Assembly (NCBI GenBank): GCA_903970395.1
Contig: CAJCIM010000009.1
Span: 1 to 64,000 of the forward strand
Direction of reading: 5' to 3'
DNA from: Acidobacteriaceae bacterium
GTDB taxonomy: Bacteria; Acidobacteriota; Terriglobia; Terriglobales; Acidobacteriaceae
DNA: 64,000 bases
The position numbers and the translations under genes were made by a program. Under the pieces are notes generated by a model, which did no database searches, had not been told where the DNA came from, and saw nothing but the letters and a program-made list of their open reading frames with translations. Below, piece by piece: positions 1-64,000 of this stretch (positions are counted from its first letter, which is position 1; every line of letters begins with the position of its first letter).

Positions 1-361
1 CGAAGAGGATGCGGATGTGGTGCTTGGCGGCGATGCCGAGGAAGGTGTCGAGGCGCTGCTTGAAGCCGTCGGGGTCCTGTTGCCAGAGCTGGTCCTGCAG
101 GAAGACGCGCATGACGTTCATGCCAATGCCTTCGGCGTAGCCTAGCTCGCGGTCGTTGATGGCGGGGTCGAAGGTGGTGGCCTGGAACATCTCCAGCTGG
201 TTGATAGCGTTGGATGGGATGTAGTTCGAGCCGACGAGCCAGGGTTGCTGCGCGTACCAGTCGTTGGCTTTTTGCTCGGGCCAGCGCTGTGCGGATGCGG
301 TGAGGGTGGAGGCGAAGATTGCGAGCAGCGAGAAGAGTTTGAACGCGCGCGAAAGAGGCAT
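1..361 (-). CDS. clan-A glycoside hydrolase (cellulase/xylanase-like), N-terminal part
   Basis: Only the first 120 codons are in the window; the gene runs off the left edge. An ATG at 361 follows a GGAG box. Residues 1-24 form a signal peptide ending at ASA-Q, so the product is exported. The mature start carries the pattern W-Y-x-x-Q-P-W-L-V-G-x-N-Y-I-P and then INQLEMFQ, followed by a GIGMNVMRVF strand. This is typical of secreted (beta/alpha)8 hydrolases annotated as cellulase family or 1,4-beta-xylanase in Acidobacteria and Bacteroidetes. The catalytic glutamates lie outside the window, so substrate cannot be stated. Confidence 0.72.
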   Translation of the reverse strand, partial: MPLSRAFKLFSLLAIFASTLTASAQRWPEQKANDWYAQQPWLVGSNYIPSNAINQLEMFQATTFDPAINDRELGYAEGIGMNVMRVFLQDQLWQQDPDGFKQRLDTFLGIAAKHHIRILF

Positions 362-395
362 GTTGGCTCCGTGGGGAGGGTAGCATGTCGAGGAT

Positions 396-1025
396 TCAAA
401 CTACAGCGCGAGGTCTGCGGGGAACAAGCTTGGATGAGCCGACGACGAAGCGAAGCGGGAGATCCGCAGCTTTCCGGATGCCGATGCGTGGGGTGACCTG
501 TATAGCTTCGGGGTGGTGGCCGTCGTCGAGTACCTGAAGGATGGAGCGGGGGCGAGTGACGTCGATGTCATTGTGCGTGGCGCGGGTGATGCCAAGGGCT
601 TCGCAGAGGCGTCCGGGGCCGCCGGTGAGCAGCTTTGGCGATGCTCCGGCGGGCAGGTGGCGTAGCTGCTCCATGGTGGCGACGCCCTCGATGGGCTCGA
701 GCGCGCGGATGAGGACGCCGCCAGCTTGCCCGTCGGGCTCGCAGGAGAAGTTGAGGCAGTAGTGCATGCCATAGATGAAGTAGATGTAGCTGAATCCCGG
801 CGGGCCGAAGAGCATAGCATTGCGCGCGGTGAGACCTGGGAACGCGTGTGAGGCGGGGTCGTTGAGACCGAGGTAGGCTTCGGTTTCGAGGATGCGGCCG
901 GTGAGGCGTTTGCCGTTGCGACGCACGGTGATGAGCTTGCTTAGGAGGTTGCGGGCGACGATCTCCGGCGAACGGAGATAGAACTCACGCGGCAAGAGCT
1001 TTCGCGAGCTTATGCTTTGAGCCAT
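396..1025 (-). CDS. DNA-3-methyladenine glycosylase (AAG/MPG family)
   Basis: Base-excision repair enzyme that removes alkylated purines such as 3-methyladenine. The 209-residue product fits the bacterial AAG family. Residues 44-52 read RILETEAYL; the second Glu (E49) aligns with catalytic Glu125 of human AAG. FIYGMHYCLN (83-92) and GPGRLCEALGI are further family motifs. The start used is the ATG at 1025, which overlaps the trmFO stop by 16 bases, suggesting translational coupling. An in-frame ATG at 1055 is possible but would overlap trmFO more deeply. Function is assigned from family. Confidence 0.93.
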   Translation of the reverse strand: MAQSISSRKLLPREFYLRSPEIVARNLLSKLITVRRNGKRLTGRILETEAYLGLNDPASHAFPGLTARNAMLFGPPGFSYIYFIYGMHYCLNFSCEPDGQAGGVLIRALEPIEGVATMEQLRHLPAGASPKLLTGGPGRLCEALGITRATHNDIDVTRPRSILQVLDDGHHPEAIQVTPRIGIRKAADLPLRFVVGSSKLVPRRPRAVV

Positions 1026-2416
1026 ATGTCCCACGCTTCGAGGGCGCGTTCGCATTGGATGCGGTGGCGTTCTTTCTTGTCGCGGATCTTCTTGCGGAGT
1101 TCTTCTTCAAGCGGTACCAACAAGTCGAAGGTGATGTTGGCGGGTTGGAAGTGTTTCGTCTCTGCGTGGGTGATGTAGTGCGTGAGCGAGCCGTTGGCGG
1201 TGAGGCGAGGGGCTGGCATCGGCTGCTCGCCGCGCGCGAGGGCCGCGGCGAAGCGTCCTGCGAGGAGGCCGCTGGCAATGGATTCGGTGTAGCCCTCGAC
1301 GCCGGAGAGCTGGCCTGCGATGAGGATGTTGGGATGCTGCTTGAGTTGCAGGGTTTCGGTGAGCAGGGACGGTGCGTGGATGTAGGTGTTGCGGTGGACC
1401 TGGCCGTAGCGGAGGAACTTTGCATTTTCAAGGCCGGGGATCATGCGAAGGATGCGCGCCTGCTCGCCGTACTTGAGGGAATTCTGGAAGCCGACGAGGT
1501 TGTAGCTGTCGGCGCGAAGGGTTTCCTGGCGAAGCTGCACGCAGGCGTAGGGCCAGCGACCGGTCTTGGGGTCGGTGAGGCCGGCGGGCTTCATGGGGCC
1601 GAAGCGGAGCGTGTCGTGGCCGCGGCGGGCGGTCTCTTCGATGGGGAGACAGCCTTCGAAGTATTGGGGGGGCTTGGCATCCTGCGAACCCACCTTAGCC
1701 GACGATGAAGCCGTCGGCGAAGATGGGGCACCCAACTCGTTTAGTGCTGGGATTTGTTCCCAAGATTTGTGCTGGATCTTTTCGGCGGCGGCGAGGGCGT
1801 CGATGAAGGCTTCGTACTCGGGCTTGGTGAAGGGGCAGTTGATGTAGTCGGCGGTCCCTTTGTCCCAGCGGGCGGCGAAGTAGACCTTGTCCATGTCGAT
1901 GGTGGCAGCGTCGACGATGGGCGAGATGCTGTCGTAGAAGGCGAGCTGTTCGGTTCCGGTGAGGCGCTGGAGTTCTGCGGCTAGTGGAGAGCTGGTGAGC
2001 GGGCCGGAGGCGAGGATGGTGATGGTGTCGGGATCGCTCTCGTTGAGGGTGGTGACCTCTTCGCGGCGGACTTCGATGTTTGGGTGTTGCGCGATGAGTT
2101 GCGCGACGCGCTCGGAGAAGAGGGCGCGGTCGACCGCGAGAGCGTGGCCGGCGGGGACGGAGGTGGCGTCGGCAGCCTGGAGGAGGAAGCTGTTGGCGCG
2201 GCGCATCTCCTGCTTGAGGAGCCAGGGGGCTGAGTTTTCTGATTCCGATTTAAGGGAGTTGGAGCAGACGAGCTCGGCGAAGTCGGAGGTCTGGTGCGCT
2301 TCGGTGGAGCGCAGGGGGCGCATCTCCGAAAGAATGACTTTGCAGCCGAGAGATGCGGCCTGGAGTGCGGCTTCGGGGCCAGCTAGGCCGCCCCCGATGA
2401 TGTGAATTTTCTTCAT
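1010..2416 (-). CDS. trmFO: FADH2/methylene-THF-dependent tRNA (uracil-54-C5)-methyltransferase TrmFO
   Basis: TrmFO makes ribothymidine at position 54 of the tRNA T-loop using 5,10-methylenetetrahydrofolate and FAD. The N-terminus is the FAD-binding IHIIGGGLAGPEAA. CSNSLKSE with Cys51 and FEGCLPIE with Cys255 match the two cysteines known from the family. Cys255 sits about 29 residues later than in B. subtilis TrmFO (Cys226). The sequence explains this: residues 229-245 (GAPSSPTASSSAKVGSQ) are encoded by a palindromic repeat at 1681-1733, inserted between the KSWE and FEGC segments without breaking the frame. Whether the enzyme tolerates the insert is inference. Confidence 0.95.
   Translation of the reverse strand: MKKIHIIGGGLAGPEAALQAASLGCKVILSEMRPLRSTEAHQTSDFAELVCSNSLKSESENSAPWLLKQEMRRANSFLLQAADATSVPAGHALAVDRALFSERVAQLIAQHPNIEVRREEVTTLNESDPDTITILASGPLTSSPLAAELQRLTGTEQLAFYDSISPIVDAATIDMDKVYFAARWDKGTADYINCPFTKPEYEAFIDALAAAEKIQHKSWEQIPALNELGAPSSPTASSSAKVGSQDAKPPQYFEGCLPIEETARRGHDTLRFGPMKPAGLTDPKTGRWPYACVQLRQETLRADSYNLVGFQNSLKYGEQARILRMIPGLENAKFLRYGQVHRNTYIHAPSLLTETLQLKQHPNILIAGQLSGVEGYTESIASGLLAGRFAAALARGEQPMPAPRLTANGSLTHYITHAETKHFQPANITFDLLVPLEEELRKKIRDKKERHRIQCERALEAWDIWLKA
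1681..1733. repeat. in-frame hairpin repeat (GATGAAGCC-loop family), trmFO copy
   Basis: Outer arms CCCACCTT/AAGATGGG, inner stem GCCGAC/GTCGGC, loop GATGAAGCC, and flank GGGCACCC. It is identical over about 55 bases to the copy at 29921-29973 in lhr. It is read through the minus-strand gene as GAPSSPTASSSAKVGSQ. Confidence 0.9.
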
Positions 2417-2443
2417 GTCTTTCTAGGATACGCGGTGATGCAG

Positions 2444-2710
2444 TTACGTCTTGGTGACGCTTCGGATAACGATGTCGCCATCGAAGGCGGATAGGTATGC
2501 GCTGAGTGCGTCAGAGAACTCGTCGAGAGCGCCTAAACCATCGTTATCGACGTCGCTATTGACTTCCAAAAGCAGAGTCGATCCCGTCCAAGTGCAGAGT
2601 GCGTCGGAATACCATTGGCGATGTTCTCGAAACTCAAGTGTGATTCCACCTGCGGCTTCCTCACCCTGATTGATTGGCACTCCTTCACACTCCAGAATGA
2701 TTCTGTACAC
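2444..2710 (-). CDS. small conserved hypothetical protein
   Basis: An 88-residue acidic protein starting at GTG 2710, which overlaps the stop of the preceding acetyltransferase by one base (TAGTG), so it is probably co-translated with it. An upstream extension to 2842 only reads through the acetyltransferase in another frame. The sequence has an N-terminal VYRIILECEG strand, a central W-Y-x-x-A-L-C-T-W patch and a C-terminal DGDIVIRSVTK strand, suggesting a small alpha/beta fold. No catalytic motif, signal peptide or membrane segment is visible. Function unknown. Confidence 0.6.
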   Translation of the reverse strand: MYRIILECEGVPINQGEEAAGGITLEFREHRQWYSDALCTWTGSTLLLEVNSDVDNDGLGALDEFSDALSAYLSAFDGDIVIRSVTKT

Positions 2711-3192
2711 TAGACCCCCGAGGCTGCGAGTTGAGTGAGGTTTTCGCCGGAGAGGCGCATCATGAACCACTCGGATTTTTTGCGGGCGCCGATGCGATGG
2801 TAGAAGTCGATGGAGGGCTGGTTCCAGTCGAGGACGGACCACTCCAGGCGTGGGCAGCCTTGTTCGACTGCGATGGCGGCGACGCGGCTGAGCAGCGATT
2901 TGCCGAGGCCTAGCTTGCGGAACTCGGGCGAGACGTAGAGGTCTTCAAGGTAGAGGCCGTGGTGGCCTTCCCAGGTGCTGTAGCTGGTGAAGTAGAGAGC
3001 GAAGCCTGCGGGAGTGTTGTTGTGCTCGGCGATGAGGCAGGAGAAGCGCGGCGTGGGGCCGAAGCCGTCGCGGATGAGGTCGGACTCGGTGGCGTGGACG
3101 GCGTCGGGTTCGCGCTCGTAGGTGGCGAGGTCGCGGATGAAGCGGAGAATGGTGGGGACGTCAGCGGGTGTGGCGGGGCGGATGGTGGTCAT
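2710..3192 (-). CDS. GNAT family N-acetyltransferase (diamine/thialysine type)
   Basis: A 160-residue single-domain GNAT enzyme. The N-terminus IRPATPADVPTILRFIRDLA and the early YEREPDAVHATESDL region resemble the SSAT/thialysine acetyltransferase branch. Residues near 85-102 (LEDLYVSPEFRKLGLGKSLL) are motif A, which binds acetyl-CoA, and W-N-x-x-S-I-D-F-Y is motif B. It transfers acetyl from acetyl-CoA to an amine; the substrate is not readable from sequence. It overlaps the small gene at 2444-2710 by one base. Confidence 0.87.
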   Translation of the reverse strand: MTTIRPATPADVPTILRFIRDLATYEREPDAVHATESDLIRDGFGPTPRFSCLIAEHNNTPAGFALYFTSYSTWEGHHGLYLEDLYVSPEFRKLGLGKSLLSRVAAIAVEQGCPRLEWSVLDWNQPSIDFYHRIGARKKSEWFMMRLSGENLTQLAASGV

Positions 3193-3316
3193 CGTCTAAC
3201 AAACAGGATACGCGAGACATTCCAGTACGCTCGCGTCTACGACGCTTGCTGCGGCAGAGGCTTTCACGCAGAGGACGCGAAGGAGATGCCTGCAGAGGTC
3301 GCAAAGGAAGACAAGC

Positions 3317-3355
3317 AACGGCAAACGCAGATTCCCTTCGGGAATGACAAACAAA
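3317..3355. repeat. dispersed repeat ending in gggaatgacaa
   Basis: An intergenic copy of a short element with the core cgcagattccc-ttc-gggaatgacaa, whose centre ATTCCCTTCGGGAAT is palindromic. Related copies lie at 14211-14243 and 40061-40115. It sits between two minus-strand genes. Confidence 0.6.
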
Positions 3356-3356
3356 A

Positions 3357-4004
3357 CTACTTCGCAGCTGCGGGTTGGTCGGCGGGGTGAAGGGGGATTT
3401 CGAAGGATTCCAAGTAGTCACCGCCGGCGTAGCGGACCTTGCGGAGTTCGAGTGTGGCGTGGGTGAGGGCGGGTTTGTCGAGGTCGGATATGTCGTAGTA
3501 GAGGTAGCCGGCGACGGTGGTGTGCGGCTGAATCGTGGTGGTCTGGAAGCCGAAGTCGTTGTCGTCGTCGGTGATCTTTTTGTCGACGTTCTGCTTGCCG
3601 GTGGTGATGGGGATGGGAATGCCCAAGGGCAGCGGGGTCTTTTTGCCGGTGGCGGATTTGAGGGTGAACATGCGGCGTTGGAGGTCGTCGAGCGTGGCGG
3701 CGGGGATGTTGTCGTTGGCGGCGGAGATGAAGTGGATGCGGGCGTCGTCGAGGGTGAGGGGGCGTTCGGAGTCGTTGGTCACGATGACGCGGATGGGGAG
3801 CAGGTCGTGGCCGAAATAGTCGAGGCGGGTGTTGGGGCGAAGCTCCTTGATGTCGCCGGGCTCGGCGGCGATAGTGACGTGGCCGTTTGTCTGGTGCATG
3901 GGGTAGGTCTCGGCCGGCTGGGGTGGGACGGGCTTGCGGGCTTTTTCTGCGTGAGCGGAGGCGACAGAGACAGAGAGGAGCAGGGCGGCGGCGAGACGGC
4001 GCAT
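3357..4004 (-). CDS. secreted protein of unknown function
   Basis: A 215-residue protein with a signal peptide (residues 1-19, cleavage near AHA-E) and a proline-rich linker. The body has alternating beta-type segments (HVTIAAEPGD, LLPIRVIVTNDSERPLTL, HTTVAGYLYYDISD), consistent with a periplasmic immunoglobulin-like or adapter fold. RVIVTNDS resembles the 'non-catalytic partner' strand patterns of many exported acidobacterial proteins. No catalytic motif is recognised. Confidence 0.75.
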   Translation of the reverse strand: MRRLAAALLLSVSVASAHAEKARKPVPPQPAETYPMHQTNGHVTIAAEPGDIKELRPNTRLDYFGHDLLPIRVIVTNDSERPLTLDDARIHFISAANDNIPAATLDDLQRRMFTLKSATGKKTPLPLGIPIPITTGKQNVDKKITDDDNDFGFQTTTIQPHTTVAGYLYYDISDLDKPALTHATLELRKVRYAGGDYLESFEIPLHPADQPAAAK

Positions 4005-4077
4005 GATGGCTCCATTATCCTCTGAAACGCAGGAGATAGAGTGTAGGGGATAGAGGATAGAGGCGAGAGGTGCTTGT

Positions 4078-5421
4078 TTGGGAATGATGCTTTACAGCGT
4101 GGCGCTGTTGGTGGGGCTGATGATTGCCTCGCCGTGGTGGCTGCTGCGGATGGCGACGACGGAGCGGTATCGCGAGGGGTTGGGGGAGCGGTTGGGCTTC
4201 TTGCCGAAGCGGCTGCTTGAGACGCTTGGTCTAGAGCTCTCTCTAAAACGCATCGTTTGGGTGCACGCCGTCAGTGTGGGCGAAGTACTGGCAGCGACGC
4301 GGCTGGTGGCGGAGCTGGGGGCTGCGTTGGGTGAGGATTGGGCCGTGGTGGTGTCGACCACGACGCGTACCGGGCAGGCGCTGGCTCGGGAGCGGTTTGG
4401 AGCCGAGCGGGTGTTTTATTACCCGCTGGACTTTCGGTGGGCGGTGCGGGCTTACCTTACCGCGTTGCAGCCGGCGATGCTGGTGTTGATGGAGAGCGAG
4501 CTTTGGCCTCGGATGCTGCATGAGTGTCGCAAGGATGGTGTGCCGGTGGCCGTGGTGAATGCTCGCGTGAGCGATCGGTCGTTTGCGCGCGGGATGCGGG
4601 GGCGGAAGATTTGGGGACGCGCGCTACGGATGCTGTCGTTGTGGCTCGCGCAGAGTGAGGAAGATGCTCGAAGATTAGTGGCGATGGGGGCGAATGCGGC
4701 GAGTGTGCAGGTTAGTGGGAATCTGAAGTTTGATGTGCGGGCGGCAAAGGAAAGTAGGATCGCAGAACTGATCACAAGTGAGGCGCAAGGGCGACCCATC
4801 ATCGTAGCTGGCTCCACGGTGGGAGACGACAACGATGATGAGGAGTTCGACCTGAATACTGCCTTCGGCGAAAACATTCGCAATGAGTTGAATGCGTTGC
4901 TAGTCGTTGCGCCGAGACACCCCGAACGTTTCGAAACGGCCTGGAAAATCGCTATCGAGTTCCCAACTCTTCGAGCGACTGAACTTCTCGCAGGCAAGAC
5001 CGGCAAGGACGCATTCGCACAATTTCTGGAACCCTCCCAAATTAGTCGTTCGGACGTCATTGTTCTCGATACGATTGGCGATCTGGCGGCTGTCTATAGG
5101 GTGGCGGATGTGGCGTTTGTGGGGGGAAGCCTCGTGGACCGGGGTGGGCATAATCCACTGGAGCCGGCTCAGTTTGGTGTACCGGTGGTAATGGGGCCGC
5201 ACTTTCAGAACTTTCGGGGAATTGTGGGTGCGATGCAGGAGGCTGATGGAATTCGCATTGTGTCCGATACAGTAGAGCTAAGGAAAGCATTCACTGAACT
5301 TCTGCAAGACCGTGCACGTGCCCAGGCGATGGGACGGCGCGGGCAAGAGGTGTTTGAGCAGCAGCAGGGCGCCACGGGACGGACCGTAGCCGCTCTGTTG
5401 GCGAAAGTACGAGGAGAGTAA
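4078..5421 (+). CDS. waaA: 3-deoxy-D-manno-octulosonic acid (Kdo) transferase
   Basis: Inner-membrane glycosyltransferase (GT30) that transfers Kdo from CMP-Kdo to the lipid A precursor. An N-terminal membrane anchor (VALLVGLMIASPWWLL) precedes the VWVHAVSVGEVLAA motif. The C-terminal FVGGSLVDRGGHNPLEPA is the CMP-binding signature. The ORF opens at TTG 4078, seven bases after AGAGG; ATG 4084 or 4087 is an alternative. lpxK follows after six bases, making an LPS operon. A stretch around 4780-5060 is less G-rich than its surroundings but stays in frame. Confidence 0.94.
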   Translation: MGMMLYSVALLVGLMIASPWWLLRMATTERYREGLGERLGFLPKRLLETLGLELSLKRIVWVHAVSVGEVLAATRLVAELGAALGEDWAVVVSTTTRTGQALARERFGAERVFYYPLDFRWAVRAYLTALQPAMLVLMESELWPRMLHECRKDGVPVAVVNARVSDRSFARGMRGRKIWGRALRMLSLWLAQSEEDARRLVAMGANAASVQVSGNLKFDVRAAKESRIAELITSEAQGRPIIVAGSTVGDDNDDEEFDLNTAFGENIRNELNALLVVAPRHPERFETAWKIAIEFPTLRATELLAGKTGKDAFAQFLEPSQISRSDVIVLDTIGDLAAVYRVADVAFVGGSLVDRGGHNPLEPAQFGVPVVMGPHFQNFRGIVGAMQEADGIRIVSDTVELRKAFTELLQDRARAQAMGRRGQEVFEQQQGATGRTVAALLAKVRGE

Positions 5422-5427
5422 ACAAGA

Positions 5428-6438
5428 GTGAGCGCACGCAGACCCTGGGCCTGGCCGTTGGTTCCGCTGTACGCCGCCGTACTGGCGGTGAAGACGTGGA
5501 TGCGTCGCGTGGGCCTTCTGAGCACACGGCGGCTGCGCTGGCCGGTGGTAAGCGTAGGGGCGATCTCTGCGGGAGGCTCGGGCAAGACACCGGTTGTGAT
5601 TGCGCTGGCCAAGCTGCTGAAGGACCGCGGGTGGGAGGTGAATGTGCTCTCGCGCGGGTACCGGCGCAAGGGGTCAGATGTGGAGCAGGTCGACCTGAAC
5701 TCTCCTGAAGCAGCGGAGCGCTACGGCGATGAGCCGGTGGTAATTGCTCGTGACGCGAAGGTGCCGGTGTGGGTGGGCAGCAATCGTTATGAGTGCGGAC
5801 AACGGGCGCAGGATTCGACCGACCTGACTTGGCATGGGCTGCACCTGCTGGATGATGGGTTTCAGCATAGGCAGCTGGCGCGAACGCTGGACCTGGTACT
5901 GGTGACGAGTGAGGACCTGAAGGACTCGATGCTGCCTGCGGGCAACCTGCGCGAGGGGCTGGAGGCGCTTTCCAGAGCCGACGCGGTGATTGTGCGCGAG
6001 GACGAGTTCGAGGTAGCAGGCAAGACGGTCTGGGAGCTGGTGTGGGCCGGAACGCCGGTGTGGACGGTACGGCGGAAGCTGGTCTTCCCTGCCCCAATGA
6101 GAGCGCTGGGTGCGGGTTTGCGGCCGCTGGCGTTCTGCGGGATCGCAAGGCCGGAGAGCTTCCAACGGATGCTGCTGGACGAAGGCTGTGGTGTGGTGGA
6201 GACGTTGGCCTATGACGACCACCATGCGTATACGATGGCCGACATGGAGCTTCTGGTGAAGCAGGGTGAGCGGCTGAACGCTACTGGCTTTGTTACCACA
6301 GACAAGGACGCGGTGAAGCTGACTCCCGAGATGCGGACGCGCCTGGAAACGGTGGGGCGCGTGATGGTGGTGACGCTGGAGGTTGAGTTTATAAACACCT
6401 ATGAGGTGATGCGCGCTGTGGAGGCGCGGATTACTTAG
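5428..6438 (+). CDS. lpxK: tetraacyldisaccharide 4'-kinase
   Basis: Phosphorylates the 4' position of the tetraacylated disaccharide-1-phosphate to give lipid IVA, at the cytoplasmic face of the inner membrane. Residues 44-54 (GAISAGGSGKT) are the Walker A loop with Lys53. SRGYRRKG and LLDDGFQHRQL are the other invariant blocks of the family. It starts at GTG 5428, six bases after waaA, so the two are surely co-transcribed. Length (336) is normal. Confidence 0.95.
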   Translation: MSARRPWAWPLVPLYAAVLAVKTWMRRVGLLSTRRLRWPVVSVGAISAGGSGKTPVVIALAKLLKDRGWEVNVLSRGYRRKGSDVEQVDLNSPEAAERYGDEPVVIARDAKVPVWVGSNRYECGQRAQDSTDLTWHGLHLLDDGFQHRQLARTLDLVLVTSEDLKDSMLPAGNLREGLEALSRADAVIVREDEFEVAGKTVWELVWAGTPVWTVRRKLVFPAPMRALGAGLRPLAFCGIARPESFQRMLLDEGCGVVETLAYDDHHAYTMADMELLVKQGERLNATGFVTTDKDAVKLTPEMRTRLETVGRVMVVTLEVEFINTYEVMRAVEARIT

Positions 6439-6487
6439 AGTAGTGGGTAGACAGGAGTGGGTAGACAGTAGAGATACTGTAAGGCAT

Positions 6488-7492
6488 ATGGTGCGTTTGC
6501 TGATTGTTCGGGTTGGGGCGATGGGGGACGTGCTACATGCTCTGCCGGCTGCGGCTGCGCTGCGCAAAGTGCGGCCGGATTGGAAGATTGACTGGGTGGT
6601 GGATGAGCGGTGGCAGCCGCTGTTGACGGACGATGGACCAGGGCCCGTGGTTGGTGTTTCGTTTGCGGTGCCGGTGCGGGCTTGGAAGCAGGCACCGCTG
6701 TCTCGGGCGACGGTGCGGTCGTTTCTGGAGTTCCGCAGACTGCGCGGCCTTTATGACGCCGTGGTCGATATGCAGGGGACGCTGCGGTCTAGCGCGATCG
6801 GTTGGCTGGCTGGCGGTGGAATGCTGGCGGGGTATGACGATCCTCGCGAGCGGATGGCTAGTGCGCTGTACGGACAGACCTTTCTACGTCAGGGCGGGCA
6901 TGTGGTGGAACAGGGTGCGGCGCTGCTGAGTGCGGTTTGCGGCGTGGAACTGGAGCCGGTTGCGGCTGAGATTCCGCGGACGGAGTGGGCGGAAGAGTGG
7001 GCACGAGAGCTGGTTGGCGAAGACAAAGTCTGCGTGTTGAGCCCGCGGGCTGGGTGGACGACCAAGCAGTGGCCGGTAGAGCGGTTTGGCGAGCTTGCGT
7101 TGCGGTTGCGGGAGCGAGGGTATCGCTGCCTGGTGAATGCTCCACGGAAGGACGATGAGCTTGCCGAGGGCGTGGTTGCGGCCAGCGACGGCGCGGCAGA
7201 GGTTACGGTGTGCAACGTCGCTGGAATGATTGCGCTGGTGCGGCGGGCACGGTTGCTGGTGGGTGGTGACTCCGGGCCGATGCACCTTGCGGCGATACTG
7301 GGGGTTCCTGTGGTGGCACTGTTTGGGCCGACGAACCCGGTGCGCAATGGACCGTGGGGGCCGGGCCCGAAGGCTGTGTTGCGCGATGCGAGTTCGCGGA
7401 ACACGTATAAGCGGTCGGGTGAGGTGGATGCGGGGCTGGCGAAGCTGACGGTGGAACAGGTGGTCGCGGCGGTGGACGGGCTGGGAGTTTGA
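6488..7492 (+). CDS. lipopolysaccharide heptosyltransferase (GT9)
   Basis: ADP-heptose:LPS heptosyltransferase adding heptose to the Kdo-lipid A core. MVRLLIVRVGAMGDVLHALP is the N-terminal nucleotide-sugar fold start, closest in look to WaaC-type enzymes. GGDSGPMHLAAILGVPVVALFGPT is the strongly conserved GT9 C-terminal motif. The ATG at 6488 is used; an upstream in-frame start at 6443 would lie in a repeat-like spacer (gtgggtagacag occurs twice). Part of the waaA-lpxK cluster. Confidence 0.9.
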   Translation: MVRLLIVRVGAMGDVLHALPAAAALRKVRPDWKIDWVVDERWQPLLTDDGPGPVVGVSFAVPVRAWKQAPLSRATVRSFLEFRRLRGLYDAVVDMQGTLRSSAIGWLAGGGMLAGYDDPRERMASALYGQTFLRQGGHVVEQGAALLSAVCGVELEPVAAEIPRTEWAEEWARELVGEDKVCVLSPRAGWTTKQWPVERFGELALRLRERGYRCLVNAPRKDDELAEGVVAASDGAAEVTVCNVAGMIALVRRARLLVGGDSGPMHLAAILGVPVVALFGPTNPVRNGPWGPGPKAVLRDASSRNTYKRSGEVDAGLAKLTVEQVVAAVDGLGV

Positions 7493-7504
7493 GAGAATAG
7501 CCGA

Positions 7505-8098
7505 ATGGGTTCAGGTTCGGCGACGACGCAGACAGGTAAGAGCCGGTGGCAGAAGATCGCGCGCCGGGTACGGGTTCCGCTGGGGTTTGTTGTGGCTGCG
7601 GTGTTTCTGGTGTTTGCACGGCCGACCTGGTTGACATTGGCGTGGAGCCTGCCAGCGGTGCTGGCAGGGTTGTGGCTGCGTGGGTATGCGGCCGGTTATG
7701 TGAAGAAGAACTCCGAGCTGACGCGGACAGGCCCGTATGCCTATACGCGCAACCCGCTGTACCTGGGGTCGATGGCGATTGCGTTTGGGTTTGCGGTGGC
7801 CGCTGGACGGTGGTGGTTGGGCGCTCTGCTGGTGGTGATGTTCCTGGCGATCTATATGCCGACGATCCTTTCAGAAGAGGCATTTTTGCGGGGCGTCTTC
7901 CCTGTCTTTGACGCGTATGCGGCGAAGGTACCGAGGCTGCTGCCGAGGCTGACGCCGGCCCGTTTTGCGGACGTCGAGGGCGGCGGGCGGTTCTCCGGCG
8001 AACGCTACCAGCACCATCGCGAGTACAATGCAGCCATGGGCGCTGCGGCAATTTATGCGGCGCTGCTGTTGCGGATGCTGTTGGCTGGGCATCGCTGA
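7505..8098 (+). CDS. isoprenylcysteine carboxyl methyltransferase-like membrane protein
   Basis: A 197-residue integral membrane protein with about five hydrophobic segments. RTGPYAYTRNPLYLGS (around residues 74-89) is the hallmark of the ICMT/phospholipid methyltransferase (PEMT) fold, which uses S-adenosylmethionine. Bacterial members methylate lipids or unknown small substrates. It starts 12 bases after the heptosyltransferase stop, so an envelope-lipid role is a reasonable inference. Confidence 0.85.
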   Translation: MGSGSATTQTGKSRWQKIARRVRVPLGFVVAAVFLVFARPTWLTLAWSLPAVLAGLWLRGYAAGYVKKNSELTRTGPYAYTRNPLYLGSMAIAFGFAVAAGRWWLGALLVVMFLAIYMPTILSEEAFLRGVFPVFDAYAAKVPRLLPRLTPARFADVEGGGRFSGERYQHHREYNAAMGAAAIYAALLLRMLLAGHR

Positions 8099-8237
8099 AG
8101 CGCTGATTCGATGTATGTTATTCCTACTATGTCGCCTTGCGACTGGCGGGCGATAGCCAAAGTTGAAGGCTGATACGTCCATATCGTATCGAGGGCAGGC
8201 GCACCGGTTAGCCCTGCTACCCCAAGGAGACTTCCAT

Positions 8238-9065
8238 TTGAAGGCTGGGATCTGGACGACGAAGGTAGCCTTCATCTTGACGGCGCTGGGGTGGGCGGGC
8301 TGCGTGCACGCGCAGTTCCTGACCAGACCGCTGGTATCCAAGCCGGCGGGACCGCCCCGGCCGATTCCCGTGCTTCAGGCTCCAGTTGCAGGGTTTGATT
8401 ATCCGCAGCACGAGACGCTGACCTACGCTGTGGACTGGCGCGTGTTTCAGGGCGGAGTGGCGGTGTTTCATCTGGACCAGACGACGCCGGGCGTGCTGAA
8501 GATCGCGGCGACAGCGGACACGATTGGCGCGGTGAATATGCTGTTTCCGGTGGTGGACCGGTTTCAGTCGGGCATGGATGTGAAGACTGGCTGCTCGACC
8601 GGGTTCAATAAGCAGATCCAGGAGGGGCGGAGGAAGATCGCGACCGACCTGGTATTTGATTACGAGCACGGCAAGCAGACGCAGAATGAACGCAACCTTG
8701 TGAAGGGCACGGCGACACACAAGGAGGCGAACATACCGGCGTGCGTGACGGATTCGCTGGCAGCGATCTTTTACACGCAGTCACAGCCGATGACGGTGGG
8801 CCAGACGATGTACTTTCCGCTGGCGGATTCGATGCGGACCGTCACGGTGGGCATGAAGGCCGAAGATCATCAAGAGATCAAGACACCCGCAGGGACGTTT
8901 CAGACCATCAAAGTACAAGCGACTGCCGATGAGGGCATCGTAAAGAACCGCGGCGCGATCTGGGTGTGGTACACAGACGACGCGCGACGTCTGCCCGTGC
9001 AGATACAGGCCAAGCTGTTCTGGGGCACGATCACCTTCCACCTGCAGTCGGTGGAGATTAAATAG
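8238..9065 (+). CDS. exported DUF3108 domain protein
   Basis: Best start is TTG 8238, seven bases after a strong AAGGAGA box (8224-8230). It opens a signal peptide (WTTKVAFILTALGWAGCVHA-Q). An in-frame TTG at 8163 has no such box and would bury the signal sequence. The mature protein begins with a proline-rich stretch and then LTYAVDWRVFQGGVAVFHLD, the beta-barrel-like start of DUF3108. The family is periplasmic and of unknown function, thought to adopt a lipocalin-like barrel. Confidence 0.83.
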   Translation: MKAGIWTTKVAFILTALGWAGCVHAQFLTRPLVSKPAGPPRPIPVLQAPVAGFDYPQHETLTYAVDWRVFQGGVAVFHLDQTTPGVLKIAATADTIGAVNMLFPVVDRFQSGMDVKTGCSTGFNKQIQEGRRKIATDLVFDYEHGKQTQNERNLVKGTATHKEANIPACVTDSLAAIFYTQSQPMTVGQTMYFPLADSMRTVTVGMKAEDHQEIKTPAGTFQTIKVQATADEGIVKNRGAIWVWYTDDARRLPVQIQAKLFWGTITFHLQSVEIK

Positions 9066-9103
9066 CGCACAACCAACCGATGGATGAACGCAGCCGAGGC
9101 ACC

Positions 9104-9388
9104 ATGAGCAATGCAACGAAGCATGACGAACTGGTGACGGTGGCAACATTTCCTGAGCCGATTGAGGCAGCGGTAGCACGCAGCGCCCTGGAAGCAGCCG
9201 GGATTGAGGTCTATCTGCGGGGCGAGACTGCCAACAGCATGGTTCCGGTGGCGTTTACCGCACAGCTGCAGGTGCGGACCGAGGATGAGCAGGCTGCGCG
9301 CCAACTGCTGGACGCGGCGGACGATTTTCAGAGTTCTGCCGAGGATCTGAGCGAGGCCGAGAGCGGCGACGCGAGTAAAGATTCATAG
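9104..9388 (+). CDS. DUF2007 putative signal-transducing protein
   Basis: A 94-residue cytosolic protein. ELVTVATFPEPIEAAVARSA, then LEAAGIEVYLRGE and LQVRTEDEQAARQLL make the ferredoxin-like DUF2007 fold. The acidic C-terminal tail (EDLSEAESGDASKD) lies outside the domain. ATG 9104 has a GAGG box at short spacing; ATG 9080 is an alternative. No enzymatic function is known for the family. Confidence 0.82.
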   Translation: MSNATKHDELVTVATFPEPIEAAVARSALEAAGIEVYLRGETANSMVPVAFTAQLQVRTEDEQAARQLLDAADDFQSSAEDLSEAESGDASKDS

Positions 9389-9509
9389 AAAATCGGCAGG
9401 TTGTAAGGATTGCAGGCCGTGCAGCGCAGGTAGCAGGTTGAAACAGGCGGTGCAATCCATGTAAGTTTGACGTTGCTGACGCGAGGAACCTCGAAAGGAA
9501 TCAAAGACG

Positions 9510-10691
9510 ATGTTGAAGCGCACACTCATTGCCGCAGTCGCTATGTTTGCGACCGTATTTGCCGCACCAGTCCTGGCCCAGGGCCCCGCACCGGCCAGCG
9601 TTCATGGCCATGTGAACGATCCGACGGGAGCTCCGATGGTAGGCGCCCAGGTGAAGTTCACCACTGACAAGACCTCGGAAGCGAAGGACCGGAAGTACCC
9701 ATACTCATTCGACACGGATGCCAACGGCAACTACAAGGGCACCGGGATCGCACCTGGCGACTACCTGATCCAGGTGTTCAAGGGCGCGGTCGCGGCCGAT
9801 TACCAGACGGTCACGATCAAAGCCGGCGACGATAAGACAGTGGACTTCGACATGACTCGCGAAGAGTACATGAAGACGCTGACGCCGGAGCAGCGCCAGC
9901 AGATTGAAGAGTTCAAGAAGAAGAACGCTGCGACGGTCGACGCCAACAAGGTGATTGCGCAGTTGAATGCGACGCTGAAGCAGACGCGCGCCGACCTGGC
10001 AGCCGCAGCGCCGACCAAGGGCGACGTGACCACCGACGTGACCAACATGAAGCAGGCCACGGACGCGAAGCCTGACCAGAGCATCCTGTGGGTGACCTAT
10101 GGCGATACGCTGCTGGCGCAGGGCGACCACCTTGCAGCAGCGGACAAGGCTGCCGGCAAGCCTGCGATGTCCGATGACGACGTGCTGAAGCAGTACGGCG
10201 ACGCGGTGAATGCGTACCAGAAGGCGATCGACATCGACACCAAGAGCGCGAAGCCGAACCCGGAGCAGATTGCCGCAGCCTATAACCAGATGGGCACGGC
10301 GCTTTCACGCTCCGGCAAGACGGCCGATGCGGCCACGGCGTTTGAGAGTGCCGTGAAGGCTCAGCCCACGAAGGCGGCGATGTATTACAAGAACGAGGCC
10401 GTGGTCCTGTTCAACAGCAACCAGAGCGATGGGGCCCTGACCGCCGCGGACAAGGCGATCGCAGCCGATCCGAACAGCCCTGACCCGTACTGGATCAAAG
10501 GCCAGGTGCTGATCGCGAAGTCAACGTTCGACCAGAAGACACAGAAGCTGAGCGCGCCTCCGGGATGCGTGGATGCGTACAACAAGTTCCTACAGCTGGC
10601 TCCGGATGATCCGAAGGCACAGGGCGTGCGCGAGGTGCTGGCGAGCCTGGGCGAGAAGATCGACCTGAACTACAAGAAGGGCAAGAAGTAG
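9510..10691 (+). CDS. exported carboxypeptidase-regulatory-like and TPR protein
   Basis: A 393-residue protein preceded by AAAGGA. Residues 1-23 are a signal peptide (LAQ cut). Residues about 30-110 form a carboxypeptidase-regulatory-like (transthyretin-type) beta sandwich: VHGHVNDPTGAPMVGAQVKF ... GNYKGTGIAPGDYLIQV. The rest is helical with TPR-like units (AAAYNQMGTALSRSGKTADA and AALTADKAIAADPNSPDPYW-type pairs), separated by a charged coiled segment near 125-165. The combination suggests a periplasmic scaffold. A rho-independent terminator follows. Confidence 0.85.
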   Translation: MLKRTLIAAVAMFATVFAAPVLAQGPAPASVHGHVNDPTGAPMVGAQVKFTTDKTSEAKDRKYPYSFDTDANGNYKGTGIAPGDYLIQVFKGAVAADYQTVTIKAGDDKTVDFDMTREEYMKTLTPEQRQQIEEFKKKNAATVDANKVIAQLNATLKQTRADLAAAAPTKGDVTTDVTNMKQATDAKPDQSILWVTYGDTLLAQGDHLAAADKAAGKPAMSDDDVLKQYGDAVNAYQKAIDIDTKSAKPNPEQIAAAYNQMGTALSRSGKTADAATAFESAVKAQPTKAAMYYKNEAVVLFNSNQSDGALTAADKAIAADPNSPDPYWIKGQVLIAKSTFDQKTQKLSAPPGCVDAYNKFLQLAPDDPKAQGVREVLASLGEKIDLNYKKGKK

Positions 10692-10714
10692 CTCTTCGCT
10701 ACCAAAGACAGAGG

Positions 10715-10745
10715 GTCCCGGTTCAGATGAGCCGGGACTTTTTTC
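10715..10745 (+). terminator. rho-independent terminator
   Basis: A perfect 7-bp stem GTCCCGG/CCGGGAC with a 10-base loop is followed directly by a run of T (tttttt). It lies 24 bases after the TPR protein stop and closes the envelope cluster. Confidence 0.92.
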
Positions 10746-10760
10746 TTTTGCGCGGGGGAC

Positions 10761-10819
10761 CCCTCCACCGCCTTGGGGCTAAGATCCGCAGCAGATTGGA
10801 GTTAGGAGTGGATCCCCCA
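10761..10819. repeat. dispersed repeat, 'taagatccg' family, copy 1
   Basis: An intergenic segment sharing about three quarters of its bases with 55590-55648. Shared blocks are CTAAGATCCG versus GTAAGATCCG, GATTGGAGTTAGG versus AATTGAGGTTAGG, and GTGGA. It lies between the terminator and moeA. The rest of the 10692-10952 gap shows no gene. Confidence 0.55.
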
Positions 10820-10952
10820 ACTGCGCGAACCAGGCCCTGATGCTTTCCTGCTTACTTTTAGTCTCGCAAGTTGAGTGGGGTAATTCGTTGCGGGTTATCT
10901 TGCTTGCATTGTTAGACTTGAAGCGAATCGTGGCTTGACAGGAGTTTGTGCG

Positions 10953-12332
10953 ATGGCGGATCAGGTGCTGGAATTTGCGGAGGCGCTGGCGGTGGTGCTG
11001 CGCGAGGCGGCAGGGGTGGCGGCTCCGAGCAAGGTGGAGGACGTGAAGCTGCTGGATGCGACGGGGCGCGTGCTGGCGAAGGCGATTGTGGCCGACCGCG
11101 ATCAGCCTCCGTTTGACCGGTCGACCCGGGATGGGTTTGCGGTGCGAGCAACAGATGTTGGTGAGTCGTTAAAAGTGGTAGGCCAAGTTCGCGCGGGTGA
11201 ACGATGGACGGGAGCTGCGGTGGGAGCGGGTGAGGCGGTGGAGATTATGACCGGGGCTCCGATGCCGAAGGGCGCGGATGCGGTGGTGATGGTGGAGCAT
11301 ACGTCGCTGACGGATGGGATGTTGCGGGTTGAAGCTGGGCGGGTGCTGAAGGCTGGGGAGAATGTAGTGCCGCGTGGAGCGGAGGCTCGGATGGGCGCTT
11401 CCCTTTTGCCGGTGGGGCGTGTGATGGGGCCGGCGGAGATTGCGGTGGCGGCCAGTTGTGGGGCGGCGACGGTGAGCGTGTTTGCGCGACCGATGGTCGG
11501 GATTGTAGCGACGGGGGATGAGCTGGTGGAGGTTGGAGGAGAGCATACCCCAAGAGCCCCTTCCGCCGGCGACGCTAGGTACCCCGACCCTGAAGGACCG
11601 GGGTACCTAGAAGCAGAGGCACGGGAGCGTACATCCCACCTTAGCTCGACGATGAAGCCGTCGAGCGAAGATGGGGCGCCCAGTGGTTTGCGCGAGTTTG
11701 AGATTTATAACTCCAACAGCTATGCGATCTCGGCGCTGGTGAAGGCTGAGGGCGGTGCAGCGGCGCGGCTGGCGATTGCGCGGGACTCGTTTGCCGAGCT
11801 GAAGGAGCGCGTGGAGCGCGGGATGGCCGCCGACCTGCTGGTGCTATCGGGTGGCGTTTCGATGGGCAAGTATGACCTGGTGGAGCATGTGCTGGCGGAG
11901 CTGGGCGCGGAGTTTCTATTTACCGGGGCGAAGATTCAGCCGGGTAAGCCTGTGGTGTTTGGACGGCTGCCAACGTTCGATGCGCAGCGCCCTTGGGTGT
12001 ATTTTTTTGGGCTGCCGGGGAATCCTGTGTCGACGCAGGTTTGCTTTGCGCTGTTTGTGGGGCCGATGCTACGGGCGCTGGCAGGGCGGCGGGAGGTTGC
12101 GCCGGTGTTTGTGGAGGCTAAGCTTGCGGAGGATGTTCGCGGGGGTGCGAAGGTGATGAGGTTTTTGCCGGCGGAGTTGAGTGGAGGCTGGGATGGAGTG
12201 ACCGTGCGGCTGGTGGGGTGGCAAGGGTCGGGCGATGTGGCGGCGAATGCGAGGGGGAATTGTTATTGTGTGTTGCCGTTGGGGGTGGATGCGTTTGCGA
12301 AGGGGGATGTGGTGCGGGTGTTGCTGCGGTAG
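10953..12332 (+). CDS. moeA: molybdopterin molybdenumtransferase MoeA
   Basis: Inserts molybdate into adenylylated molybdopterin, the last step of molybdenum-cofactor synthesis. ATG 10953 lies eight bases after AGGAG. PPFDRSTRDGFAVR (53-66) and IMTGAPMPKGADAVVMVE (98-115) are MoeA blocks; LVLSGGVSMGKYD and FFGLPGNPVST lie in the MoCF domain. Between GDELVEVG and IYNSNSYA the protein has about 50 extra residues (197-248). They are encoded by two different palindromic repeats (11575-11610 and 11635-11680), so the gene has absorbed them in frame. No moaA or moeB is in the window. Confidence 0.93.
   Translation: MADQVLEFAEALAVVLREAAGVAAPSKVEDVKLLDATGRVLAKAIVADRDQPPFDRSTRDGFAVRATDVGESLKVVGQVRAGERWTGAAVGAGEAVEIMTGAPMPKGADAVVMVEHTSLTDGMLRVEAGRVLKAGENVVPRGAEARMGASLLPVGRVMGPAEIAVAASCGAATVSVFARPMVGIVATGDELVEVGGEHTPRAPSAGDARYPDPEGPGYLEAEARERTSHLSSTMKPSSEDGAPSGLREFEIYNSNSYAISALVKAEGGAAARLAIARDSFAELKERVERGMAADLLVLSGGVSMGKYDLVEHVLAELGAEFLFTGAKIQPGKPVVFGRLPTFDAQRPWVYFFGLPGNPVSTQVCFALFVGPMLRALAGRREVAPVFVEAKLAEDVRGGAKVMRFLPAELSGGWDGVTVRLVGWQGSGDVAANARGNCYCVLPLGVDAFAKGDVVRVLLR
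11575..11610. repeat. palindrome CTAGGTACCCCG/CGGGGTACCTAG inside moeA
   Basis: A perfect 12-bp inverted repeat with a 12-base loop (containing CTGAAGG) inside the moeA coding sequence. A shorter relative, CCCGAGCC-TGAA-GGCTCGGG followed by GTACC, occurs in the lhr gene at 27026-27050. It encodes part of the extra residues of this MoeA. Confidence 0.8.
11635..11680. repeat. in-frame hairpin repeat (GATGAAGCC-loop family), moeA copy
   Basis: A hairpin with outer arms CCCACCTT/AAGATGGG, a 7-bp inner stem GCTCGAC/GTCGAGC and the loop GATGAAGCC. Relative to the copies in trmFO and lhr, this stem is one pair longer and its bases are changed on both sides. It is read in frame as SHLSSTMKPSSEDGAP, on the opposite strand sense to the other genic copies. 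Confidence 0.85.
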
Positions 12333-12342
12333 GATCGAATTC

Positions 12343-12582
12343 GTGAACACACGCCGGGACAGTCTTTTTCTTCGCAGCGGTCTTATGATCGGCTTTGGAG
12401 CCGGTCTATGCGTAGGTCTGCTTTTCGTGATCTTCTCGCTCAGCATACTGCTTCACCATATGTTCATCATTGGCGTTCAATGGACAGCTCCCGGACTACT
12501 CATCCTGCTGATCCTTCTTCCAGTGCTCTTCATCATGACTGGCGTTGTTCTTCATAAACGAGCTCGCGGGGTAGAGGCATGA
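12343..12582 (+). CDS. small two-helix membrane protein coupled to moaC
   Basis: A 79-residue protein starting at GTG 12343, ten bases after the moeA stop and following a TAGGA box. It has two long hydrophobic helices (GLMIGFGAGLCVGLLFVIFS and APGLLILLILLPVLFIMTGV) and a basic tail. Its TGA overlaps the moaC ATG (ATGA), so translation is probably coupled. A longer reading in the same frame from 12235 only overlaps moeA. No family is recognised. Its place between two molybdenum-cofactor genes suggests, but does not prove, a related role. Confidence 0.68.
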   Translation: MNTRRDSLFLRSGLMIGFGAGLCVGLLFVIFSLSILLHHMFIIGVQWTAPGLLILLILLPVLFIMTGVVLHKRARGVEA

Positions 12583-13046
12583 GTGAGAAGCTGTCGCACT
12601 TTGACGAAGGCGGGCAGGCGCACATGGTGGATGTGGGCGCGAAGGCGGCTACTCGGCGGGAGGCTGTGGCTGGAGCGTTTGTGGAGTTGAATGACGCTGT
12701 TCTGGCCGCGTTGCCGCAGAACCCTAAGGGAAATCCGCTGGAGGTAGCGCGGTTTGCGGGGATCCAGGCGGCGAAGCGGACCAGTGAGTTGGTTCCGATG
12801 TGTCATCCGCTGGCGCTGAGCTTTGTGGATGTGCAGGCGGAGGTGGTGGCGGGTGGGGTTGAGATTCGCGCAACGGCTGCGACTGTAGCCGGAACCGGGG
12901 TAGAGATGGAGGCAATGACGGCGGCGGCTGTCGCGGCGCTGACGGTGTATGACATGACCAAGGCGCTGGATAAGGGGATACGGATTCGCGAGGTCGTGCT
13001 GTTGTCGAAGACGGGTGGGAAGAGTGGGGAGTATAGAAGAGGTTAG
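12579..13046 (+). CDS. moaC: cyclic pyranopterin monophosphate synthase MoaC
   Basis: Converts the 3',8-cyclo-GTP made by MoaA into cyclic pyranopterin monophosphate. Length (155) is typical. Conserved residues include MVDVGAK (16-22), MCHPLALSFVD (74-84), GTGVEMEAMTA (106-115) and YDMTKALDK (124-132); Asp125 and Lys128 match the E. coli active-site pair Asp128/Lys131. It overlaps the small membrane protein by four bases and shares the operon with moeA. Confidence 0.95.
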   Translation: MSEKLSHFDEGGQAHMVDVGAKAATRREAVAGAFVELNDAVLAALPQNPKGNPLEVARFAGIQAAKRTSELVPMCHPLALSFVDVQAEVVAGGVEIRATAATVAGTGVEMEAMTAAAVAALTVYDMTKALDKGIRIREVVLLSKTGGKSGEYRRG

Positions 13047-13197
13047 AGGGTAAGAACAAACAACGGCAAAGAAGGAATCAGAAAGGCAACGGTGGGACTG
13101 CCGATGCATGGGTTGGTGCTGCGAGTGCAGCCGTAAAGCCAAGGCGTTTCCCGCAAAGTTCGCCAGGTGAGCCAAGTTTCGCCACGGCGGTTGTGGT

Positions 13198-14172
13198 CTA
13201 CGTTGCGGTGGCGAGGGTGACGGCGAAGGTGTGGTTGGCGTCGGTGAAGGTGCGGGTGGGGGTGAAGCGGGCGTTGGTGAGCAGCGTCTTGAGTGCGCGG
13301 GTGGTGAACTTGTGGCTGTTTTCGGTGTGGATGGTCTCGCCTGGGGTGAAGGCGATGCGCTTGCCAGCGATATGGACGGTCTGGTCGGCGAGGCTTTCGA
13401 GGTGCATCTCGATGCGGCTGTCGCGTGCGTTCCAGCGGGCGCGGTGGGCGAAGCGTGAAAGGTCGAAGTCCGCGGCGAGCTCGCGGTTGAGGCGGGTGAG
13501 GATGTTCTGGTTGAAGGCGGCGGTGGTGCCGGCAGCGTCGTCGTAGGCGGCGAGCAGGGTGTCGACGGATTTATGCCGGCCGGGTGCTAGATCGACGCCG
13601 AGGAGGAGAGCGTCGCCGGGGGCGAGGTGGTGGCGCAGGTTGCAGAGGATGGAGATGGCCTCGGTCGGCGAGAAGTTGCCGATGCTGGAGCCGATGTAGA
13701 GGGCCATTACTTTGTAGTGGGCAGGGCGGGTGATGGTGTAGCGCTCGGTGATGTAGTTGGCAACCTGCGGGATGATGGCGACGCCGGGGATGTGTTCGGC
13801 GATGGAGGCCGCCGCTTCGTCGAGCGCGGAGGCGCTGATGTCGATAGGTTGATAGAGCACGTTGGGCTGCGCGGCGGAAGCGGCGCGGAGGAGGATGCCG
13901 GTCTTGGCGGCAGAGCCTGCGCCGAGCTCGGCGAGGGTGATGTCGGAGCCGAGGGCAGAGACGATCTCGTGGGCGTGCTCGGCGAAGATGGCGCGCTCGG
14001 TACGGGTGAGGTAGTACTCCGGCAGCGCGGTGATCTGCTCGAAGAGCGCGGAGCCGAGGTCGTCGTAGAAGAGCCAGGGCGGGAGCGACTTCTGACCTTT
14101 GACGTTGAGGCCGGTGAGCGCGGCGGAGAGGACGGCGTCGTTCAGCGTTGAGACGGTTGCGGCAGCGGTCAC
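13198..14172 (-). CDS. egtD: L-histidine N-alpha-methyltransferase EgtD
   Basis: Trimethylates histidine to hercynine, the first step of ergothioneine synthesis. GTG 14172, preceded by a GAGG box, gives 324 residues, the usual EgtD size. The open frame continues to 14241 only because it reads through a repeat. PWLFYDDLGSALFEQITALP and ELGAGSAAKT (SAM-binding loop) are diagnostic, as is the late GETIHTENSHKFT block. egtB lies 87 bases upstream on the same strand. Confidence 0.93.
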   Translation of the reverse strand: MTAAATVSTLNDAVLSAALTGLNVKGQKSLPPWLFYDDLGSALFEQITALPEYYLTRTERAIFAEHAHEIVSALGSDITLAELGAGSAAKTGILLRAASAAQPNVLYQPIDISASALDEAAASIAEHIPGVAIIPQVANYITERYTITRPAHYKVMALYIGSSIGNFSPTEAISILCNLRHHLAPGDALLLGVDLAPGRHKSVDTLLAAYDDAAGTTAAFNQNILTRLNRELAADFDLSRFAHRARWNARDSRIEMHLESLADQTVHIAGKRIAFTPGETIHTENSHKFTTRALKTLLTNARFTPTRTFTDANHTFAVTLATAT

Positions 14173-14210
14173 GAAGAGGCCTCGGGGAAGATTTATGGCG
14201 GGGTAAAGAC

Positions 14211-14243
14211 AAAAGAAGATTCCCTGCGGGAATGACAACAAAG
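14211..14243. repeat. dispersed gggaatgacaa repeat between egtB and egtD
   Basis: The copy reads agattccctgcgggaatgacaa with the palindrome ATTCCCTGCGGGAAT. It occupies much of the 87-base egtB-egtD spacer. Related to copies at 3317-3355 and 40061-40115. Confidence 0.6.
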
Positions 14244-14259
14244 GGCGAATGAGTCGGGG

Positions 14260-15576
14260 TTAGCTGGCGGCGTCACGAGCGAGGCGGAGGCCGGAGAACT
14301 GCCAGCGCGTGGCCGGGTGGAAGAAGTTGCGATAGGTGGCGCGGATGTGCGTGGCCGGAGTGACGCAGGAGCCGCCGCGGAGGACCATCTGCGAGGACAT
14401 GAACTTGCCGTTGTACTCGCCGAGTGCGCCGGGGAGCGGTTTGTAGCCGGGATAGCCGGTGTAGGGGGATTGCGTCCACTCCCACACGTCGCCGTAGAGC
14501 TGATGGATGCCGTTGCGCGAACCTGCGGGACGCGGGTGGAGAGCGTCGGATTCGAGGAGATTGCCGTGAACGGCGGTTTGGGCGGCGACGAATTCCCACT
14601 CGAACTCGGTGGGGAGACGGTGGCCTGACCAGCGGGCGAAGGCATCGGCTTCGAAGTAGCTGAGGTGGCAGACGGGGGTCTCAGAGAGCTCGCCGAGCGT
14701 GCGCCAGCCGTGCAAGGTGAAGATGGACCAGCCGGATGGGTTGGAGGTGTCGCGCCGCCAGTAGAGCGGAGCCTGCCAGCCTTCGCGCTCGACGGTGTCC
14801 CAGCCTTCGGAGAGCCAGAACTCGGGATGAGCATAGCCGCCTTCGTCGATGAAGGTGAGGTACTCCGCGCAGGTGACGGCGCGGGAGGCGAGGCGGAACG
14901 GCGCAACGTAGACAGAGTGGCGCGGGGTCTCGTTGTCGAAGGCGAAGCCGTTAACCGAATGTGGGTCGGGGGTGACGCCGATCTCGATGACGCCGGGGCG
15001 TACGGGATAGCCAGGCGAGAAGGGGAGCCACTCCATCGGCGGCGCGATGGCGTGGCCTACACTGTGGCCGGGAGCCAGCGGCAGATATGAGGGCTGCAGC
15101 GGGTTGGTGTAGAAGGCGTGTTTGATGTCGGTGGCGGCGAGCTCGAGGTGCTGCTGCTCGTGCTCCAGGCCGAGGGAGACGCGGCGGAGGATCTCATCCT
15201 CGGGAGTGTGCTGCAGCAAACGCTCGATGGCGGCTTCGACGTGAGTGCGATAGGCGAGGATGCGATCGAGCGGAGGGCGGGAGAAGCTGGCGCGGAGCTT
15301 CTTTTCCGGCATCTCGCCGAGCGCCTTGTAGTAGCTGTTGAAGAGCCAGCGGAAGTCGGGATCGAAGGCCTGATAGCCGGCGACGAACTCGGTGAGGATG
15401 AAGGTTTCGAAGAACCAAGTGGTGTGTGCGAGGTGCCACTTGACAGGCGAGGCTTCGGCGCAGGACTGCACCATCATGTCCTCTGGCGACAGCGGGCCAC
15501 AGAAGTGCAGGGTAGCCGCGCGGACGGAGCGAAACCTGTGTAGCAAAGCGGCGGCGGTGGACTGCTGGGTCAGCAT
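14260..15576 (-). CDS. egtB: hercynine oxygenase EgtB (ergothioneine sulfoxide synthase)
   Basis: Non-heme iron enzyme that joins hercynine to a thiol with O2. Residues 48-51 (HLAH) and 139-145 (HEQQHLE) supply the three iron-binding histidines in a DinB-like helical domain. The C-terminal half is a formylglycine-generating-enzyme-like lectin fold (HRLPTEFEWEFVAAQ, GDVWEWTQSPYTGYPGY, MVLRGGSCVTP). Length (438) is right. No egtA, egtC or egtE is nearby. Whether it uses cysteine or gamma-glutamylcysteine cannot be read directly from the sequence. Confidence 0.93.
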   Translation of the reverse strand: MLTQQSTAAALLHRFRSVRAATLHFCGPLSPEDMMVQSCAEASPVKWHLAHTTWFFETFILTEFVAGYQAFDPDFRWLFNSYYKALGEMPEKKLRASFSRPPLDRILAYRTHVEAAIERLLQHTPEDEILRRVSLGLEHEQQHLELAATDIKHAFYTNPLQPSYLPLAPGHSVGHAIAPPMEWLPFSPGYPVRPGVIEIGVTPDPHSVNGFAFDNETPRHSVYVAPFRLASRAVTCAEYLTFIDEGGYAHPEFWLSEGWDTVEREGWQAPLYWRRDTSNPSGWSIFTLHGWRTLGELSETPVCHLSYFEADAFARWSGHRLPTEFEWEFVAAQTAVHGNLLESDALHPRPAGSRNGIHQLYGDVWEWTQSPYTGYPGYKPLPGALGEYNGKFMSSQMVLRGGSCVTPATHIRATYRNFFHPATRWQFSGLRLARDAAS

Positions 15577-15802
15577 GGAAAGACTCCAATCCTGCGTTAG
15601 ATGCCGAAGCGCTAAGACCTTGTTGCTCTACCGAGGCGACATGCCCCTGCTACGGGGCGCAAGCGACTACGTTCAACGGCTCGGCTATTGGAGTCGAGAC
15701 GGGTGCTCAAGGTTTCAGGGGGCCGCTGTCAAAGGATGATACGCGCCGTTAGGGGGTTGGGGATTCAATTTTTTGCTGATGCCAGCGCCGATGTTTAGAA
15801 AC

Positions 15803-15822
15803 CCATACTTAGGTATGGGTGT
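15803..15822 (-). terminator. hairpin overlapping the VIT1-like gene stop
   Basis: An 8-bp inverted repeat ACCCATAC/GTATGGGT has the TAA stop of the minus-strand transporter gene in its loop, followed on that strand by TTTCTAAAC. The position fits a weak terminator. The rest of the gap to egtB (15577-15802) shows no gene. Confidence 0.5.
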
Positions 15823-16549
15823 TGAGCAGGCGGGCCAGGCCGAAGGCTGCGGCCGCCGCGATGCCGCCGATGATGACTGTCTGGAGGGCGCTTTTGAGCA
15901 CGCCTGCGCCGAGTAGCTTGCCCTTGACGGCCCCGAAGACGGCGAGTGCGATCAGTGTGACAACAATGGATACTTTGAGCGCGACGTTGATGTCGCGAAA
16001 GATGAGGTACGACGCGAGCGGAACGAAGCCGCCGACGATGTAGGAGAACGCAATGGTGGCGGCGGAGCGGAGAGCGCGGCCCGGTTCGGGTTCTTCGAGG
16101 CCTAGCTCGAAGCGCATCATGAAGTCGACGTAGGCCTTGGGGTTGGCTTGGAGTGAGCGCAGGACGGGCGTCGCGGCCTCGTGGTCGACGCCGTACTGCT
16201 CGAAGATCTCGTAGATCTCGGCGGCCTCGTCTTCGGGGCGATGGACGACCTCGTGCTCTTCGCGGCGGCGCTCAGATGCGAAGTGCTCGGTGTCTCCGCG
16301 TGAGGCGAGATAGCCGCCGAGACCCATGGCGATGGAGCCGGCAGCGATTTCGGCAAGGCCGGCGGTGACGACCAGATGGGTGGGCGAGGCGACGTTGGTG
16401 ACGGCCCCGGCGATGCCGGCGGCGAGAGCAAAGGGGACGGTGAGGCCGTCGGAGAGGCCGATGACGATGTCGCGCACAGTCTCCGAGGAGTCGAAGTGTA
16501 CCTCGTGGTGACTGTGCGGCTTCGGCGTGGACTCATTCGGGTTCGACAT
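15809..16549 (-). CDS. VIT1/CCC1 family metal transporter
   Basis: Integral membrane protein related to vacuolar iron and manganese transporters. The first helix DIVIGLSDGLTVPFALAAGIAG and the next, AGLAEIAAGSIAMGLGGYLASR, match the family signature. A cytoplasmic, charged helical segment (about residues 85-155, rich in E/R) corresponds to the metal-binding domain, and three more helices follow. ATG 16549 is used; the frame stays open to 16588. The metal moved is probably Fe(II) or Mn(II), inferred from the family. Confidence 0.88.
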   Translation of the reverse strand: MSNPNESTPKPHSHHEVHFDSSETVRDIVIGLSDGLTVPFALAAGIAGAVTNVASPTHLVVTAGLAEIAAGSIAMGLGGYLASRGDTEHFASERRREEHEVVHRPEDEAAEIYEIFEQYGVDHEAATPVLRSLQANPKAYVDFMMRFELGLEEPEPGRALRSAATIAFSYIVGGFVPLASYLIFRDINVALKVSIVVTLIALAVFGAVKGKLLGAGVLKSALQTVIIGGIAAAAAFGLARLLNTHT

Positions 16550-16690
16550 AGGTTGCAGTGTAAGTGTCTGTGCGGTGGAACAGAGCACGCTGCAAGAAAA
16601 ATTGACGGTGGATGTGCGTCTTCGCGGATTGGAACACGTCTCTCAATGCAGGTCACAACAACGCGGAGCGGAGCTGAGGTGGACTTAGCG

Positions 16691-17533
16691 ATGAAAGAAC
16701 GTATGACGACCAAGTCGATGCGGTGCGGAGCGTTGATGCTGGCGATGGCCTTCTCGGCTCCAATGGCGCTGGCCCAGGACGCGACCGCTGCGGGCGGCCA
16801 GCGTGGGCAGTTCGGCGGACAGTTTGCCGGGATGCAGCGCGCAGGTGGCGAGGTGACGGCGGTCTCGGGCGCGACGGTGACGATAAAGACCGAAGACGGC
16901 GCGACCGTGACGGTGGTGACCACTGACAATACGCGGGTGATGAAGGGCAGGCCGAACGAGGGTGGCGGCGCAATCAAGGTAAGCGACCTGAAGGTGGGCG
17001 ATGGGCTGGTAGCGGTGGGAAACCTGGATGCGCCGAACAAGACTCTGCATGCAGCGATGATTATGGCGACCGACGCGGCGGTGCTCGCAAAGATGAAGGC
17101 CGACCTGGGCAAGACGTATATCGTGGGCAAGGTGACGGCGATCGACATGGACAACGCGAAGATGACGGTGTTGCGCAACGATGGCGTTTCGCAGACGATT
17201 GGGTTCGATGAGACGACGTCGTTTCGGCGTGGACGCGTGGGGGCCGGGATGGCGATGGGCGGCGCTGGCGGACGCCAACGCAATGGCGGCGCTGCGGGTG
17301 CCAATGGCGCTGCTGCCGGTGCTGGAGAGGCCGCCGAGAGCATCACGCTGGCGGATGTGAAGGTGGGCGATAGCGTGGCGGGACAGGGCTCCGTGAAGGC
17401 AGGTGTGTTTGTGCCGACGCAGGTGGTGGTCGCAACGCCAGGGCAGCGGAGGCAGAGGCCGGGAGCTACGGACTCCGCGCCGGGTGCCGCTGGTCCGAGT
17501 ACAGCAGCGCCGAGTGCAGCACAGCCGCAGTAA
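16691..17533 (+). CDS. exported DUF5666-like protein
   Basis: A 280-residue secreted protein with a signal peptide (ALMLAMAFSAPMALA-Q). Two repeats of a small beta unit follow: EVTAVSGATVTIKTEDGATVTV ... KVSDLKVGDGLVAVG and KVTAIDMDNAKMTVLRND ... LADVKVGDSVAGQG, as in DUF5666 proteins. A low-complexity Gly/Ala region lies between residues 190 and 215 and the C-terminus is Pro/Ala-rich. The reading frame is open far upstream (to 16376), but this part overlaps the divergent transporter gene. Function unknown. Confidence 0.8.
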   Translation: MKERMTTKSMRCGALMLAMAFSAPMALAQDATAAGGQRGQFGGQFAGMQRAGGEVTAVSGATVTIKTEDGATVTVVTTDNTRVMKGRPNEGGGAIKVSDLKVGDGLVAVGNLDAPNKTLHAAMIMATDAAVLAKMKADLGKTYIVGKVTAIDMDNAKMTVLRNDGVSQTIGFDETTSFRRGRVGAGMAMGGAGGRQRNGGAAGANGAAAGAGEAAESITLADVKVGDSVAGQGSVKAGVFVPTQVVVATPGQRRQRPGATDSAPGAAGPSTAAPSAAQPQ

Positions 17534-17646
17534 AGCAGAGCTTGCGAAGACTGCAGATTGCAGTTTCGCAGGGACGTGCGGATGATCTTTGACGACAGAC
17601 GAATGACGTAGCCGTTGACGGGTCAGCGGCGGTTGGAGGCGTGCAG

Positions 17647-20600
17647 GTGTCGGTAGCGATGAGACAGAAGCAGGCGCGGATGGCGGCGATGGGCGTGGTG
17701 GGCGTGGCGCTGGTGTGGGCTCCGATGATGCTGGCGCAGGATGCTGCACCGCAGGCCGCAGCTCAGGCGACCGCCACAGCTGTGGCACAGGGTGGGACGA
17801 TTCGCGGGACGGTGGTTGCGGGCACGGCGGGCAAGCCGGGTGGGGTGCCGCTACCGGGTGTTGCGGTGACGGCGACCAATACGCTGACCGGGAAGAAGTA
17901 CACAACATCGACGGACATCGACGGCGCGTATGCGATGACGATTCCGAAGAATGGCCGTTACGTGGTGAAAGCAGAGCTGACGGGGTTTGCGACGACGACT
18001 CAGGAGGTGCTGCTAAACGGCACGGATGTCGCGGAGAAGAAGGCGGAGTTCGGGTTGGAGCTGGCGAGCCGTGTCGCGGCGCAGCAGGCGGCTACTGCAA
18101 CGACGACGCAGACGGGGCGCACGGCGGGCGGGCGCGGGACGGTGAGCCTGAACCTTGGCGAGAGCAGCCTAGATGCTTCGGATGCGAGCGCTGGCGGTGG
18201 CAGTACGGGGACTTCCCTACCCTCGCTGGGCGGGCTGGGCGATAGCGGCGATGCAGGGAATGAGTCGATTGCGGTGAGCGGGAATGCGACCGCGCAGGAG
18301 AATGGGCTGGCTGGGATCAGCCAGGATGAGCTGCGTAACCGCGTGGACGATGCCGTGGCGCAGGCACGGGCGAGTGGGTTGATTCCGCAGGGGGGCGATC
18401 CGACGAGTGCGATTGTGAGTGCTCTGGGTGGGTTGATGGGCGGCGGTGCGCCGGGTGGTGGTGGGGGCGGCGGATTTGGTGGGGGCGGCGGCCGCGGTGG
18501 GCGTGGCGGTGGAGGAGGAGGTGGTGGGGCGTTTCGAAACTTCAATCCGGCTCAGCCGCATGGGAGTCTGTTTTATCAGGGCGCGAACGCGGCTCTGAAT
18601 GCGTCGACATGGCTGGTAAATGCGCTGGATACAGGACCGCACTTTACACCGAATCCTTCGGCGTACTCCAACCGCTATGGCGTGACGATTGGCGGGTCGC
18701 CGTATCTTCCTGGGCTTACCAAGCCGAACACGAAGCAGTTCGTATTTCTGAACCTGACCGGGCAGAAGAACCTGAATGCGTTTGCTCCGAGCGCGGTGCG
18801 AGTGCCGACGGCGCTGGAGCGCAGCGGAAATTTTTCAGAGTCTGAACAGTCGGTGAATGGTATAGCGACGCCAGTGACGATCTATAACCCGCTGACAGGG
18901 ACGCCGTTTACGAACAACACGATCGTTCCTTGTACGACAGTGGTGACGCAGGCCTGCATCACGCAGCAGGCGATGAACCTGTTGAACTACTATCCGCTGC
19001 CCAACCTGACGACGACGGACCCGACCGCGCCGAACTATCAGACGATCTCGAACGCAGGATCGAACAATGTGGCGATCAATACGCGGTATGTGCGGACGTT
19101 GGGCCAGGCGACGAACACACCGGTGGGAAGATTTGGCGGCGGTGGTGGTGGCGGAAGGCGTGGGCAGAACAATACGAATACGAAGCCAACGCTGCGGCAG
19201 AACATCAATGCGAGCTACAACTACTCACACTCGGCGAGTGATCTCCGCAACATCTTTCTGCCTCTGGGTGGCGCGTCGGAGAGCGATGGCAATGCGGTGA
19301 CCGTAGGCTACACGATTGGTTATGGGCGGCTCTCAAACAATGCAAGCGTGACGTGGAACCGGCTGGACAGCAAGGTGCGGAATTACTTTACGGATACCCC
19401 GAATAATCCGAATGCGACGTCGGGACTGAATATTCCTAGCCAGACGGGCGGCTTTGCCGACCCGGGGTTCTACAACGGACTGGCGACAATTGGGATTACC
19501 AACTACGGTGGCATCAGCAACCAGACACCAAGCCAGACGATCAACCAAACGATTAGTTTTTCGGACTTCGTGAGCTGGCGACACAAGAAGCACAACATGC
19601 GCTACGGGCTGGATATTCGTCGCGTGCACAACGATGAGATTGGCGGCAACAATCCGCTGGGACGGTACAGCTTTACAGGCTATGCAACGGAGTCTCCCTC
19701 GGACCAAGTGAGCAGCGATTCTGCAGTGAGCAATCCTGTTACTACCGGCTCGGGGTTTGCAGACTTTCTGCTGGGGCTGCCACAGTCGACTTCGATACAG
19801 GCTGGACTGTACAAAATCTATCTGCGCGAGAATGTGTACGACTGGTATGTTACGGACGACTATCGCGTCGCGGCGGGGCTGACGTTGAACTATGGGCTGC
19901 GCTATGAGTACTTCGCGCCGTATACGGAAAAGAACAACCGGCTGGTGAACCTGGACCACAATGCGAACTTCACGGCTGTGGATACTGTGATGCCCGGCGC
20001 GACGAGCGCATTTGAGGGCAAGTACAACTCAAGTGTGGTGAACCCGGATCGCACGATGTTTGCGCCGCGGATCGGGCTTGCGTACCGGCCACCGCAGAAG
20101 ATCAAGGCGTTCAAGGACGTGGTGGTGCGCGGTGGGTACGGCATCAACTACAACACAGGCATGTTTACCGCGTTTGCGCAGTCGCTGTCGCACCAGGTGC
20201 CGTTCGCGGTGACGCAGACGAATACGGCGACGACGACTGCGGCCAGTGTTGCCTCCGGTTGCACGACGACGCAGACGGCGATTACCTATACGAACAAGAA
20301 CCAGCAGACCGTGACACGGACTGCGACAGCGGCCAACCTGACTCTGGCGAATGGGTTTGGGTGCTCGTCACAGTACACGATCTCCAACAACTATGCGGTA
20401 GACAAAAACTACCGGCTGGGGATGGTGCAGATCTACAACCTCAACATCCAGAAGACGCTTCCGCTGCAGACGGTTTTCAACATTGGGTACAACGGGACCT
20501 ATGGCGACAATCTGGACATCTACGGCACGCCGAATGGGACTGCTACGGGTACGACGATAACGGGTGTGGCGCCGTTTGACTTCGAGACGTCGGGTGCGAC

Positions 20601-21324
20601 GCTGCGGTCGAATCAACTCGTCATCAGCTTACAGAAGCGGCAGCAGAAGGGCATCGCGCTGGGTGCGACGTATACGTATGGCCATGCGATCGACGATGCA
20701 TCCGTCGTCGGCAACGGCGCGGCGCGTGTGGCGATGCAGAACTTCTTCAACCTGCGCGGAGAGGAAGGAAACTCCAGCCTGGATGTGCGGCACAACCTGA
20801 CGGGCAACTGGGTGGCAGAGCTGCCGTTTGGGCCGAACCGCAAGTTCCTGAACAAGGGCGGCGTGATGGCGAAGGTGCTGGATGGATTCTCGATCAGTGG
20901 TACGTTTACGTTCGCTTCAGGTACGTATTACACGCCGCAGTTTTCAGGCAGCCAGGCTGAGGCGGGATCGGGCAATACGTATACGCAGCGCGCGGATCGG
21001 AACTACAGCGTGTCGTCAAAGGGGCCGGGACAGCTGAAGAGCTTCTTCAACACAAGCGCATTCACCGCGCCCGCCGGAACGTTTGGCACAGCGGCTGTGG
21101 ATTCGATCGAAGGGCCGGGAACGGTGTCGGTAAGCACGTCGCTTTCGCGGACGGTGCAGTTCAAGGGGACGAACTCGTTTGAGGCTCGTGTAACGGCGAG
21201 CAATGTGTTCAACACGGTGCAGTACAGCGGCATCGGAACGACGGAGAACCTGAGCACCTTTGGGCAAGTGACCGGCGCGGCGGCGATGCGTACGCTGCAG
21301 GTGCAGGCGCGGTACAGGTTCTAA
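17647..21324 (+). CDS. Oar-like TonB-dependent receptor
   Basis: About 1,225 residues. GTG 17647 is eight bases after GGAGG; ATG 17659 is an alternative. After the signal peptide, residues about 50-145 are a carboxypeptidase-regulatory-like domain (GTIRGTVVAGTAG ... DGAYAMTIPKNGRYVVKAE). A glycine run of some 40 residues (around 265-300) precedes the barrel. The rest is beta-barrel sequence (DWYVTDDYRVAAGLTLNYGLRYEYF; terminal LQVQARYRF ending in aromatic Phe). It should import a large substrate, often glycan-derived, across the outer membrane using TonB energy. Two VWFA proteins follow. Confidence 0.9.
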   Translation: MSVAMRQKQARMAAMGVVGVALVWAPMMLAQDAAPQAAAQATATAVAQGGTIRGTVVAGTAGKPGGVPLPGVAVTATNTLTGKKYTTSTDIDGAYAMTIPKNGRYVVKAELTGFATTTQEVLLNGTDVAEKKAEFGLELASRVAAQQAATATTTQTGRTAGGRGTVSLNLGESSLDASDASAGGGSTGTSLPSLGGLGDSGDAGNESIAVSGNATAQENGLAGISQDELRNRVDDAVAQARASGLIPQGGDPTSAIVSALGGLMGGGAPGGGGGGGFGGGGGRGGRGGGGGGGGAFRNFNPAQPHGSLFYQGANAALNASTWLVNALDTGPHFTPNPSAYSNRYGVTIGGSPYLPGLTKPNTKQFVFLNLTGQKNLNAFAPSAVRVPTALERSGNFSESEQSVNGIATPVTIYNPLTGTPFTNNTIVPCTTVVTQACITQQAMNLLNYYPLPNLTTTDPTAPNYQTISNAGSNNVAINTRYVRTLGQATNTPVGRFGGGGGGGRRGQNNTNTKPTLRQNINASYNYSHSASDLRNIFLPLGGASESDGNAVTVGYTIGYGRLSNNASVTWNRLDSKVRNYFTDTPNNPNATSGLNIPSQTGGFADPGFYNGLATIGITNYGGISNQTPSQTINQTISFSDFVSWRHKKHNMRYGLDIRRVHNDEIGGNNPLGRYSFTGYATESPSDQVSSDSAVSNPVTTGSGFADFLLGLPQSTSIQAGLYKIYLRENVYDWYVTDDYRVAAGLTLNYGLRYEYFAPYTEKNNRLVNLDHNANFTAVDTVMPGATSAFEGKYNSSVVNPDRTMFAPRIGLAYRPPQKIKAFKDVVVRGGYGINYNTGMFTAFAQSLSHQVPFAVTQTNTATTTAASVASGCTTTQTAITYTNKNQQTVTRTATAANLTLANGFGCSSQYTISNNYAVDKNYRLGMVQIYNLNIQKTLPLQTVFNIGYNGTYGDNLDIYGTPNGTATGTTITGVAPFDFETSGATLRSNQLVISLQKRQQKGIALGATYTYGHAIDDASVVGNGAARVAMQNFFNLRGEEGNSSLDVRHNLTGNWVAELPFGPNRKFLNKGGVMAKVLDGFSISGTFTFASGTYYTPQFSGSQAEAGSGNTYTQRADRNYSVSSKGPGQLKSFFNTSAFTAPAGTFGTAAVDSIEGPGTVSVSTSLSRTVQFKGTNSFEARVTASNVFNTVQYSGIGTTENLSTFGQVTGAAAMRTLQVQARYRF

Positions 21325-21360
21325 AGGCAGGGAGTAGCCGGTAGGAAATAGGGAGTAGAT

Positions 21361-23550
21361 ATGCGGCGAGTGATGTCGGCGGCGATGGTGATGAGTCTCG
21401 GGTGGTTGAACCCGATGGTGGGGGTTGCGCAAGAGGTGCAGAGCGCGCCGCAGCAGGCTCAGCAGACGGGTGACAGCAGCTTTACGCTGAAGGTGAACAC
21501 CAACATCGTGCTAACGAATGTGGTGGTGCGCGATAAGAAGACCGGCGTGGTGGTAAAGGGCCTGAAGGCGAGCGACTTTACGATCTATGAAGACAAGATG
21601 CCGCAGAAGATTGCGAGCTTCGATTATGAGAACGTGGACGAAGCTGCGGTGCTGAATGAGAAGGCGACGGCGAGTGGGAAGGTGAGTATCGCCGATATGC
21701 TGGAGCACAACTTTGCGGCAAGCCCGGAGCAGCTACGCGACCATCGGCTGATGGTGTTCTTCTTCGACCTGAGCTCGATGCAGGATGAGGACATCGACCG
21801 TGCAGTGGATGCGGCGACGAACTACGTGAACAAGCAGATGCAGCCGGCGGACCTGGTAGCGATGGTGAGCATGTCCACTGGTTTGAGCATGGACCAGGAC
21901 TTTACCAGCGACAAGGCATCGCTGCTGAAGGTTCTGGCGAAGTACAACGGTGACGATGAGACGGGATTCGCGAATGGGACGACGGGGTCGACCGACGGGA
22001 CGAGCGATGACACCAACGCGTTTGCGGCGGACGACACGGAGTACAACAGCCTGAACACCGACCGCGAGCTGTTTGCGATCCGTGCGATTGCGAAGAGCCT
22101 GGAGCGCGTGGATCAGCGCAAGTCGATGCTGTATTTTTCCGGCGGACTAACGCGGAACGGGATTGAGAACCAGGCGAGCCTGCGCGCTGCAACGAATGAA
22201 GCGGCGAAGGCGAACATGGCGATCTATGCGGTGGATTCGCGCGGGTTGCAGGCGCTGCCGCCGGTGGGCGATGCGAGCAAGGGCAGCTTGCGCGGGAACT
22301 CGGCGTACAGTGGCGGCGCGGCGACGGCGCAGCTGGCAGCTAACTACTCGTCACAGGAGACGCTGGGCACGCTGGCGGCGGATACGGGCGGCAAGTTCTT
22401 TGGGGACTCGAATGACTTTGCGCCGGCGTTTCAGCAGGTGCAGAGGGACACGGAGGCGTACTACATCATCGGGTTCCATTCGACCAACCAGAAGAAGGAT
22501 GGATCGTACCGGCACCTGACGGTGAAGATGAACCGGCAGGATGTGAAGATCGAGTACAGGCCGGGGTACTATGCGCCGGCGGACTTTGGACATCAGAAGA
22601 CCGAAGATAGAGAGCTTGCTCTGACCGAACAGATGCACAGCGACCTGCCGGCAACGGATGTGGCGCTGTATCTGCAGGCGCTGTACTTCCGCGCGAATAT
22701 AACAAAGCAGAATGAGAGCCTGCTCTACATTCCGGTGAGCCTGCTGGTGCCGGGATCGCAGATTCCGTTTGTGAAGAATGGCGACCGCGACAAGGCAAGT
22801 CTGGACATCATGGGACGGGTGCAGAACAGCCAGGGCGTTACCGTGGGCAATGTGCGCGACACGGTTAAGCTGGCGCTGGACCAAACGCAGGAAGTGAAGC
22901 GGAAGAACATTCAATACTCTACGGGGTACACGCTGGCACCGGGCAAGTATCACCTGAAGTTTGTGGTGCGCGAGAATCAGACAGGCAACATGGGCAGCTT
23001 TGAAACCGACATTGATGTTCCGGACCTAAAGAAGGTGCCGCTGAAGCTGAGCTCCGTGGTGCTGGCGAGCCAGCGCACGCCGAATGCCGCGAAGAACCCT
23101 CAGAGCCCGCTGATACGCGATGGCGTGGAGTGGGTGCCGAATGTGGCGCATGTGTTTCGACAGGACCAGCACCTGTACTTCCTGTACGAGGTCTACGACC
23201 CTGCGAAGGCGAAGGGCGCACCTGAGCCTGCGGCGTCGCCGGGGCTGGTGCGGCGCGATGGCGGGCCGGTGCGTGTGCTGACCAGCATCGAGTTTCTGAG
23301 CGGCGGCACGAAGGTGTATGAGACGCCAGCTGTGACAGCGGATATGATCAACGATCCGCAACGCGACGCAGTGGCGTTTCAGTTCGATGTGCCGTTGACG
23401 ACGCTGAAGCCGGGGACGTACATCTGCCAGGTGAACGTGATTGACGATGCGGGCGGAAGCTTTACATTTCCGCGAATGGCGGTGCGTGTGATGGCTCCGG
23501 CGGCGACGACGCCCGCTGTGGCCGGAACACCCGCAACGACAGGCCGCTAG
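21361..23550 (+). CDS. exported VWFA-related acidobacterial protein
   Basis: A 729-residue secreted protein preceded by GGAG. After the signal peptide comes the acidobacterial VWFA pattern: FTLKVNTNIVLTNVVVRDKK ... GLKASDFTIYEDKMPQKIASF, then the von Willebrand A domain with FFFDLSSMQDEDIDRAVDA (MIDAS-like D-x-S-S). It ends the A domain near DTEAYYIIGFHSTN. The C-terminal 300 residues are beta-rich (VPLKLSSVVLASQRTPNA) and resemble an adhesion domain. It starts 36 bases after the receptor, so the two are likely co-expressed. Ligand unknown. Confidence 0.88.
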   Translation: MRRVMSAAMVMSLGWLNPMVGVAQEVQSAPQQAQQTGDSSFTLKVNTNIVLTNVVVRDKKTGVVVKGLKASDFTIYEDKMPQKIASFDYENVDEAAVLNEKATASGKVSIADMLEHNFAASPEQLRDHRLMVFFFDLSSMQDEDIDRAVDAATNYVNKQMQPADLVAMVSMSTGLSMDQDFTSDKASLLKVLAKYNGDDETGFANGTTGSTDGTSDDTNAFAADDTEYNSLNTDRELFAIRAIAKSLERVDQRKSMLYFSGGLTRNGIENQASLRAATNEAAKANMAIYAVDSRGLQALPPVGDASKGSLRGNSAYSGGAATAQLAANYSSQETLGTLAADTGGKFFGDSNDFAPAFQQVQRDTEAYYIIGFHSTNQKKDGSYRHLTVKMNRQDVKIEYRPGYYAPADFGHQKTEDRELALTEQMHSDLPATDVALYLQALYFRANITKQNESLLYIPVSLLVPGSQIPFVKNGDRDKASLDIMGRVQNSQGVTVGNVRDTVKLALDQTQEVKRKNIQYSTGYTLAPGKYHLKFVVRENQTGNMGSFETDIDVPDLKKVPLKLSSVVLASQRTPNAAKNPQSPLIRDGVEWVPNVAHVFRQDQHLYFLYEVYDPAKAKGAPEPAASPGLVRRDGGPVRVLTSIEFLSGGTKVYETPAVTADMINDPQRDAVAFQFDVPLTTLKPGTYICQVNVIDDAGGSFTFPRMAVRVMAPAATTPAVAGTPATTGR

Positions 23551-23672
23551 CGCCGGTAAGTGCAGTCCGCTGCTGAGGATGCGGAGTACGGGCAAAGATC
23601 CGTGATTTCCGTACTTGACGAATTGGTCCCCGAAGAGGAGACTGGTGGCCTTCCTGGACAGGAGGGACCAAG

Positions 23673-24563
23673 ATGCGTATTCGCGCTCTGCTTCTCTCGT
23701 TATCGTTCGTAGCGGTTGTCGTCCGAGTACCGCTTTCCGCCCAACAGACTATGGCATCCTCCGACGCCGAGGAGCGCCAACTGCTGCATCAGAGCGCCGA
23801 CTGGGCGCTGATTGCCCCACACCTGCCCGATCCGGCGACAGCCAGCGAAGCGCAGCTGGAGATGGCTGGCGGCGTCCTGCAGGCGCGGCGCTTTCCTGAA
23901 GATGCGCTCGACTACTATCAGTATGCACTGCGACGCGGAGGCGACCCAGTGACGCTGATGAAGAAGATGGGCGTAGTGCGGCTGGAGCTTCGGCAGGACG
24001 TGCTCGCACGGGCGATCTTCGAGCAGTGTGTGCACCTGGCGAAGAAGGACTCGCAGGCGTGGAACAACCTGGGGGCGACGGACTACTCGTTAGGCCGCTA
24101 CCACGACGCCATCAACGAGTACAGGCACGCAGTTAAGCTGAACAAGAGTTCGGCCGTGTACCACGCCAACCTCGGCATGGCGTACTTCACGAATAACGAT
24201 GTGCAGAGCGCACAGGCCGAGTTTGCCACGGCTGTTCGCCTAGATCCACGGATCATGGACCCGCAGAACAGCGGCGGCATGACACTGCATGTTCTGCAGA
24301 CACAGAACTACGGCAAACTATGCTTCGAGATAGCGAGGCTGTACGCGCGCAATGGAGATATTCCAGAGACCGAGCTGTGGCTGCAGAAGGCCGCCGAGCA
24401 CGGCCTGGATCTTCGCGAGGCGCTGAACAGTGACGCGGATATGCGGGTGTGGCTGAAGAATGCCGATGTTCGTGTGCTGATGGCCAACACGGCTCGTCTG
24501 CAGAAGCACGGCGCGGGAATGATCCCGACGCTGGGGGCCGGAACCGAGAGTGTGCCGGATTAG
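23673..24563 (+). CDS. exported TPR protein
   Basis: A 296-residue protein with a near-perfect AGGAGGG box seven bases before ATG 23673. It has a signal peptide (LLLSLSFVAVVVRVPLSA-Q) followed by at least three TPR units, e.g. DSQAWNNLGATDYSLGRYHD (about residues 130-150) and SAVYHANLGMAYFTNNDVQSA. It probably scaffolds periplasmic complexes. It lies between two VWFA-related genes in the same direction. Confidence 0.83.
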   Translation: MRIRALLLSLSFVAVVVRVPLSAQQTMASSDAEERQLLHQSADWALIAPHLPDPATASEAQLEMAGGVLQARRFPEDALDYYQYALRRGGDPVTLMKKMGVVRLELRQDVLARAIFEQCVHLAKKDSQAWNNLGATDYSLGRYHDAINEYRHAVKLNKSSAVYHANLGMAYFTNNDVQSAQAEFATAVRLDPRIMDPQNSGGMTLHVLQTQNYGKLCFEIARLYARNGDIPETELWLQKAAEHGLDLREALNSDADMRVWLKNADVRVLMANTARLQKHGAGMIPTLGAGTESVPD

Positions 24564-24723
24564 GCGGCGATGCTTTCGGCACGGACTTTTATCCCGCTGA
24601 AAATATAGTGCAGTCTCGCATGTCTGCTCATGCGTCTTAGTAGTTGTAGGCAGTTGAGACGCGTGGCAGGGGCATGAGGCTCTCGCAAGGCCACGCCGGT
24701 CTCAGTCTGCGGGAGAATGTTCG

Positions 24724-25767
24724 ATGTCTGTGATCAAGTACACCAGCGCAGCTATAGTCGCCTTCAATTTATTGCTTCCAACCGGAGGCTCGTTTGCACA
24801 GCAGGCCGCAGCGACGAGCGGGGCAGCCGAGAAGATTCAGCTCGACGTGGATGTGACCACGACGAAGGGTCAACCTGCGGCAAGTCTGACGGAGAAGGAC
24901 TTTACCCTGCTGGACAACAAGACACAACGGCCGATCTCGTCGTTCACACCGGTTGCCGGCAAGGAGGCTCCGGTTGAAGTGGTGATTGTGGTCGACTCAG
25001 TAAATACTCCCTACGTCAACCTGAGCTATCAGCGTGACCAGATTGCGAAGTATCTGCGGGCCAACGATGGGGTACTGCCGTATCCTACGACCTTTGCCGT
25101 ACTGACGGACACAAATTTCCGACTGTACAACGAGAGCACTAAGAACGGCATGGTGCTTGCCAATGCGCTGGACAAGACAGAGATCGGATTGCGTACTATC
25201 AACAGGTCCCAGGGATTCTACGGGGCAAGCGACCGGCTGACGCTCTCCTTAAATGCGTTGCGGGAGTTGACTGCGATGGAGGCGAAGCGCCCTGGACGAA
25301 AGCTAGTCTTATGGGTGTCGCCAGGGTGGCCGTTACTCTCCGGCCCACGGGTGGAGATGAGTAGCAAGCAACAGAACCAGGTGTTTCAGAACGTCATCAC
25401 CTATTCGACGGAGATGCGGAAGGCCAACATCACACTGTACAGCGTGAATAGCTGGGGAGCGAACGAGTCCGTGGGTCAGGCGTTTTACTTCGAGAGCTTC
25501 GTTGCCGGGTTGAAGAAACCGGGCGATGCGCAGTTGGGCGACCTTGCCCTGCAGGTTCTTGCGACGCAGAGCGGTGGACTGGTGCTGAACTCCAGCGATG
25601 TGATTGGGATGTTTAAGCAGTGCGTGGCCGATGCTGACAGCTACTACCGGATCACGTTTGACCAGCCTCCCGCCGACAAGCCGGATGAGTACCACCAGAT
25701 ACAGGTGAAGGTAGCGGAGGGTGGACTGGTGGCGCGGACGCGGCAGGGGTATTACACACAACCCTGA
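24724..25767 (+). CDS. second exported VWFA-related acidobacterial protein
   Basis: A 347-residue secreted protein preceded by GGGAGA. It is half the size of the 21361-23550 protein, with the same order: signal peptide, IQLDVDVTTTKGQPAASLTEKDFTLLDNK, then a VWA domain. The MIDAS position reads VVIVVDSVNTPY, so the usual D-x-S-x-S is partly changed and metal binding is doubtful. It ends with YYRITFDQPPADKPDEYHQI and lacks the C-terminal beta domain of its neighbour. Convergent with DUF5522. Confidence 0.86.
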   Translation: MSVIKYTSAAIVAFNLLLPTGGSFAQQAAATSGAAEKIQLDVDVTTTKGQPAASLTEKDFTLLDNKTQRPISSFTPVAGKEAPVEVVIVVDSVNTPYVNLSYQRDQIAKYLRANDGVLPYPTTFAVLTDTNFRLYNESTKNGMVLANALDKTEIGLRTINRSQGFYGASDRLTLSLNALRELTAMEAKRPGRKLVLWVSPGWPLLSGPRVEMSSKQQNQVFQNVITYSTEMRKANITLYSVNSWGANESVGQAFYFESFVAGLKKPGDAQLGDLALQVLATQSGGLVLNSSDVIGMFKQCVADADSYYRITFDQPPADKPDEYHQIQVKVAEGGLVARTRQGYYTQP

Positions 25768-25776
25768 GGCAACGCG

Positions 25777-25965
25777 CTATTTGTATGGACAGTGGCGGCA
25801 GTCTGAGTTGCAGCAGTAACCGCGGCGCAGGTGGTAGGCGGCGGTGAAGACCATGTAGAGACCTTCCATATAGAAGTCTTCAGGGCGAAGAGGCTCCGGC
25901 GTGAGTGGGGATTCACCGGGTAGCGGCTCTGGCGTTGCGGCAACGGGGGCTTTGGGCTCGGTCAC
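25777..25965 (-). CDS. DUF5522 cysteine-rich small protein
   Basis: A 62-residue protein starting at GTG 25965, which overlaps the lhr stop (GTGA). The proline-rich start is followed by DFYMEGLYMVFTAAYHLRRG and ends CCNSDCRHCPYK, the conserved cysteine cluster of DUF5522 (C-C-x-S-x-C-x-H-C-P-Y), a likely metal site. Function is not known to me. Confidence 0.82.
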   Translation of the reverse strand: MTEPKAPVAATPEPLPGESPLTPEPLRPEDFYMEGLYMVFTAAYHLRRGYCCNSDCRHCPYK

Positions 25966-28900
25966 GAGAAGAGGTCCTGTGTGGTGTTCATCTGCGCGGG
26001 GCGCGGCGGTAGCGTATCCGCGCGGATCACATCAAGTATGGAGCGAGCACGCGATGGTTTGCGTGGAACCCTAATGACGCCTTCTTCCTGAAGGGGAACT
26101 CCATTGACAAACAGTATCTGCTTGCCGGGCGTTGCGGCGACGCGGTCGCCGGGCACGAGGATGCCAACGAGGTTGAGAGGGTCGGCAGCCGTTACAGCGA
26201 TAGGAGCGTCGTTGGCCGCGTCGGCGTAGCGTCTGCGGGCTTCGCGGAGGGAGTCTGCGGCTTCGGGCAGGGCATACTGCTCGCCGAAGGGGCCGCCGAC
26301 GAAGCGGCCGCCGCGGATTTCGCCGCGGGCTTCGAGACGCCGCAGGATAGGAACGAGGTCGCGCCACTTGGGGGCGTTCGATTCGCGGGCGAGGAGGTCA
26401 CGGAAGAGGATTCCGTAGCGACGGAGGAGGATGCGGGCGTGGGTGTCGAGGGCGAGGTCGCGTTGCTTGGCGTCGGCGATGGAGGTCTGCTGAGAACTGG
26501 TGAAATCCTGCAAACCCACCTTAGGTGACGATGAAGCCGTCACCGAAGATGGGGCACCCGGAGTATTGGGTTGTACGAGTAGTGACCATCGGCCTGCGGT
26601 GGTGCGGGCGGCAGCGCGTTTGCGGAGGCTGGTGGCAGTTCCCTGCTCTGTTATGGCAGACTTGCGGCGTGGGTCCATCATGGCGCGGAGCTGGTCGAAG
26701 CCGTCGGCAGCGGCGAGGCCCGCGGTCGCGAGCTCCCAGAGGGCGGTGGATGTTTGCAGGCGCGTGAGACCGGTGATGCGTTGGATGTCGGCAAGGAAGA
26801 CGGCACCTTGCTGCGCTAGTAGCCTGCGAACCTGCTGTGCTTCTGGTGAAAGAGCTTGCGAGAGGACGGACTCGTCGATGGCGCAGGCGGCGAGTGCGGC
26901 ATGCAGCCAGTCGGACGAGTCGCGGAGGTAGAAGGTGATGGGCGCGGCGTTGGTGGGGATAACGCGGCGTGGTCCCTTCTTCACCTCCGGGGCTAAAGCC
27001 CCTTTTTCATGAACAGGCTGTGAGACCCGAGCCTGAAGGCTCGGGGTACCGGATGTTGCGCTGAACCATGCAGGGTGAGGGGAGATGCGGCCCCAGCCGA
27101 TGACGCCGGCGAGCGAGAGGTTGTCGAGCCATTGTGGATCGTAGTTGGCGATGCGTGCAGGAAGCAGGCTGCGCTCCCATTCGACGGCTGGGGCTTCGAA
27201 TCCGTCGAGCTGTTCGAGGACAGCGAGGACACCTTCTTCGCCGGTAAGCTGCGTGTTCGGGGCGAGGTGCTGCCAGTCGAGGAGCCAGCGCATGAAGATC
27301 GCTGGTGTCGCAGGCTCGACCTGCTTGCGAAGTGAGGTGAGGGTCAGGCGGTGGACGCGCTGGAGGATACGGCGCTCGCACCACTCGATCTCGAAGGGCG
27401 CGTCGTCTGCGGGTTTGGGTTGTTCGAAGACGCCGCGCATGGCGAGGCCCTGCATCTCCATGGCGACGAAGGCTTGATGGAGAGAGCGCGGATGGAGTTG
27501 CGTGATGGCTGCCAGCTCGGTGGCAGTGGTGGGGCCAAGGAGTTGCAGCCAGCCTTGTGTGAGTGATGTTGTGGCGGCGTCACGCGTAACGATAGGTTCT
27601 GTGCCGGGTTGAGAAGCAGATCCTTCGCTATGCTCAGGATGACCATCATTGAAGGCCGTTCGCCATAACAATCTGGCTTCAGGGAGGCGTTCGGTGGCGA
27701 TCCATGCGGGCGTGCCGTCGAGGGGGATAAGGTGCGCGCGGTTCTGCGTGGCGAGCTGCTCGAAGAAGAGCGGCCAGTGGCGGGTGTCGCTCTTCTTGCT
27801 GGACTGCGCGGCGAGCCAGTCGACGGGCAGAGCGATGAGTTGCAAAAGAAGATCGTGAAGTTCGTGCTCGTCGCGGATGTCGGGCCAGAGCTGTTCGCGG
27901 ACGGTGGCGATGGCTGCAGGGTCGATGCGACCTGCGGCGTCTGCGACCGCGTCGGGCAAGGCGCTGCGTAACGAGGTAGCGCGGGTGCGGCGCTCTTCTG
28001 CCCCTGCTTCATCGAGGAAGGCGTAGGGCATTGCGTTGACGAGTTCGTGCGCGAAGACGCTTGGCACGGGCGTGTCGATGGCTACGCAGTTGATTGCGCC
28101 GGATGCGATGCCGCGAAGAACTTCGAGCAGGCCTTCGATGTCCATCGCTTCGGTAAGCGTGTCCTTCATGACCTCGTTGACGAGCGGGTGATCGGGGATC
28201 TCGATGTCGCCGGTCATGGTCTCGGGGCAGGCAGAGGCGTGCGGGAATACGCTGGCGAGGAGGTCGTCGGAGCGTGTGCGCTGGATCTGCGGAGCGACGC
28301 GTTTGCCCTTCTGCATGCGGAGCAGTTGCAGGCTGCGGCCTGCGGCCCAGCGCCAGCGGTTCTTGAAGAGTGGGGACGGGATGGATGCTTGTTCGAGAAG
28401 TTCGCGTGCGGTTTGTTCGGTGAGGAAGTGGAAGACGTCGGCGAGCGGGAAGCTGTGCTGCTCGGCGAGGGAGATGTTGATGCCATTATCGGTGGCCGCA
28501 GCTTGCAGCTCGAAGTTGAAGCCTCGGCAGAATCGTTTGCGGAGAGCGAGGCCCCAGGCTTTGTTGAGGCGACCACCGAAGGGTGTGTGCAGGATGAGCT
28601 GCTGGCCTCCGCCTTCGTCGAAGAAGCGTTCGGCGACTATGGTCTGCTTGGTAGGGACGACGCCAAGAGCGGCGCGGCCGGCGACGATGTAGGTGATGAG
28701 TTGCAGTGCCGCGGAGTCGCAGAGATAGCAGGTCTCTTTGAGCCAGGTGATGCAGCCGGCGACCTCAGGGTGCGCGGGGCGTACGGCTGTTGGTGCGACG
28801 GAGCGTGTGCGCCGGTCGATTTCGGAGCGGAGAGCTGATACTCCATCTGAGACGACGCTGGTGCGCTGTGGGGCTTCTCCCTCCCAAAAGGGGATGCTGG

Positions 28901-30710
28901 GCGGAGCGCCGTGGGCGTCTTCGACAAGGACCTTGCCAGCGGCTTCGACGCGCTGGATGCGCCAGCTGGTGTTGCCGAGGAGGATGACGTCTCCGGGAGA
29001 GCTATCGACGGCGAAGTGCTCGTCGAGGGTGGCGATCTGCACGTTCTCCGGCTGGAGCATGACGGCGAAGATGCTGGTGTCGGGAATGGCTCCGCCGTTG
29101 CCGATAGCGATGCTGCGTGCGCCGCGGCGGGCGTGGAGTTGGCCTTGCACGCGGTCGCGCAAGATGTACGCGCCGTAGCGGCCGCGGGAGCTTTCGATGC
29201 CGTTGTGCAGAAGGCCGAGGAGCTGCTCATAGAGTTGCGGTGTGAGGTTGCGGAATGGGTACGCGCGGCGCAGAGCGTTGTAGAGCGCGGTTTCGTCCCA
29301 GCTTTCAGCACCGACGGCAGCGACGATCTGCTGCATGAGCACGTCGACGGGAAGCTCGGGGACTTCGAGGACGTCGAGTTCGCCGGCGGTCATCTTGCGG
29401 AGGAGCGCAGACTGCTCGAGGAGATCATCGCGCGTGGTGGCGAAGAAACGGCCTTTGGGCGTGGCTCCGCGCCAGTGGCCGGCGCGGCCTACGCGCTGCA
29501 TCGCTACTGCGACGGAGCGTGTTGTGGCGATTTGGCAGACGAGGTCGACCGAACCGATGTCGATGCCTAGTTCAAGTGAAGCCGTGGCGATGAGGATCTT
29601 GATCTCGCCGCGCTTGAGGCGCTGTTCGGCATCGAGGCGCAGAGCGCGGGCGAGTGAGCCGTGGTGTGCGGAGACGGCGTCTTCGCCAAGACGTTGGCTG
29701 AGCTCGAAGCTGATCTTCTCGACGAGCTTGCGCGTGTTGACGAAGACAAGTGTAGAGCGATGATGCTCGGTGAGCGCGGCGAGCTTGTCGAAGATCTCCT
29801 GCCACATGGCGGTGGAGCAGATGGAGCCGAGTTCGTCGGAGGGGACTTCGATGGCGAGGTCGAGCGTGCGGCGTTGGCCAACCTGGATGATGGTGGCGGC
29901 TTTGCGTGTGACCTCAGCTTCCTGCGAACCCACCTTAGCCGACGATGAAGCCGTCGGCGAAGATGGGGCACCCAGATGTACGCCGGTGAGGAAGTTGGCG
30001 ACGAGTTCGATGGGGTTTTGCGTGGCTGAGAGGCCGATGCGTTGCGGCGGTGTTGCGAGACCGGTGAGCATTGCGCCGGGCGAGAGGCGATTCTCGCCGC
30101 AGACGAGGGCGTCAAGGCGTTCGAGCGAGAGAGCGAGGTGCGCGCCGCGCTTGTCGTCGGCGATGGCGTGGATCTCGTCGACGATGAGCGTGCGGACGCG
30201 AGTGAGGTTTTGTCGGCTCTTGCCAGCGGTGAGCAGGATGTAGAGCGACTCCGGAGTGGTGACGAGGATGTGCGGCGGATGCTTGAGCATCGCCGTGCGG
30301 TCTTTCGTCGGCGTGTCGCCGGTGCGGACGCCAGTGCGAATGGGCGTGCAGAGATAGCCACGTGCTATAGCCAACTGCTGAATCTCCGCCAAGGGAAGAT
30401 CGAGGTTCTTCTGGACGTCGTTGGAGAGCGCCTTAAGCGGCGAGACATAGACGACTTCCGTCTGCGGAGCGAGGCGGCCTTCGATGGACTTGCGCAGCAG
30501 CGCGTCGATGCAGACCAGGAAGGCTGTGAGCGTTTTGCCTGAACCTGTTGGTGCGGAGATGAGTGTTGGGTCTCCGCGCAGGATGGCGGGCCAGCCTGCG
30601 ATCTGCGGTTCGGTCGGAGAGCCGAACTTCGTCAGGAACCACTCCTGCACGACGGGGTGCGCCCAAGCGAGCGCGGGATGCGTGAGGGTCTCTGTGGCGG
30701 AAGCGGCCAT
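25962..30710 (-). CDS. lhr: giant Lhr-type ATP-dependent helicase
   Basis: About 1,582 residues. ATG 30710 opens directly before the helicase core. APTGSGKT (53-60) is Walker A; LIVDEIHAIADDKRG with DEIH at 178-181 is Walker B; GLSATQNP is motif III; VAMQRVGRAGHWRG is motif VI. A long C-terminal region (Lhr-CTD-like) follows. Lhr is a 3'-5' helicase active on DNA and RNA. Residues 247-263 and about 1386-1402 are the same inserted hairpin repeat. Other repeat-derived peptides lie near 1021-1036 (GHPEHSEGSASQPG) and 1217-1242. So the gene carries at least four repeat insertions and stays open. The DUF5522 start overlaps its stop. Confidence 0.9.
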   Translation of the reverse strand: MAASATETLTHPALAWAHPVVQEWFLTKFGSPTEPQIAGWPAILRGDPTLISAPTGSGKTLTAFLVCIDALLRKSIEGRLAPQTEVVYVSPLKALSNDVQKNLDLPLAEIQQLAIARGYLCTPIRTGVRTGDTPTKDRTAMLKHPPHILVTTPESLYILLTAGKSRQNLTRVRTLIVDEIHAIADDKRGAHLALSLERLDALVCGENRLSPGAMLTGLATPPQRIGLSATQNPIELVANFLTGVHLGAPSSPTASSSAKVGSQEAEVTRKAATIIQVGQRRTLDLAIEVPSDELGSICSTAMWQEIFDKLAALTEHHRSTLVFVNTRKLVEKISFELSQRLGEDAVSAHHGSLARALRLDAEQRLKRGEIKILIATASLELGIDIGSVDLVCQIATTRSVAVAMQRVGRAGHWRGATPKGRFFATTRDDLLEQSALLRKMTAGELDVLEVPELPVDVLMQQIVAAVGAESWDETALYNALRRAYPFRNLTPQLYEQLLGLLHNGIESSRGRYGAYILRDRVQGQLHARRGARSIAIGNGGAIPDTSIFAVMLQPENVQIATLDEHFAVDSSPGDVILLGNTSWRIQRVEAAGKVLVEDAHGAPPSIPFWEGEAPQRTSVVSDGVSALRSEIDRRTRSVAPTAVRPAHPEVAGCITWLKETCYLCDSAALQLITYIVAGRAALGVVPTKQTIVAERFFDEGGGQQLILHTPFGGRLNKAWGLALRKRFCRGFNFELQAAATDNGINISLAEQHSFPLADVFHFLTEQTARELLEQASIPSPLFKNRWRWAAGRSLQLLRMQKGKRVAPQIQRTRSDDLLASVFPHASACPETMTGDIEIPDHPLVNEVMKDTLTEAMDIEGLLEVLRGIASGAINCVAIDTPVPSVFAHELVNAMPYAFLDEAGAEERRTRATSLRSALPDAVADAAGRIDPAAIATVREQLWPDIRDEHELHDLLLQLIALPVDWLAAQSSKKSDTRHWPLFFEQLATQNRAHLIPLDGTPAWIATERLPEARLLWRTAFNDGHPEHSEGSASQPGTEPIVTRDAATTSLTQGWLQLLGPTTATELAAITQLHPRSLHQAFVAMEMQGLAMRGVFEQPKPADDAPFEIEWCERRILQRVHRLTLTSLRKQVEPATPAIFMRWLLDWQHLAPNTQLTGEEGVLAVLEQLDGFEAPAVEWERSLLPARIANYDPQWLDNLSLAGVIGWGRISPHPAWFSATSGTPSLQARVSQPVHEKGALAPEVKKGPRRVIPTNAAPITFYLRDSSDWLHAALAACAIDESVLSQALSPEAQQVRRLLAQQGAVFLADIQRITGLTRLQTSTALWELATAGLAAADGFDQLRAMMDPRRKSAITEQGTATSLRKRAAARTTAGRWSLLVQPNTPGAPSSVTASSSPKVGLQDFTSSQQTSIADAKQRDLALDTHARILLRRYGILFRDLLARESNAPKWRDLVPILRRLEARGEIRGGRFVGGPFGEQYALPEAADSLREARRRYADAANDAPIAVTAADPLNLVGILVPGDRVAATPGKQILFVNGVPLQEEGVIRVPRKPSRARSILDVIRADTLPPRPAQMNTTQDLFS
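26508..26560. repeat. in-frame hairpin repeat, second lhr copy
   Basis: Same architecture as the trmFO copy, but the inner stem reads GGTGAC/GTCACC. Both sides differ from GCCGAC/GTCGGC yet still pair. It encodes GAPSSVTASSSPKVGLQ in lhr. Confidence 0.88.
26989..27050. repeat. two different palindromes inside lhr
   Basis: GGGGCTAAAGCCCC (26989-27002) is followed by CCCGAGCC-TGAA-GGCTCGGG (27026-27045) and GTACC. Both are perfect inverted repeats lying in frame within the lhr C-terminal region. The second resembles the palindrome in moeA at 11575-11610. Confidence 0.75.
27605..27650. repeat. 'gatccttcg...ctcaggatgac' repeat inside lhr
   Basis: This short dispersed sequence (agatccttcgctatgctcaggatgac) is common in acidobacterial and other soil genomes. 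It is translated in lhr as GHPEHSEGSASQPGTEP, an obvious non-native stretch. Confidence 0.65.
29921..29973. repeat. in-frame hairpin repeat, first lhr copy
   Basis: Identical over about 55 bases to the trmFO copy at 1681-1733. Encodes lhr residues 247-263 (GAPSSPTASSSAKVGSQ), after NFLTGVHL and before the EAEVTRKAATIIQVG segment. Confidence 0.9.
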
Positions 30711-30742
30711 GAGAGATTGTAGCGCTTCGCGGTTTGTTCGCC

Positions 30743-31225
30743 CTAGGAAATGTTCGGGGCCGCGGCTTGCCAACACGCGGCGAGGACCAGCAGAGTGGTA
30801 ACGGTTGTGGCGTGCAGGATGACGTGCAGAGTGTTGACGGTGATGCCATTGCGGGCCGGAAGGAAGGAGTGGGTGCCGGCGAACATCACCTTGTATCGGG
30901 CGACGCGCTCAGGCTGTATGCGCCCGAAGTATGGAATCCACCAGGCCTGGAGCTCGCCGATGAAGAGGAGCAGATAGCTGATCGATAGATACAGAAGCAG
31001 CCAGTGCGGATAAGGGCCGTGGAGATGAGGGATACTGGCCGCGAATCCGAAGAGGAAGAAGCTGCTGCTGGCGAGCGTTGCGATGAGCAATTTGCTGAGT
31101 GAGTTCTCGGCGCGGACGGCGGCGATGTTGCTGAGGGTGCCGAGCGGAATCCAGTCGTGCAATAAGAGGAAGACAACGTGGAATGCCTGGAGCGCGAACA
31201 ACAGATCGAACAGTATGGGTCGCAT
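30743..31225 (-). CDS. four-helix integral membrane protein of unknown function
   Basis: A 160-residue protein starting at ATG 31225 after a GAGG box. Hydrophobic segments at about 5-24 (FDLLFALQAFHVVFLLLHDW), 45-65 (LIATLASSSFFLFGF), 75-95 (LLLYLSISYLLLFIG) and 135-155 (ATTVTTLLVLAACW). A charged loop with GRIQPERVARYKVMFAGTHSFLP lies between helices 3 and 4. The frame runs open upstream but overlaps kdsC in another frame there. No family recognised. Confidence 0.7.
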   Translation of the reverse strand: MRPILFDLLFALQAFHVVFLLLHDWIPLGTLSNIAAVRAENSLSKLLIATLASSSFFLFGFAASIPHLHGPYPHWLLLYLSISYLLLFIGELQAWWIPYFGRIQPERVARYKVMFAGTHSFLPARNGITVNTLHVILHATTVTTLLVLAACWQAAAPNIS

Positions 31226-31331
31226 GGAGGCCTCACTCTGAAATAGCGATGTCCAGATTGAGTTTCGACGATAGACGCTTCCGATGACATTGCGTTCGGT
31301 CAGGAAAAGACTCTGACGTTTGTCATGCAGG

Positions 31332-31919
31332 CTACATGTTGCCCTGGCCGATGTCAGCGGATTTGGCCTCGGTGCTGGTGGGGTCGAGGTACTGCTCGAT
31401 GGTGGATTCGAGGACACCTTTGGCGGTGAGGATGAAGTCGATGGCGTCGCGGCCGGCGCCCTGACCGCCGGGGAGCGGCGTGGTGTAGTGTGCGATGGCC
31501 TTGACTTGCTGGCGCGCGTTCGCGGTGGCGATTGCCAGGCCGACTTTGCGGAGGACAGGCAAGTCGATGATGTCGTCGCCAACGTAGGCGATCTCGTCGA
31601 GAGTGCATTGCTCTTCTGCGAGGATGGCGGTGAGGGCTTCGAGCTTGTTGTTCTGGCCTTGATACACGTGGTCGATCTTGAGGTCCTTCGCGCGGACGGC
31701 GACCACGCGCGAGTTGCGCTTGGTGACCCAACCGACTTTGAGGCCAGCGAGACGCGCGATGCTGGTTCCCATGCCATCGTGTGCGGAGAAGCTCTTGACC
31801 TCGGTCGCTGTTCCGTCAGCGTTGGGGATGATGGTGATGTCGCCGTTAGTAAGGACGCCGTCGACGTCGAAGAGGAGGACCTTGATGCGGCGGGCGCGAT
31901 CTGCTGCAGAGAGTGACAT
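31332..31919 (-). CDS. kdsC: 3-deoxy-D-manno-octulosonate 8-phosphate phosphatase (KdsC type)
   Basis: HAD-superfamily phosphatase making Kdo from Kdo-8-phosphate, which feeds the waaA step encoded elsewhere in this window. VLLFDVDGVLTNG (residues 14-26, Asp18 nucleophile and Asp20) is the C0-type HAD motif I. GWVTKRNSRVV is motif II, and YVGDDIIDLPVL is motif IV. At 195 residues it is slightly longer than typical KdsC because of a C-terminal tail. The ATG at 31919 is used. Confidence 0.9.
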   Translation of the reverse strand: MSLSAADRARRIKVLLFDVDGVLTNGDITIIPNADGTATEVKSFSAHDGMGTSIARLAGLKVGWVTKRNSRVVAVRAKDLKIDHVYQGQNNKLEALTAILAEEQCTLDEIAYVGDDIIDLPVLRKVGLAIATANARQQVKAIAHYTTPLPGGQGAGRDAIDFILTAKGVLESTIEQYLDPTSTEAKSADIGQGNM

Positions 31920-31963
31920 GCAGCCATGATACGAGAGGCGAGACAGTAGTGAGTAGAGAAGGA

Positions 31964-31993
31964 AACAGGAAGCAGTTTTCACTGCTTCCTGTT
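31964..31993 (-). terminator. rho-independent terminator after the YXWGXW gene
   Basis: A perfect 13-bp stem AACAGGAAGCAGT/ACTGCTTCCTGTT with a 4-base loop, 22 bases beyond the stop of the minus-strand gene at 32016. A T-rich stretch (TTTCCTTCTC) follows on that strand. Confidence 0.78.
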
Positions 31994-32015
31994 CAGCGTT
32001 CTAGTAGAGCTGCGA

Positions 32016-32309
32016 TTAGCGCCAGTGGCCTTCGACCCAGACGTATCCGCCGCCACGGTGATCCCAGTGGCCGTCTACCCAGTGATGACCAGGATGCGGC
32101 TCAACGTATTCGCCGGGAACCCAGACGTAACGTCCGCCGTCCCAGCGGTGATAGCCGTGATGCCACTCCCAGCCGGGATGCGGAGGAGGACCGGGGCGCT
32201 CAACGATAGGTGCGGGCGGGCCGATGCGGACAACGACCTGCGCCATTCCAGCGGTTGCGCCGATGGAGAGGAGGATGCCACAGGTTGCAGCAAGTATCTG
32301 CTTCTTCAT
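32016..32309 (-). CDS. exported YXWGXW-repeat protein
   Basis: A 97-residue protein (ATG 32309) with a signal peptide ending GMA-Q. The mature part is a string of aromatic repeats: WEWHHGYHRWDGGRYVWVPG, HHWVDGHWDHRGG and YVWVEGHW. These W-x-x-G-x-W units belong to the YXWGXW repeat family of secreted proteins of unknown function. It is followed by a strong terminator. Confidence 0.84.
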   Translation of the reverse strand: MKKQILAATCGILLSIGATAGMAQVVVRIGPPAPIVERPGPPPHPGWEWHHGYHRWDGGRYVWVPGEYVEPHPGHHWVDGHWDHRGGGYVWVEGHWR

Positions 32310-32431
32310 AAGGGTTCTAGCTCCTTGCAAGATGTTCTTCGTACATCAAGTACAGATAAGCAGACGCTAAATCCAGTCAGAAAGTTGTGGTGGATCGACG
32401 TGAATTTATCGTACGACGATTACGTCTTTTG

Positions 32432-33460
32432 TTATTTGCCGATCACGATGATGCGGAAGGTTCCAGGCAACATCGGGGGACGTGAGCGTTGGCCAGGCTG
32501 AGCCGCCGGTGCGGGGCCGAAGTCTGCGGTGGCCGTGATAATGTGGCCGGTCTTGGTGTCCAGCGTGAGAGTGCGTGCACGCTGCGGCGTGGTCACTGTC
32601 TGCTCTACCGCAAAGCTGGTTGGGGAGTTCTCCTTGACGATGGTGAGCGTTCCATCACCTTGCGTGCTGAAGGCTTCCATCGTCGCGGGGTTGAAGACGA
32701 CTCCGTCTGAGCCGACGCCTTCAGGGAGGACGTCGAGGATCTTGCCGTCAGCCGCGTTCACGATGATCATGTTGTGCTTGTCGCGGCAGCTGGCGAAGAG
32801 AATGCCGTTCTTCGCATCCATACCGAGACCGGCGCAGCCGCCGCCTTTGGAGGAGATGTCGTACTTGCCAGTGACCTTGAGCGATGCAGTGTCGACGACG
32901 GCGATGGCGTCCTTATCCTCGAGGTCGATGTAGAGGTGGCCTTTGCCGTCGAGCTGGCTCTGCTCAGGCTCGCCGCCGAGGTCGATCTTGCCCAGGATGT
33001 TGCCGTCGTTGGTGTCGAGCACGATGACGTTCGGCGAGCTGTGCGAGAGGATGTAGACGCGGTGTGCGTCGGGGTCGAGGAGGAAGCCATCGGGGTTTCC
33101 GCCGGTGTCGATGGTCTTGATGACCTTGAGGCTTTCGGAGTCGAACATGGTTACAGCTTTGGAGGTGACGAAGCCGTGGTGGTTGCTGTCGTCGACGACT
33201 GCGCCGTGGCCGCTGACGCCGTCGATGGTGCCGACCTGCGCGAAGGTGTCGAGGTTGTAGACGAAGACTGAGCCTTGTGCGCCGGAGCGCGCGATGTAGA
33301 GGCGGCGCGCGGCGGAGTCGGCGGTGACGTAGTCCCAACCGCCGTCGCCGCCGACCTTGTAGGTGTTGAGGATCTTGTACTGCGCGTGCGCCAGCACCGG
33401 AACAACAGTGGACGCGAGAACGGCGAGGGCGAGAGCGGGACGGACGATCCTGAGGTTCAT
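32432..33460 (-). CDS. exported YncE-like beta-propeller protein
   Basis: A 342-residue secreted protein (signal peptide ending AHA-Q) built from repeated 40-residue blades, such as VFVYNLDTFAQVGTIDGVSG, VTMFDSESLKVIKTIDTGG, VIVLDTNDGNILGKIDLGG and IAVVDTASLKVTGKYDIS. This is the YncE/NHL-type seven-bladed propeller pattern. Probably a periplasmic binding scaffold; no enzyme motif is seen. Confidence 0.84.
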   Translation of the reverse strand: MNLRIVRPALALAVLASTVVPVLAHAQYKILNTYKVGGDGGWDYVTADSAARRLYIARSGAQGSVFVYNLDTFAQVGTIDGVSGHGAVVDDSNHHGFVTSKAVTMFDSESLKVIKTIDTGGNPDGFLLDPDAHRVYILSHSSPNVIVLDTNDGNILGKIDLGGEPEQSQLDGKGHLYIDLEDKDAIAVVDTASLKVTGKYDISSKGGGCAGLGMDAKNGILFASCRDKHNMIIVNAADGKILDVLPEGVGSDGVVFNPATMEAFSTQGDGTLTIVKENSPTSFAVEQTVTTPQRARTLTLDTKTGHIITATADFGPAPAAQPGQRSRPPMLPGTFRIIVIGK

Positions 33461-33494
33461 GCTGCGAGTATATGGACGGAACCTTATGGGGAGA

Positions 33495-34067
33495 TTAAGG
33501 CTGCGGTTCGGGCTCGGACTGCTCAGGCTCGGGTTCGGGCTGTTCTGCTGGTTGCTGTTGAAGGTGGCTGAGGAGTTGCGAGAGGGTGTTGTCGTCGGGT
33601 GAGATGGGGTCTTCGTCGAGAGCGAGTTGCTGGCCGTCCTCGATGACGATGTCGCGGACGACGTTCTGCGGGCTGTCGTGGGAGAGATGGCTGGCGTTGG
33701 AGCTGGCGACCTGGAGACCGTAGAGCATCGCCGTTGCGAGTTTGGGATCGATGCGGTTCTGCGCCATTGCGGTGACGATCATGGAGAGGGCGATTTGGAT
33801 AGACTCGCGGTCTTCGAGCGTCGGAAGGTCGAGGGCGAGAGGGTTGGCGGGGGTGCCGAAGTACTCGGCGAGGATGGGGTCGCGCTGGGTGCGGTCGCTG
33901 GCGGAGATGGGGTGGATGATGGTGGGCTCCTCGTCGTGAGTGTGGCCGAGATGGCGGTGGTGGCGGGCGACCTTGATGTGGTGGTAGCAGAGGGCTCGGC
34001 CAGAGAGAGCTGGCGAGCCGCAGCGGGCTCCGTTGGACCGGACGTGGCGGCAGAAGGTGGTGGGCAT
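33495..34067 (-). CDS. acidobacterial orphan protein with N-terminal Cys/His cluster
   Basis: A 190-residue protein preceded by AAGGAG. The N-terminus reads CRHVRSNGARCGSPALSGRALCYHH: three cysteines and a terminal His pair spaced like a small zinc knuckle (C6, C16, C27, H29/H30). The middle is helical and the C-terminus is a low-complexity tail of Pro/Glu/Gln. I recognise the head as one that recurs in acidobacterial genomes, but know no function. Its upstream region is the G-tract repeat at 34086-34136. Confidence 0.7.
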   Translation of the reverse strand: MPTTFCRHVRSNGARCGSPALSGRALCYHHIKVARHHRHLGHTHDEEPTIIHPISASDRTQRDPILAEYFGTPANPLALDLPTLEDRESIQIALSMIVTAMAQNRIDPKLATAMLYGLQVASSNASHLSHDSPQNVVRDIVIEDGQQLALDEDPISPDDNTLSQLLSHLQQQPAEQPEPEPEQSEPEPQP

Positions 34068-34085
34068 TGGGAAGCTCCTTTGGGG

Positions 34086-34136
34086 ATCAGGGGTTAGGGA
34101 TTAGGGGTTAGGGATTAGGGGTTAGGGATTAGGGGG
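34086..34136. repeat. telomere-like G-tract repeat
   Basis: Three tandem copies of a 14-base unit ggggttagggatta, followed by a further G-run. The plus strand contains seven runs of three or more G spaced by TTA or ATTA, able to form a G-quadruplex, and includes TTAGGG. It lies immediately upstream of the minus-strand orphan gene. Confidence 0.8.
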
Positions 34137-34186
34137 TGGTACCCTCCCCCCTCCCTGTTGCTGGAGAGGGGTTGAATGGAATCATG

Positions 34187-34215
34187 CACTTACGGGGGTA
34201 TCCCGCGGGTAAGTG
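34187..34215. repeat. hairpin CACTTAC/GTAAGTG
   Basis: A 7-bp inverted repeat with inner GGG/CCC pairing, between the two minus-strand orphan genes. It lies downstream of the small gene at 34261-34449 and could act as its terminator or be a dispersed repeat. Confidence 0.45.
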
Positions 34216-34260
34216 ATGGTTCTAAACGGGTTGCGGGTATGATTTTGCAAACAAAGGGAG

Positions 34261-34449
34261 TTAGTGGGCTTGGGGGTGGTTGTAGGGTGGGAGGAGGTGG
34301 CCGGGGATGGTCTGGCGGGATCCGGTGGGTGGTGTGGGCTGGGGTGGCGGTGATGGGGCGAGGGCGGGCAAGCGGGTGATGGCTCGCTTGCGGTTGCGGC
34401 GGGCGTTGAGCTCGTGCATCGGCAGGCGGCGGGTGATAGTGGTGGGCAT
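34261..34449 (-). CDS. small basic protein, acidobacterial orphan
   Basis: A 62-residue, Pro/Arg-rich product starting at ATG 34449, seven bases after a strong AAGGAGA box. Its 5' end (AAGGAG-x-CCATGCCCACCAC) matches that of the downstream gene at 34067 and both begin MPTT, suggesting related leaders. The remainder of the protein is low complexity. Coding status rests on the Shine-Dalgarno site and position, not on homology. Confidence 0.45.
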   Translation of the reverse strand: MPTTITRRLPMHELNARRNRKRAITRLPALAPSPPPQPTPPTGSRQTIPGHLLPPYNHPQAH

Positions 34450-34477
34450 GGCGGTCTCCTTGGCGGGTTAAATGCCG

Positions 34478-34511
34478 AGGGCCGCAAGCGGCGTGTGCCG
34501 ACTGCGGCCCT
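34478..34511 (-). promoter_or_regulatory. leader hairpin upstream of the 62-residue gene
   Basis: AGGGCCGCA pairs with TGCGGCCCT (9 bp), and inside it CGGC pairs with GCCG around the loop GTGT, separated by a small internal loop. It lies in the presumed 5' leader of the minus-strand gene, some 29 bases before its ATG. The rest of 34450-34664 shows no gene. Confidence 0.45.
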
Positions 34512-34664
34512 GCGATGTGTCTGGGATTTCCCCTACTTCTTAATTGTAGAAGGTTGGAAGGGGTGAATATGCTTTTCGTTTGGTGGGGTTATCGGGCTTT
34601 TTTTGTTGGGGTTAGGTGGGTTAGTAAGGCTGTCGGGGGTTGACAGTAAGCGGGAGCCAAATCG

Positions 34665-34976
34665 CTACTCCTCGCGCTGCATCAAGGCGCGAACGTCGCG
34701 GGATGAATGAAAGATGGCGATGATCGTGATCGGATCGGTGTCGCGGAGAAAGAGTATCTGGTAGGGCTCGGAGAAGTAGAAATAGATTGGGTCAGATACG
34801 AGGTCTTGCCGCAGGTGTCCAACACCGGGGTTCGAGCCGATGTCATCGAACGCCTTGTACAGCCTCTCTTCGAGAGCCATACTGCGCTCCCAGCCGGAGT
34901 GTTCTGCGAGTGAGAAGAGAATTTCTTCGAGCTGAATCGCCACGCGCGTGGCGAGAAGATATTTGGGACGTGGCAT
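34665..34976 (-). CDS. ParE/RelE-type toxin
   Basis: A 103-residue basic protein with the RelE/ParE fold pattern: an N-terminal helical region (VAIQLEEILFSLAEHSGWERSMALEERLYKAFDDI), then GVGHLRQDLVSDPIYFYFSEPYQILFLRDTDPITIIAIFHSSRDV. The terminal IFHSSRDV resembles the IxHxxRD motif of ParE toxins, which act on DNA gyrase. It overlaps the antitoxin stop (TGATG), the usual arrangement. Confidence 0.85.
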   Translation of the reverse strand: MPRPKYLLATRVAIQLEEILFSLAEHSGWERSMALEERLYKAFDDIGSNPGVGHLRQDLVSDPIYFYFSEPYQILFLRDTDPITIIAIFHSSRDVRALMQREE

Positions 34977-35245
34977 CAGGCGGCTTGGGTCTTCCTATGC
35001 GCCTCACGCCGCGCAGCCATGCGGGCGCGGAGTTCGTCTTCGGTGACGACATCTCCCCGTTTGGCCTGAGCGACACCTTCTTCTATCTCGGCGATAATCT
35101 CAGCCCGACGGACAGCGAGGTCTGCACGCTCAGCTTCGAGGGTGTCGAGTGCGCGGTTGATGACCTCGTCCGCAGCGGAGTAGTGGCCGCGGGCGAGTTC
35201 GCGCTGGATGCGGGCTTCGGTGGCGGGATCAAGGGTGAGCGCCAT
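34976..35245 (-). CDS. ParD-type antitoxin
   Basis: An 89-residue antitoxin upstream of and coupled to the toxin. LTLDPATEARIQRELARGHYSAADEVINRALDTLE is a ribbon-helix-helix DNA-binding head, as in ParD/CopG proteins. The C-terminal half is charged and helical and would wrap the toxin. It probably represses its own operon. The two genes form a plausible complete ParDE module. Confidence 0.83.
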   Translation of the reverse strand: MALTLDPATEARIQRELARGHYSAADEVINRALDTLEAERADLAVRRAEIIAEIEEGVAQAKRGDVVTEDELRARMAARREAHRKTQAA

Positions 35246-35548
35246 GGGGAGAGTATACGACGGGGTGCCAGCAGTGGCTGGGGTGAGGAAGGCAATTCAG
35301 TCGCTGCGGCTGCGCCTTCGCTCTGGCCCTTCAACTACGCTCAGGGCAGAGTGGAAGGGCCTGCGGCACGGGTTTTTGGCCCGGCTGAAGCCGTGCCCTT
35401 CCGGAGTTGTGGCGATGATCGCGAGTCCGCGGCTGGAGAAGCAGATCTTCCGCCTCCGGCGAAGGATGGCAAAGGTGGAAGGGAGTGGCGAATGACAACA
35501 CTTCCTGCGGGACATAACGATAGGGGCCTGTCCGAACTATGTAACAGC
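35246..35548. other. intergenic gap of about 300 bases with mixed repeats
   Basis: No gene is seen. The segment contains short dispersed sequences, including cttcaactacgctcagggca and a hairpin-forming GGCACGGGTTTTTGGCCCGG region ending in CCGTGCC, like those seen elsewhere in the window. Confidence 0.5.
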
Positions 35549-36817
35549 CTACTCCGGGACGATGATGGCTTCCTTTTTGGAGATTTGGGTTAGGAAAGAT
35601 TCGCCGGTGGCGAGGTGCTGATCGACGAGGCGGGTGGGGGTGTGGGCCAGCCACTCGGCGAGGGAGATGTCTTCGTAGAAGGGGGTGGGGAAGACTTCGA
35701 TGAAGACCAGGTCGGTGGTGCCGGTGTTTTCGATGTAGTGCGGGGCAGACTTTTCAATGTAGCCGACGTCGCCGGCGGTGAAGTCCATGGTGCGGGCGCG
35801 GGCGCCGGCGGCGAAGACAGTCATGCGGCCGGTACCGGAGACGTAGTACTGCCACTCGTCCTCGTTGGGGTGCCAGTGGAGTTCGCGGAGGCCGCCGGGT
35901 TTGAGCGTGACGAGTGCGGCCGCGATGTTGGTGGCGGGCCAGATGCTGCGGTCGATGATACGGACCTCGCCGCCGGGATTGGTTTTGGTGGGCTTCATCT
36001 GCGAGGGCTGGAAGGCGAAGCTGTGTGGGACGGGGCCGGTTCCCTGCTCGGATTGCTTCTGCTCTTCGGCGAGCGGGCGGGGGAGCTCGCGGGCGAAGAT
36101 GAAGAGCTCTTTGGGCGGGACGTTGGCGAAGGTGGACTCTGGCACGCCAAAGTTTTTGGCGAGGACCGAGGGTGGGGTGTGGTGCAGCCAGTCGGTGAGG
36201 AGGAAGGTTTCGAACTCGTTGAAGTTGCCGTCGTCGAAGACGAGGAGAAACTCTGCGCCGTCGGGGCCGAGGCCCTGGATGGAGTGCGGGATGCCGCCGG
36301 GGAAGATCCAGAGGTCGCCGGCGTGGACGTCAGAGACGTGGGAGCGGCCTTGCTGATCGACGGCGGTGATGCGGGCGGAGCCGGTGAGCATGAGGGCCCA
36401 TTCGGCGCCGACGTGCCAGTGGAGCTCGCGGACGCCGCCGGCGATGAGACGCATTTGCACGCCCGCCATCTTTCTGGAGATGGGAAGGTCGCGGACGGTG
36501 ACCTGGCGGGTCCAGCCGCCGGCTTCCTGGCGCTTGTGCGAGAGCGAGAAGGAGTACTTGAAGGGAGGCTGGCCGCCGGCGTCGGTGGGCGGGGCGAAGA
36601 CGGAGTTGGGGTTTTCGGCGTCGAGCGGGGCGTTGAGCGGCGCAGGCTGGGACTCGGGGACGGTGTGGTGGTCGGGCGAGCGGTATGCCTGCTGTTGTGC
36701 TGTTGCTGTCGCCGAGAGGCCTGCGGCGGCGAGCAAGGTGGCCGAGCCTGCCTCGAGGAACTTACGGCGTGTGAGGGCTGGGGCTTCGGCGGGGGGATCG
36801 TTTTCGCGCAGGGACAT
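35549..36817 (-). CDS. bicupin, oxalate decarboxylase family, Tat-exported
   Basis: A 422-residue protein with a twin-arginine start (LTRRKFLEAGSATLLAAAGL). Two cupin domains follow. The first has RELHWHVGAEWALMLTGSARI ... DLWIFPGGIPHSIQG; the second has RELHWHPNEDEWQYYVSGTGRM ... GDVGYIEKSAPHYIENTG. Each shows the H-x-H-x(4-5)-E metal-binding set, so a Mn-dependent oxalate decarboxylase/oxidase is likely. The frame continues upstream to 36982, but that part reads through a dispersed repeat. Exact substrate is inferred from family. Confidence 0.85.
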   Translation of the reverse strand: MSLRENDPPAEAPALTRRKFLEAGSATLLAAAGLSATATAQQQAYRSPDHHTVPESQPAPLNAPLDAENPNSVFAPPTDAGGQPPFKYSFSLSHKRQEAGGWTRQVTVRDLPISRKMAGVQMRLIAGGVRELHWHVGAEWALMLTGSARITAVDQQGRSHVSDVHAGDLWIFPGGIPHSIQGLGPDGAEFLLVFDDGNFNEFETFLLTDWLHHTPPSVLAKNFGVPESTFANVPPKELFIFARELPRPLAEEQKQSEQGTGPVPHSFAFQPSQMKPTKTNPGGEVRIIDRSIWPATNIAAALVTLKPGGLRELHWHPNEDEWQYYVSGTGRMTVFAAGARARTMDFTAGDVGYIEKSAPHYIENTGTTDLVFIEVFPTPFYEDISLAEWLAHTPTRLVDQHLATGESFLTQISKKEAIIVPE

Positions 36818-36907
36818 GTCGGCTCCGAAAGTAGGGTGCCGGTTTAGATTAAGCGACTGCGCAGGTGCGAGCAAGCGTAGGAGTACGGAAAGAGCTGTGA
36901 CATCAAC

Positions 36908-36965
36908 AACTGCAGGTCTCTCCGCTGCGCGCTGCGCGCTACGCGCTTCGGTCGAGATGACAAGG
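36908..36965. repeat. 'gcaggtctctccgct...gatgaca' repeat, copy 1
   Basis: An intergenic element starting aactgcaggtctctccgct and ending tcggtcgagatgaca. Similar ends occur at 43336-43396 with a different centre. Here the centre is a cgctgcgcgctacgcgc inverted region. It sits in the 5' region of the bicupin gene. Confidence 0.55.
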
Positions 36966-36987
36966 TCTAAGTGATGGGTCAAATGTG

Positions 36988-37032
36988 GCGAACCCCACTC
37001 ATGACGATGAGACTGTCATGAATGGGGCACCC
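36988..37032. repeat. hairpin repeat (GATGAAGCC-loop family), intergenic copy
   Basis: CCCCACTCATGAC pairs with GTCATGAATGGGG around the loop GATGAGACT. The inner stem TCATGAC/GTCATGA differs from GCCGAC/GTCGGC on both arms yet stays complementary. The flank is again GGGGCACCC. This is the only copy of the family outside a gene in the window. Confidence 0.85.
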
Positions 37033-37045
37033 GGTTTCGTTGTGT

Positions 37046-38497
37046 TTATTTGACTTCGTTGTCGGCTATTACTTTTTCGTAGAAGTGCGCGCTGAGTTTG
37101 GGGGTGCGCTTCTGGGTGGCGAAGTCGACGTAGACGATGCCGAAGCGTTTGTCGTAGCCGTCGGCCCACTCGTAGTTGTCGAGGAGCGACCAGCAGAAGT
37201 AGCCCTTGACGGGGACGCCTTCGGAGACGCCGCGGTGCAGCTGCGTGAGGTAGTTGCGCAGGTACATGACGCGGTCGGTGTCGTAGACGTGGCCGTCTTC
37301 GGCGATCTTGTCTGCAGAGGAGCAGCCGTTTTCGGTGATGTAGAGGGTCTTGACGTTCCAGATCTCGGAGACGAGTTTGGGTGTCCAGTAGAGTGCCTCC
37401 GGACCGATGGTGAGCCAGGGGCTGTACATGTGCGGATAGGATTCGGGCGCAGGGACCGAGACGTAGCCGACTTCGTTGTCGGCCGCGCGGACGTAGTGCG
37501 CTGTGTAGAGGTTGATGCCGACGAAGTCGAGCGGGGTCTTGATGACGTCGAGCTCTTCCTGCGTGAAGTGCGGGGCGTCGTCGCCGAGGGTTTTGAGGTA
37601 GTGCGGGGTGTAGCGGCCCTCCTGAATGACGGTCTGGTACATCGCGTTGAGCTCGCGCATGGCGTGGCGCGCGGCTTCGATGTGCTCTGGGGTTTCGATG
37701 ACCGGGGTGGCGGCTTCGACGTTGTCGGCGAGACCGACTTTGACGCCGGGTTTGGCGTGGGCGCGGATGGCGCGGACCGACAGGCCGTGCGCGTAGACGA
37801 CGTTGTGATTGAGCTGCGCCATGCGCTTGCGGCCGATCTGCAGGCCGGGAGCGTGACGGCCGTCGGCGTACCCGATCTCGCAGAAGGAGCGCATCTCGTT
37901 CATGGTCATGAAGTGCTTGCAGCGGTCGGAGAGGACGCCGGCGGTGTAGCCGGCGTAGTCGGCGAAGGCCTTGGCAACGTCACGGCTCTCCCAGCCGCCT
38001 TGGTCCTGCAGAACCTGCGGGAGGTCCCAGTGGAAGAGAGTGCAGTATGGCTCGATGCCGGCGGCGAGGAGGGCATCAACGAGCTTTTTGTAGAAGTCGA
38101 CGCCCTGCTGATTGGGCTGGCCGGTGCCGTTGGGGAAGATGCGCGGCCAAGCGACGGAGAAGCGGAAGGTCTTGAGACCCATCTGCTTCATCATCTCGAT
38201 GTCCTGCGGATAGCGGTGGTAGAAGTCGTCGGCGACGTCGCCAGTGTCGCCGTTGGCGGTCTTGCCGGCGGTGTGCGAGAAGGTGTCCCAGATGGAGACA
38301 CCGCGGCCGCCTTCCTTCACGGCACCTTCAACCTGATAGGAGGCCGTGGCCGAGCCCCAGAGGAAGCCAGCTGGGAACTTTGCGGCGGCGGGGGTAGACG
38401 CGGGCGGCTCCGCGCGAAGGACGGAGGGAACGAGGCTGGGGAGTGAGCCTGCGCCAAGCGTCAGGCCGGTGGTCTGGAGGAATTTGCGACGGTCCAC
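37046..38497 (-). CDS. GH1 beta-glucosidase, Tat-exported
   Basis: A 483-residue family 1 glycosidase with a twin-arginine start (RRKFLQTTGLTLGAG), from GTG 38497 after AGGAG. FPAGFLWGSATASYQVEGA is the GH1 start; ITENG (387-391) carries the nucleophile Glu389. The acid/base region reads FMTMNEMRSF with Glu201. The usual NEP motif is therefore NEM, so the Pro is absent. DNYEWADGYDKRFGIVYVDF is typical. It should release terminal beta-linked sugars from oligosaccharides. A LacI-type operator lies upstream. Confidence 0.92.
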   Translation of the reverse strand: MDRRKFLQTTGLTLGAGSLPSLVPSVLRAEPPASTPAAAKFPAGFLWGSATASYQVEGAVKEGGRGVSIWDTFSHTAGKTANGDTGDVADDFYHRYPQDIEMMKQMGLKTFRFSVAWPRIFPNGTGQPNQQGVDFYKKLVDALLAAGIEPYCTLFHWDLPQVLQDQGGWESRDVAKAFADYAGYTAGVLSDRCKHFMTMNEMRSFCEIGYADGRHAPGLQIGRKRMAQLNHNVVYAHGLSVRAIRAHAKPGVKVGLADNVEAATPVIETPEHIEAARHAMRELNAMYQTVIQEGRYTPHYLKTLGDDAPHFTQEELDVIKTPLDFVGINLYTAHYVRAADNEVGYVSVPAPESYPHMYSPWLTIGPEALYWTPKLVSEIWNVKTLYITENGCSSADKIAEDGHVYDTDRVMYLRNYLTQLHRGVSEGVPVKGYFCWSLLDNYEWADGYDKRFGIVYVDFATQKRTPKLSAHFYEKVIADNEVK

Positions 38498-38856
38498 TGC
38501 GAGCTCCTAAGACAAACGATTTACTTGGATACTAAACCGGTTCAATTTCGATGATCTTAGAACTTTTACAAGGCTGGGGATTGGGCTGTCAAGATTTGGG
38601 GGTGACCGGGCGAAAGCACCCCTTTCGTATGAGAGATGCGATGACCGCGGGCTGAAGCCCGTTGTTACTCCCTGTGACTGCGGCTGTACGGCGCTTCGTG
38701 ACGGCAGATACGTGACGTTTAATGTTGGTGGTTGTCGTTGCTGAAGCGCGGCTGTTGTGACATCATCGAGTTTTGCTGGAGAAACGTGCAGCGCCGGGTG
38801 TGGATGCGGTGCGGTCGCACACGGTTCAAGCGCTTCAACTTGTGACGAGGAGATTC
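38498..38856. other. divergent intergenic region between GH1 and LacI genes
   Basis: About 360 bases holding the proposed operator (38532-38545) and short repeats (gcgggctgaagcccg near 38648-38662). An in-frame TTG at 38773 opens earlier for the regulator but lacks a Shine-Dalgarno site. Nothing else is seen. Confidence 0.5.
38532..38545. promoter_or_regulatory. putative LacI-family operator
   Basis: CTAAACCGGTTCAA (TTGAACCGGTTTAG on the other strand) is a near-palindrome with a central CG, 34 bases before the GH1 start and about 310 bases before the regulator start. It shares the pattern TTGAA-N-CG-N-TT with the site at 41125-41138. Confidence 0.55.
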
Positions 38857-39918
38857 GTGGGCAAGACCAAGGCAGCGGTGAAGAAGAGCACAGCGGGCGG
38901 TGGTTCCGGCAAGCCGCCGGGGTTGAAGGAGATTGCGCAGTATCTTGGGCTGTCGCCGGCGTCGGTTTCGATGGTGATCAACGACGTGCCTCTGGCGAAG
39001 GCGATGACGGCGGAGACGCGGGCTCGAATTCTTGAAGCAGTGAAGAAGTTCAACTACCGGCCGAACCTGCTGGCGCGGTCGCTGAGCAAGCGGGAGACGC
39101 GGACGATCGGGGTGATTGTGCCGGAGTCCAGCGATGGGTACTACACGCGCGTGATGCGGGGGCTGGAAGAGGCACTGCTGGATGCAGGGTACCTGTACTT
39201 TACGGTGAGCCACCTGTCGCGCGAGGACCTGCTGCATGAGTATCCGCAGCTGCTGCGGCAGCGCGCGGTGGATGGGCTGATCTACCTGAACACGAAGGTG
39301 GTGGAGTCACCGCAGGTGCCCGCGGTGACGATCAGCTATGCGACCAGGGAACCGGGTGTGACCAACGTGGTGCTGGACCAGCGGCTGGGCGCGCGACTGT
39401 CTTTGCAGCACCTGGCAGAGCTGGGACACAAGCAGGTGCTGATGATGAAGGGGCAGCCGACGTGCCTGGAGGCAGGCGAGCGCTGGCGGCTGATGGTGAA
39501 GGCTGCGGAGGAGTGTGGTATTGAGGTGCGGCCGGAGCTGTGCATTGAGATGGACCACCACCAACTGACTCCGGAGCTGGCGTTTGCGAAGGTGGCGGAG
39601 CTGCTGCAGAAGAAGCCGAAGTTTACTGCGGTGTGCGCGTTCAATGACACGTCGGCGATTGGCGCGATGCGGGCGCTGGCGGATGCAGGGTTGCGGTGTC
39701 CTGAAGATGTGTCGGTGATTGGGTTTGATGACATTGGCGTAGCGGGGTTTACCACGCCGCGGTTGACGACGGTACGGCAACCGCTGGAGGCCATGGGGGC
39801 TCGAGCGGTGGCGGAGCTGATGGCGCGGATGCGGGAGCCGGAGGGGACGCATGCGGCGAAGGTGGTGCTGGAGCCGGAGCTGGTGGTGCGAGAGTCGACG
39901 GGGCGGGCGAGGCGTTGA
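38857..39918 (+). CDS. LacI-family transcriptional regulator
   Basis: A 353-residue regulator starting at GTG 38857, preceded by GAGGAGATT. Residues 23-42 (LKEIAQYLGLSPASVSMVIN) are the helix-turn-helix, and the hinge region (PNLLARSLSKRETRT) leads into the sugar-binding fold (IGVIVPESSDGYYTRVMRGLEEALLDAGY; later FTAVCAFNDTSAIGAMRALADAG). The recognition segment SPASVSMVIN is typical. It probably controls neighbouring sugar genes; the effector is unknown. Basic extra residues precede the HTH. Confidence 0.9.
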   Translation: MGKTKAAVKKSTAGGGSGKPPGLKEIAQYLGLSPASVSMVINDVPLAKAMTAETRARILEAVKKFNYRPNLLARSLSKRETRTIGVIVPESSDGYYTRVMRGLEEALLDAGYLYFTVSHLSREDLLHEYPQLLRQRAVDGLIYLNTKVVESPQVPAVTISYATREPGVTNVVLDQRLGARLSLQHLAELGHKQVLMMKGQPTCLEAGERWRLMVKAAEECGIEVRPELCIEMDHHQLTPELAFAKVAELLQKKPKFTAVCAFNDTSAIGAMRALADAGLRCPEDVSVIGFDDIGVAGFTTPRLTTVRQPLEAMGARAVAELMARMREPEGTHAAKVVLEPELVVRESTGRARR

Positions 39919-39939
39919 GACTTCGGGGCAAGGATGGAT

Positions 39940-40115
39940 TTTATAGTGGGCCTTCAGCCCTTTGATTCATAGACTGCCGCATACCCAGGCCTTCGGCCGG
40001 GGCTGGGATATGGCCGGGCGTTTGGCCCTAAACAAGAATCTGCAACGGCAACATTTAGCAGCAACGGCAGACGCAGATTCCCCATTCGACTTCGCTCGGG
40101 GGAATGACAAGCAAA
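39940..40115. repeat. composite of several dispersed repeats
   Basis: A 175-base gap after the LacI gene built from repeat pieces: gggccttcagcccttt, ccaggccttcggccggggctggg, gggcgtttggcccta, and a gattcccc/gggggaatgacaagcaaa copy. This order is one I recall as recurrent in acidobacterial intergenic DNA. No gene is seen. Confidence 0.6.
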
Positions 40116-40121
40116 AAATCT

Positions 40122-41051
40122 CTAGTGCAATGGGCTGGAGGCAGTGAAGTCGGAGCAGCAGGGTTTGGTGACGGGTTGGAACTCCATGAGTTCGACGCGG
40201 GTGCCGTCGGGGTCGTAAAGGTTGGCCTGCCACTTGCCGTCTCGGCCCATCTGCGGGCCGTCGTGACGTGGGGGGAGGCGGTCCTGCTGGTAGAGCTTGG
40301 TGACTGCGGCCTCCATGTTGATGACGCCGAGGGAGAAGTGATTGAGCACGCCGAGGGTGCGGGCGTCGACGTGGTCGGTTGGGGTGTCGGAGCCGTCGCC
40401 GACCATCATGTACTCGATCCAGTCGTGGCCGTCAGGGACCTGCTGCGAGATCCAGTCCGTGTGATTAGGCTGCATGGCACCGTACCAGTAGGGACGGAAG
40501 CCGAGGAGCTCGCGGTAGAAGTGGTCTTCATCGGCACGGTTTTTGACCATGTAGCCGACGTGGATGATGCGATGGCTGATGGCCTTCGTGTTGTCGATGA
40601 CGACGGCGGGATGGCCGGGCTGGACGAACTGTACCTGGTTGCCTTCGGGGTCGGTGGTGGTGAACCAGCGGCTGCCGTCGGTGGAGGTTTTGAGTTCCGA
40701 GGCGCTGGTGACGCCTTTGGCGGTGAGGTAGGTGCGCAGGGCGCGCGCGTCGATGGTGTTGAAGGCGACGCAGGAGATGCGGCTGAGGCCCTGATGATCG
40801 GCAGGCAGCGGGAGGACTTCGACGAATTGAGTAGGGCTGAAGTAGAAGCGGGTGCCGTTGGCGTCCTGGAGGTCGGGGCCTTTGGTGGCGCCGAGGATGC
40901 GGCCGTAGAAGTCGGCCGAGGCTGCGACGTCGTGCGCGAGGACGCACATGTGCGAGATGCCGGTGATGACAGGACGTGACTGCTGCGCAGAGACGCTGCC
41001 GATGGCCAGAGAAAGAAGCGCGGCGACGAGGAGAGTGCGGGTGCGGTGCAT
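40122..41051 (-). CDS. exported VOC-family (glyoxalase/dioxygenase fold) protein
   Basis: A 309-residue secreted protein (ATG 41051; signal peptide ending VSA-Q). Two vicinal-oxygen-chelate modules follow: ITGISHMCVLAHDVAASADFYGRILGA and IIHVGYMVKNRADEDHFYRELLGF, each with the beta-alpha-beta-beta-beta pattern. NHFSLGVINMEAAVTKLY and DPDGTRVELMEF complete the second. Substrate unknown. An open frame reaching to 41138 includes the operator-like sequence and is not coding there. Confidence 0.82.
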   Translation of the reverse strand: MHRTRTLLVAALLSLAIGSVSAQQSRPVITGISHMCVLAHDVAASADFYGRILGATKGPDLQDANGTRFYFSPTQFVEVLPLPADHQGLSRISCVAFNTIDARALRTYLTAKGVTSASELKTSTDGSRWFTTTDPEGNQVQFVQPGHPAVVIDNTKAISHRIIHVGYMVKNRADEDHFYRELLGFRPYWYGAMQPNHTDWISQQVPDGHDWIEYMMVGDGSDTPTDHVDARTLGVLNHFSLGVINMEAAVTKLYQQDRLPPRHDGPQMGRDGKWQANLYDPDGTRVELMEFQPVTKPCCSDFTASSPLH

Positions 41052-41124
41052 GGGGAGATGACCTTTCTGCGGGTGAGTCCTGTCGCGGACAAATATACAA
41101 CGCCGTGAAAGAAGGGGTCTAGTG

Positions 41125-41138
41125 TTGAAGCGATTCAA
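41125..41138. promoter_or_regulatory. putative LacI-family operator
   Basis: TTGAAGCGATTCAA, a near-perfect palindrome with a central CG between the divergent VOC and sugar-isomerase genes. It fits TTGAA-N-CG-N-TTYA, shared with the 38532 site. Confidence 0.6.
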
Positions 41139-41224
41139 TTAGGGGTAGACAGGAGACGGTGGCCGTCTGCTAGTCTTTGTTGCGCTTGATGTAGGGACAT
41201 TACAAAGGGTCGGGAGGAAGAGCG

Positions 41225-42103
41225 ATGGAGCTGTTGACACGACGCGGATTTGTAAAGGGTGCGGGGCTGGGATTGCTGGGCGGAGCACTGGCGGGGCGGC
41301 GGGCGTTTGCGTCGCCGTGGGGACGGCCGGTGGGGTTGCAGCTGTACTCCGTACGTGAGCAGTTGGCGAAGGACTATGCGGGCACACTGAAGCAGGTGGG
41401 CGCGATTGGGTATCGCGAGGTGGAGGCTGCGGGGTTCTTCAATCATTCGCCTGCGGAGGTGAAGCAGGCGATGGCGGATGCGCAGCTGAAGTGCGTGGGC
41501 GGGCACTATGCGTACAAGGCTCTTGCGCCGGACGTGGACAAGATCATTGCGTTTCACAAAGAGCTGGATTGCCACTATGTGATCTGCGCGTCGCCGGCAC
41601 ACCGCGATGCTGCTGCGACGGGAGCGTTCACGGTGGATGACCTGCGGTGGACGATGGAGCAGTTGAATGCGATCGGCGAGAAGATGCAGAAGGCCGGGTT
41701 GCAGCTTGGGTATCACAATCACACGCACGAGTTTGTAAAAGAGAACGGCGTGGTGGCGTATGACGCGATGATGGCAGCCGCCGATCCGAAGCTAATCACG
41801 TTCGAGATGGACTGCGGCTGGGTGAAGGTGGGCGGCGGCGATCCGGTTGAGCTGCTGAAGAAGTATCCGACACGAATTTCTCTGCTGCATGTGAAGGACT
41901 TCAAACCGAAGACGAACCCAAGCGATACGGGCGTTCCACCGGCGGCGGAGTTGGGGCGCGGTACGATGAACTATGCGCCGATCTTTGCGGCAGCGAAGGC
42001 GGCAAACATAAAGCACTATTTCGTGGAGCAGGAGGGTTACGACATACCTCCGATGGATGCGCTGCGAATCGACTACGAATATTTGAAAGAGATGAAGACG
42101 TAA
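41225..42103 (+). CDS. sugar phosphate isomerase/epimerase-like protein, Tat-exported
   Basis: A 292-residue AP2EC-type TIM-barrel protein with a twin-arginine start (LTRRGFVKGAGLGLLGGALA), ATG 41225 after GGAGG. GLQLYSVREQLAKDYAGTL, GYHNHTHEF and TFEMDCGWVKVGGGDP carry the metal-binding residues typical of the family (H, H, E, D). Related proteins isomerise or epimerise sugars or keto-sugars. It is two bases from the MFS gene that follows. Confidence 0.88.
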   Translation: MELLTRRGFVKGAGLGLLGGALAGRRAFASPWGRPVGLQLYSVREQLAKDYAGTLKQVGAIGYREVEAAGFFNHSPAEVKQAMADAQLKCVGGHYAYKALAPDVDKIIAFHKELDCHYVICASPAHRDAAATGAFTVDDLRWTMEQLNAIGEKMQKAGLQLGYHNHTHEFVKENGVVAYDAMMAAADPKLITFEMDCGWVKVGGGDPVELLKKYPTRISLLHVKDFKPKTNPSDTGVPPAAELGRGTMNYAPIFAAAKAANIKHYFVEQEGYDIPPMDALRIDYEYLKEMKT

Positions 42104-42105
42104 CG

Positions 42106-43299
42106 ATGACTCGACCGATGCAGGCGCGACTGGGCGCCATGTTGTTTTTTGAATACTTTATCTGGGGCGCGTGGTATGTGACAGTGACGACGTGGCTGAC
42201 GCTGACGCGGCACTTTAGCGGTGAGCAGGTGGGGCTGGTGGCGGGCACGACTGCTGTAGGCGCGATGATTGCTCCGTTCTTTGTGGGGCTGATTGCGGAT
42301 GAGCTGTTTGCGACCGAGAAGGTTTTGGCGGCGCTGCATCTGCTGGGCGCGGTGTTGTTGATTGCGGCTTCGATGCTGACGAGCTTTGGCGGGATCTATG
42401 CGGTGCTGCTGGTGTACTGCCTGTGCTTTATGCCGACGCTGGCGCTGACGAACGCTCTGGCGTTTCGGCAGATGCGCGACCCGGCGGAGGAGTTTGGGCC
42501 GATCCGCGTGCTGGGAACCGCGGGTTGGATCGTGGCGGGGCTGATGGTGGGGTATCTGCGGCTTGAGAGCACGCAACGGCCATTGCAGATTGCGGGCATC
42601 GCTTCACTGGCGATGGCGGCGTATTGCCTGACTCTGCCGAAGACTCCGCCTCTGGCAGTTGCGGTGCGTGGGGAGAAGAAGTCACTGTTTCCGCGTGAGG
42701 CGTTTGCGGTGTTTCGCAAGCGATCGACGGCGGTGTTTGTGCTGGCTTCGTTTCTGATCTGTATTCCGCTGCAGTTTTACTATGCGTTTGCGAACCTGTT
42801 TCTGAATGAGGCGGGCGTGAAGAACGCGGCAGGGAAGATGACCGGCGGACAGATGTCCGAGCTGCTGTGCATGTTGCTGATCCCGCTGTTCTTTCGGCGA
42901 CTGGGCGTGAAGTACATGCTGGGGCTGGGGATGCTGGCCTGGGTGGTGCGGTACGTGGCATTTGCGTACGGCAACAGCGGCGGGCTGATGTGGATGTTCT
43001 GGCTGGGCATTGTGCTGCATGGCATCTGCTACGACTTCTTCTTTGTGACGGGGCAGATCTACATCGACCGTGAGAGCGCGCCGACGATGCGGGCGGCGAC
43101 GCAGAGCTTGATCACGTTCATCACGTATGGCGTAGGCATGTTTGTCGGGTCTTGGGTGTCGGGTGCGGTGGTGGAGCATTACACGCTGACGATGGGACAT
43201 GCGTGGCGGCCGATATGGCTGTTTGCGGCGGTGGCCGCAGGAGTGGCGCTGGTGATGATGCTGGCGGCGTTTCGTGAGGAGCCGAAGAGCGCCGGTTAG
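42106..43299 (+). CDS. MFS transporter of the nucleoside:H+ symporter type
   Basis: A 397-residue integral membrane protein with about 12 hydrophobic helices. FFEYFIWGAWYVTVTTWL at the start and VYCLCFMPTLALTNALAFRQM match the NHS/NupG-like branch of the MFS. In acidobacterial and Bacteroidetes operons such proteins accompany sugar isomerases. Here it begins two bases after the isomerase stop, so a sugar or nucleoside import role is likely. Confidence 0.85.
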   Translation: MTRPMQARLGAMLFFEYFIWGAWYVTVTTWLTLTRHFSGEQVGLVAGTTAVGAMIAPFFVGLIADELFATEKVLAALHLLGAVLLIAASMLTSFGGIYAVLLVYCLCFMPTLALTNALAFRQMRDPAEEFGPIRVLGTAGWIVAGLMVGYLRLESTQRPLQIAGIASLAMAAYCLTLPKTPPLAVAVRGEKKSLFPREAFAVFRKRSTAVFVLASFLICIPLQFYYAFANLFLNEAGVKNAAGKMTGGQMSELLCMLLIPLFFRRLGVKYMLGLGMLAWVVRYVAFAYGNSGGLMWMFWLGIVLHGICYDFFFVTGQIYIDRESAPTMRAATQSLITFITYGVGMFVGSWVSGAVVEHYTLTMGHAWRPIWLFAAVAAGVALVMMLAAFREEPKSAG

Positions 43300-43335
43300 A
43301 ACAGTCTCCATGGACATCGCATTCTGGCGCAGGCA

Positions 43336-43396
43336 AACTGCAGGTCTCTCCGCTACGCCAGACGATGATGCTGTTTGGTTTCGGTCGCGATGACAC
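43336..43396. repeat. 'gcaggtctctccgct...gatgaca' repeat, copy 2
   Basis: Same ends as 36908-36965 (aactgcaggtctctccgct ... tcggtcgcgatgaca), with a different centre. It lies between convergent genes. Confidence 0.55.
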
Positions 43397-43408
43397 GTTG
43401 TGAGTGGT

Positions 43409-44374
43409 TCAGAGCCACCAGGCGTGGACGGGGGGCTCGGTGAGGATGACGCGGGAGAGCGTCGCGATGGCGGAGGTGAGGCCTTCGCGACGTGAGGCGA
43501 GTGCGTCTTCGTGCTCGATAGAGAGGACGCCGTCGTAGCCGGCGAGTCGGAGTGCAGAGACGATCTGCTTCCATTCGAGCTCGCTGTGGCCCCAGCCTAC
43601 GGAGCGGAAGCTCCAGGAGCGGCCGGCGAGGTTGGCGTAGCTCTTGGTGTCGAGTACGCCGTTGCGTTGCAGCATGGGTGGGTTGAGCGCGACGTCTTTT
43701 GCGTGGACGTGGTGGATCGCGGAGCCGAGGTCGCGGATGGCGGTGGGGATGTCGATTCCCTGCCACCAGAGATGGCTGGGGTCGAGGTTGATGCCGAGTG
43801 ATGGGCCGACTTCGGCGCGGAGGCGGAGCAGGGTTTCCGGGTTGTAGACCATGAAGCCGGGGTGGGCTTCGAGCGCGATGCGGACGTTGTGAGCGGCGGC
43901 GAAGGTTGCAGCCTCGCGCCAGTAGGGGATGAGGCGTTCGGACCACTGCCAGTCGAGCGCGGTGGCGCACTCGGGCGGCCACGCAGTGACGATCCAGTTA
44001 GGTGTTGCGTCGTGCGGTGATGCGCCGGGGCAGCCGGAGAAGGTGACGACCGTGGGGACTTCGAGGAGCTGAGCGAGGCGGACGGTATTGCGGAACGTTT
44101 CGTCGTCGCGTTGGGCTGTCTCGGCGAGGGGATGAATGGGGTTGCCGTGGCAGGAGAGAGCGCTGATGGTGAGGCCGGCGTCGGCGAGTTTCGCTCGGTA
44201 GTCGCGTGCGGCGGCGGGGTTGGCGAGGAGCGTGTCGACGGCGATGTGGCTTGCGCCGGGGCAGCCGCCGGTGCCGAGTTCCAGCGCCTGAATCTGGGGG
44301 TAGGCGTGGAGTTCGGCGAGCATCTGGTCGAGCGAGAGGTCTTGAAAGACGGGAGTGAAGAGGCCGAGCTGCAT
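43409..44374 (-). CDS. sugar phosphate isomerase/epimerase (TIM barrel)
   Basis: A 321-residue cytosolic protein (ATG 44374) of the same AP2EC barrel family as the 41225 protein, but without an export signal. The frame is open up to 44482 but lacks a good start there. MQLGLFTPVFQDLSLDQMLAELH starts it; ALEAHPGFMVYN, INLDPSHLWWQGID and SIEHEDALA carry the expected Glu, Asp, His and Glu metal ligands. Convergent with the MFS gene. Confidence 0.88.
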   Translation of the reverse strand: MQLGLFTPVFQDLSLDQMLAELHAYPQIQALELGTGGCPGASHIAVDTLLANPAAARDYRAKLADAGLTISALSCHGNPIHPLAETAQRDDETFRNTVRLAQLLEVPTVVTFSGCPGASPHDATPNWIVTAWPPECATALDWQWSERLIPYWREAATFAAAHNVRIALEAHPGFMVYNPETLLRLRAEVGPSLGINLDPSHLWWQGIDIPTAIRDLGSAIHHVHAKDVALNPPMLQRNGVLDTKSYANLAGRSWSFRSVGWGHSELEWKQIVSALRLAGYDGVLSIEHEDALASRREGLTSAIATLSRVILTEPPVHAWWL

Positions 44375-44520
44375 GGCGAAAAGGTGTCTCCTGTGGGCGG
44401 CGAAGCATACGCTGCCAGCCTGATTCAAGGTATCGCGGATTGAGCGGGAGGGCTGTTGGATTTTTCTCCCGCGGCGCAGCATGGCATTCTAAGAGAGAAG
44501 AAATTGTGGAGGCAGATGCA

Positions 44521-45060
44521 ATGAATGGCAAACGACGCGGATTGAGCGTATTCGCCCTGGGCGTGGTGTGCGCGGTGATTGGCGCGTTCGCATTCACATT
44601 GATCTACTTCAAGTGGGGACACCCGCCCGTGGCCACCGCGGACAAACCGTTTCCGTTTGAGGCGGAGATTGTGAAGCTGCCGCTGGGCGCTCGCATCCAT
44701 GGCGAGTTGGTGAAGGCCCCCTTCCCTGACAGCGCAGAGGTTAACCTGGACGGCGCGATGGTGTACAAGGACCAGTGCGCGATGTGCCACGGCGTTCCGG
44801 GCGAGGACGTGGCTTTTGCCAAGCACATGTTTCCGGTGGCGCCGCAGCTGTTCAAGAAGCATGGCAAGAACAACGTAGTGGGCGTGAGCGATGACGAGGT
44901 TGGCGAGACTTACTGGAAGGTAAAGAACGGCATTCGGCTTACGGGCATGCCGGCGTTCAAGGACGTGTTGACCGACGAGGAGATGTGGGACGTCTCTCAG
45001 CTGCTGAAGAATGCGGACCAGCCTATGTCGACGGCTGTGAAGGGGACGCTGACCAAGTAA
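44521..45060 (+). CDS. membrane-anchored c-type cytochrome
   Basis: A 179-residue protein with ATG 44521 nine bases after GGAGG. One N-terminal transmembrane helix (LSVFALGVVCAVIGAFAFTLIYF) anchors it. CAMCHG (heme-binding C-x-x-C-H, 86-90) and the later RLTGMPAF (Met ligand) define a single class I cytochrome c. It would carry electrons in the periplasm; a partner enzyme is not evident next to it. Confidence 0.89.
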   Translation: MNGKRRGLSVFALGVVCAVIGAFAFTLIYFKWGHPPVATADKPFPFEAEIVKLPLGARIHGELVKAPFPDSAEVNLDGAMVYKDQCAMCHGVPGEDVAFAKHMFPVAPQLFKKHGKNNVVGVSDDEVGETYWKVKNGIRLTGMPAFKDVLTDEEMWDVSQLLKNADQPMSTAVKGTLTK

Positions 45061-45145
45061 AACTGCCCGTCTTGCGGCAGGTCTTTAGGTTCGGGAAAGT
45101 AGCAGGCTGCCTGACAGATTGGGGTCTGCGCGGAGGATGGCAGGG

Positions 45146-46588
45146 ATGGCGGCAGGTTCGGTGCGTGTACGGCGTGGTCTTGGAGTGGTGGCAGCTGGTG
45201 TTTTGTGGATGGTGTGCGCCGGAGCGCTAGCGCAGGGAGTGGTTGGACCGAACGATCCGGATGGGCGCATGACGGCTGAGGAGCGCGCGCAGGCAGGGAT
45301 TGGCGCGCCGGTCACGGCACTGCCTCCGGCGGCGGGGATGACGTCGAAGCAAGAGAAGGCGCGGCTGGCGAAGTGGCGCGAACAGATTCGTGGAGCGCTT
45401 TATATTCCTGACCAGCTGCCTCGGCTGGATGAGAAGACGTGGTCGACGTTTTCACCGATGCCGGGAGTGAAGGTGGACCGCGTGAGCTACTCGACGGAAG
45501 ACGGGATGATTGTGCCGGCGATTGTGTACTACCCGGACCCGGCGCTGACGAAGGGCAAGGGCAAGCTGCCGGGGATTGTGATTGTGAACGGGCATGGAGG
45601 CGATAAGTTCAGCTGGTATGCGATGTACAGCGGGATGCTGTTTGCGAAGGCCGGTGCGGTGGTGGTGACGTATGACCCGATCGGCGAGGGCGAGCGGAAC
45701 GACGAGAAGAAGTCGCGCGTGGGCGCGCATGACAAGTGGGTGAGCCCGCCGTTGGGACTGGCGCGCACGGACTGGGGTCAGCGGCTGGCGGGGCTGATGC
45801 AGGTGGATGTGATGCAGGCGGTGAGCTATCTGCTGAGCCGGCGTGATGTGGATGCGAAGCGGATTGGCGTGGCAGGCTACTCGATGGGAGGATTTGTTGT
45901 GGGCCTTACGGGGGCGATCGATCCGCGGATTCATGCGGTGCTGATCTCGGGTGGTGGGGTGTATGACGGGCCGGGTGGGTACTTCGATGCGAATCCCCTG
46001 CCCTGCCAGATGCCTCCGTACAAAGCGCTGCTGCGTGTGGGCGACCGTGGCGCGGTACTGTATGCGCTGAATGCGGAGCGCGGGCCGCTGCTGGTGATGA
46101 ATGGAGCCGAGGACACGGTGATGGACATTCCGCATCACACGCCGACGTGGTTTGAAGAGCAGCGGCAGCGTGCGCTGGCGCTGGTGGGGACGGATTCTCC
46201 AGCGGCGAAGAATATGTTTACGACGATTGTGTATCCGGGGATTAGCCATCGGCCGTCATGGGTGGACCGCGACGGCGTGGCATGGCTGAACGAGCAGCTG
46301 CACTTTGCGCTGTGGGATGCGGATACGATCGCCAAAGAGCCGACAACTCATATTGGAACGTGGGTAGCGGCGAACCATGTGGATGAGGCACAGAGCTTCA
46401 ATCGTGAAGACCGCGAGGCGGGCATCGATGCGCTGGGTGAGGGATTTCCGGCGATTAAGCGCGAGGATCTGATGGCGTTGCCGGATGAGGTTTGGAACCG
46501 CGAACAGGAAGACCACCTGACGTATCAGGGATGGGCAGTGAAGGAGTTTGCGGCCGAGCAGAAGGCGGCGGCGATGACGATGCACTGA
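45146..46588 (+). CDS. exported alpha/beta hydrolase (esterase-like)
   Basis: A 480-residue secreted protein. ATG 45146 is nine bases after GGAGG; ATG 45137 or TTG 45119 are possible. After the signal peptide and spacer, LPGIVIVNGHGGDKFSWYAM starts the alpha/beta-hydrolase fold. VAGYSMGGFVVGL holds the nucleophilic Ser. The catalytic Asp and His are plausible in GAEDTVMDI and GISHRPSW. The similarity is to acetyl-xylan-esterase and dienelactone-hydrolase types; substrate unknown. Confidence 0.82.
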   Translation: MAAGSVRVRRGLGVVAAGVLWMVCAGALAQGVVGPNDPDGRMTAEERAQAGIGAPVTALPPAAGMTSKQEKARLAKWREQIRGALYIPDQLPRLDEKTWSTFSPMPGVKVDRVSYSTEDGMIVPAIVYYPDPALTKGKGKLPGIVIVNGHGGDKFSWYAMYSGMLFAKAGAVVVTYDPIGEGERNDEKKSRVGAHDKWVSPPLGLARTDWGQRLAGLMQVDVMQAVSYLLSRRDVDAKRIGVAGYSMGGFVVGLTGAIDPRIHAVLISGGGVYDGPGGYFDANPLPCQMPPYKALLRVGDRGAVLYALNAERGPLLVMNGAEDTVMDIPHHTPTWFEEQRQRALALVGTDSPAAKNMFTTIVYPGISHRPSWVDRDGVAWLNEQLHFALWDADTIAKEPTTHIGTWVAANHVDEAQSFNREDREAGIDALGEGFPAIKREDLMALPDEVWNREQEDHLTYQGWAVKEFAAEQKAAAMTMH

Positions 46589-46711
46589 TACATGACTCAT
46601 CACCTGGGTTCACAGGATCGTTGCACAAACGCTCCTTCATGCAACTCGTGAAAGCTACACAATGAAGTGAAAGATGGGCATTAGAGATGGAACGGTTGTG
46701 TGATGTGACAG

Positions 46712-47050
46712 AGCCAGAATCTGTCCAAGATGCGTGTCGATCACTTTGGCACGTTTCTTAGCCTTCGCTTCGCGATTCCCGAGATGGTCAAATCTGGAGG
46801 CTGATCGATGATCAACATGGCATCGGTGGCAGGCTTCGGAAATTTGACTGGCGGTCGTTCGGCGTACGCCTCGTCAAAGGCCGCCGTCATGAATCTGACT
46901 CGGAGTACAGCGCACGCCTTCGCCAAGGATCGAAGCCGAGTCAACGCCATCGCTCCAGCTGGAGTCGGTGCGGAGCGAATCAAGAAAAGGTATGCGCCAG
47001 TTGCCCGGTCGCGACAAAAGAGAAGAGTGAAGATTAGCGACATGCGGTAA
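46712..47050 (+). pseudogene. short-chain dehydrogenase/reductase fragment
   Basis: In one frame, residues resembling an SDR run from LSKMRVDHFGTFLSLRFAIP through an in-frame TGA (46802) to [20 protein letters not shown], then [13 protein letters not shown] with the catalytic Tyr and Lys, and NAIAPAGV. The Rossmann nucleotide-binding half is missing and the end (after GVGAER) is not SDR-like. So this is a truncated remnant with a stop in the middle. The DNA around it is less G-rich than the neighbours. Confidence 0.75.
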
Positions 47051-47152
47051 CGGGTACGGAATATACTCTCGAATGTTCCGAACGGAACAACCCGGATTTG
47101 CTGGGTGTCATCGAAAACAGTGGCTAGTAGTGGTTCGTAAGGAGAGATCGCT

Positions 47153-47581
47153 ATGTTTCGTTGGAAATCGTTTGTTGCATCGTCCGCCATTGCAGTCGCC
47201 GCGCTCATTCCGAGCCAGGTGGCGACATCCCAGGTCGTAGTAGGCATAGGCACTGCGCCTGTATGTCCGTATGGATACTTCGACTATGCGCCGTATGACT
47301 GCGCTCCCTATGGGTACTACGGGCCGGATTGGTTTGTGGGAGGCGTGTTCCTCGGCGCCGGGCCCTGGTTCCATGGACCTCGTGGGTTCTATGGCCACGT
47401 CGATAACCGCTATGACCCGCACTATGGCTACCATGGTCCGCTGCCGGGACGTGGCGCGGAGCCGTTCAACCACTTCCAAGGCAATGAGGCCCGCGATGGA
47501 CGCGGACACATTGGGCCTGCCGGTCATGATGCGAGTGGCGAGCATGCGCTACCGGGCTTCCACGGTGGCGGACGCCGCTAG
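47153..47581 (+). CDS. exported Gly/Tyr/His-rich protein
   Basis: A 142-residue secreted protein preceded by GGAGA. Signal peptide ending ATS-Q, then VVVGIGTAPVCPYGYFDYAPYDCAPYGYYGPDWF and many Gly, His, Tyr and Pro residues, with the C-terminal part GHIGPAGHDASGEH. The composition resembles exported acidobacterial proteins of unknown function. It may be an envelope or surface protein. A 17-bp perfect hairpin follows. Confidence 0.72.
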   Translation: MFRWKSFVASSAIAVAALIPSQVATSQVVVGIGTAPVCPYGYFDYAPYDCAPYGYYGPDWFVGGVFLGAGPWFHGPRGFYGHVDNRYDPHYGYHGPLPGRGAEPFNHFQGNEARDGRGHIGPAGHDASGEHALPGFHGGGRR

Positions 47582-47608
47582 TCGCTGGTAGAGCTTCGCT
47601 AATGGCGG

Positions 47609-47648
47609 CCCTGCGCGGGATCGACGATGATGTCGATCCCGCGCAGGG
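47609..47648. terminator. perfect 17-bp hairpin between convergent genes
   Basis: CCCTGCGCGGGATCGAC pairs exactly with GTCGATCCCGCGCAGGG around GATGAT. It lies 28 bases after the plus-strand gene and 19 before the stop of the minus-strand GH3 gene. It has no T-run, so it may be a two-way processing or termination structure or a repeat element. Confidence 0.6.
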
Positions 47649-47666
47649 TCGCTTTGCGTTGTGGAG

Positions 47667-49889
47667 CTACTGATGGTTTGTGGCCAATTTGTTCGGGGAC
47701 GGCTCGATGGTGATGGCCTGGCGCTGGCGGATGTCAGCAGAGGAGGACGCGGCTCGGAACTCTACGCGGTCACGTTCGACGATGAAGCCGTGAGTTGCTT
47801 CGTCCCAGAAGGCGAGGCGTGACAGCGGAAGATCGAGGTCGACGTTGCGATGCTGGCCTTGCTGCACGGCGACGCGCTGAAAGGCGACGAGTTGTTCCAG
47901 CGGCCGCGAGACGGTGGAGTTCTGGTGAGCAGCGTAGATCTGCACAACCTCGTCACCATCGCTGCGGCCTGTGTTCGAGACGGTTAGGTGGACGTGGACG
48001 GTTGTGCCGTGTTGCTCCACGTGGAGATCGCTATAGGTGAAGTTGGTGTAGCTTAGGCCGAAGCCGAAGGGGTAGAGCGGCTTCTGCTTGGAGTAGAGAT
48101 AGGTGCGTCCATGGGGAAGGTCGTAGTCCATCATGGGTGGCAGCTGGTCGAGGGTTGCTGGCCAAGTCTGAGTGAGACGCCCGGCGGGGTTGTAGGCTCC
48201 GAAGAGGACATCGGCCAGTGCGTTGCCCTGCTCTTCGCTGTTGTGCGTGATCTCAAGGATGGCCGGTGCGTGATCCTGCGTCCAGGTTGTGGTGTAGGGG
48301 AAGCTGGTTTGCAGCACGACGATGGTGTTGGGATTGGCTGCGAGCACGCGCTTGACGAGCGATTCGTCATCGAGGGATAGGGTCTTGCGGTCGATGGCTT
48401 CTTTGCCCTCGCTGGTGGAGGCGCAGACGTTCCAGCCGGCGTTGCAGGTGGGGTGGTTGCCGACGATGACGACTGCCAGCTTCGCCTGCGCTGCGAGTGT
48501 TGCAGCCGCGGCCTCATCTTTCCCGTCGTTGAAGGTGACCGTTGCGTTGGGGACGCGAGCGCGGATGCCTTGGAGCGGCGTGACGACGCGCGGTGGCGTG
48601 CCGCTGTACCAGTCGAGTGCGACGGTGTCGGCCCATGGGCCGATGACGGCGATGGATTGCGTCTTTGCGGGGTCGAGCGGGAGAGCGTCTTGGTCGTTCT
48701 TCAGGAGGACGATGGACTCCTGCGTGACCTTGCGGGCGAGGCTGCGTGCGGACTCCGCGTTCCAGGGATCGCCTTCAATGCCGCTGTTGACGCCGATGGA
48801 TGCGTAGGGTGAGCGGTCGCCGGGGTCGAGGATGCCGAGGTGCAGCATGACGCGATAGACGCCACGGAGGTTGGCGTCGATGTCCTTCTCGGTGATGAGG
48901 CCTCGCTTGAGGGCTTCTTCGACGGGGGCCTGGTAGGTGTCGAGAAACTGGTTGATGCCGGCGTGGATTGCGGCAGCGGCGGCGGTTGGGAGATCCGCAT
49001 AGACGTGATGGTGCGTGACCATGTTGGTGAGCGCGCCGGCGTCGGTGCAGAGGATGCCGTTGAAGCCCCAGTCGGCCATGACGACGCTGCGCAGCACTGG
49101 GTTCGCCGTCATGGGGACGCCGTTCCAAGCGTTGTAGGAGGTCATCATGGAGTCGGCGTGGCCGTCTTCGATCGCCATGCGGAAGGGCACGGAGTAGTAC
49201 TCGTGGAAGAGGCGGGTGTCGAAGTTGGAAGATGAGCCGTCGCGGTTGTCCTCGTTGCTGTTGGCGAGAAAGTGCTTGAGCAGAGACGCGGTCGCCCATA
49301 CGTGCGGGTCGTCGCCCTGCAGGCCGCGCGTGAAGGCTGTGGCGAGCGTGCCGACGAGGATGGGGTCTTCGCCGTAGCTCTCCTCACTGCGTCCCCAGCG
49401 GGGGTCGCGGCTGAGGTCGGCGTTGGGAGCGCGGACGACGAGGCCGCCGCGACGATACTTCTGCCAGGCAAAGCGGGTCTCGTAGGCCTCCTGCGCGGCG
49501 GCGCGCTGGATCAGATCGGGGTCCCAGGTTTGGCCGAGGCCGCGGGACTGAGGAAACTGCGTGGTGAGGACGACTGCCTGATTTCCCTTGCCCTCCCAGT
49601 GGCCGGGGCCGCCGAGCGCGAGGCCGTGCAGGCCTTCGACGTGGCCGGTGCCGACGATGCCGAGACGCGGCACGGAGGGGTCTGTGCTGAGCGCGTGGAC
49701 CTTCTCATCGATCGTCATGCGCGAGAGCAGGTCGGTGATGCGGGCCTCTGGATCGGCGTCTGGATTGGCGTAGGTGGGGCGCGGCGCGGTACTTATTGCT
49801 TGTGCGTGCAGCGTGCAGGCTCCGTGGGCCAGTGCCAGCACGACGATGCAGTGGCGCAGACGCAGATACTCTGTGGGGCGAGTCGCCAT
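47667..49889 (-). CDS. GH3 beta-glycosidase
   Basis: A 740-residue exported family 3 enzyme (ATG 49889 after AGGAGA; signal peptide ending LHA-Q). The N-terminal barrel contains GILCTDAGAL with the nucleophile Asp283, and LLKHFLANSNED; the second (alpha/beta) domain begins near RSLARKVTQESIVLLKNDQDALPL. A fibronectin-III-like C-terminus (YTNFTYSDLHVEQHGTTVHV) follows. It should release terminal beta-linked glucose or xylose from oligosaccharides. The much longer open frame reaching to 50519 is not coding there. Confidence 0.92.
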   Translation of the reverse strand: MATRPTEYLRLRHCIVVLALAHGACTLHAQAISTAPRPTYANPDADPEARITDLLSRMTIDEKVHALSTDPSVPRLGIVGTGHVEGLHGLALGGPGHWEGKGNQAVVLTTQFPQSRGLGQTWDPDLIQRAAAQEAYETRFAWQKYRRGGLVVRAPNADLSRDPRWGRSEESYGEDPILVGTLATAFTRGLQGDDPHVWATASLLKHFLANSNEDNRDGSSSNFDTRLFHEYYSVPFRMAIEDGHADSMMTSYNAWNGVPMTANPVLRSVVMADWGFNGILCTDAGALTNMVTHHHVYADLPTAAAAAIHAGINQFLDTYQAPVEEALKRGLITEKDIDANLRGVYRVMLHLGILDPGDRSPYASIGVNSGIEGDPWNAESARSLARKVTQESIVLLKNDQDALPLDPAKTQSIAVIGPWADTVALDWYSGTPPRVVTPLQGIRARVPNATVTFNDGKDEAAAATLAAQAKLAVVIVGNHPTCNAGWNVCASTSEGKEAIDRKTLSLDDESLVKRVLAANPNTIVVLQTSFPYTTTWTQDHAPAILEITHNSEEQGNALADVLFGAYNPAGRLTQTWPATLDQLPPMMDYDLPHGRTYLYSKQKPLYPFGFGLSYTNFTYSDLHVEQHGTTVHVHLTVSNTGRSDGDEVVQIYAAHQNSTVSRPLEQLVAFQRVAVQQGQHRNVDLDLPLSRLAFWDEATHGFIVERDRVEFRAASSSADIRQRQAITIEPSPNKLATNHQ

Positions 49890-49987
49890 TTGCTTGTTTC
49901 TCCTGAGTGTATTTGGCAGACGCAGCCGATAGCCTGCGAAGGTTGGCAACAATCGTAACCCGATGGGATTGCGGTAGACAATTTGAG

Positions 49988-50704
49988 CTAGCGGAGGGCG
50001 AGGATGGCTCGACCGAGGGTGCCGGTCAGGGCGTCCTGTGCGGCGAGCGCTGCGTCGCGGGCAGGGCCGGGAAGGATGCGGAGCGTGTTGGAAAAGTCCC
50101 ATGCGAGGGAGCGGGCCTGGCAGATGTCCCAGAAGGCGAGGAGGCGACCGACTTTGCCGGTGTCTTCGGCGAGGACGCCGAGGGTGTCCGTCGCGAGCAT
50201 GGTGAGTGCGGCGGGCATGACGGTGTTGAGCAGGCCGTTGATGGACTGGTAGTCGGCGAACTGCGGGCTGCTGGGAGTAGGTGTGATGCCGAGGTCGGTG
50301 TTGGTGGTGTCGAGTGCGAGCGCGAGGTCGTGGTTGATGTGCGCGTTCATGCCGGCGAGCGCGAACTGAATGCGGTCGATGCCGGCGGTGAAACGGGATT
50401 CGAAGAGAGCGGTCCATGCGTCTGGGACCGCTGCGCCGATGAGAGAGTTTGCGACGGCGCTGAAGTAGAGGCCGGCGAAGACGGTGTCGAGGTGCGTGAG
50501 CCACGCGGGGCTTTTCCATGCGCCGCCGGGAGGTTTGAGGTCAACCTGCTGGGTGACCATAAGGTAGAGGCGGTTGAACCACTTGAGGCCGTCGTTGTTG
50601 GGCAACAGGGCGTCAATAGCCTCCATGCGCGCGACGACGTCGGCGATGGTGGTTGGCGCAGGGCCGGTGAGGACGGCGTAGAGCTGTGGGTTAGCCGGAG
50701 GCAT
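49988..50704 (-). CDS. DUF5995 family protein
   Basis: A 238-residue soluble, mostly helical protein, ATG 50704 after CAGGAG. TIADVVARMEAIDALLPNNDGLKWFNRLYLMVTQQVD and HLDTVFAGLYFSAV are the conserved blocks of DUF5995. NAHINHDLALAL is another. No function is known. It follows the DUF1501 gene on the same strand by 29 bases. Confidence 0.8.
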   Translation of the reverse strand: MPPANPQLYAVLTGPAPTTIADVVARMEAIDALLPNNDGLKWFNRLYLMVTQQVDLKPPGGAWKSPAWLTHLDTVFAGLYFSAVANSLIGAAVPDAWTALFESRFTAGIDRIQFALAGMNAHINHDLALALDTTNTDLGITPTPSSPQFADYQSINGLLNTVMPAALTMLATDTLGVLAEDTGKVGRLLAFWDICQARSLAWDFSNTLRILPGPARDAALAAQDALTGTLGRAILALR

Positions 50705-50733
50705 GGGTGGCTCCTGAGAACTCCCCCATGAGG

Positions 50734-52161
50734 CTAACCCATAAAGCCGAGCAGCGGGTTCGTGCCGAAGTTGCCGAGATTTGGCAGCGCTGAGGCGAGT
50801 TGCGATGAACTCAGACCTAGCCACTTGCCGAGTGTGCCCGCATATTGCTCGACGGAGATGCCTGGGATCAAGCGGCCGAAGCCGACGTCGTTTTGTTCGT
50901 CCGAGCCGATGACCGGCCACTGACCATAGATGTCGCCGCCCTTGACGGCGCCGCCCATGACGATGTGATGGTTGCCCCAGCCGTGGTCGGTGCCGTCGTT
51001 GTTGGAGTTGAGCGTGCGGCCGAAGTCGGAGGCGGTGAAGGTGGTGACGTCGTTCTCCAGCCCCATGGAGGTGAGGACCTGATCGAAGTAGGTGAGCGCG
51101 AGGTTGAGCTCATTCATGCGCTGGCGATGGGTGAGCGCCTCGCCATCGTGCGTGTCGTAGCCGCCGTGGCTGACGAAGAAGATCTGCCGCGTCATGCCGA
51201 GGCTGGACCGTGCGCCGATGATGCGTGCGATGGTCTGCAGATTGGTTGCCAGGTTGGTGCTGACTGGCTTGAATGGCGAGACAGGGTCGAGCGCAGCGGG
51301 CGGATTCGGGACGCCGCCCGGCCCGGCGGGCAGGATTGCAGCCGCGAGCTGAGCCTGCACGGCGATGGACCGTTGCACAACGTTCTCGTACTCCTTGGCG
51401 AAGAGGTTTGCTTCGCTGTTCTCGAGCACGGATGTAAGAGCACTGGTTGCAGCGGTCGATCCGTAGATGGGGTTGTAGATACCGCTGATGGGTGTGAGGC
51501 CGTTCTGCGATACGTTGATCTGGGTGGTGTTTTGACCCGCGAGAAAAAGCGCGTTGCCAGCGGTGGAGATGCAGGTGAGGACCGGCGTGCCGTTCTGGCC
51601 TTCGAGCTGGTCGGCGAAGGAGCCGCCCCAGCCGCGGTAGTCGGTGTAGTTGCCGTTGGCGGCGATGGACTGCCACTCGTTCGACTGGTTGGCGTGCGAG
51701 AAGAGCGAGAGCGGCAATGGAACGGAGTTCGCGTTGTACTGCGCCTTGCTGGTGGGGGCGATGAGCGTGCCAGCGTTCGCAATGAAGGCGAGCTTGCCGT
51801 TTTCGAAGAGGCTCTGCAAGCCGGTAAGGTAAGGGTTCAGGCCGAAGGTGTGGCCGGCCTGCGGCGTGATGGGCGAGACGGGCAATAGCTGGCCAGAGGT
51901 GAAGGCGAGGCCGGGCGCCTGGGAACGCGCCTGCGTATAGGCGTTGAATGAGGTTTGATCGGTGGCGATGAGGACGTTGTGGCCGTCGTTACCGCCGCCC
52001 TGGAAGATGCAGACGAGTGCGCGATAGCCCGTGCTGGGCTGCGGGGTCTGCGCGGCGAGCGCCTGCATACGAAGCAGGAATGGGCTGGCGGTGACGCCTG
52101 CCATTGATGCGTAGGAGAATGACCTGAGAAAGGCCCTCCGTGATCGTTCGAAACTGTTCAT
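50734..52161 (-). CDS. DUF1501 family Tat-exported protein
   Basis: A 475-residue protein with ATG 52161 and a twin-arginine start (SRRAFLRSFSYASMAGVTASPFLL). RALVCIFQGGGNDGHNVLIATD and the late VTTFTASDFGRTLNSNNDGTDHGWGNHHIVMGG segment are the DUF1501 signature. In the alkaline-phosphatase-like superfamily these carry metal-binding Asp and His residues. DUF1501 genes usually pair with DUF1800, as here. Confidence 0.9.
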   Translation of the reverse strand: MNSFERSRRAFLRSFSYASMAGVTASPFLLRMQALAAQTPQPSTGYRALVCIFQGGGNDGHNVLIATDQTSFNAYTQARSQAPGLAFTSGQLLPVSPITPQAGHTFGLNPYLTGLQSLFENGKLAFIANAGTLIAPTSKAQYNANSVPLPLSLFSHANQSNEWQSIAANGNYTDYRGWGGSFADQLEGQNGTPVLTCISTAGNALFLAGQNTTQINVSQNGLTPISGIYNPIYGSTAATSALTSVLENSEANLFAKEYENVVQRSIAVQAQLAAAILPAGPGGVPNPPAALDPVSPFKPVSTNLATNLQTIARIIGARSSLGMTRQIFFVSHGGYDTHDGEALTHRQRMNELNLALTYFDQVLTSMGLENDVTTFTASDFGRTLNSNNDGTDHGWGNHHIVMGGAVKGGDIYGQWPVIGSDEQNDVGFGRLIPGISVEQYAGTLGKWLGLSSSQLASALPNLGNFGTNPLLGFMG

Positions 52162-52233
52162 GGTACGGTTCCTCGTTGGGTGCCACGTAGCGTGTTGCAT
52201 GACGCGCTGATTCTTGCCGTCATGAATTTCGGA

Positions 52234-55200
52234 TTAGATCTGTGCAGCGAACTCAGGTGAGCTGATCGTGAGAAAGACCGCGATCTTGACGCGAAGCAGG
52301 AGCGCCTGATTCATGGCGTCCTGCGTGCCATTGGTGGGCAGGCCAACGCTGTTGACGGCGGTAAGAATTTCCTGCTGCAGGTCGGCGCTCATGTTGCCGG
52401 CGAGCAATAGAAGGCTGATGTGGTTGATGAGCTGCTGCGGATTGTTTGCCAGCGGGACTTCCGCGGAGTAGCTGGAGAAGACGTCAGAGCCGCCTGTTGT
52501 ATAGGATGTGCTGTCGGCTGCGACGACGTCTTCCATGTAGTTCATGTAGCCGACGACGGAGACGACGTCGGTCATCTGGAGCTCCGGTGAGACAAGACCC
52601 GCGGCGGAGATGGTGGTGTTGGGCGGAATGTAGCTGGGCTGGAACCAGTTGAAGACGGAGGGCGAGCGCAAAGCCATCTCGCCGAGGCCGTACTGATTGT
52701 TCTCGGGCGAGCCGATCTCGAAGACGCCGGTGTAGGACTGTGCGCTGAAGGCCCTGGCCCACTCAAGGTAACGGATGAGGCTCTCACGAATTTTGCCTGC
52801 CTGCGGATTGCTGTAGGCCGCGGTGGCGTTCATGGCTTCGGGATCGAGAAGAATGGCCGTGATGACAGCCTGCATGTTGCCACGCACACCGGTGCCGTCG
52901 TCCACAAAGACCTGCGCCACGCGTTGAACGTAGGCAGGGCTGGGATTGCTGGTGACCATGTGCTGGATGAGCTGTTTGCAGACGAAGGGCGGCAGGTTGG
53001 GATGATTGAAGATCGTGTCGAGCGCGATCTTGAGGTCGCCGTCAGGGTCGCTGACCGGCGATGCCGGGATGGTGACGCCGAGGAAGTCTTTCTCAGCCGT
53101 TGAGTGATGGCTGGGATAACTCTTCATCGGGAGCAGCTCAAAGCCAACCATGGAGCCTACGTTGCTGTTGCCGTTGTTCCAGTCAACGTTGTCGTTCGGG
53201 GTGTAGTTATCGGGCGCGCCTGCTGGCACGTTGTAGCTGAAGCCCGTGAACACACTGGCGAGGCCCTGGACATCGGCGTTTCCATACGTCGGGATGAGAT
53301 TGCCGGTGGGATCCAGCTTGTTGGTGCCATCGGGGTTGAGCTGATAGAGGCCGATGGTGAAGAGCTGCATGACCTCGCGTGCATAGTTTTCGTCGGGATG
53401 GATGTTGGGGTTCTGGCCCTCGTTGCCGAGTACGTTGAGGAACTGGCCCATCTGCGCGTTGAGAGTGACATCCTGCAGGAGCGTGCGGAAGTTGCCAAAG
53501 GCGTCGTTTTCGAGCACGTCCAGATAGGCACCGAAGCCGCGGGCCTGCCAGAAGGTTGCGCCGCCGCTATTGGAGATCACCAGAAACTGGCTGAGCGAGT
53601 AGGCGACGCGCTGACGGAGCTGATCCTGACCGGTTACGGCCTGGATGAAGAAGCTCTGCGCGATGCCGTTGTCGTCCGTCGATGTCTGATAGAGCGCGGT
53701 GTTGCACTTGACGTCGGTTGGAGCGCAGGCGGGAGGGACATCAACCTGCAGCTCCTGATTGATATAAGGGACGTGAGAGACGTTAGGCAGAGCGAACTGC
53801 TGGTTGAGCCATGCCTGATAGCCGATGTTCGAGAGGTTCTGGATGTCGCCCGGAGTTGCGCCGAAGGTTGCCTGATCGAGGAAGCGCGATGCGGCTTCAG
53901 GTGTGACCGGAACCGGTGGTGGGTTGCCGTTGATGGTGAGCTCGAGCTGCCCTGTTGCCGAATAACCGGGATCGGGATTGGCTACCTGGAGGAGATAGTT
54001 TCCGGCGGTGTTGAGATTGAGATTGGCCGTCAACTGAGTCGGGCTTACCCAGGTGACGGGCGTGGGAGCACCGTTGACGTAGAACAGCGCGCTACTGAGG
54101 AAGTTGGAGCCGGTGAGAGTGACTGGCACACTGCCGGGGTTTGTCGTTTGCGGAGTGATTGCAGTCAACGTGGGAACGGGGTTGAGGACAACGATCTCGC
54201 GGCTGTCGGTGGCCGCAGGGCTCATCACACTGCTGGCGGTGAGGGTGAGAACGTTTGGCGTTGGAACCACCGCAGGCGCGGTATAGGTGATGCTGCCGTC
54301 GCTGTTCGGCGTGATAGTGCCGAGCTGCGCATTGCCGTTGAGTACGCCGTTCAATTGCCAATTGATGGCGGAGTTTGAGGCTCCTGTAAGGGTGGCGCTG
54401 AACGTGGATGTGTTGTTGACACGGATGCGGATACCCGTCAGGTTATTGATCATCAGCGAGACGGGGCCGTTGTTGCTCGACAGAGTGACGACGCTTGTCG
54501 AGGGGCTGCCGAGGGATCCGTCGCCGGTGAGATTGCTGAGCGTGACGGCGAAGGTTTCGCTGCCGGTGAATGGCGCCTGCGTAACGAGCGGGACGAGGAT
54601 CGTCTTGCTGGAGCTATCGCCGTCGGCCCAGGTGAGCGTGCCCGTTGTGCTTGCGTAGGCTTTGCCGGCAGTGGCGGTGCCATCGACGGTTTGATACTGG
54701 ACGGTAACGGCTCCGGTTGTTCCGTTGGTGCGTGTGACCGTGAGCGGTACGCTGGCTGCGCTCGCGCTGGCGCTGTAAGCAGGAGCGGAGAACTGGACGA
54801 ATCCGGGAAGGACGTCGTTGTCCAGAATGGTGACAGTCGCGCTGTTCACTGTGCCGAGCGTTGCGCTGCCAGTGACGCCGTTTAGAGTCACCGTGAAGGT
54901 CTGGTTGCCTTGCGAGAGCGACTGATCGGCGATACCGACGGTGATGGTTTTGGCGGTACTGTCGCCGTCGGCCCAGGTGAGTGTGCCGGATGCGCTGGTG
55001 TACGCGACTCCACTGAGCGCGGTGCCGTTGGCGGTGGAGAATGTCGCGGAGGCCGCGCCGGTCGCGCTGCCGACGCGCGTGACGGAGAGGACAACGCTGC
55101 CAGCGCCTTCCGAGACTGAATAGGTGGCGTTCTGAATTTGGATTGTCGCGGAGGTCGCGCCGGTGGTGCTGCCGGTGCCGGTTGAGCAGCTACTCGCCGA

Positions 55201-55356
55201 GACAAGGCATGCCGAGATGACGCCGGTTCCGCAGCCCGTGAGTGCGGACAGCGCGCAGAGCAGCGTCAGGACGCAGAGGCCAAGGCGGGCGAGCGACGAG
55301 CAATGAGAGGGCAGAAAAGATACAGAAGGACTACGGTGAAAACGTGCGCTGGACAT
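52234..55356 (-). CDS. DUF1800 lipoprotein with Calx-beta and IPT-like domains
   Basis: About 1,040 residues. The signal sequence ends in a lipobox-like LTGC, so a lipoprotein is likely. Two Calx-beta modules (SVSEGAGSVVLSVTRVGSATG ... TVTILDNDV and the next, starting FVQFSAPAYS) follow. An Ig-like stretch and an IPT/TIG unit (PTLTAITPQTTNPGSVPVTLTGSNF) come next. The DUF1800 domain starts at AASRFLDQATFGATPGDIQNL and contains HPDENYAREVMQLFTIGLYQL. With DUF1501 it is presumed to form a secreted pair of unknown function. ATG 55356 after GGAG. Confidence 0.88.
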   Translation of the reverse strand: MSSARFHRSPSVSFLPSHCSSLARLGLCVLTLLCALSALTGCGTGVISACLVSASSCSTGTGSTTGATSATIQIQNATYSVSEGAGSVVLSVTRVGSATGAASATFSTANGTALSGVAYTSASGTLTWADGDSTAKTITVGIADQSLSQGNQTFTVTLNGVTGSATLGTVNSATVTILDNDVLPGFVQFSAPAYSASASAASVPLTVTRTNGTTGAVTVQYQTVDGTATAGKAYASTTGTLTWADGDSSSKTILVPLVTQAPFTGSETFAVTLSNLTGDGSLGSPSTSVVTLSSNNGPVSLMINNLTGIRIRVNNTSTFSATLTGASNSAINWQLNGVLNGNAQLGTITPNSDGSITYTAPAVVPTPNVLTLTASSVMSPAATDSREIVVLNPVPTLTAITPQTTNPGSVPVTLTGSNFLSSALFYVNGAPTPVTWVSPTQLTANLNLNTAGNYLLQVANPDPGYSATGQLELTINGNPPPVPVTPEAASRFLDQATFGATPGDIQNLSNIGYQAWLNQQFALPNVSHVPYINQELQVDVPPACAPTDVKCNTALYQTSTDDNGIAQSFFIQAVTGQDQLRQRVAYSLSQFLVISNSGGATFWQARGFGAYLDVLENDAFGNFRTLLQDVTLNAQMGQFLNVLGNEGQNPNIHPDENYAREVMQLFTIGLYQLNPDGTNKLDPTGNLIPTYGNADVQGLASVFTGFSYNVPAGAPDNYTPNDNVDWNNGNSNVGSMVGFELLPMKSYPSHHSTAEKDFLGVTIPASPVSDPDGDLKIALDTIFNHPNLPPFVCKQLIQHMVTSNPSPAYVQRVAQVFVDDGTGVRGNMQAVITAILLDPEAMNATAAYSNPQAGKIRESLIRYLEWARAFSAQSYTGVFEIGSPENNQYGLGEMALRSPSVFNWFQPSYIPPNTTISAAGLVSPELQMTDVVSVVGYMNYMEDVVAADSTSYTTGGSDVFSSYSAEVPLANNPQQLINHISLLLLAGNMSADLQQEILTAVNSVGLPTNGTQDAMNQALLLRVKIAVFLTISSPEFAAQI

Positions 55357-55761
55357 GCGTGCTCCAAGACTGTACGTAAGACACCGAGAGAACAAGAACG
55401 CAGTGTGGACAAGGGTGTATCAACATCGCTCGGTCTTGTGCGCGAAGAGTCACGCCAGCCGTTTTTTATAGGTGTTCCGCTTTTGGCTGAGTCTATACCA
55501 GAAGGCACAGATTCGGGTAAACAGCATCCTGATAGTTACCGCTCTTTGCGTGTCGCGGCACGATTCAGAGGGCGTTTTCAGCTTGTGGTCTCCCTACCCT
55601 TTTGAAGGGTAAGATCCGGAGCGAATTGAGGTTAGGCGTGGAACCCAATCGTGGGGCGGTGACTTTGATCGAAGGCTTTCGTTCGTTGGGCGATCGAGAA
55701 GCTGACAGGGTTTGCGGTGGGTTCCATGACGAAGCGGTGGTTGCTGGATCTGGAGGGTGAA
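55357..55761. other. intergenic gap of about 400 bases
   Basis: No gene is recognised. The upstream region of the DUF1800 gene and the 'taagatccg' repeat copy (55590-55648) lie here. Open frames in this gap are shadows. Confidence 0.5.
55590..55648. repeat. dispersed repeat, 'taagatccg' family, copy 2
   Basis: Contains ACCCTTTTGAAGGGT (an inverted repeat) then aagatccggagcgaattgag. It resembles 10761-10819 over roughly 45 bases. Confidence 0.55.
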
Positions 55762-56097
55762 CTAATTGATCGAATGGACAGCGGCGTCTCTTCCGACGAG
55801 GCGGATCCACTGAACTGAAGGTGCTTCTCCGCCCTTCCAAAGCCATTCCACCGCCGCGAGGGCAGCACTCAGGACGTATGGCTCTGTGCAGTCGTTGTCG
55901 AACTCTGCTGACGCCTCGGCAATCGTCAACCCTTCTGCCAGCACACTGAGTTGTGCTTCCACGGCTTCCCGATTGTCGTCTCCGCACTCGTTAAATGCGG
56001 GAATTATGTCAAGCAATGCCCAGAGCGTGGAGACTTCGGCTTGAACACGAACGCTTGCGGTGAGGGGCCCGAGGTCGATTGCGATAAGGGTTTGCAT
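55762..56097 (-). CDS. small hypothetical protein
   Basis: A 111-residue acidic product from ATG 56097, seven bases after AAGGA. It has a repeated-looking helical composition (VRVQAEVSTLWALLDIIPAF and ASAEFDNDCTEPYVLSAALAAVEWLW). No motif recognised. The frame is open up to 56181, but the added residues lack support. Confidence 0.5.
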   Translation of the reverse strand: MQTLIAIDLGPLTASVRVQAEVSTLWALLDIIPAFNECGDDNREAVEAQLSVLAEGLTIAEASAEFDNDCTEPYVLSAALAAVEWLWKGGEAPSVQWIRLVGRDAAVHSIN

Positions 56098-56408
56098 AGG
56101 TACGTCCTTCGGTGCCTCTAAAAATTTCTGGATCAAAGTAACACAGGTAACGCTGAAATAGATGTGACGCAAAAGAGGCATGAACCAAAGGCGCTACAGC
56201 GCCTGACTATTCAACTAAAGCGCAGGCTATGAGCATTCGTTGGTTATGGGCGGTTTGCACGGGCGCGGGTAATGTGCGTGCCGAAAGATTTTTGCCGATG
56301 TTACCAAAGTAGGCCGTAGTCTAACGCACAATAGACATCATAGTCACCAAGATCATTACATTACTAGCGACACAAGATCACTTGAACGACCTTGAGGAAT
56401 TTTCCCAC
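56098..56408. other. intergenic gap of about 310 bases
   Basis: A/T-rich region between a minus-strand small gene and the XRE regulator. It contains a short palindrome GGCGCT-ac-AGCGCC. Nothing else is seen. Confidence 0.5.
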
Positions 56409-56786
56409 ATGCACATTCAATCCCCAACTCTCTCTCTGCGAGCACTAACCAATTCTACTCCACGGGGTGCCGAGTCGTACCCCGGACGGAGTAGCAAACC
56501 CGCATCATCCCTCGGTGCACATCAGTTTCGTCCACCGATGGTGCAAGAGACCAAGGCTGCTGATCCTCTGCTCCCACTCGACATCAGCGCTCGCTTTGGT
56601 CTGCGCCTGCGGGAGCTACGCCGATCACGCAACATTACACAACTGCGCATGGCGGTAGACTTCGGGATCGACCGGAGCTTTATCTCCGATGTGGAACGGG
56701 GAAAGAAATCTATCTCCCTGGTGTTCCTTGAAGTGATCGCCCTGGGCCTGAAGATTGAACTTTCCGAGTTGCTGCGCGGACTGTAG
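56409..56786 (+). CDS. XRE-family helix-turn-helix regulator
   Basis: A 125-residue regulator. Residues 63-120 are an HTH_3 domain: FGLRLRELRRSRNITQLRMAVDFGIDRSFISDVERGKKSI. The first 55 residues are Pro/Ser-rich and probably disordered. ATG 56409 after GAGGA is used; TTG 56382 is an earlier possibility, and a later Met (56538) would remove only the linker. It lies alone between minus-strand genes, and its target is unknown. Confidence 0.82.
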   Translation: MHIQSPTLSLRALTNSTPRGAESYPGRSSKPASSLGAHQFRPPMVQETKAADPLLPLDISARFGLRLRELRRSRNITQLRMAVDFGIDRSFISDVERGKKSISLVFLEVIALGLKIELSELLRGL

Positions 56787-56866
56787 AGTTCAAGCCCTCT
56801 TTGACCAGCAATAACCCAGCGAGTTACGTGTTGAGCGTAGCTCGCCGGGAGTAGTGCGGTGTTGAC

Positions 56867-58801
56867 TTACTCTTGCCCGCTGGTCGCGCCTGTCGTCACT
56901 TCCGCAGGTACTTTTTCGGGAGTGGTGAGGGGTTTGGTGATGTCGTCGAGGTAGGCGGGAGTGTTGCCTACGCGGACGAGCCGTGGGTAGCGTTCGCCGT
57001 CGTGGTAGTCGATGTCGGCGGTGGTGACGAAGTTGTCGGACTGCAAGGTGAGGTGGATGGGTTCGGTGCTGCCCTTTGCTTGATCGATGGCGGACTTGAG
57101 AGCATCGCTGGAGAAGATGTTGCCGTCGACGGCGATGATCTTCTGACCAGGGAAGAGTTTGGCTTTGTCGGCGGGCCCTTTCCAGAGGACGTCGGAGAGG
57201 ACGCCTCCGCTGTTGATGCGGATGCCGATGGAGTACCAGAACTCAGCGCCGACACCGTGACGGTTGCCTGTGCCAACCATGGTGCTCTGGGACTTGGTGG
57301 GCTCGCCGGTGAAGACGAGCTTGTAGCCGCCGCGTTCGATACCGGTGAGATCGGCTTGTGGGTTTATGTCGTCGATGCGTTCGTGGATGAATGTCGCCCA
57401 GTCGTACTTGAGAACCTGGTTGAGATCGGCGATGAGCTCGTCACGGTTGTAGGTGACGATGAGCGGGCCGGTGTTACCACCTTTGCCGAGGAAGATGTGC
57501 AGGAAGTCGGTGAGGGACTTCTTGTTGTCAGTTCTTTGGCGGATGAGCGTGTCGGCATCAAGCCAGAAGAGTTCGCCCTCGTAGTAGTAGTCCTGCCCCC
57601 GGTTCAAGTTGATCCATGTGGAGTTAATGCTGTCGAGGATGCTGGCGGCGATGGCTGTGTCTTCGGTACTGCGCCACTCGCGACCGGGCCTGAATTGGAG
57701 GTTGGCGGCAGAGAGGGCGAGCATGTCGCGATACTGCTCCTGAGACTTGAGGCCGGAGCGTGTGGCAAGGACGTTGCCGAGGTATTGCGTGAGGCCTTCG
57801 TAGACCCAGAGGAGCGAGCCCTGCTGCATCTTTTTGAAGTCATCCTGGTAGAGGTTGAAGGGACGGCGGTACTTGCCGTTCCAGGAGTGCGTGAACTCAT
57901 GGGCAAGCAGGTCGGATTCACCGAGCTGATCGGCGTCGTCGGCGAAGCCTTTTTCGTCTAAGCCGTTGTCGGAGGACTGGCCGTGTTCAAGGCCTTCGAT
58001 ACCCGCCACGTCAGAGAGCGTGAGGAGGAAGTGATAGGCGTTGTAGTGTCGGGAGTTGTAGGCGGCTCCGGTTTCACGAACGAGGTTGTTGAGCGCGGCG
58101 AGGACCGAGGGGCGAAGCTTTGCGTCTTCGGGGCTGTCGGCGACGACGTCGATATAGTGCTTGGGCGTGACATCGGGTGCGAGGGCGAACTCGCGGAAGT
58201 ACTCGCCGGTGATGACGGGTGAGTCTTCGAGCTGCTCGACGGTGGTGGCGGCATAGTGGGTGGTACCGCCTTTGGGGTGCTGCGGGTTGTAGCCATCGAT
58301 AGGCGTAAGAGCAGTGCCGATGCCCCAGCCTTCGGGAACCTTGACGCTTGGTTGAATGGCGATCTTTGCGACGGGGGTGTGCGCTGGATAAAGTAGGAGC
58401 CTTTCCCACTCGAGGACAGCTATCTTTTGGCTGATGCGTTCTGTGACGATGCAGTCGAGATGGGCGTGAAGGGTGGTGACGCCGGCAGGGACAGCGACGT
58501 GGAACTCGTCGAGGTTCTGGTCGTCACGACGCCACTTGAGAGTTTGGCCATTGCCAGTAAATACGACGCCCGTTATGAAGTTGATGGGTCCGGTTGGGGT
58601 GTGGTCGCCAGGAATCCATTCGGGAGTGGTTAGGTCGACTGTACCGGCAGTGACGGGGATGTCGACTTCAGCATGATAGAGCTTGCGGGTAGCTTCGGTG
58701 AGGTCGGCGGCTATGCGGATGGGTGTGCTTTGGGCTTGCAGAATGCTTGACGCGCTGAAAGAGAGCAGGGCCAGGGGAAGGAGAGCAGTGCGACTGGACA
58801 T
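56867..58801 (-). CDS. M61-family metallopeptidase with PDZ domain
   Basis: A 644-residue exported glycyl-aminopeptidase-type protein (ATG 58801; signal peptide ending LQA-Q). GLEHGQSS then HEFTHSWNGKYRRP (zinc ligands H301, H305) and the downstream LWVYEGLTQYLG (third Glu ligand) match the M61 family. The C-terminus has a PDZ-like region (GGVLSDVLWKGPADKAKLFPGQKIIAVDG). It likely degrades peptides in the periplasm. Confidence 0.9.
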   Translation of the reverse strand: MSSRTALLPLALLSFSASSILQAQSTPIRIAADLTEATRKLYHAEVDIPVTAGTVDLTTPEWIPGDHTPTGPINFITGVVFTGNGQTLKWRRDDQNLDEFHVAVPAGVTTLHAHLDCIVTERISQKIAVLEWERLLLYPAHTPVAKIAIQPSVKVPEGWGIGTALTPIDGYNPQHPKGGTTHYAATTVEQLEDSPVITGEYFREFALAPDVTPKHYIDVVADSPEDAKLRPSVLAALNNLVRETGAAYNSRHYNAYHFLLTLSDVAGIEGLEHGQSSDNGLDEKGFADDADQLGESDLLAHEFTHSWNGKYRRPFNLYQDDFKKMQQGSLLWVYEGLTQYLGNVLATRSGLKSQEQYRDMLALSAANLQFRPGREWRSTEDTAIAASILDSINSTWINLNRGQDYYYEGELFWLDADTLIRQRTDNKKSLTDFLHIFLGKGGNTGPLIVTYNRDELIADLNQVLKYDWATFIHERIDDINPQADLTGIERGGYKLVFTGEPTKSQSTMVGTGNRHGVGAEFWYSIGIRINSGGVLSDVLWKGPADKAKLFPGQKIIAVDGNIFSSDALKSAIDQAKGSTEPIHLTLQSDNFVTTADIDYHDGERYPRLVRVGNTPAYLDDITKPLTTPEKVPAEVTTGATSGQE

Positions 58802-59171
58802 CAATAGAAACTTTTTCCTCTCGGGACAAAGGGTTTTAAGGGGGCACTTCAGGGAAGTGGGAAGTTGCTCGTAAGGCGCCACTCGAATATCGAGTTCTTC
58901 GTAGCGGGAACAATATCAATTCGAGCGAACTCTATCATGATAAATCTGATTCTCTCGGCAAGCGGTCCGTAGAAACAGAGGAACCTGTTCCATTGTTGCG
59001 GCTTCTTGCCTTTCGTGGCCGGACTGAATTCGTGCGCGTCTGAGATGTGAAGCGGACCATTTCGTGGGATGAAGGCCGACCATCACATCATCAAATTCGT
59101 CCTCACCCTGCAAGACATGAACAACCTTGAATACGATAGAGGACCACGAGCCAGTCAGGATGCCTTCGTTT
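58802..59171. other. intergenic gap of about 370 bases
   Basis: Between the M61 gene and the decayed PD40-like remnant. An open frame of 92 codons (58916-59194, minus) lacks a Shine-Dalgarno site and family likeness, so I do not call it. Confidence 0.45.
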
Positions 59172-59480
59172 CTAGCTCTGTCCCTGACTGACATAGGCTA
59201 TGTGTTTGCCATCAGGAGCCCAGTGGATATCAGACTTAGGTTCCGCTGAAGCGACCAACTCCTTGTCCGCGCCACCGTGTAAGGCTTTCAATGTAAGCGT
59301 TCCGCCCTGTTGCTGGATGGAGTAGTTGCCATCCGGGGAGCTTATGGACTCGCCACCTCTCCCACGATAGCCTGCACCGTTCCCTGCTCCGCCCAGGATG
59401 TCGTTCAGTGTCAGTTTCACGGTCTATCCGTGCAGAAGCGTGAGCTAAAACAGCATGGATGCCAAGAGTGTCGCGCGCAT
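59172..59480 (-). pseudogene. decayed exported PD40/TolB-like protein
   Basis: ATG 59480 follows a good AAGGAGA box and starts MRATLLASMLF, a signal-peptide-like run broken by TAG. A second TAG follows after LTLLHG. The same frame then continues as VKLTLNDILGGAGNGAGYRG and SSPDGNYSIQQQGGTLTLKA, and ends DIHWAPDGKHIAYVSQG, a beta-propeller (PD40) repeat pattern. It looks like the remains of a small exported gene. A short translation from GTG 59420 cannot be excluded. Confidence 0.55.
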
Positions 59481-59517
59481 GATGTTCTCTCCTTGAGAGG
59501 AAGCTTCTGAGAAGAAT

Positions 59518-59547
59518 GGCCGTCGTCACGGGATTGCGACGACGGCC
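59518..59547 (-). terminator. hairpin downstream of TonB-dependent receptor 2
   Basis: A perfect 10-bp stem GGCCGTCGTC/GACGACGGCC with a 10-base loop, 7 bases beyond the receptor stop on the minus strand, followed there by ATTCTTCTC. It probably ends the receptor transcript. Confidence 0.72.
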
Positions 59548-59553
59548 TTCGGT

Positions 59554-62500
59554 TTAGAAGAGGAACTTGCCAAAGACGACAAGCACGCGTCCAGATACTG
59601 CTGAGCCTTGTCCGGTGCCATAGATGCTAGTTGGCACGCTGACATCGGCAGTGACAGTTCCCAGCGTCGTGCCCTTGTTCACGTCCGAATTAGGAACCGC
59701 AAAGTTGGGATGGTTGGTCAGATTGTAGGCATCAGCGCCCAGTTCGAAGTGCGTCTTCTCGGTGACCGGAATCACCTTACTCAGCTGACTGGAGATGGAG
59801 AAAAAGCCAGGGCCGTAAAACGCATTGGGCTTGGTGTTGCCAAAGTCAGTCTGCGCTGCAGCGGTTGCGAACTCAGCGGTTGTTAAGCAGGGTGTCTTCA
59901 CGGCAGCTTTGCCGCAATGAGTCCCCACCACGCCAGGGACGAGTGTATCGGCCAACACCGTGCCGCTGAAGGTGCTGGAGAATCCATGTGAGCTGGCGAT
60001 GCCGCTGTCCGTCACCGTGAATGGGCGGCCGCTGTAGAGGTATACCTTGCCGCCAACCTTCCATCCACCTACAGTGCGGTCGAGCAGCGCACGCTTGAGC
60101 TTCGGCATGGAATAGACCAGATCACCCGATACGTTGTGCCGAGTGTCAAAGGCCGCTGGGCCGTAGTTGGCGGTCTTCAGTCCGGTTGGCGTCTGCGTGC
60201 CTTCGGAATAAGCGGTCGGGTTGTAGATGGTGCCGAGTTGCAGGGTCTTGCTCCACGTATAGCTCGCCTGCGCCTGGAAGCCGTGCACAAAGGCATGCCT
60301 CTCCACGAGAGTAAGACCGTGATACCAGGAGTAACCTTCGTCGTAGATCTGCGTGACGGTGGAGAACCTCGGATCAGGTGCGGTAGTAGGAAGTCCGTCA
60401 AAACCACTGGTGGAAGCGCCATTTGCGGCCGTGTTGGACAGCGGTTCGTTATAGCCGTGTGTGCCACTGTACGTGGCCGCCAAGACATCGTGCGCTGTCA
60501 CCGGCTGTTCCACTTCAAGGCTCCACTCCAACGCCTTGATGGTGTGGAAGTGGTTGGGATTGACATAGAGCGTCGGTGTCGAGAAGTTGGGGACTGCAGC
60601 CTGTAACTGCGTTAGGTTGTCTCCATTTGCGAAGCCACTCTCAAAGGCATTCGCAGAGGCGACAGCGTTGGCCTGCGAGGTGCCGGCCGCTGGAGAGAGC
60701 CCCACAGTGCCGGTCGTCACCTTCGGCGTGAACTTATACGGCGAGTTGCCGAAGACATTGGCTGCAATGCTCGCGGCGATTGTATTGGCAAACAGCCCGA
60801 TGCCGCCACGCACTACAGTCTTGCCTTCCCCAAATGGAGAGTAAGCAAAGCCCAGACGTGGCTCAGTAATAACGCCCTCAAACTGCTTGAAGTCCTTGTT
60901 GATTCCGGTCTGTAGCGTTGCGTTGTAGGGTACCGTTGTTCCGGCCTGGTAACCAGCACCAAGGAACTCGGCGTTGGCACGCGAGTAGCAGCTCTCCTTG
61001 CACCATGGGTTGCCCTGGTACTCGAATCGCGCACCGTAGGTCACGTTCAGGTTGCGCAATACCTTCCACTCATCTTGTCCATAAAAGTCCAGTGAGTCTA
61101 CTCGGATGTGCACGGAGGGGTCGACCGGAAATGCCTGACTGAAGCTGCTGAGATTCTTGTTGTCCGTGACGTTTGCGTTAGCAAAATCTACGACGTTGCC
61201 GAAGGTGTATGTTCCGACTACCGAACCACTCTTGTTCGCGGTGCTGCTGATGCGGTTCTCGCGATTGTTGATGCCGAACTGTAGCGTATGCTTGCCGCGC
61301 TCCCAGGAGAGATCGTCGATCAGGCCAAGCTGCTGGCCGATTCGGCCATTCGGCACAGCGGCAGCGATACTTTGGAAGCCAGCGTTACCCGCGCCACCAT
61401 CGGAGAAGCTAAAGCCTACGGGAAGAGCCGCCTCCGCTGCAGCGAAGTTCGACGGGCCAGTGATTGCGGAGTAGTAGTTGCCGTTCAGGATAAAGTTGTT
61501 CACCAGCTTCGGCGTGATGGTGTACGAGTAGTTGAGTTGCGGAATCACCCAGGGCTGAGGGCTGACTGTGCTGAAGAGAGAGCTGACAGGGCTGGTGCTA
61601 GTGGCCTGCACACCGGCGTCTCGGCTGATGCGGAAGTAGACCTTCTGCTTACTGTTGATGTTCCAATCGACGCGACCGTCCACGTAGTACTCAGTATTCA
61701 CACTGCCAACGGTGCTGCGATAAGCCAGGGCGCATGCAATACCGCTGGTGCCGCCAAACGTACTACCGCCACCGCCGGGTACGGGCGTGCCCGAGAATCC
61801 TTTGTTGCCGCAACCCTGGTTGTTCGTGCCGTCTTGTAACTGGCCGCTGCCGTTCGTGACAGGCACCGCACGTCCAATACCCGGTGAAGAGTTGTAAAGG
61901 CTGAAGAGCTGCTTGTAGTACGGCAGCGAAGCTGCGGACACGTTACCCAATACATAGTTTTCAAAGGCCGTTGTCGGCAGAGAGACGATCGTGCTGCTCG
62001 GGAGTGCGTAACGAAGTCCTTCAGTATTCACGAAGAAATTCACTTTGTCGCGGAGGTTCGCGATGTGCGGCAAAATCACAGGTCCGCCCACCGAGGCGGC
62101 GTACTGATTGGCTACGGCACGTGCGCGTGGTGTACCCGCTGCATTCAAAAAATAGTCGTTCGCATTGAGTATCTGGCTGTTGTAGTTTTCCACCAGATTG
62201 CCGTGGAAGCTATTTGAGCCAGACTTGCTGATGTAGTTGACCTGCGCTCCAGCTTCGCGTCCATACTGTGCGCTATAGGCGTTGGTGATTACGGCAGCTT
62301 CAGCCACATCGTTCGCACCGAGAGTGTTGTTGCTCGTACCGGACTTGTTGTTCAGGTTATAGGGCTCGACGATGTCCGCACCGTTGACGGTATAGAGCAC
62401 CGAACTGAATGGAAGACCGTTGACGTTGAAGTTGGTGTTGCCGCCTCCAACGTTCAAACGAATACCCGGCGTGCTGAATGCAATGTTAGTTACGTCGCCG

Positions 62501-62955
62501 CCATTTACCGGCGTGTTCTCAATGTAGTGATTGTCATAGGTCGTAACGTTATTGGCGTTTTCTGTCTGGAGTAGAGCGTTCGGGGCCTCCACGTCGACTG
62601 TTTGACTGACAGACCTCACGTCAAGCTTAAGAGCAACCGATTTCTCCTGGCCGACAAGCAGGTGGAGCTTAACCGGCTTTGCGATCAGATCGGCTGATTC
62701 TGCGGTTACTTCATAGTCGCCGGGATTGAGAAATGGAAAGCGGTACTCTCCCGAAGACGTAGAAGTACTGTTGTGGATGGATCCGTTGTCGGTCTGGACG
62801 ATATGCACCGATGCGTTCGGCACTACAGCTCCAGATGAATCCGTAACAACACCGGTTACCGTTGCACTGGTAAGCGTCTGCGAGAACGATCTACTCGTCG
62901 ACAGAACAACCAGGGTCAGTACAAAGAGAAGTCGCAAAGAATATTTTGATCTCAT
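59554..62955 (-). CDS. Oar-like TonB-dependent receptor 2
   Basis: A 1,133-residue receptor with a signal peptide (LRLLFVLTLVVLSTSRSFS-Q). The carboxypeptidase-regulatory-like domain (VTGVVTDSSGAVVPNASVHI ... GEYRFPFLNPGDYEV) occupies residues 30-115. A plug-like region follows (VNGADIVEPYNLNN, NAYSAQYGREAGAQVNYISK), then barrel sequence to the terminal RVLVVFGKFLF, ending in Phe. It is similar in design to the first receptor, but without the Gly run. Substrate unknown. A tandem pair of hairpins lies upstream. Confidence 0.9.
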   Translation of the reverse strand: MRSKYSLRLLFVLTLVVLSTSRSFSQTLTSATVTGVVTDSSGAVVPNASVHIVQTDNGSIHNSTSTSSGEYRFPFLNPGDYEVTAESADLIAKPVKLHLLVGQEKSVALKLDVRSVSQTVDVEAPNALLQTENANNVTTYDNHYIENTPVNGGDVTNIAFSTPGIRLNVGGGNTNFNVNGLPFSSVLYTVNGADIVEPYNLNNKSGTSNNTLGANDVAEAAVITNAYSAQYGREAGAQVNYISKSGSNSFHGNLVENYNSQILNANDYFLNAAGTPRARAVANQYAASVGGPVILPHIANLRDKVNFFVNTEGLRYALPSSTIVSLPTTAFENYVLGNVSAASLPYYKQLFSLYNSSPGIGRAVPVTNGSGQLQDGTNNQGCGNKGFSGTPVPGGGGSTFGGTSGIACALAYRSTVGSVNTEYYVDGRVDWNINSKQKVYFRISRDAGVQATSTSPVSSLFSTVSPQPWVIPQLNYSYTITPKLVNNFILNGNYYSAITGPSNFAAAEAALPVGFSFSDGGAGNAGFQSIAAAVPNGRIGQQLGLIDDLSWERGKHTLQFGINNRENRISSTANKSGSVVGTYTFGNVVDFANANVTDNKNLSSFSQAFPVDPSVHIRVDSLDFYGQDEWKVLRNLNVTYGARFEYQGNPWCKESCYSRANAEFLGAGYQAGTTVPYNATLQTGINKDFKQFEGVITEPRLGFAYSPFGEGKTVVRGGIGLFANTIAASIAANVFGNSPYKFTPKVTTGTVGLSPAAGTSQANAVASANAFESGFANGDNLTQLQAAVPNFSTPTLYVNPNHFHTIKALEWSLEVEQPVTAHDVLAATYSGTHGYNEPLSNTAANGASTSGFDGLPTTAPDPRFSTVTQIYDEGYSWYHGLTLVERHAFVHGFQAQASYTWSKTLQLGTIYNPTAYSEGTQTPTGLKTANYGPAAFDTRHNVSGDLVYSMPKLKRALLDRTVGGWKVGGKVYLYSGRPFTVTDSGIASSHGFSSTFSGTVLADTLVPGVVGTHCGKAAVKTPCLTTAEFATAAAQTDFGNTKPNAFYGPGFFSISSQLSKVIPVTEKTHFELGADAYNLTNHPNFAVPNSDVNKGTTLGTVTADVSVPTSIYGTGQGSAVSGRVLVVFGKFLF

Positions 62956-63084
62956 TTGAGTCTTTCTATCTGCGCCGTAAGGCGCCGCTGCGTGTCGAAG
63001 ACACGATAGTTTTTGATATGTCGAGGTTTATCTGCTATGGGAGGGTCCAACTCGGAAGCGCCTGCCACTGCCCATACAGGAATG

Positions 63085-63123
63085 AAAAAGCCCGCCTCAG
63101 CATGTGCTGGAAGCGGGCTTTTT
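63085..63123. promoter_or_regulatory. hairpin with T-run in the receptor 2 leader, copy 1
   Basis: AAAAAGCCCGC/GCGGGCTTTTT (11 bp) with inner CAGCA/TGCTG. It has A- and T-runs on both sides, so it can look like a terminator on either strand. It lies about 130 bases upstream of the receptor start. Confidence 0.6.
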
Positions 63124-63168
63124 ACCAACATCACTGTCTCATCAAAGACAGCGCATTAACTGTAAAAA

Positions 63169-63195
63169 CCCGCTTCAGCAGGGCTGGGAAGCGGG
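63169..63195. promoter_or_regulatory. hairpin in the receptor 2 leader, copy 2
   Basis: CCCGCTTC/GAAGCGGG (8 bp) with inner CAGC/GCTG; it shares the CCCGCYTCAGCA..GCTG..AGCGGG pattern with the 63085 hairpin. Two such units in tandem suggest a duplicated element or an attenuator-like leader. Confidence 0.5.
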
Positions 63196-63575
63196 ATAGC
63201 TGTAACCATTAGGTTGAAAGAACCTAGTCTATTCGGTCACACACAACTCCACGTCGCCAGCGATAGCGCAAAGACGACAACAACACTCATAGCGGAGGTT
63301 ATGCATATGTTTGAAACATAATGACAGCCCCTTTGAATGTCAAGTCTAGGATTGCAAGCTATAAAGGAAAAGCCGCATTTTTACGAGGAATTGAGAGAGC
63401 GTGCGTGGCTATAAGTAAGTATAACTACTGACCTATTTCGCGGCCAAGTATAGGAGATTGAGAACCAAAGCAGCTCATCCCGAGGAGACCGATCAGGCAA
63501 GCAGCTAAGCTACAGACGTACTATAGTCGTCCAATCCAGGTCCACATCCACGGGAGACATCCTCCATTTATACAA

Positions 63576-64000
63576 GTGTTCTGGTTCATTCCGACCACAG
63601 GCAACGGCCGGTATCTGGGCGAGAGCAAGTACGCTCGCGAAACAAACCTCTCTTATCTTCGCCACGATATTCGCCAAATGGCTGGCGAAATAAGGCGACC
63701 GCAGCGAATTCTTCCTATCGCGCTGATTGGGTTGGCGATTGTCGGTGCACTTCGCATGCTGACCAATGCTGTCATCCAGTTTGTCTTGCCAGCAGCCGCA
63801 ATCGCTGGCAGCCGGCGGCTGATGCTATGCGGCTAGTTGGCTGGCCAATTGGGTAGCACTGTCGTCTCGATCGGCATGGCGGTGAGCATCATTGCCGCAT
63901 TCGTCGGATCCTCGCTGTCCGGCGCCCGCATTCCGTTCGCGGCGGCGCACGATGGTCAATTCTTTCGGAAGCTCACGTACGTCCACCCAAGCTATGGGAC
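63576..64000 (+). pseudogene. chimeric remnant: SsuD start fused to amino-acid permease
   Basis: The frame opens FWFIPTTGNGRYLGESKYAR then ETNLSYLR, which resembles the start of FMNH2-dependent alkanesulfonate monooxygenase (SsuD). After residue 30 it changes to MAGEIRRPQRILPIALIGLAIVGAL, an APC amino-acid permease segment. An in-frame TAG (63834) interrupts it. The same frame then goes on as LAGQLGSTVVSIGMAVSIIAAFVG and GARIPFAAAHDGQFF up to the window edge, again permease-like. This is a decayed fusion, not a functional gene. Confidence 0.7.

Follow-up and report, generated by a model that had tools for sequence, protein, structure and literature searches.

Two palindromes within an inserted loop of moeA

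The moeA gene lies on the forward strand at positions 10935 to 12332 of the 64,000-nucleotide stretch of DNA analyzed here (the window), which comes from a 3.82-Mb draft genome of 214 contigs. Its open reading frame encodes 465 amino acids with matches to the Pfam domains MoeA_N, MoCF_biosynth, and MoeA_C. Alignments with PDB structures and with relatives delimit an inserted loop at residues 199 to 251 (11529 to 11687, +), which holds two different palindromes. The first, at 11575 to 11610, reads CTAGGTACCCCG-ACCCTGAAGGAC-CGGGGTACCTAG, has perfect 12-bp arms (11575 to 11586 and 11599 to 11610), and translates as ..RYPDPEGPGYL... The second, at 11635 to 11681 (+), is a REP-type hairpin in its 47-nt form, recognized by a covariance-model match and by its frame; it reads CCCACCTTA-GCTCGACG-ATGAAGC-CGTCGAGC-GAAGATGGGGCGCCC, pairs 11644 to 11651 with 11659 to 11666 as its inner stem, and encodes SHLSSTMKPSSEDGAP. 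Both are in frame, the moeA open reading frame runs through them uninterrupted, and a 131-nt stretch of moeA gave a folding z score of −4.98 against dinucleotide shuffles. A first-pass annotation had described these two palindromes with coordinates that are correct to within one base. Its 7-bp stem for the hairpin stands if the outer G-C pair is left out; counting that pair, the inner stem is 8 bp.

The same annotation held that moeA contains the variant that fits its frame and that a “6-bp-stem” version, which corresponds to the 45-nt form, would give TGA there. Substitution in silico bears this out: the 45-nt version yields CAC CTT AGC CGA CGA TGA, with a stop at codon 240. The 43-nt version is free of internal stops, but the frame downstream of it is shifted and meets a stop at codon 268, and the inverted 47-nt form also creates a stop. 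Of the 43-, 45-, and 47-nt forms, the 47-nt form as oriented here is the only one to read through.

The MoeA loop comprises about 53 residues here versus 5 in E. coli MoeA (PDB alignment). Most same-genus MoeA proteins have only a few residues at this site when aligned, and comparably long segments occur in just two species. The moeA of the closest species, G011, has the 47-nt hairpin in common and additionally carries two copies of the first palindrome and GGGGCTAAAGCCCC, and in that of G005 other palindromes fill the same loop site. The loop thus collects palindromes, in these two relatives as well. The first palindrome has the arrangement ATGAGA-CCCGACCC..GGGTCGGG-GTACC in G011, as it does in most members of its family; the copy studied here differs in that its left flank is now the complement of its right flank, which produces the long perfect arms. 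We infer that these arms look like the outcome of quasipalindrome correction, possibly templated.

Repeat families and associated transposases

A strict pattern for the hairpin found 45 matches in the genome, compared with 0 to 1 for a reversed control, and a covariance model found 103, of which approximately 80 belong to the CTTAG family that includes the moeA copy and approximately 20 to a sister CACTCATG family. The core of the hairpin repeat is 43 to 47 nt. The first palindrome was assigned, from its sequence, a family search, and the orthologous G011 loop, to a second family (the CCCGACCCTGAAGGGTCGGG family, roughly CCCGRNCCTRAAGGNYCGGG), for which this genome and two relatives contain many matches and a reversed control yielded none. 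Neither moeA palindrome is a chance event, because both belong to repeat families and reversed controls give close to zero matches. That the 12-bp palindrome is a one-off was considered and is ruled out by its membership in the second family, its long-armed version being the sole strict match in the genome.

An open reading frame for a PF01797 transposase with an EHVH motif (C160:7258-7725) lies between inverted copies of the hairpin at 7174 to 7216 (+) and 7742 to 7784 (−), and the arrangement is a REPtron-like unit. Public records place the hairpin repeat in Granulicella, Edaphobacter, and other Acidobacteriaceae. The aligned copies and their flanks show no GTAG or GTGG tetranucleotide immediately 5′ of the stem, and we therefore do not class the hairpin as a GTAG REP.

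The sister family has a 39-nt copy in the window at 36994 to 37032 (+), found by covariance-model match and census, that lies outside a coding frame. Another copy of that family (C108:8715-8753 in G000) adjoins a second IS200-like transposase gene (C108:8252-8575), which suggests that the transposases are specific to each family. The window also contains a 14-nt unit, TTAGGGATTAGGGG, in tandem copies at 34080 to 34135.

Hairpin length, location, and reading frame

By our count a 45-nt copy has a 7-bp stem and a 43-nt copy a 6-bp stem. Copies were retrieved by searches and as stretches around the matches. A copy counted as genic if it was open throughout in one frame, with flanks scoring above 5 bits and at least 20 open codons on each side; scores came from a codon-usage model that had been trained on the window and was applied to both 180-nt flanks. 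In this genome 25/27 of the 45-nt copies were genic, compared with 2/32 of the 43-nt copies (p = 3.6e-12). This result was repeated in other species and a second genus: under the same rule, other genomes of the genus gave 24/28 versus 1/59 (p = 2.8e-16), further public loci 1/1 versus 2/46, and the second genus 1/1 versus 2/15, its sole 45-mer lying inside uvrA in the expected frame. Pooled over this genome and the examined copies in related genomes, 51/57 of the 45-nt copies and 7/152 of the 43-nt copies were genic (Fisher p ≈ 5e-34). At least two of the “non-genic” 45-mers, one in HslU and one from G011 in the orthologue of a further host, are probably genic. Two caveats apply: genic status depends on the window-trained codon model, with only ten hosts confirmed by family models, and some sites are common to several species, so that not all copies are independent.

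Hairpin length also predicts the reading frame of a genic copy. Genic 45-nt copies are read from the minus strand in phase 1 in 50/52 cases, giving the peptide (L/P)GAPSSPTASSSAKVG, and the two exceptions are read from the plus strand in phase 0. Genic 43-nt copies are read in phase 2, from the minus strand (VPHLRDGFIVAKVG, n = 6) or the plus strand (n = 1), and the 47-nt copies, those of moeA in two species, from the plus strand in phase 2. None of 100,000 shuffles of the 61 genic copies matched this length-frame association, and after orthologous sites were collapsed by inspection, p was still approximately 1e-7. The moeA copy, at 47 nt and in the opposite orientation, is thus an exception among genic copies and not the type. 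The first-pass annotation had proposed that stem length sets the reading frame, a proposal that a genome-wide count without such a link would have refuted; tabulation of stem length, orientation, and frame instead revealed a very strong one. The word “sets” does not survive, however: there is no physical setting of the frame, and we infer that length limits which insertions survive.

The frames in use contain no stops and no TTA, CTA, or AGG codons, except in the two copies read from the plus strand in phase 0. In the long open reading frames of the window, 1.6% of leucine codons are TTA, and this rare codon explains only partly why minus-strand phase 1 is preferred over the likewise open plus-strand phase 0. 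Internal stops were considered as the cause of the length split and are ruled out, since four frames are open in the 43-nt form and three in the 45-nt form. It is also ruled out that 43-mers are hidden in frameshifted genes; flank scoring found none among 91.

Host proteins and upkeep of the hairpin

NCBIfam models identified nine hosts, TrmFO, QueA, HisRS, PolA, GlmS, HscA/DnaK, RimO, UvrA, and HslU, and a tenth host protein best matched TrpE models. Within the window, model matches and frame place 45-nt copies in trmFO (gene at 1010 to 2416, −; copy at 1689 to 1733, +, with the minus-strand reading LGAPSSPTASSSAKVG) and twice in lhr (gene at 25962 to 30776, −; copies at 26515 to 26559, +, with the minus-strand reading PGAPSSVTASSSPKVG, and at 29929 to 29973, +, reading LGAPSSPTASSSAKVG). 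A family search placed a copy of the first-palindrome family (CCCGAGCCTGAAGGCTCGGG) in frame in lhr at 27026 to 27045 (+). This helicase gene accordingly holds two 45-mers and one CCCGAGCCTGAAGGCTCGGG palindrome, plus a GHPEHSEGSASQ stretch similar to a further family of coding palindromes.

The hairpin segments are missing from solved MoeA, GlmS, and UvrA proteins, and in relatives the corresponding host loops are short or have the segments replaced. The corresponding loops of G011 TrmFO, Lhr, PolA, and RimO (L252, L255, L259, and L253) hold a different palindrome-like peptide, DVSSRPERSEVERPASG and its variants, and those of HisRS and UvrA are short; several palindrome families seem to use common loop sites. 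Comparison with relatives indicates net gains of only roughly 10 to 20 residues, and the exact insertion ends or target site could not be defined from these relatives, in which the loops vary and often contain other palindromes. Across 39 distinct genic 45-mers, every stem pair is intact in at least 38 and compensatory changes are numerous, and the hairpin is therefore maintained inside coding sequence.

Interpretation

The best explanation, to which we assign a probability of roughly 0.72 without mobility or protein data, is a REP-type hairpin whose frame-keeping insertions have been filtered by selection. The moeA hairpin would be a copy of an Acidobacterial mobile palindrome of REP type, probably moved by a RAYT-like HUH transposase, although movement by RAYT is inferred. 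Its ordinary form is the 43-nt form between genes, and one more stem base pair, adding 2 nt, gives another length modulo 3 and other open frames. Inside genes, an insertion presumably survives only if it preserves the frame, is free of stops, and has no very rare codons. That purifying selection acts as the filter is likewise an inference, whereas the link of length to location and frame that it would account for is observed. The 45-nt form read as GAPSSPTASSSAKVG would be by far the commonest survivor, occupying variable loops of housekeeping proteins as a linker rich in Ser, Ala, and Pro, in hosts whose identity is established and at sites where many relatives lack the segment. Translation into the finished protein is inferred, and conservation of the hairpin is observed; compensatory changes would keep its DNA form intact. 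The moeA copy would represent a rarer solution, 47 nt long, in the opposite orientation, and beside a palindrome of the second family.

Survival of in-frame insertions accounts for the direction of the effect and may not account for its size, because 45-mers are nearly absent between genes. It is conceivable, and we hold it as a tentative second reading that falls somewhat short of even odds, that 45-nt copies derive mainly from other 45-nt copies by spread from gene to gene. They would then form a self-propagating, protein-adapted lineage, able to dwell in proteins through a length that is a multiple of three and a single frame free of stops and rare codons, apart from an intergenic sister one base pair shorter, the 43-nt form. 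At most 6/57 of the 45-mers are intergenic, below expectation for random insertion of a rare variant, but this calculation assumes a coding share and full tolerance and is weaker when the coding share is set to its upper bound of 92%. A flank, TCCTGCGAA, is common to many genic 45-mers and missing from most 43-mers, yet it also occurs on some 43-mers. One frame dominates genic 45-mers, as such a lineage would have it.

We consider it unlikely that the inserts were retained since the linker peptide or an mRNA hairpin helps the host protein or its expression. Some inserts are common to several species (in GlmS, TrpE, and others), and the elements there are conserved at least as well as their flanks, but re-copying of the hairpin may account for that conservation, the hosts are functionally unrelated, and many relatives lack the segments or carry other palindromes in the same loops. 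An artifact of draft assembly or of wrong coding calls, for which a genome in 214 contigs and a coding status taken from a codon model give some opening, can be set aside given 0 to 1 matches for reversed-pattern controls, replication in other assemblies that include the single-contig genome of G011, and ten hosts that match NCBIfam families. Selection for benign insertions that keep the frame explains most of the pattern, and a separate lineage that dwells in proteins remains possible but unproven.

The hairpin is a clear natural example of a mobile DNA element that is constrained both to keep a foldable stem and to encode a harmless peptide, with a single base pair dividing the genic from the intergenic mode of life. 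The range of protein-coding palindromes grows with it to include a major soil phylum and core enzymes such as UvrA, PolA, GlmS, HisRS, and RimO, and the old question of selfish, tolerated, or useful inserts becomes testable in culturable species. For annotation the hairpin carries a warning that such segments are mobile DNA and not conserved protein sequence.

Comparison with known systems

We found no account of in-gene palindromes from Acidobacteria in the literature, a search limited to open-licence papers. In kind, the hairpin resembles the palindromic elements of Rickettsia and intragenic REPs. The palindromic elements of Rickettsia (RPE) are mobile repeats of 105 to 146 bp that lie in frame in conserved protein genes, and at least one host enzyme has been shown to be translated and active while carrying its insert (PMC2229807). 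The hairpin described here likewise lies in frame in conserved protein genes; unlike RPE, it is 43 to 47 nt long, Acidobacterial, and of unrelated sequence, and both location and frame are predicted by its length.

REPs and REPtrons (RAYT/TIRYT) are imperfect palindromes of short length and high copy number, chiefly intergenic with some in genes such as uvrA, and the paper that describes them treats Acidobacterial transposases with flanking inverted repeats as a group set apart (Di Nocera et al. 2013, PMC3733652). The present element resembles them as a short palindrome in many dispersed copies with an IS200-like tyrosine transposase between inverted copies. On the mainly extragenic location of REPs it is divided by length: 145/152 of the 43-nt copies are not genic, whereas 51/57 of the 45-nt copies are genic. 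It differs in two ways: the aligned copies showed no GTAG tag, and in-gene copies form a separate length class with one dominant frame.

The Correia/NEMIS elements of Neisseria also comprise two size classes of one element with different locations. Their 107-bp form has open frames and is often intragenic, and their 155-bp form, found almost only between genes, has stops in all frames, which the split follows (PMC2229807). In contrast, more frames are open here in the intergenic form than in the genic form, and length modulo 3 must therefore matter. Relative to RPE, intragenic REPs, and Correia elements, what appear to be new are the phylum, the peptide, and a length split that stop codons do not explain.
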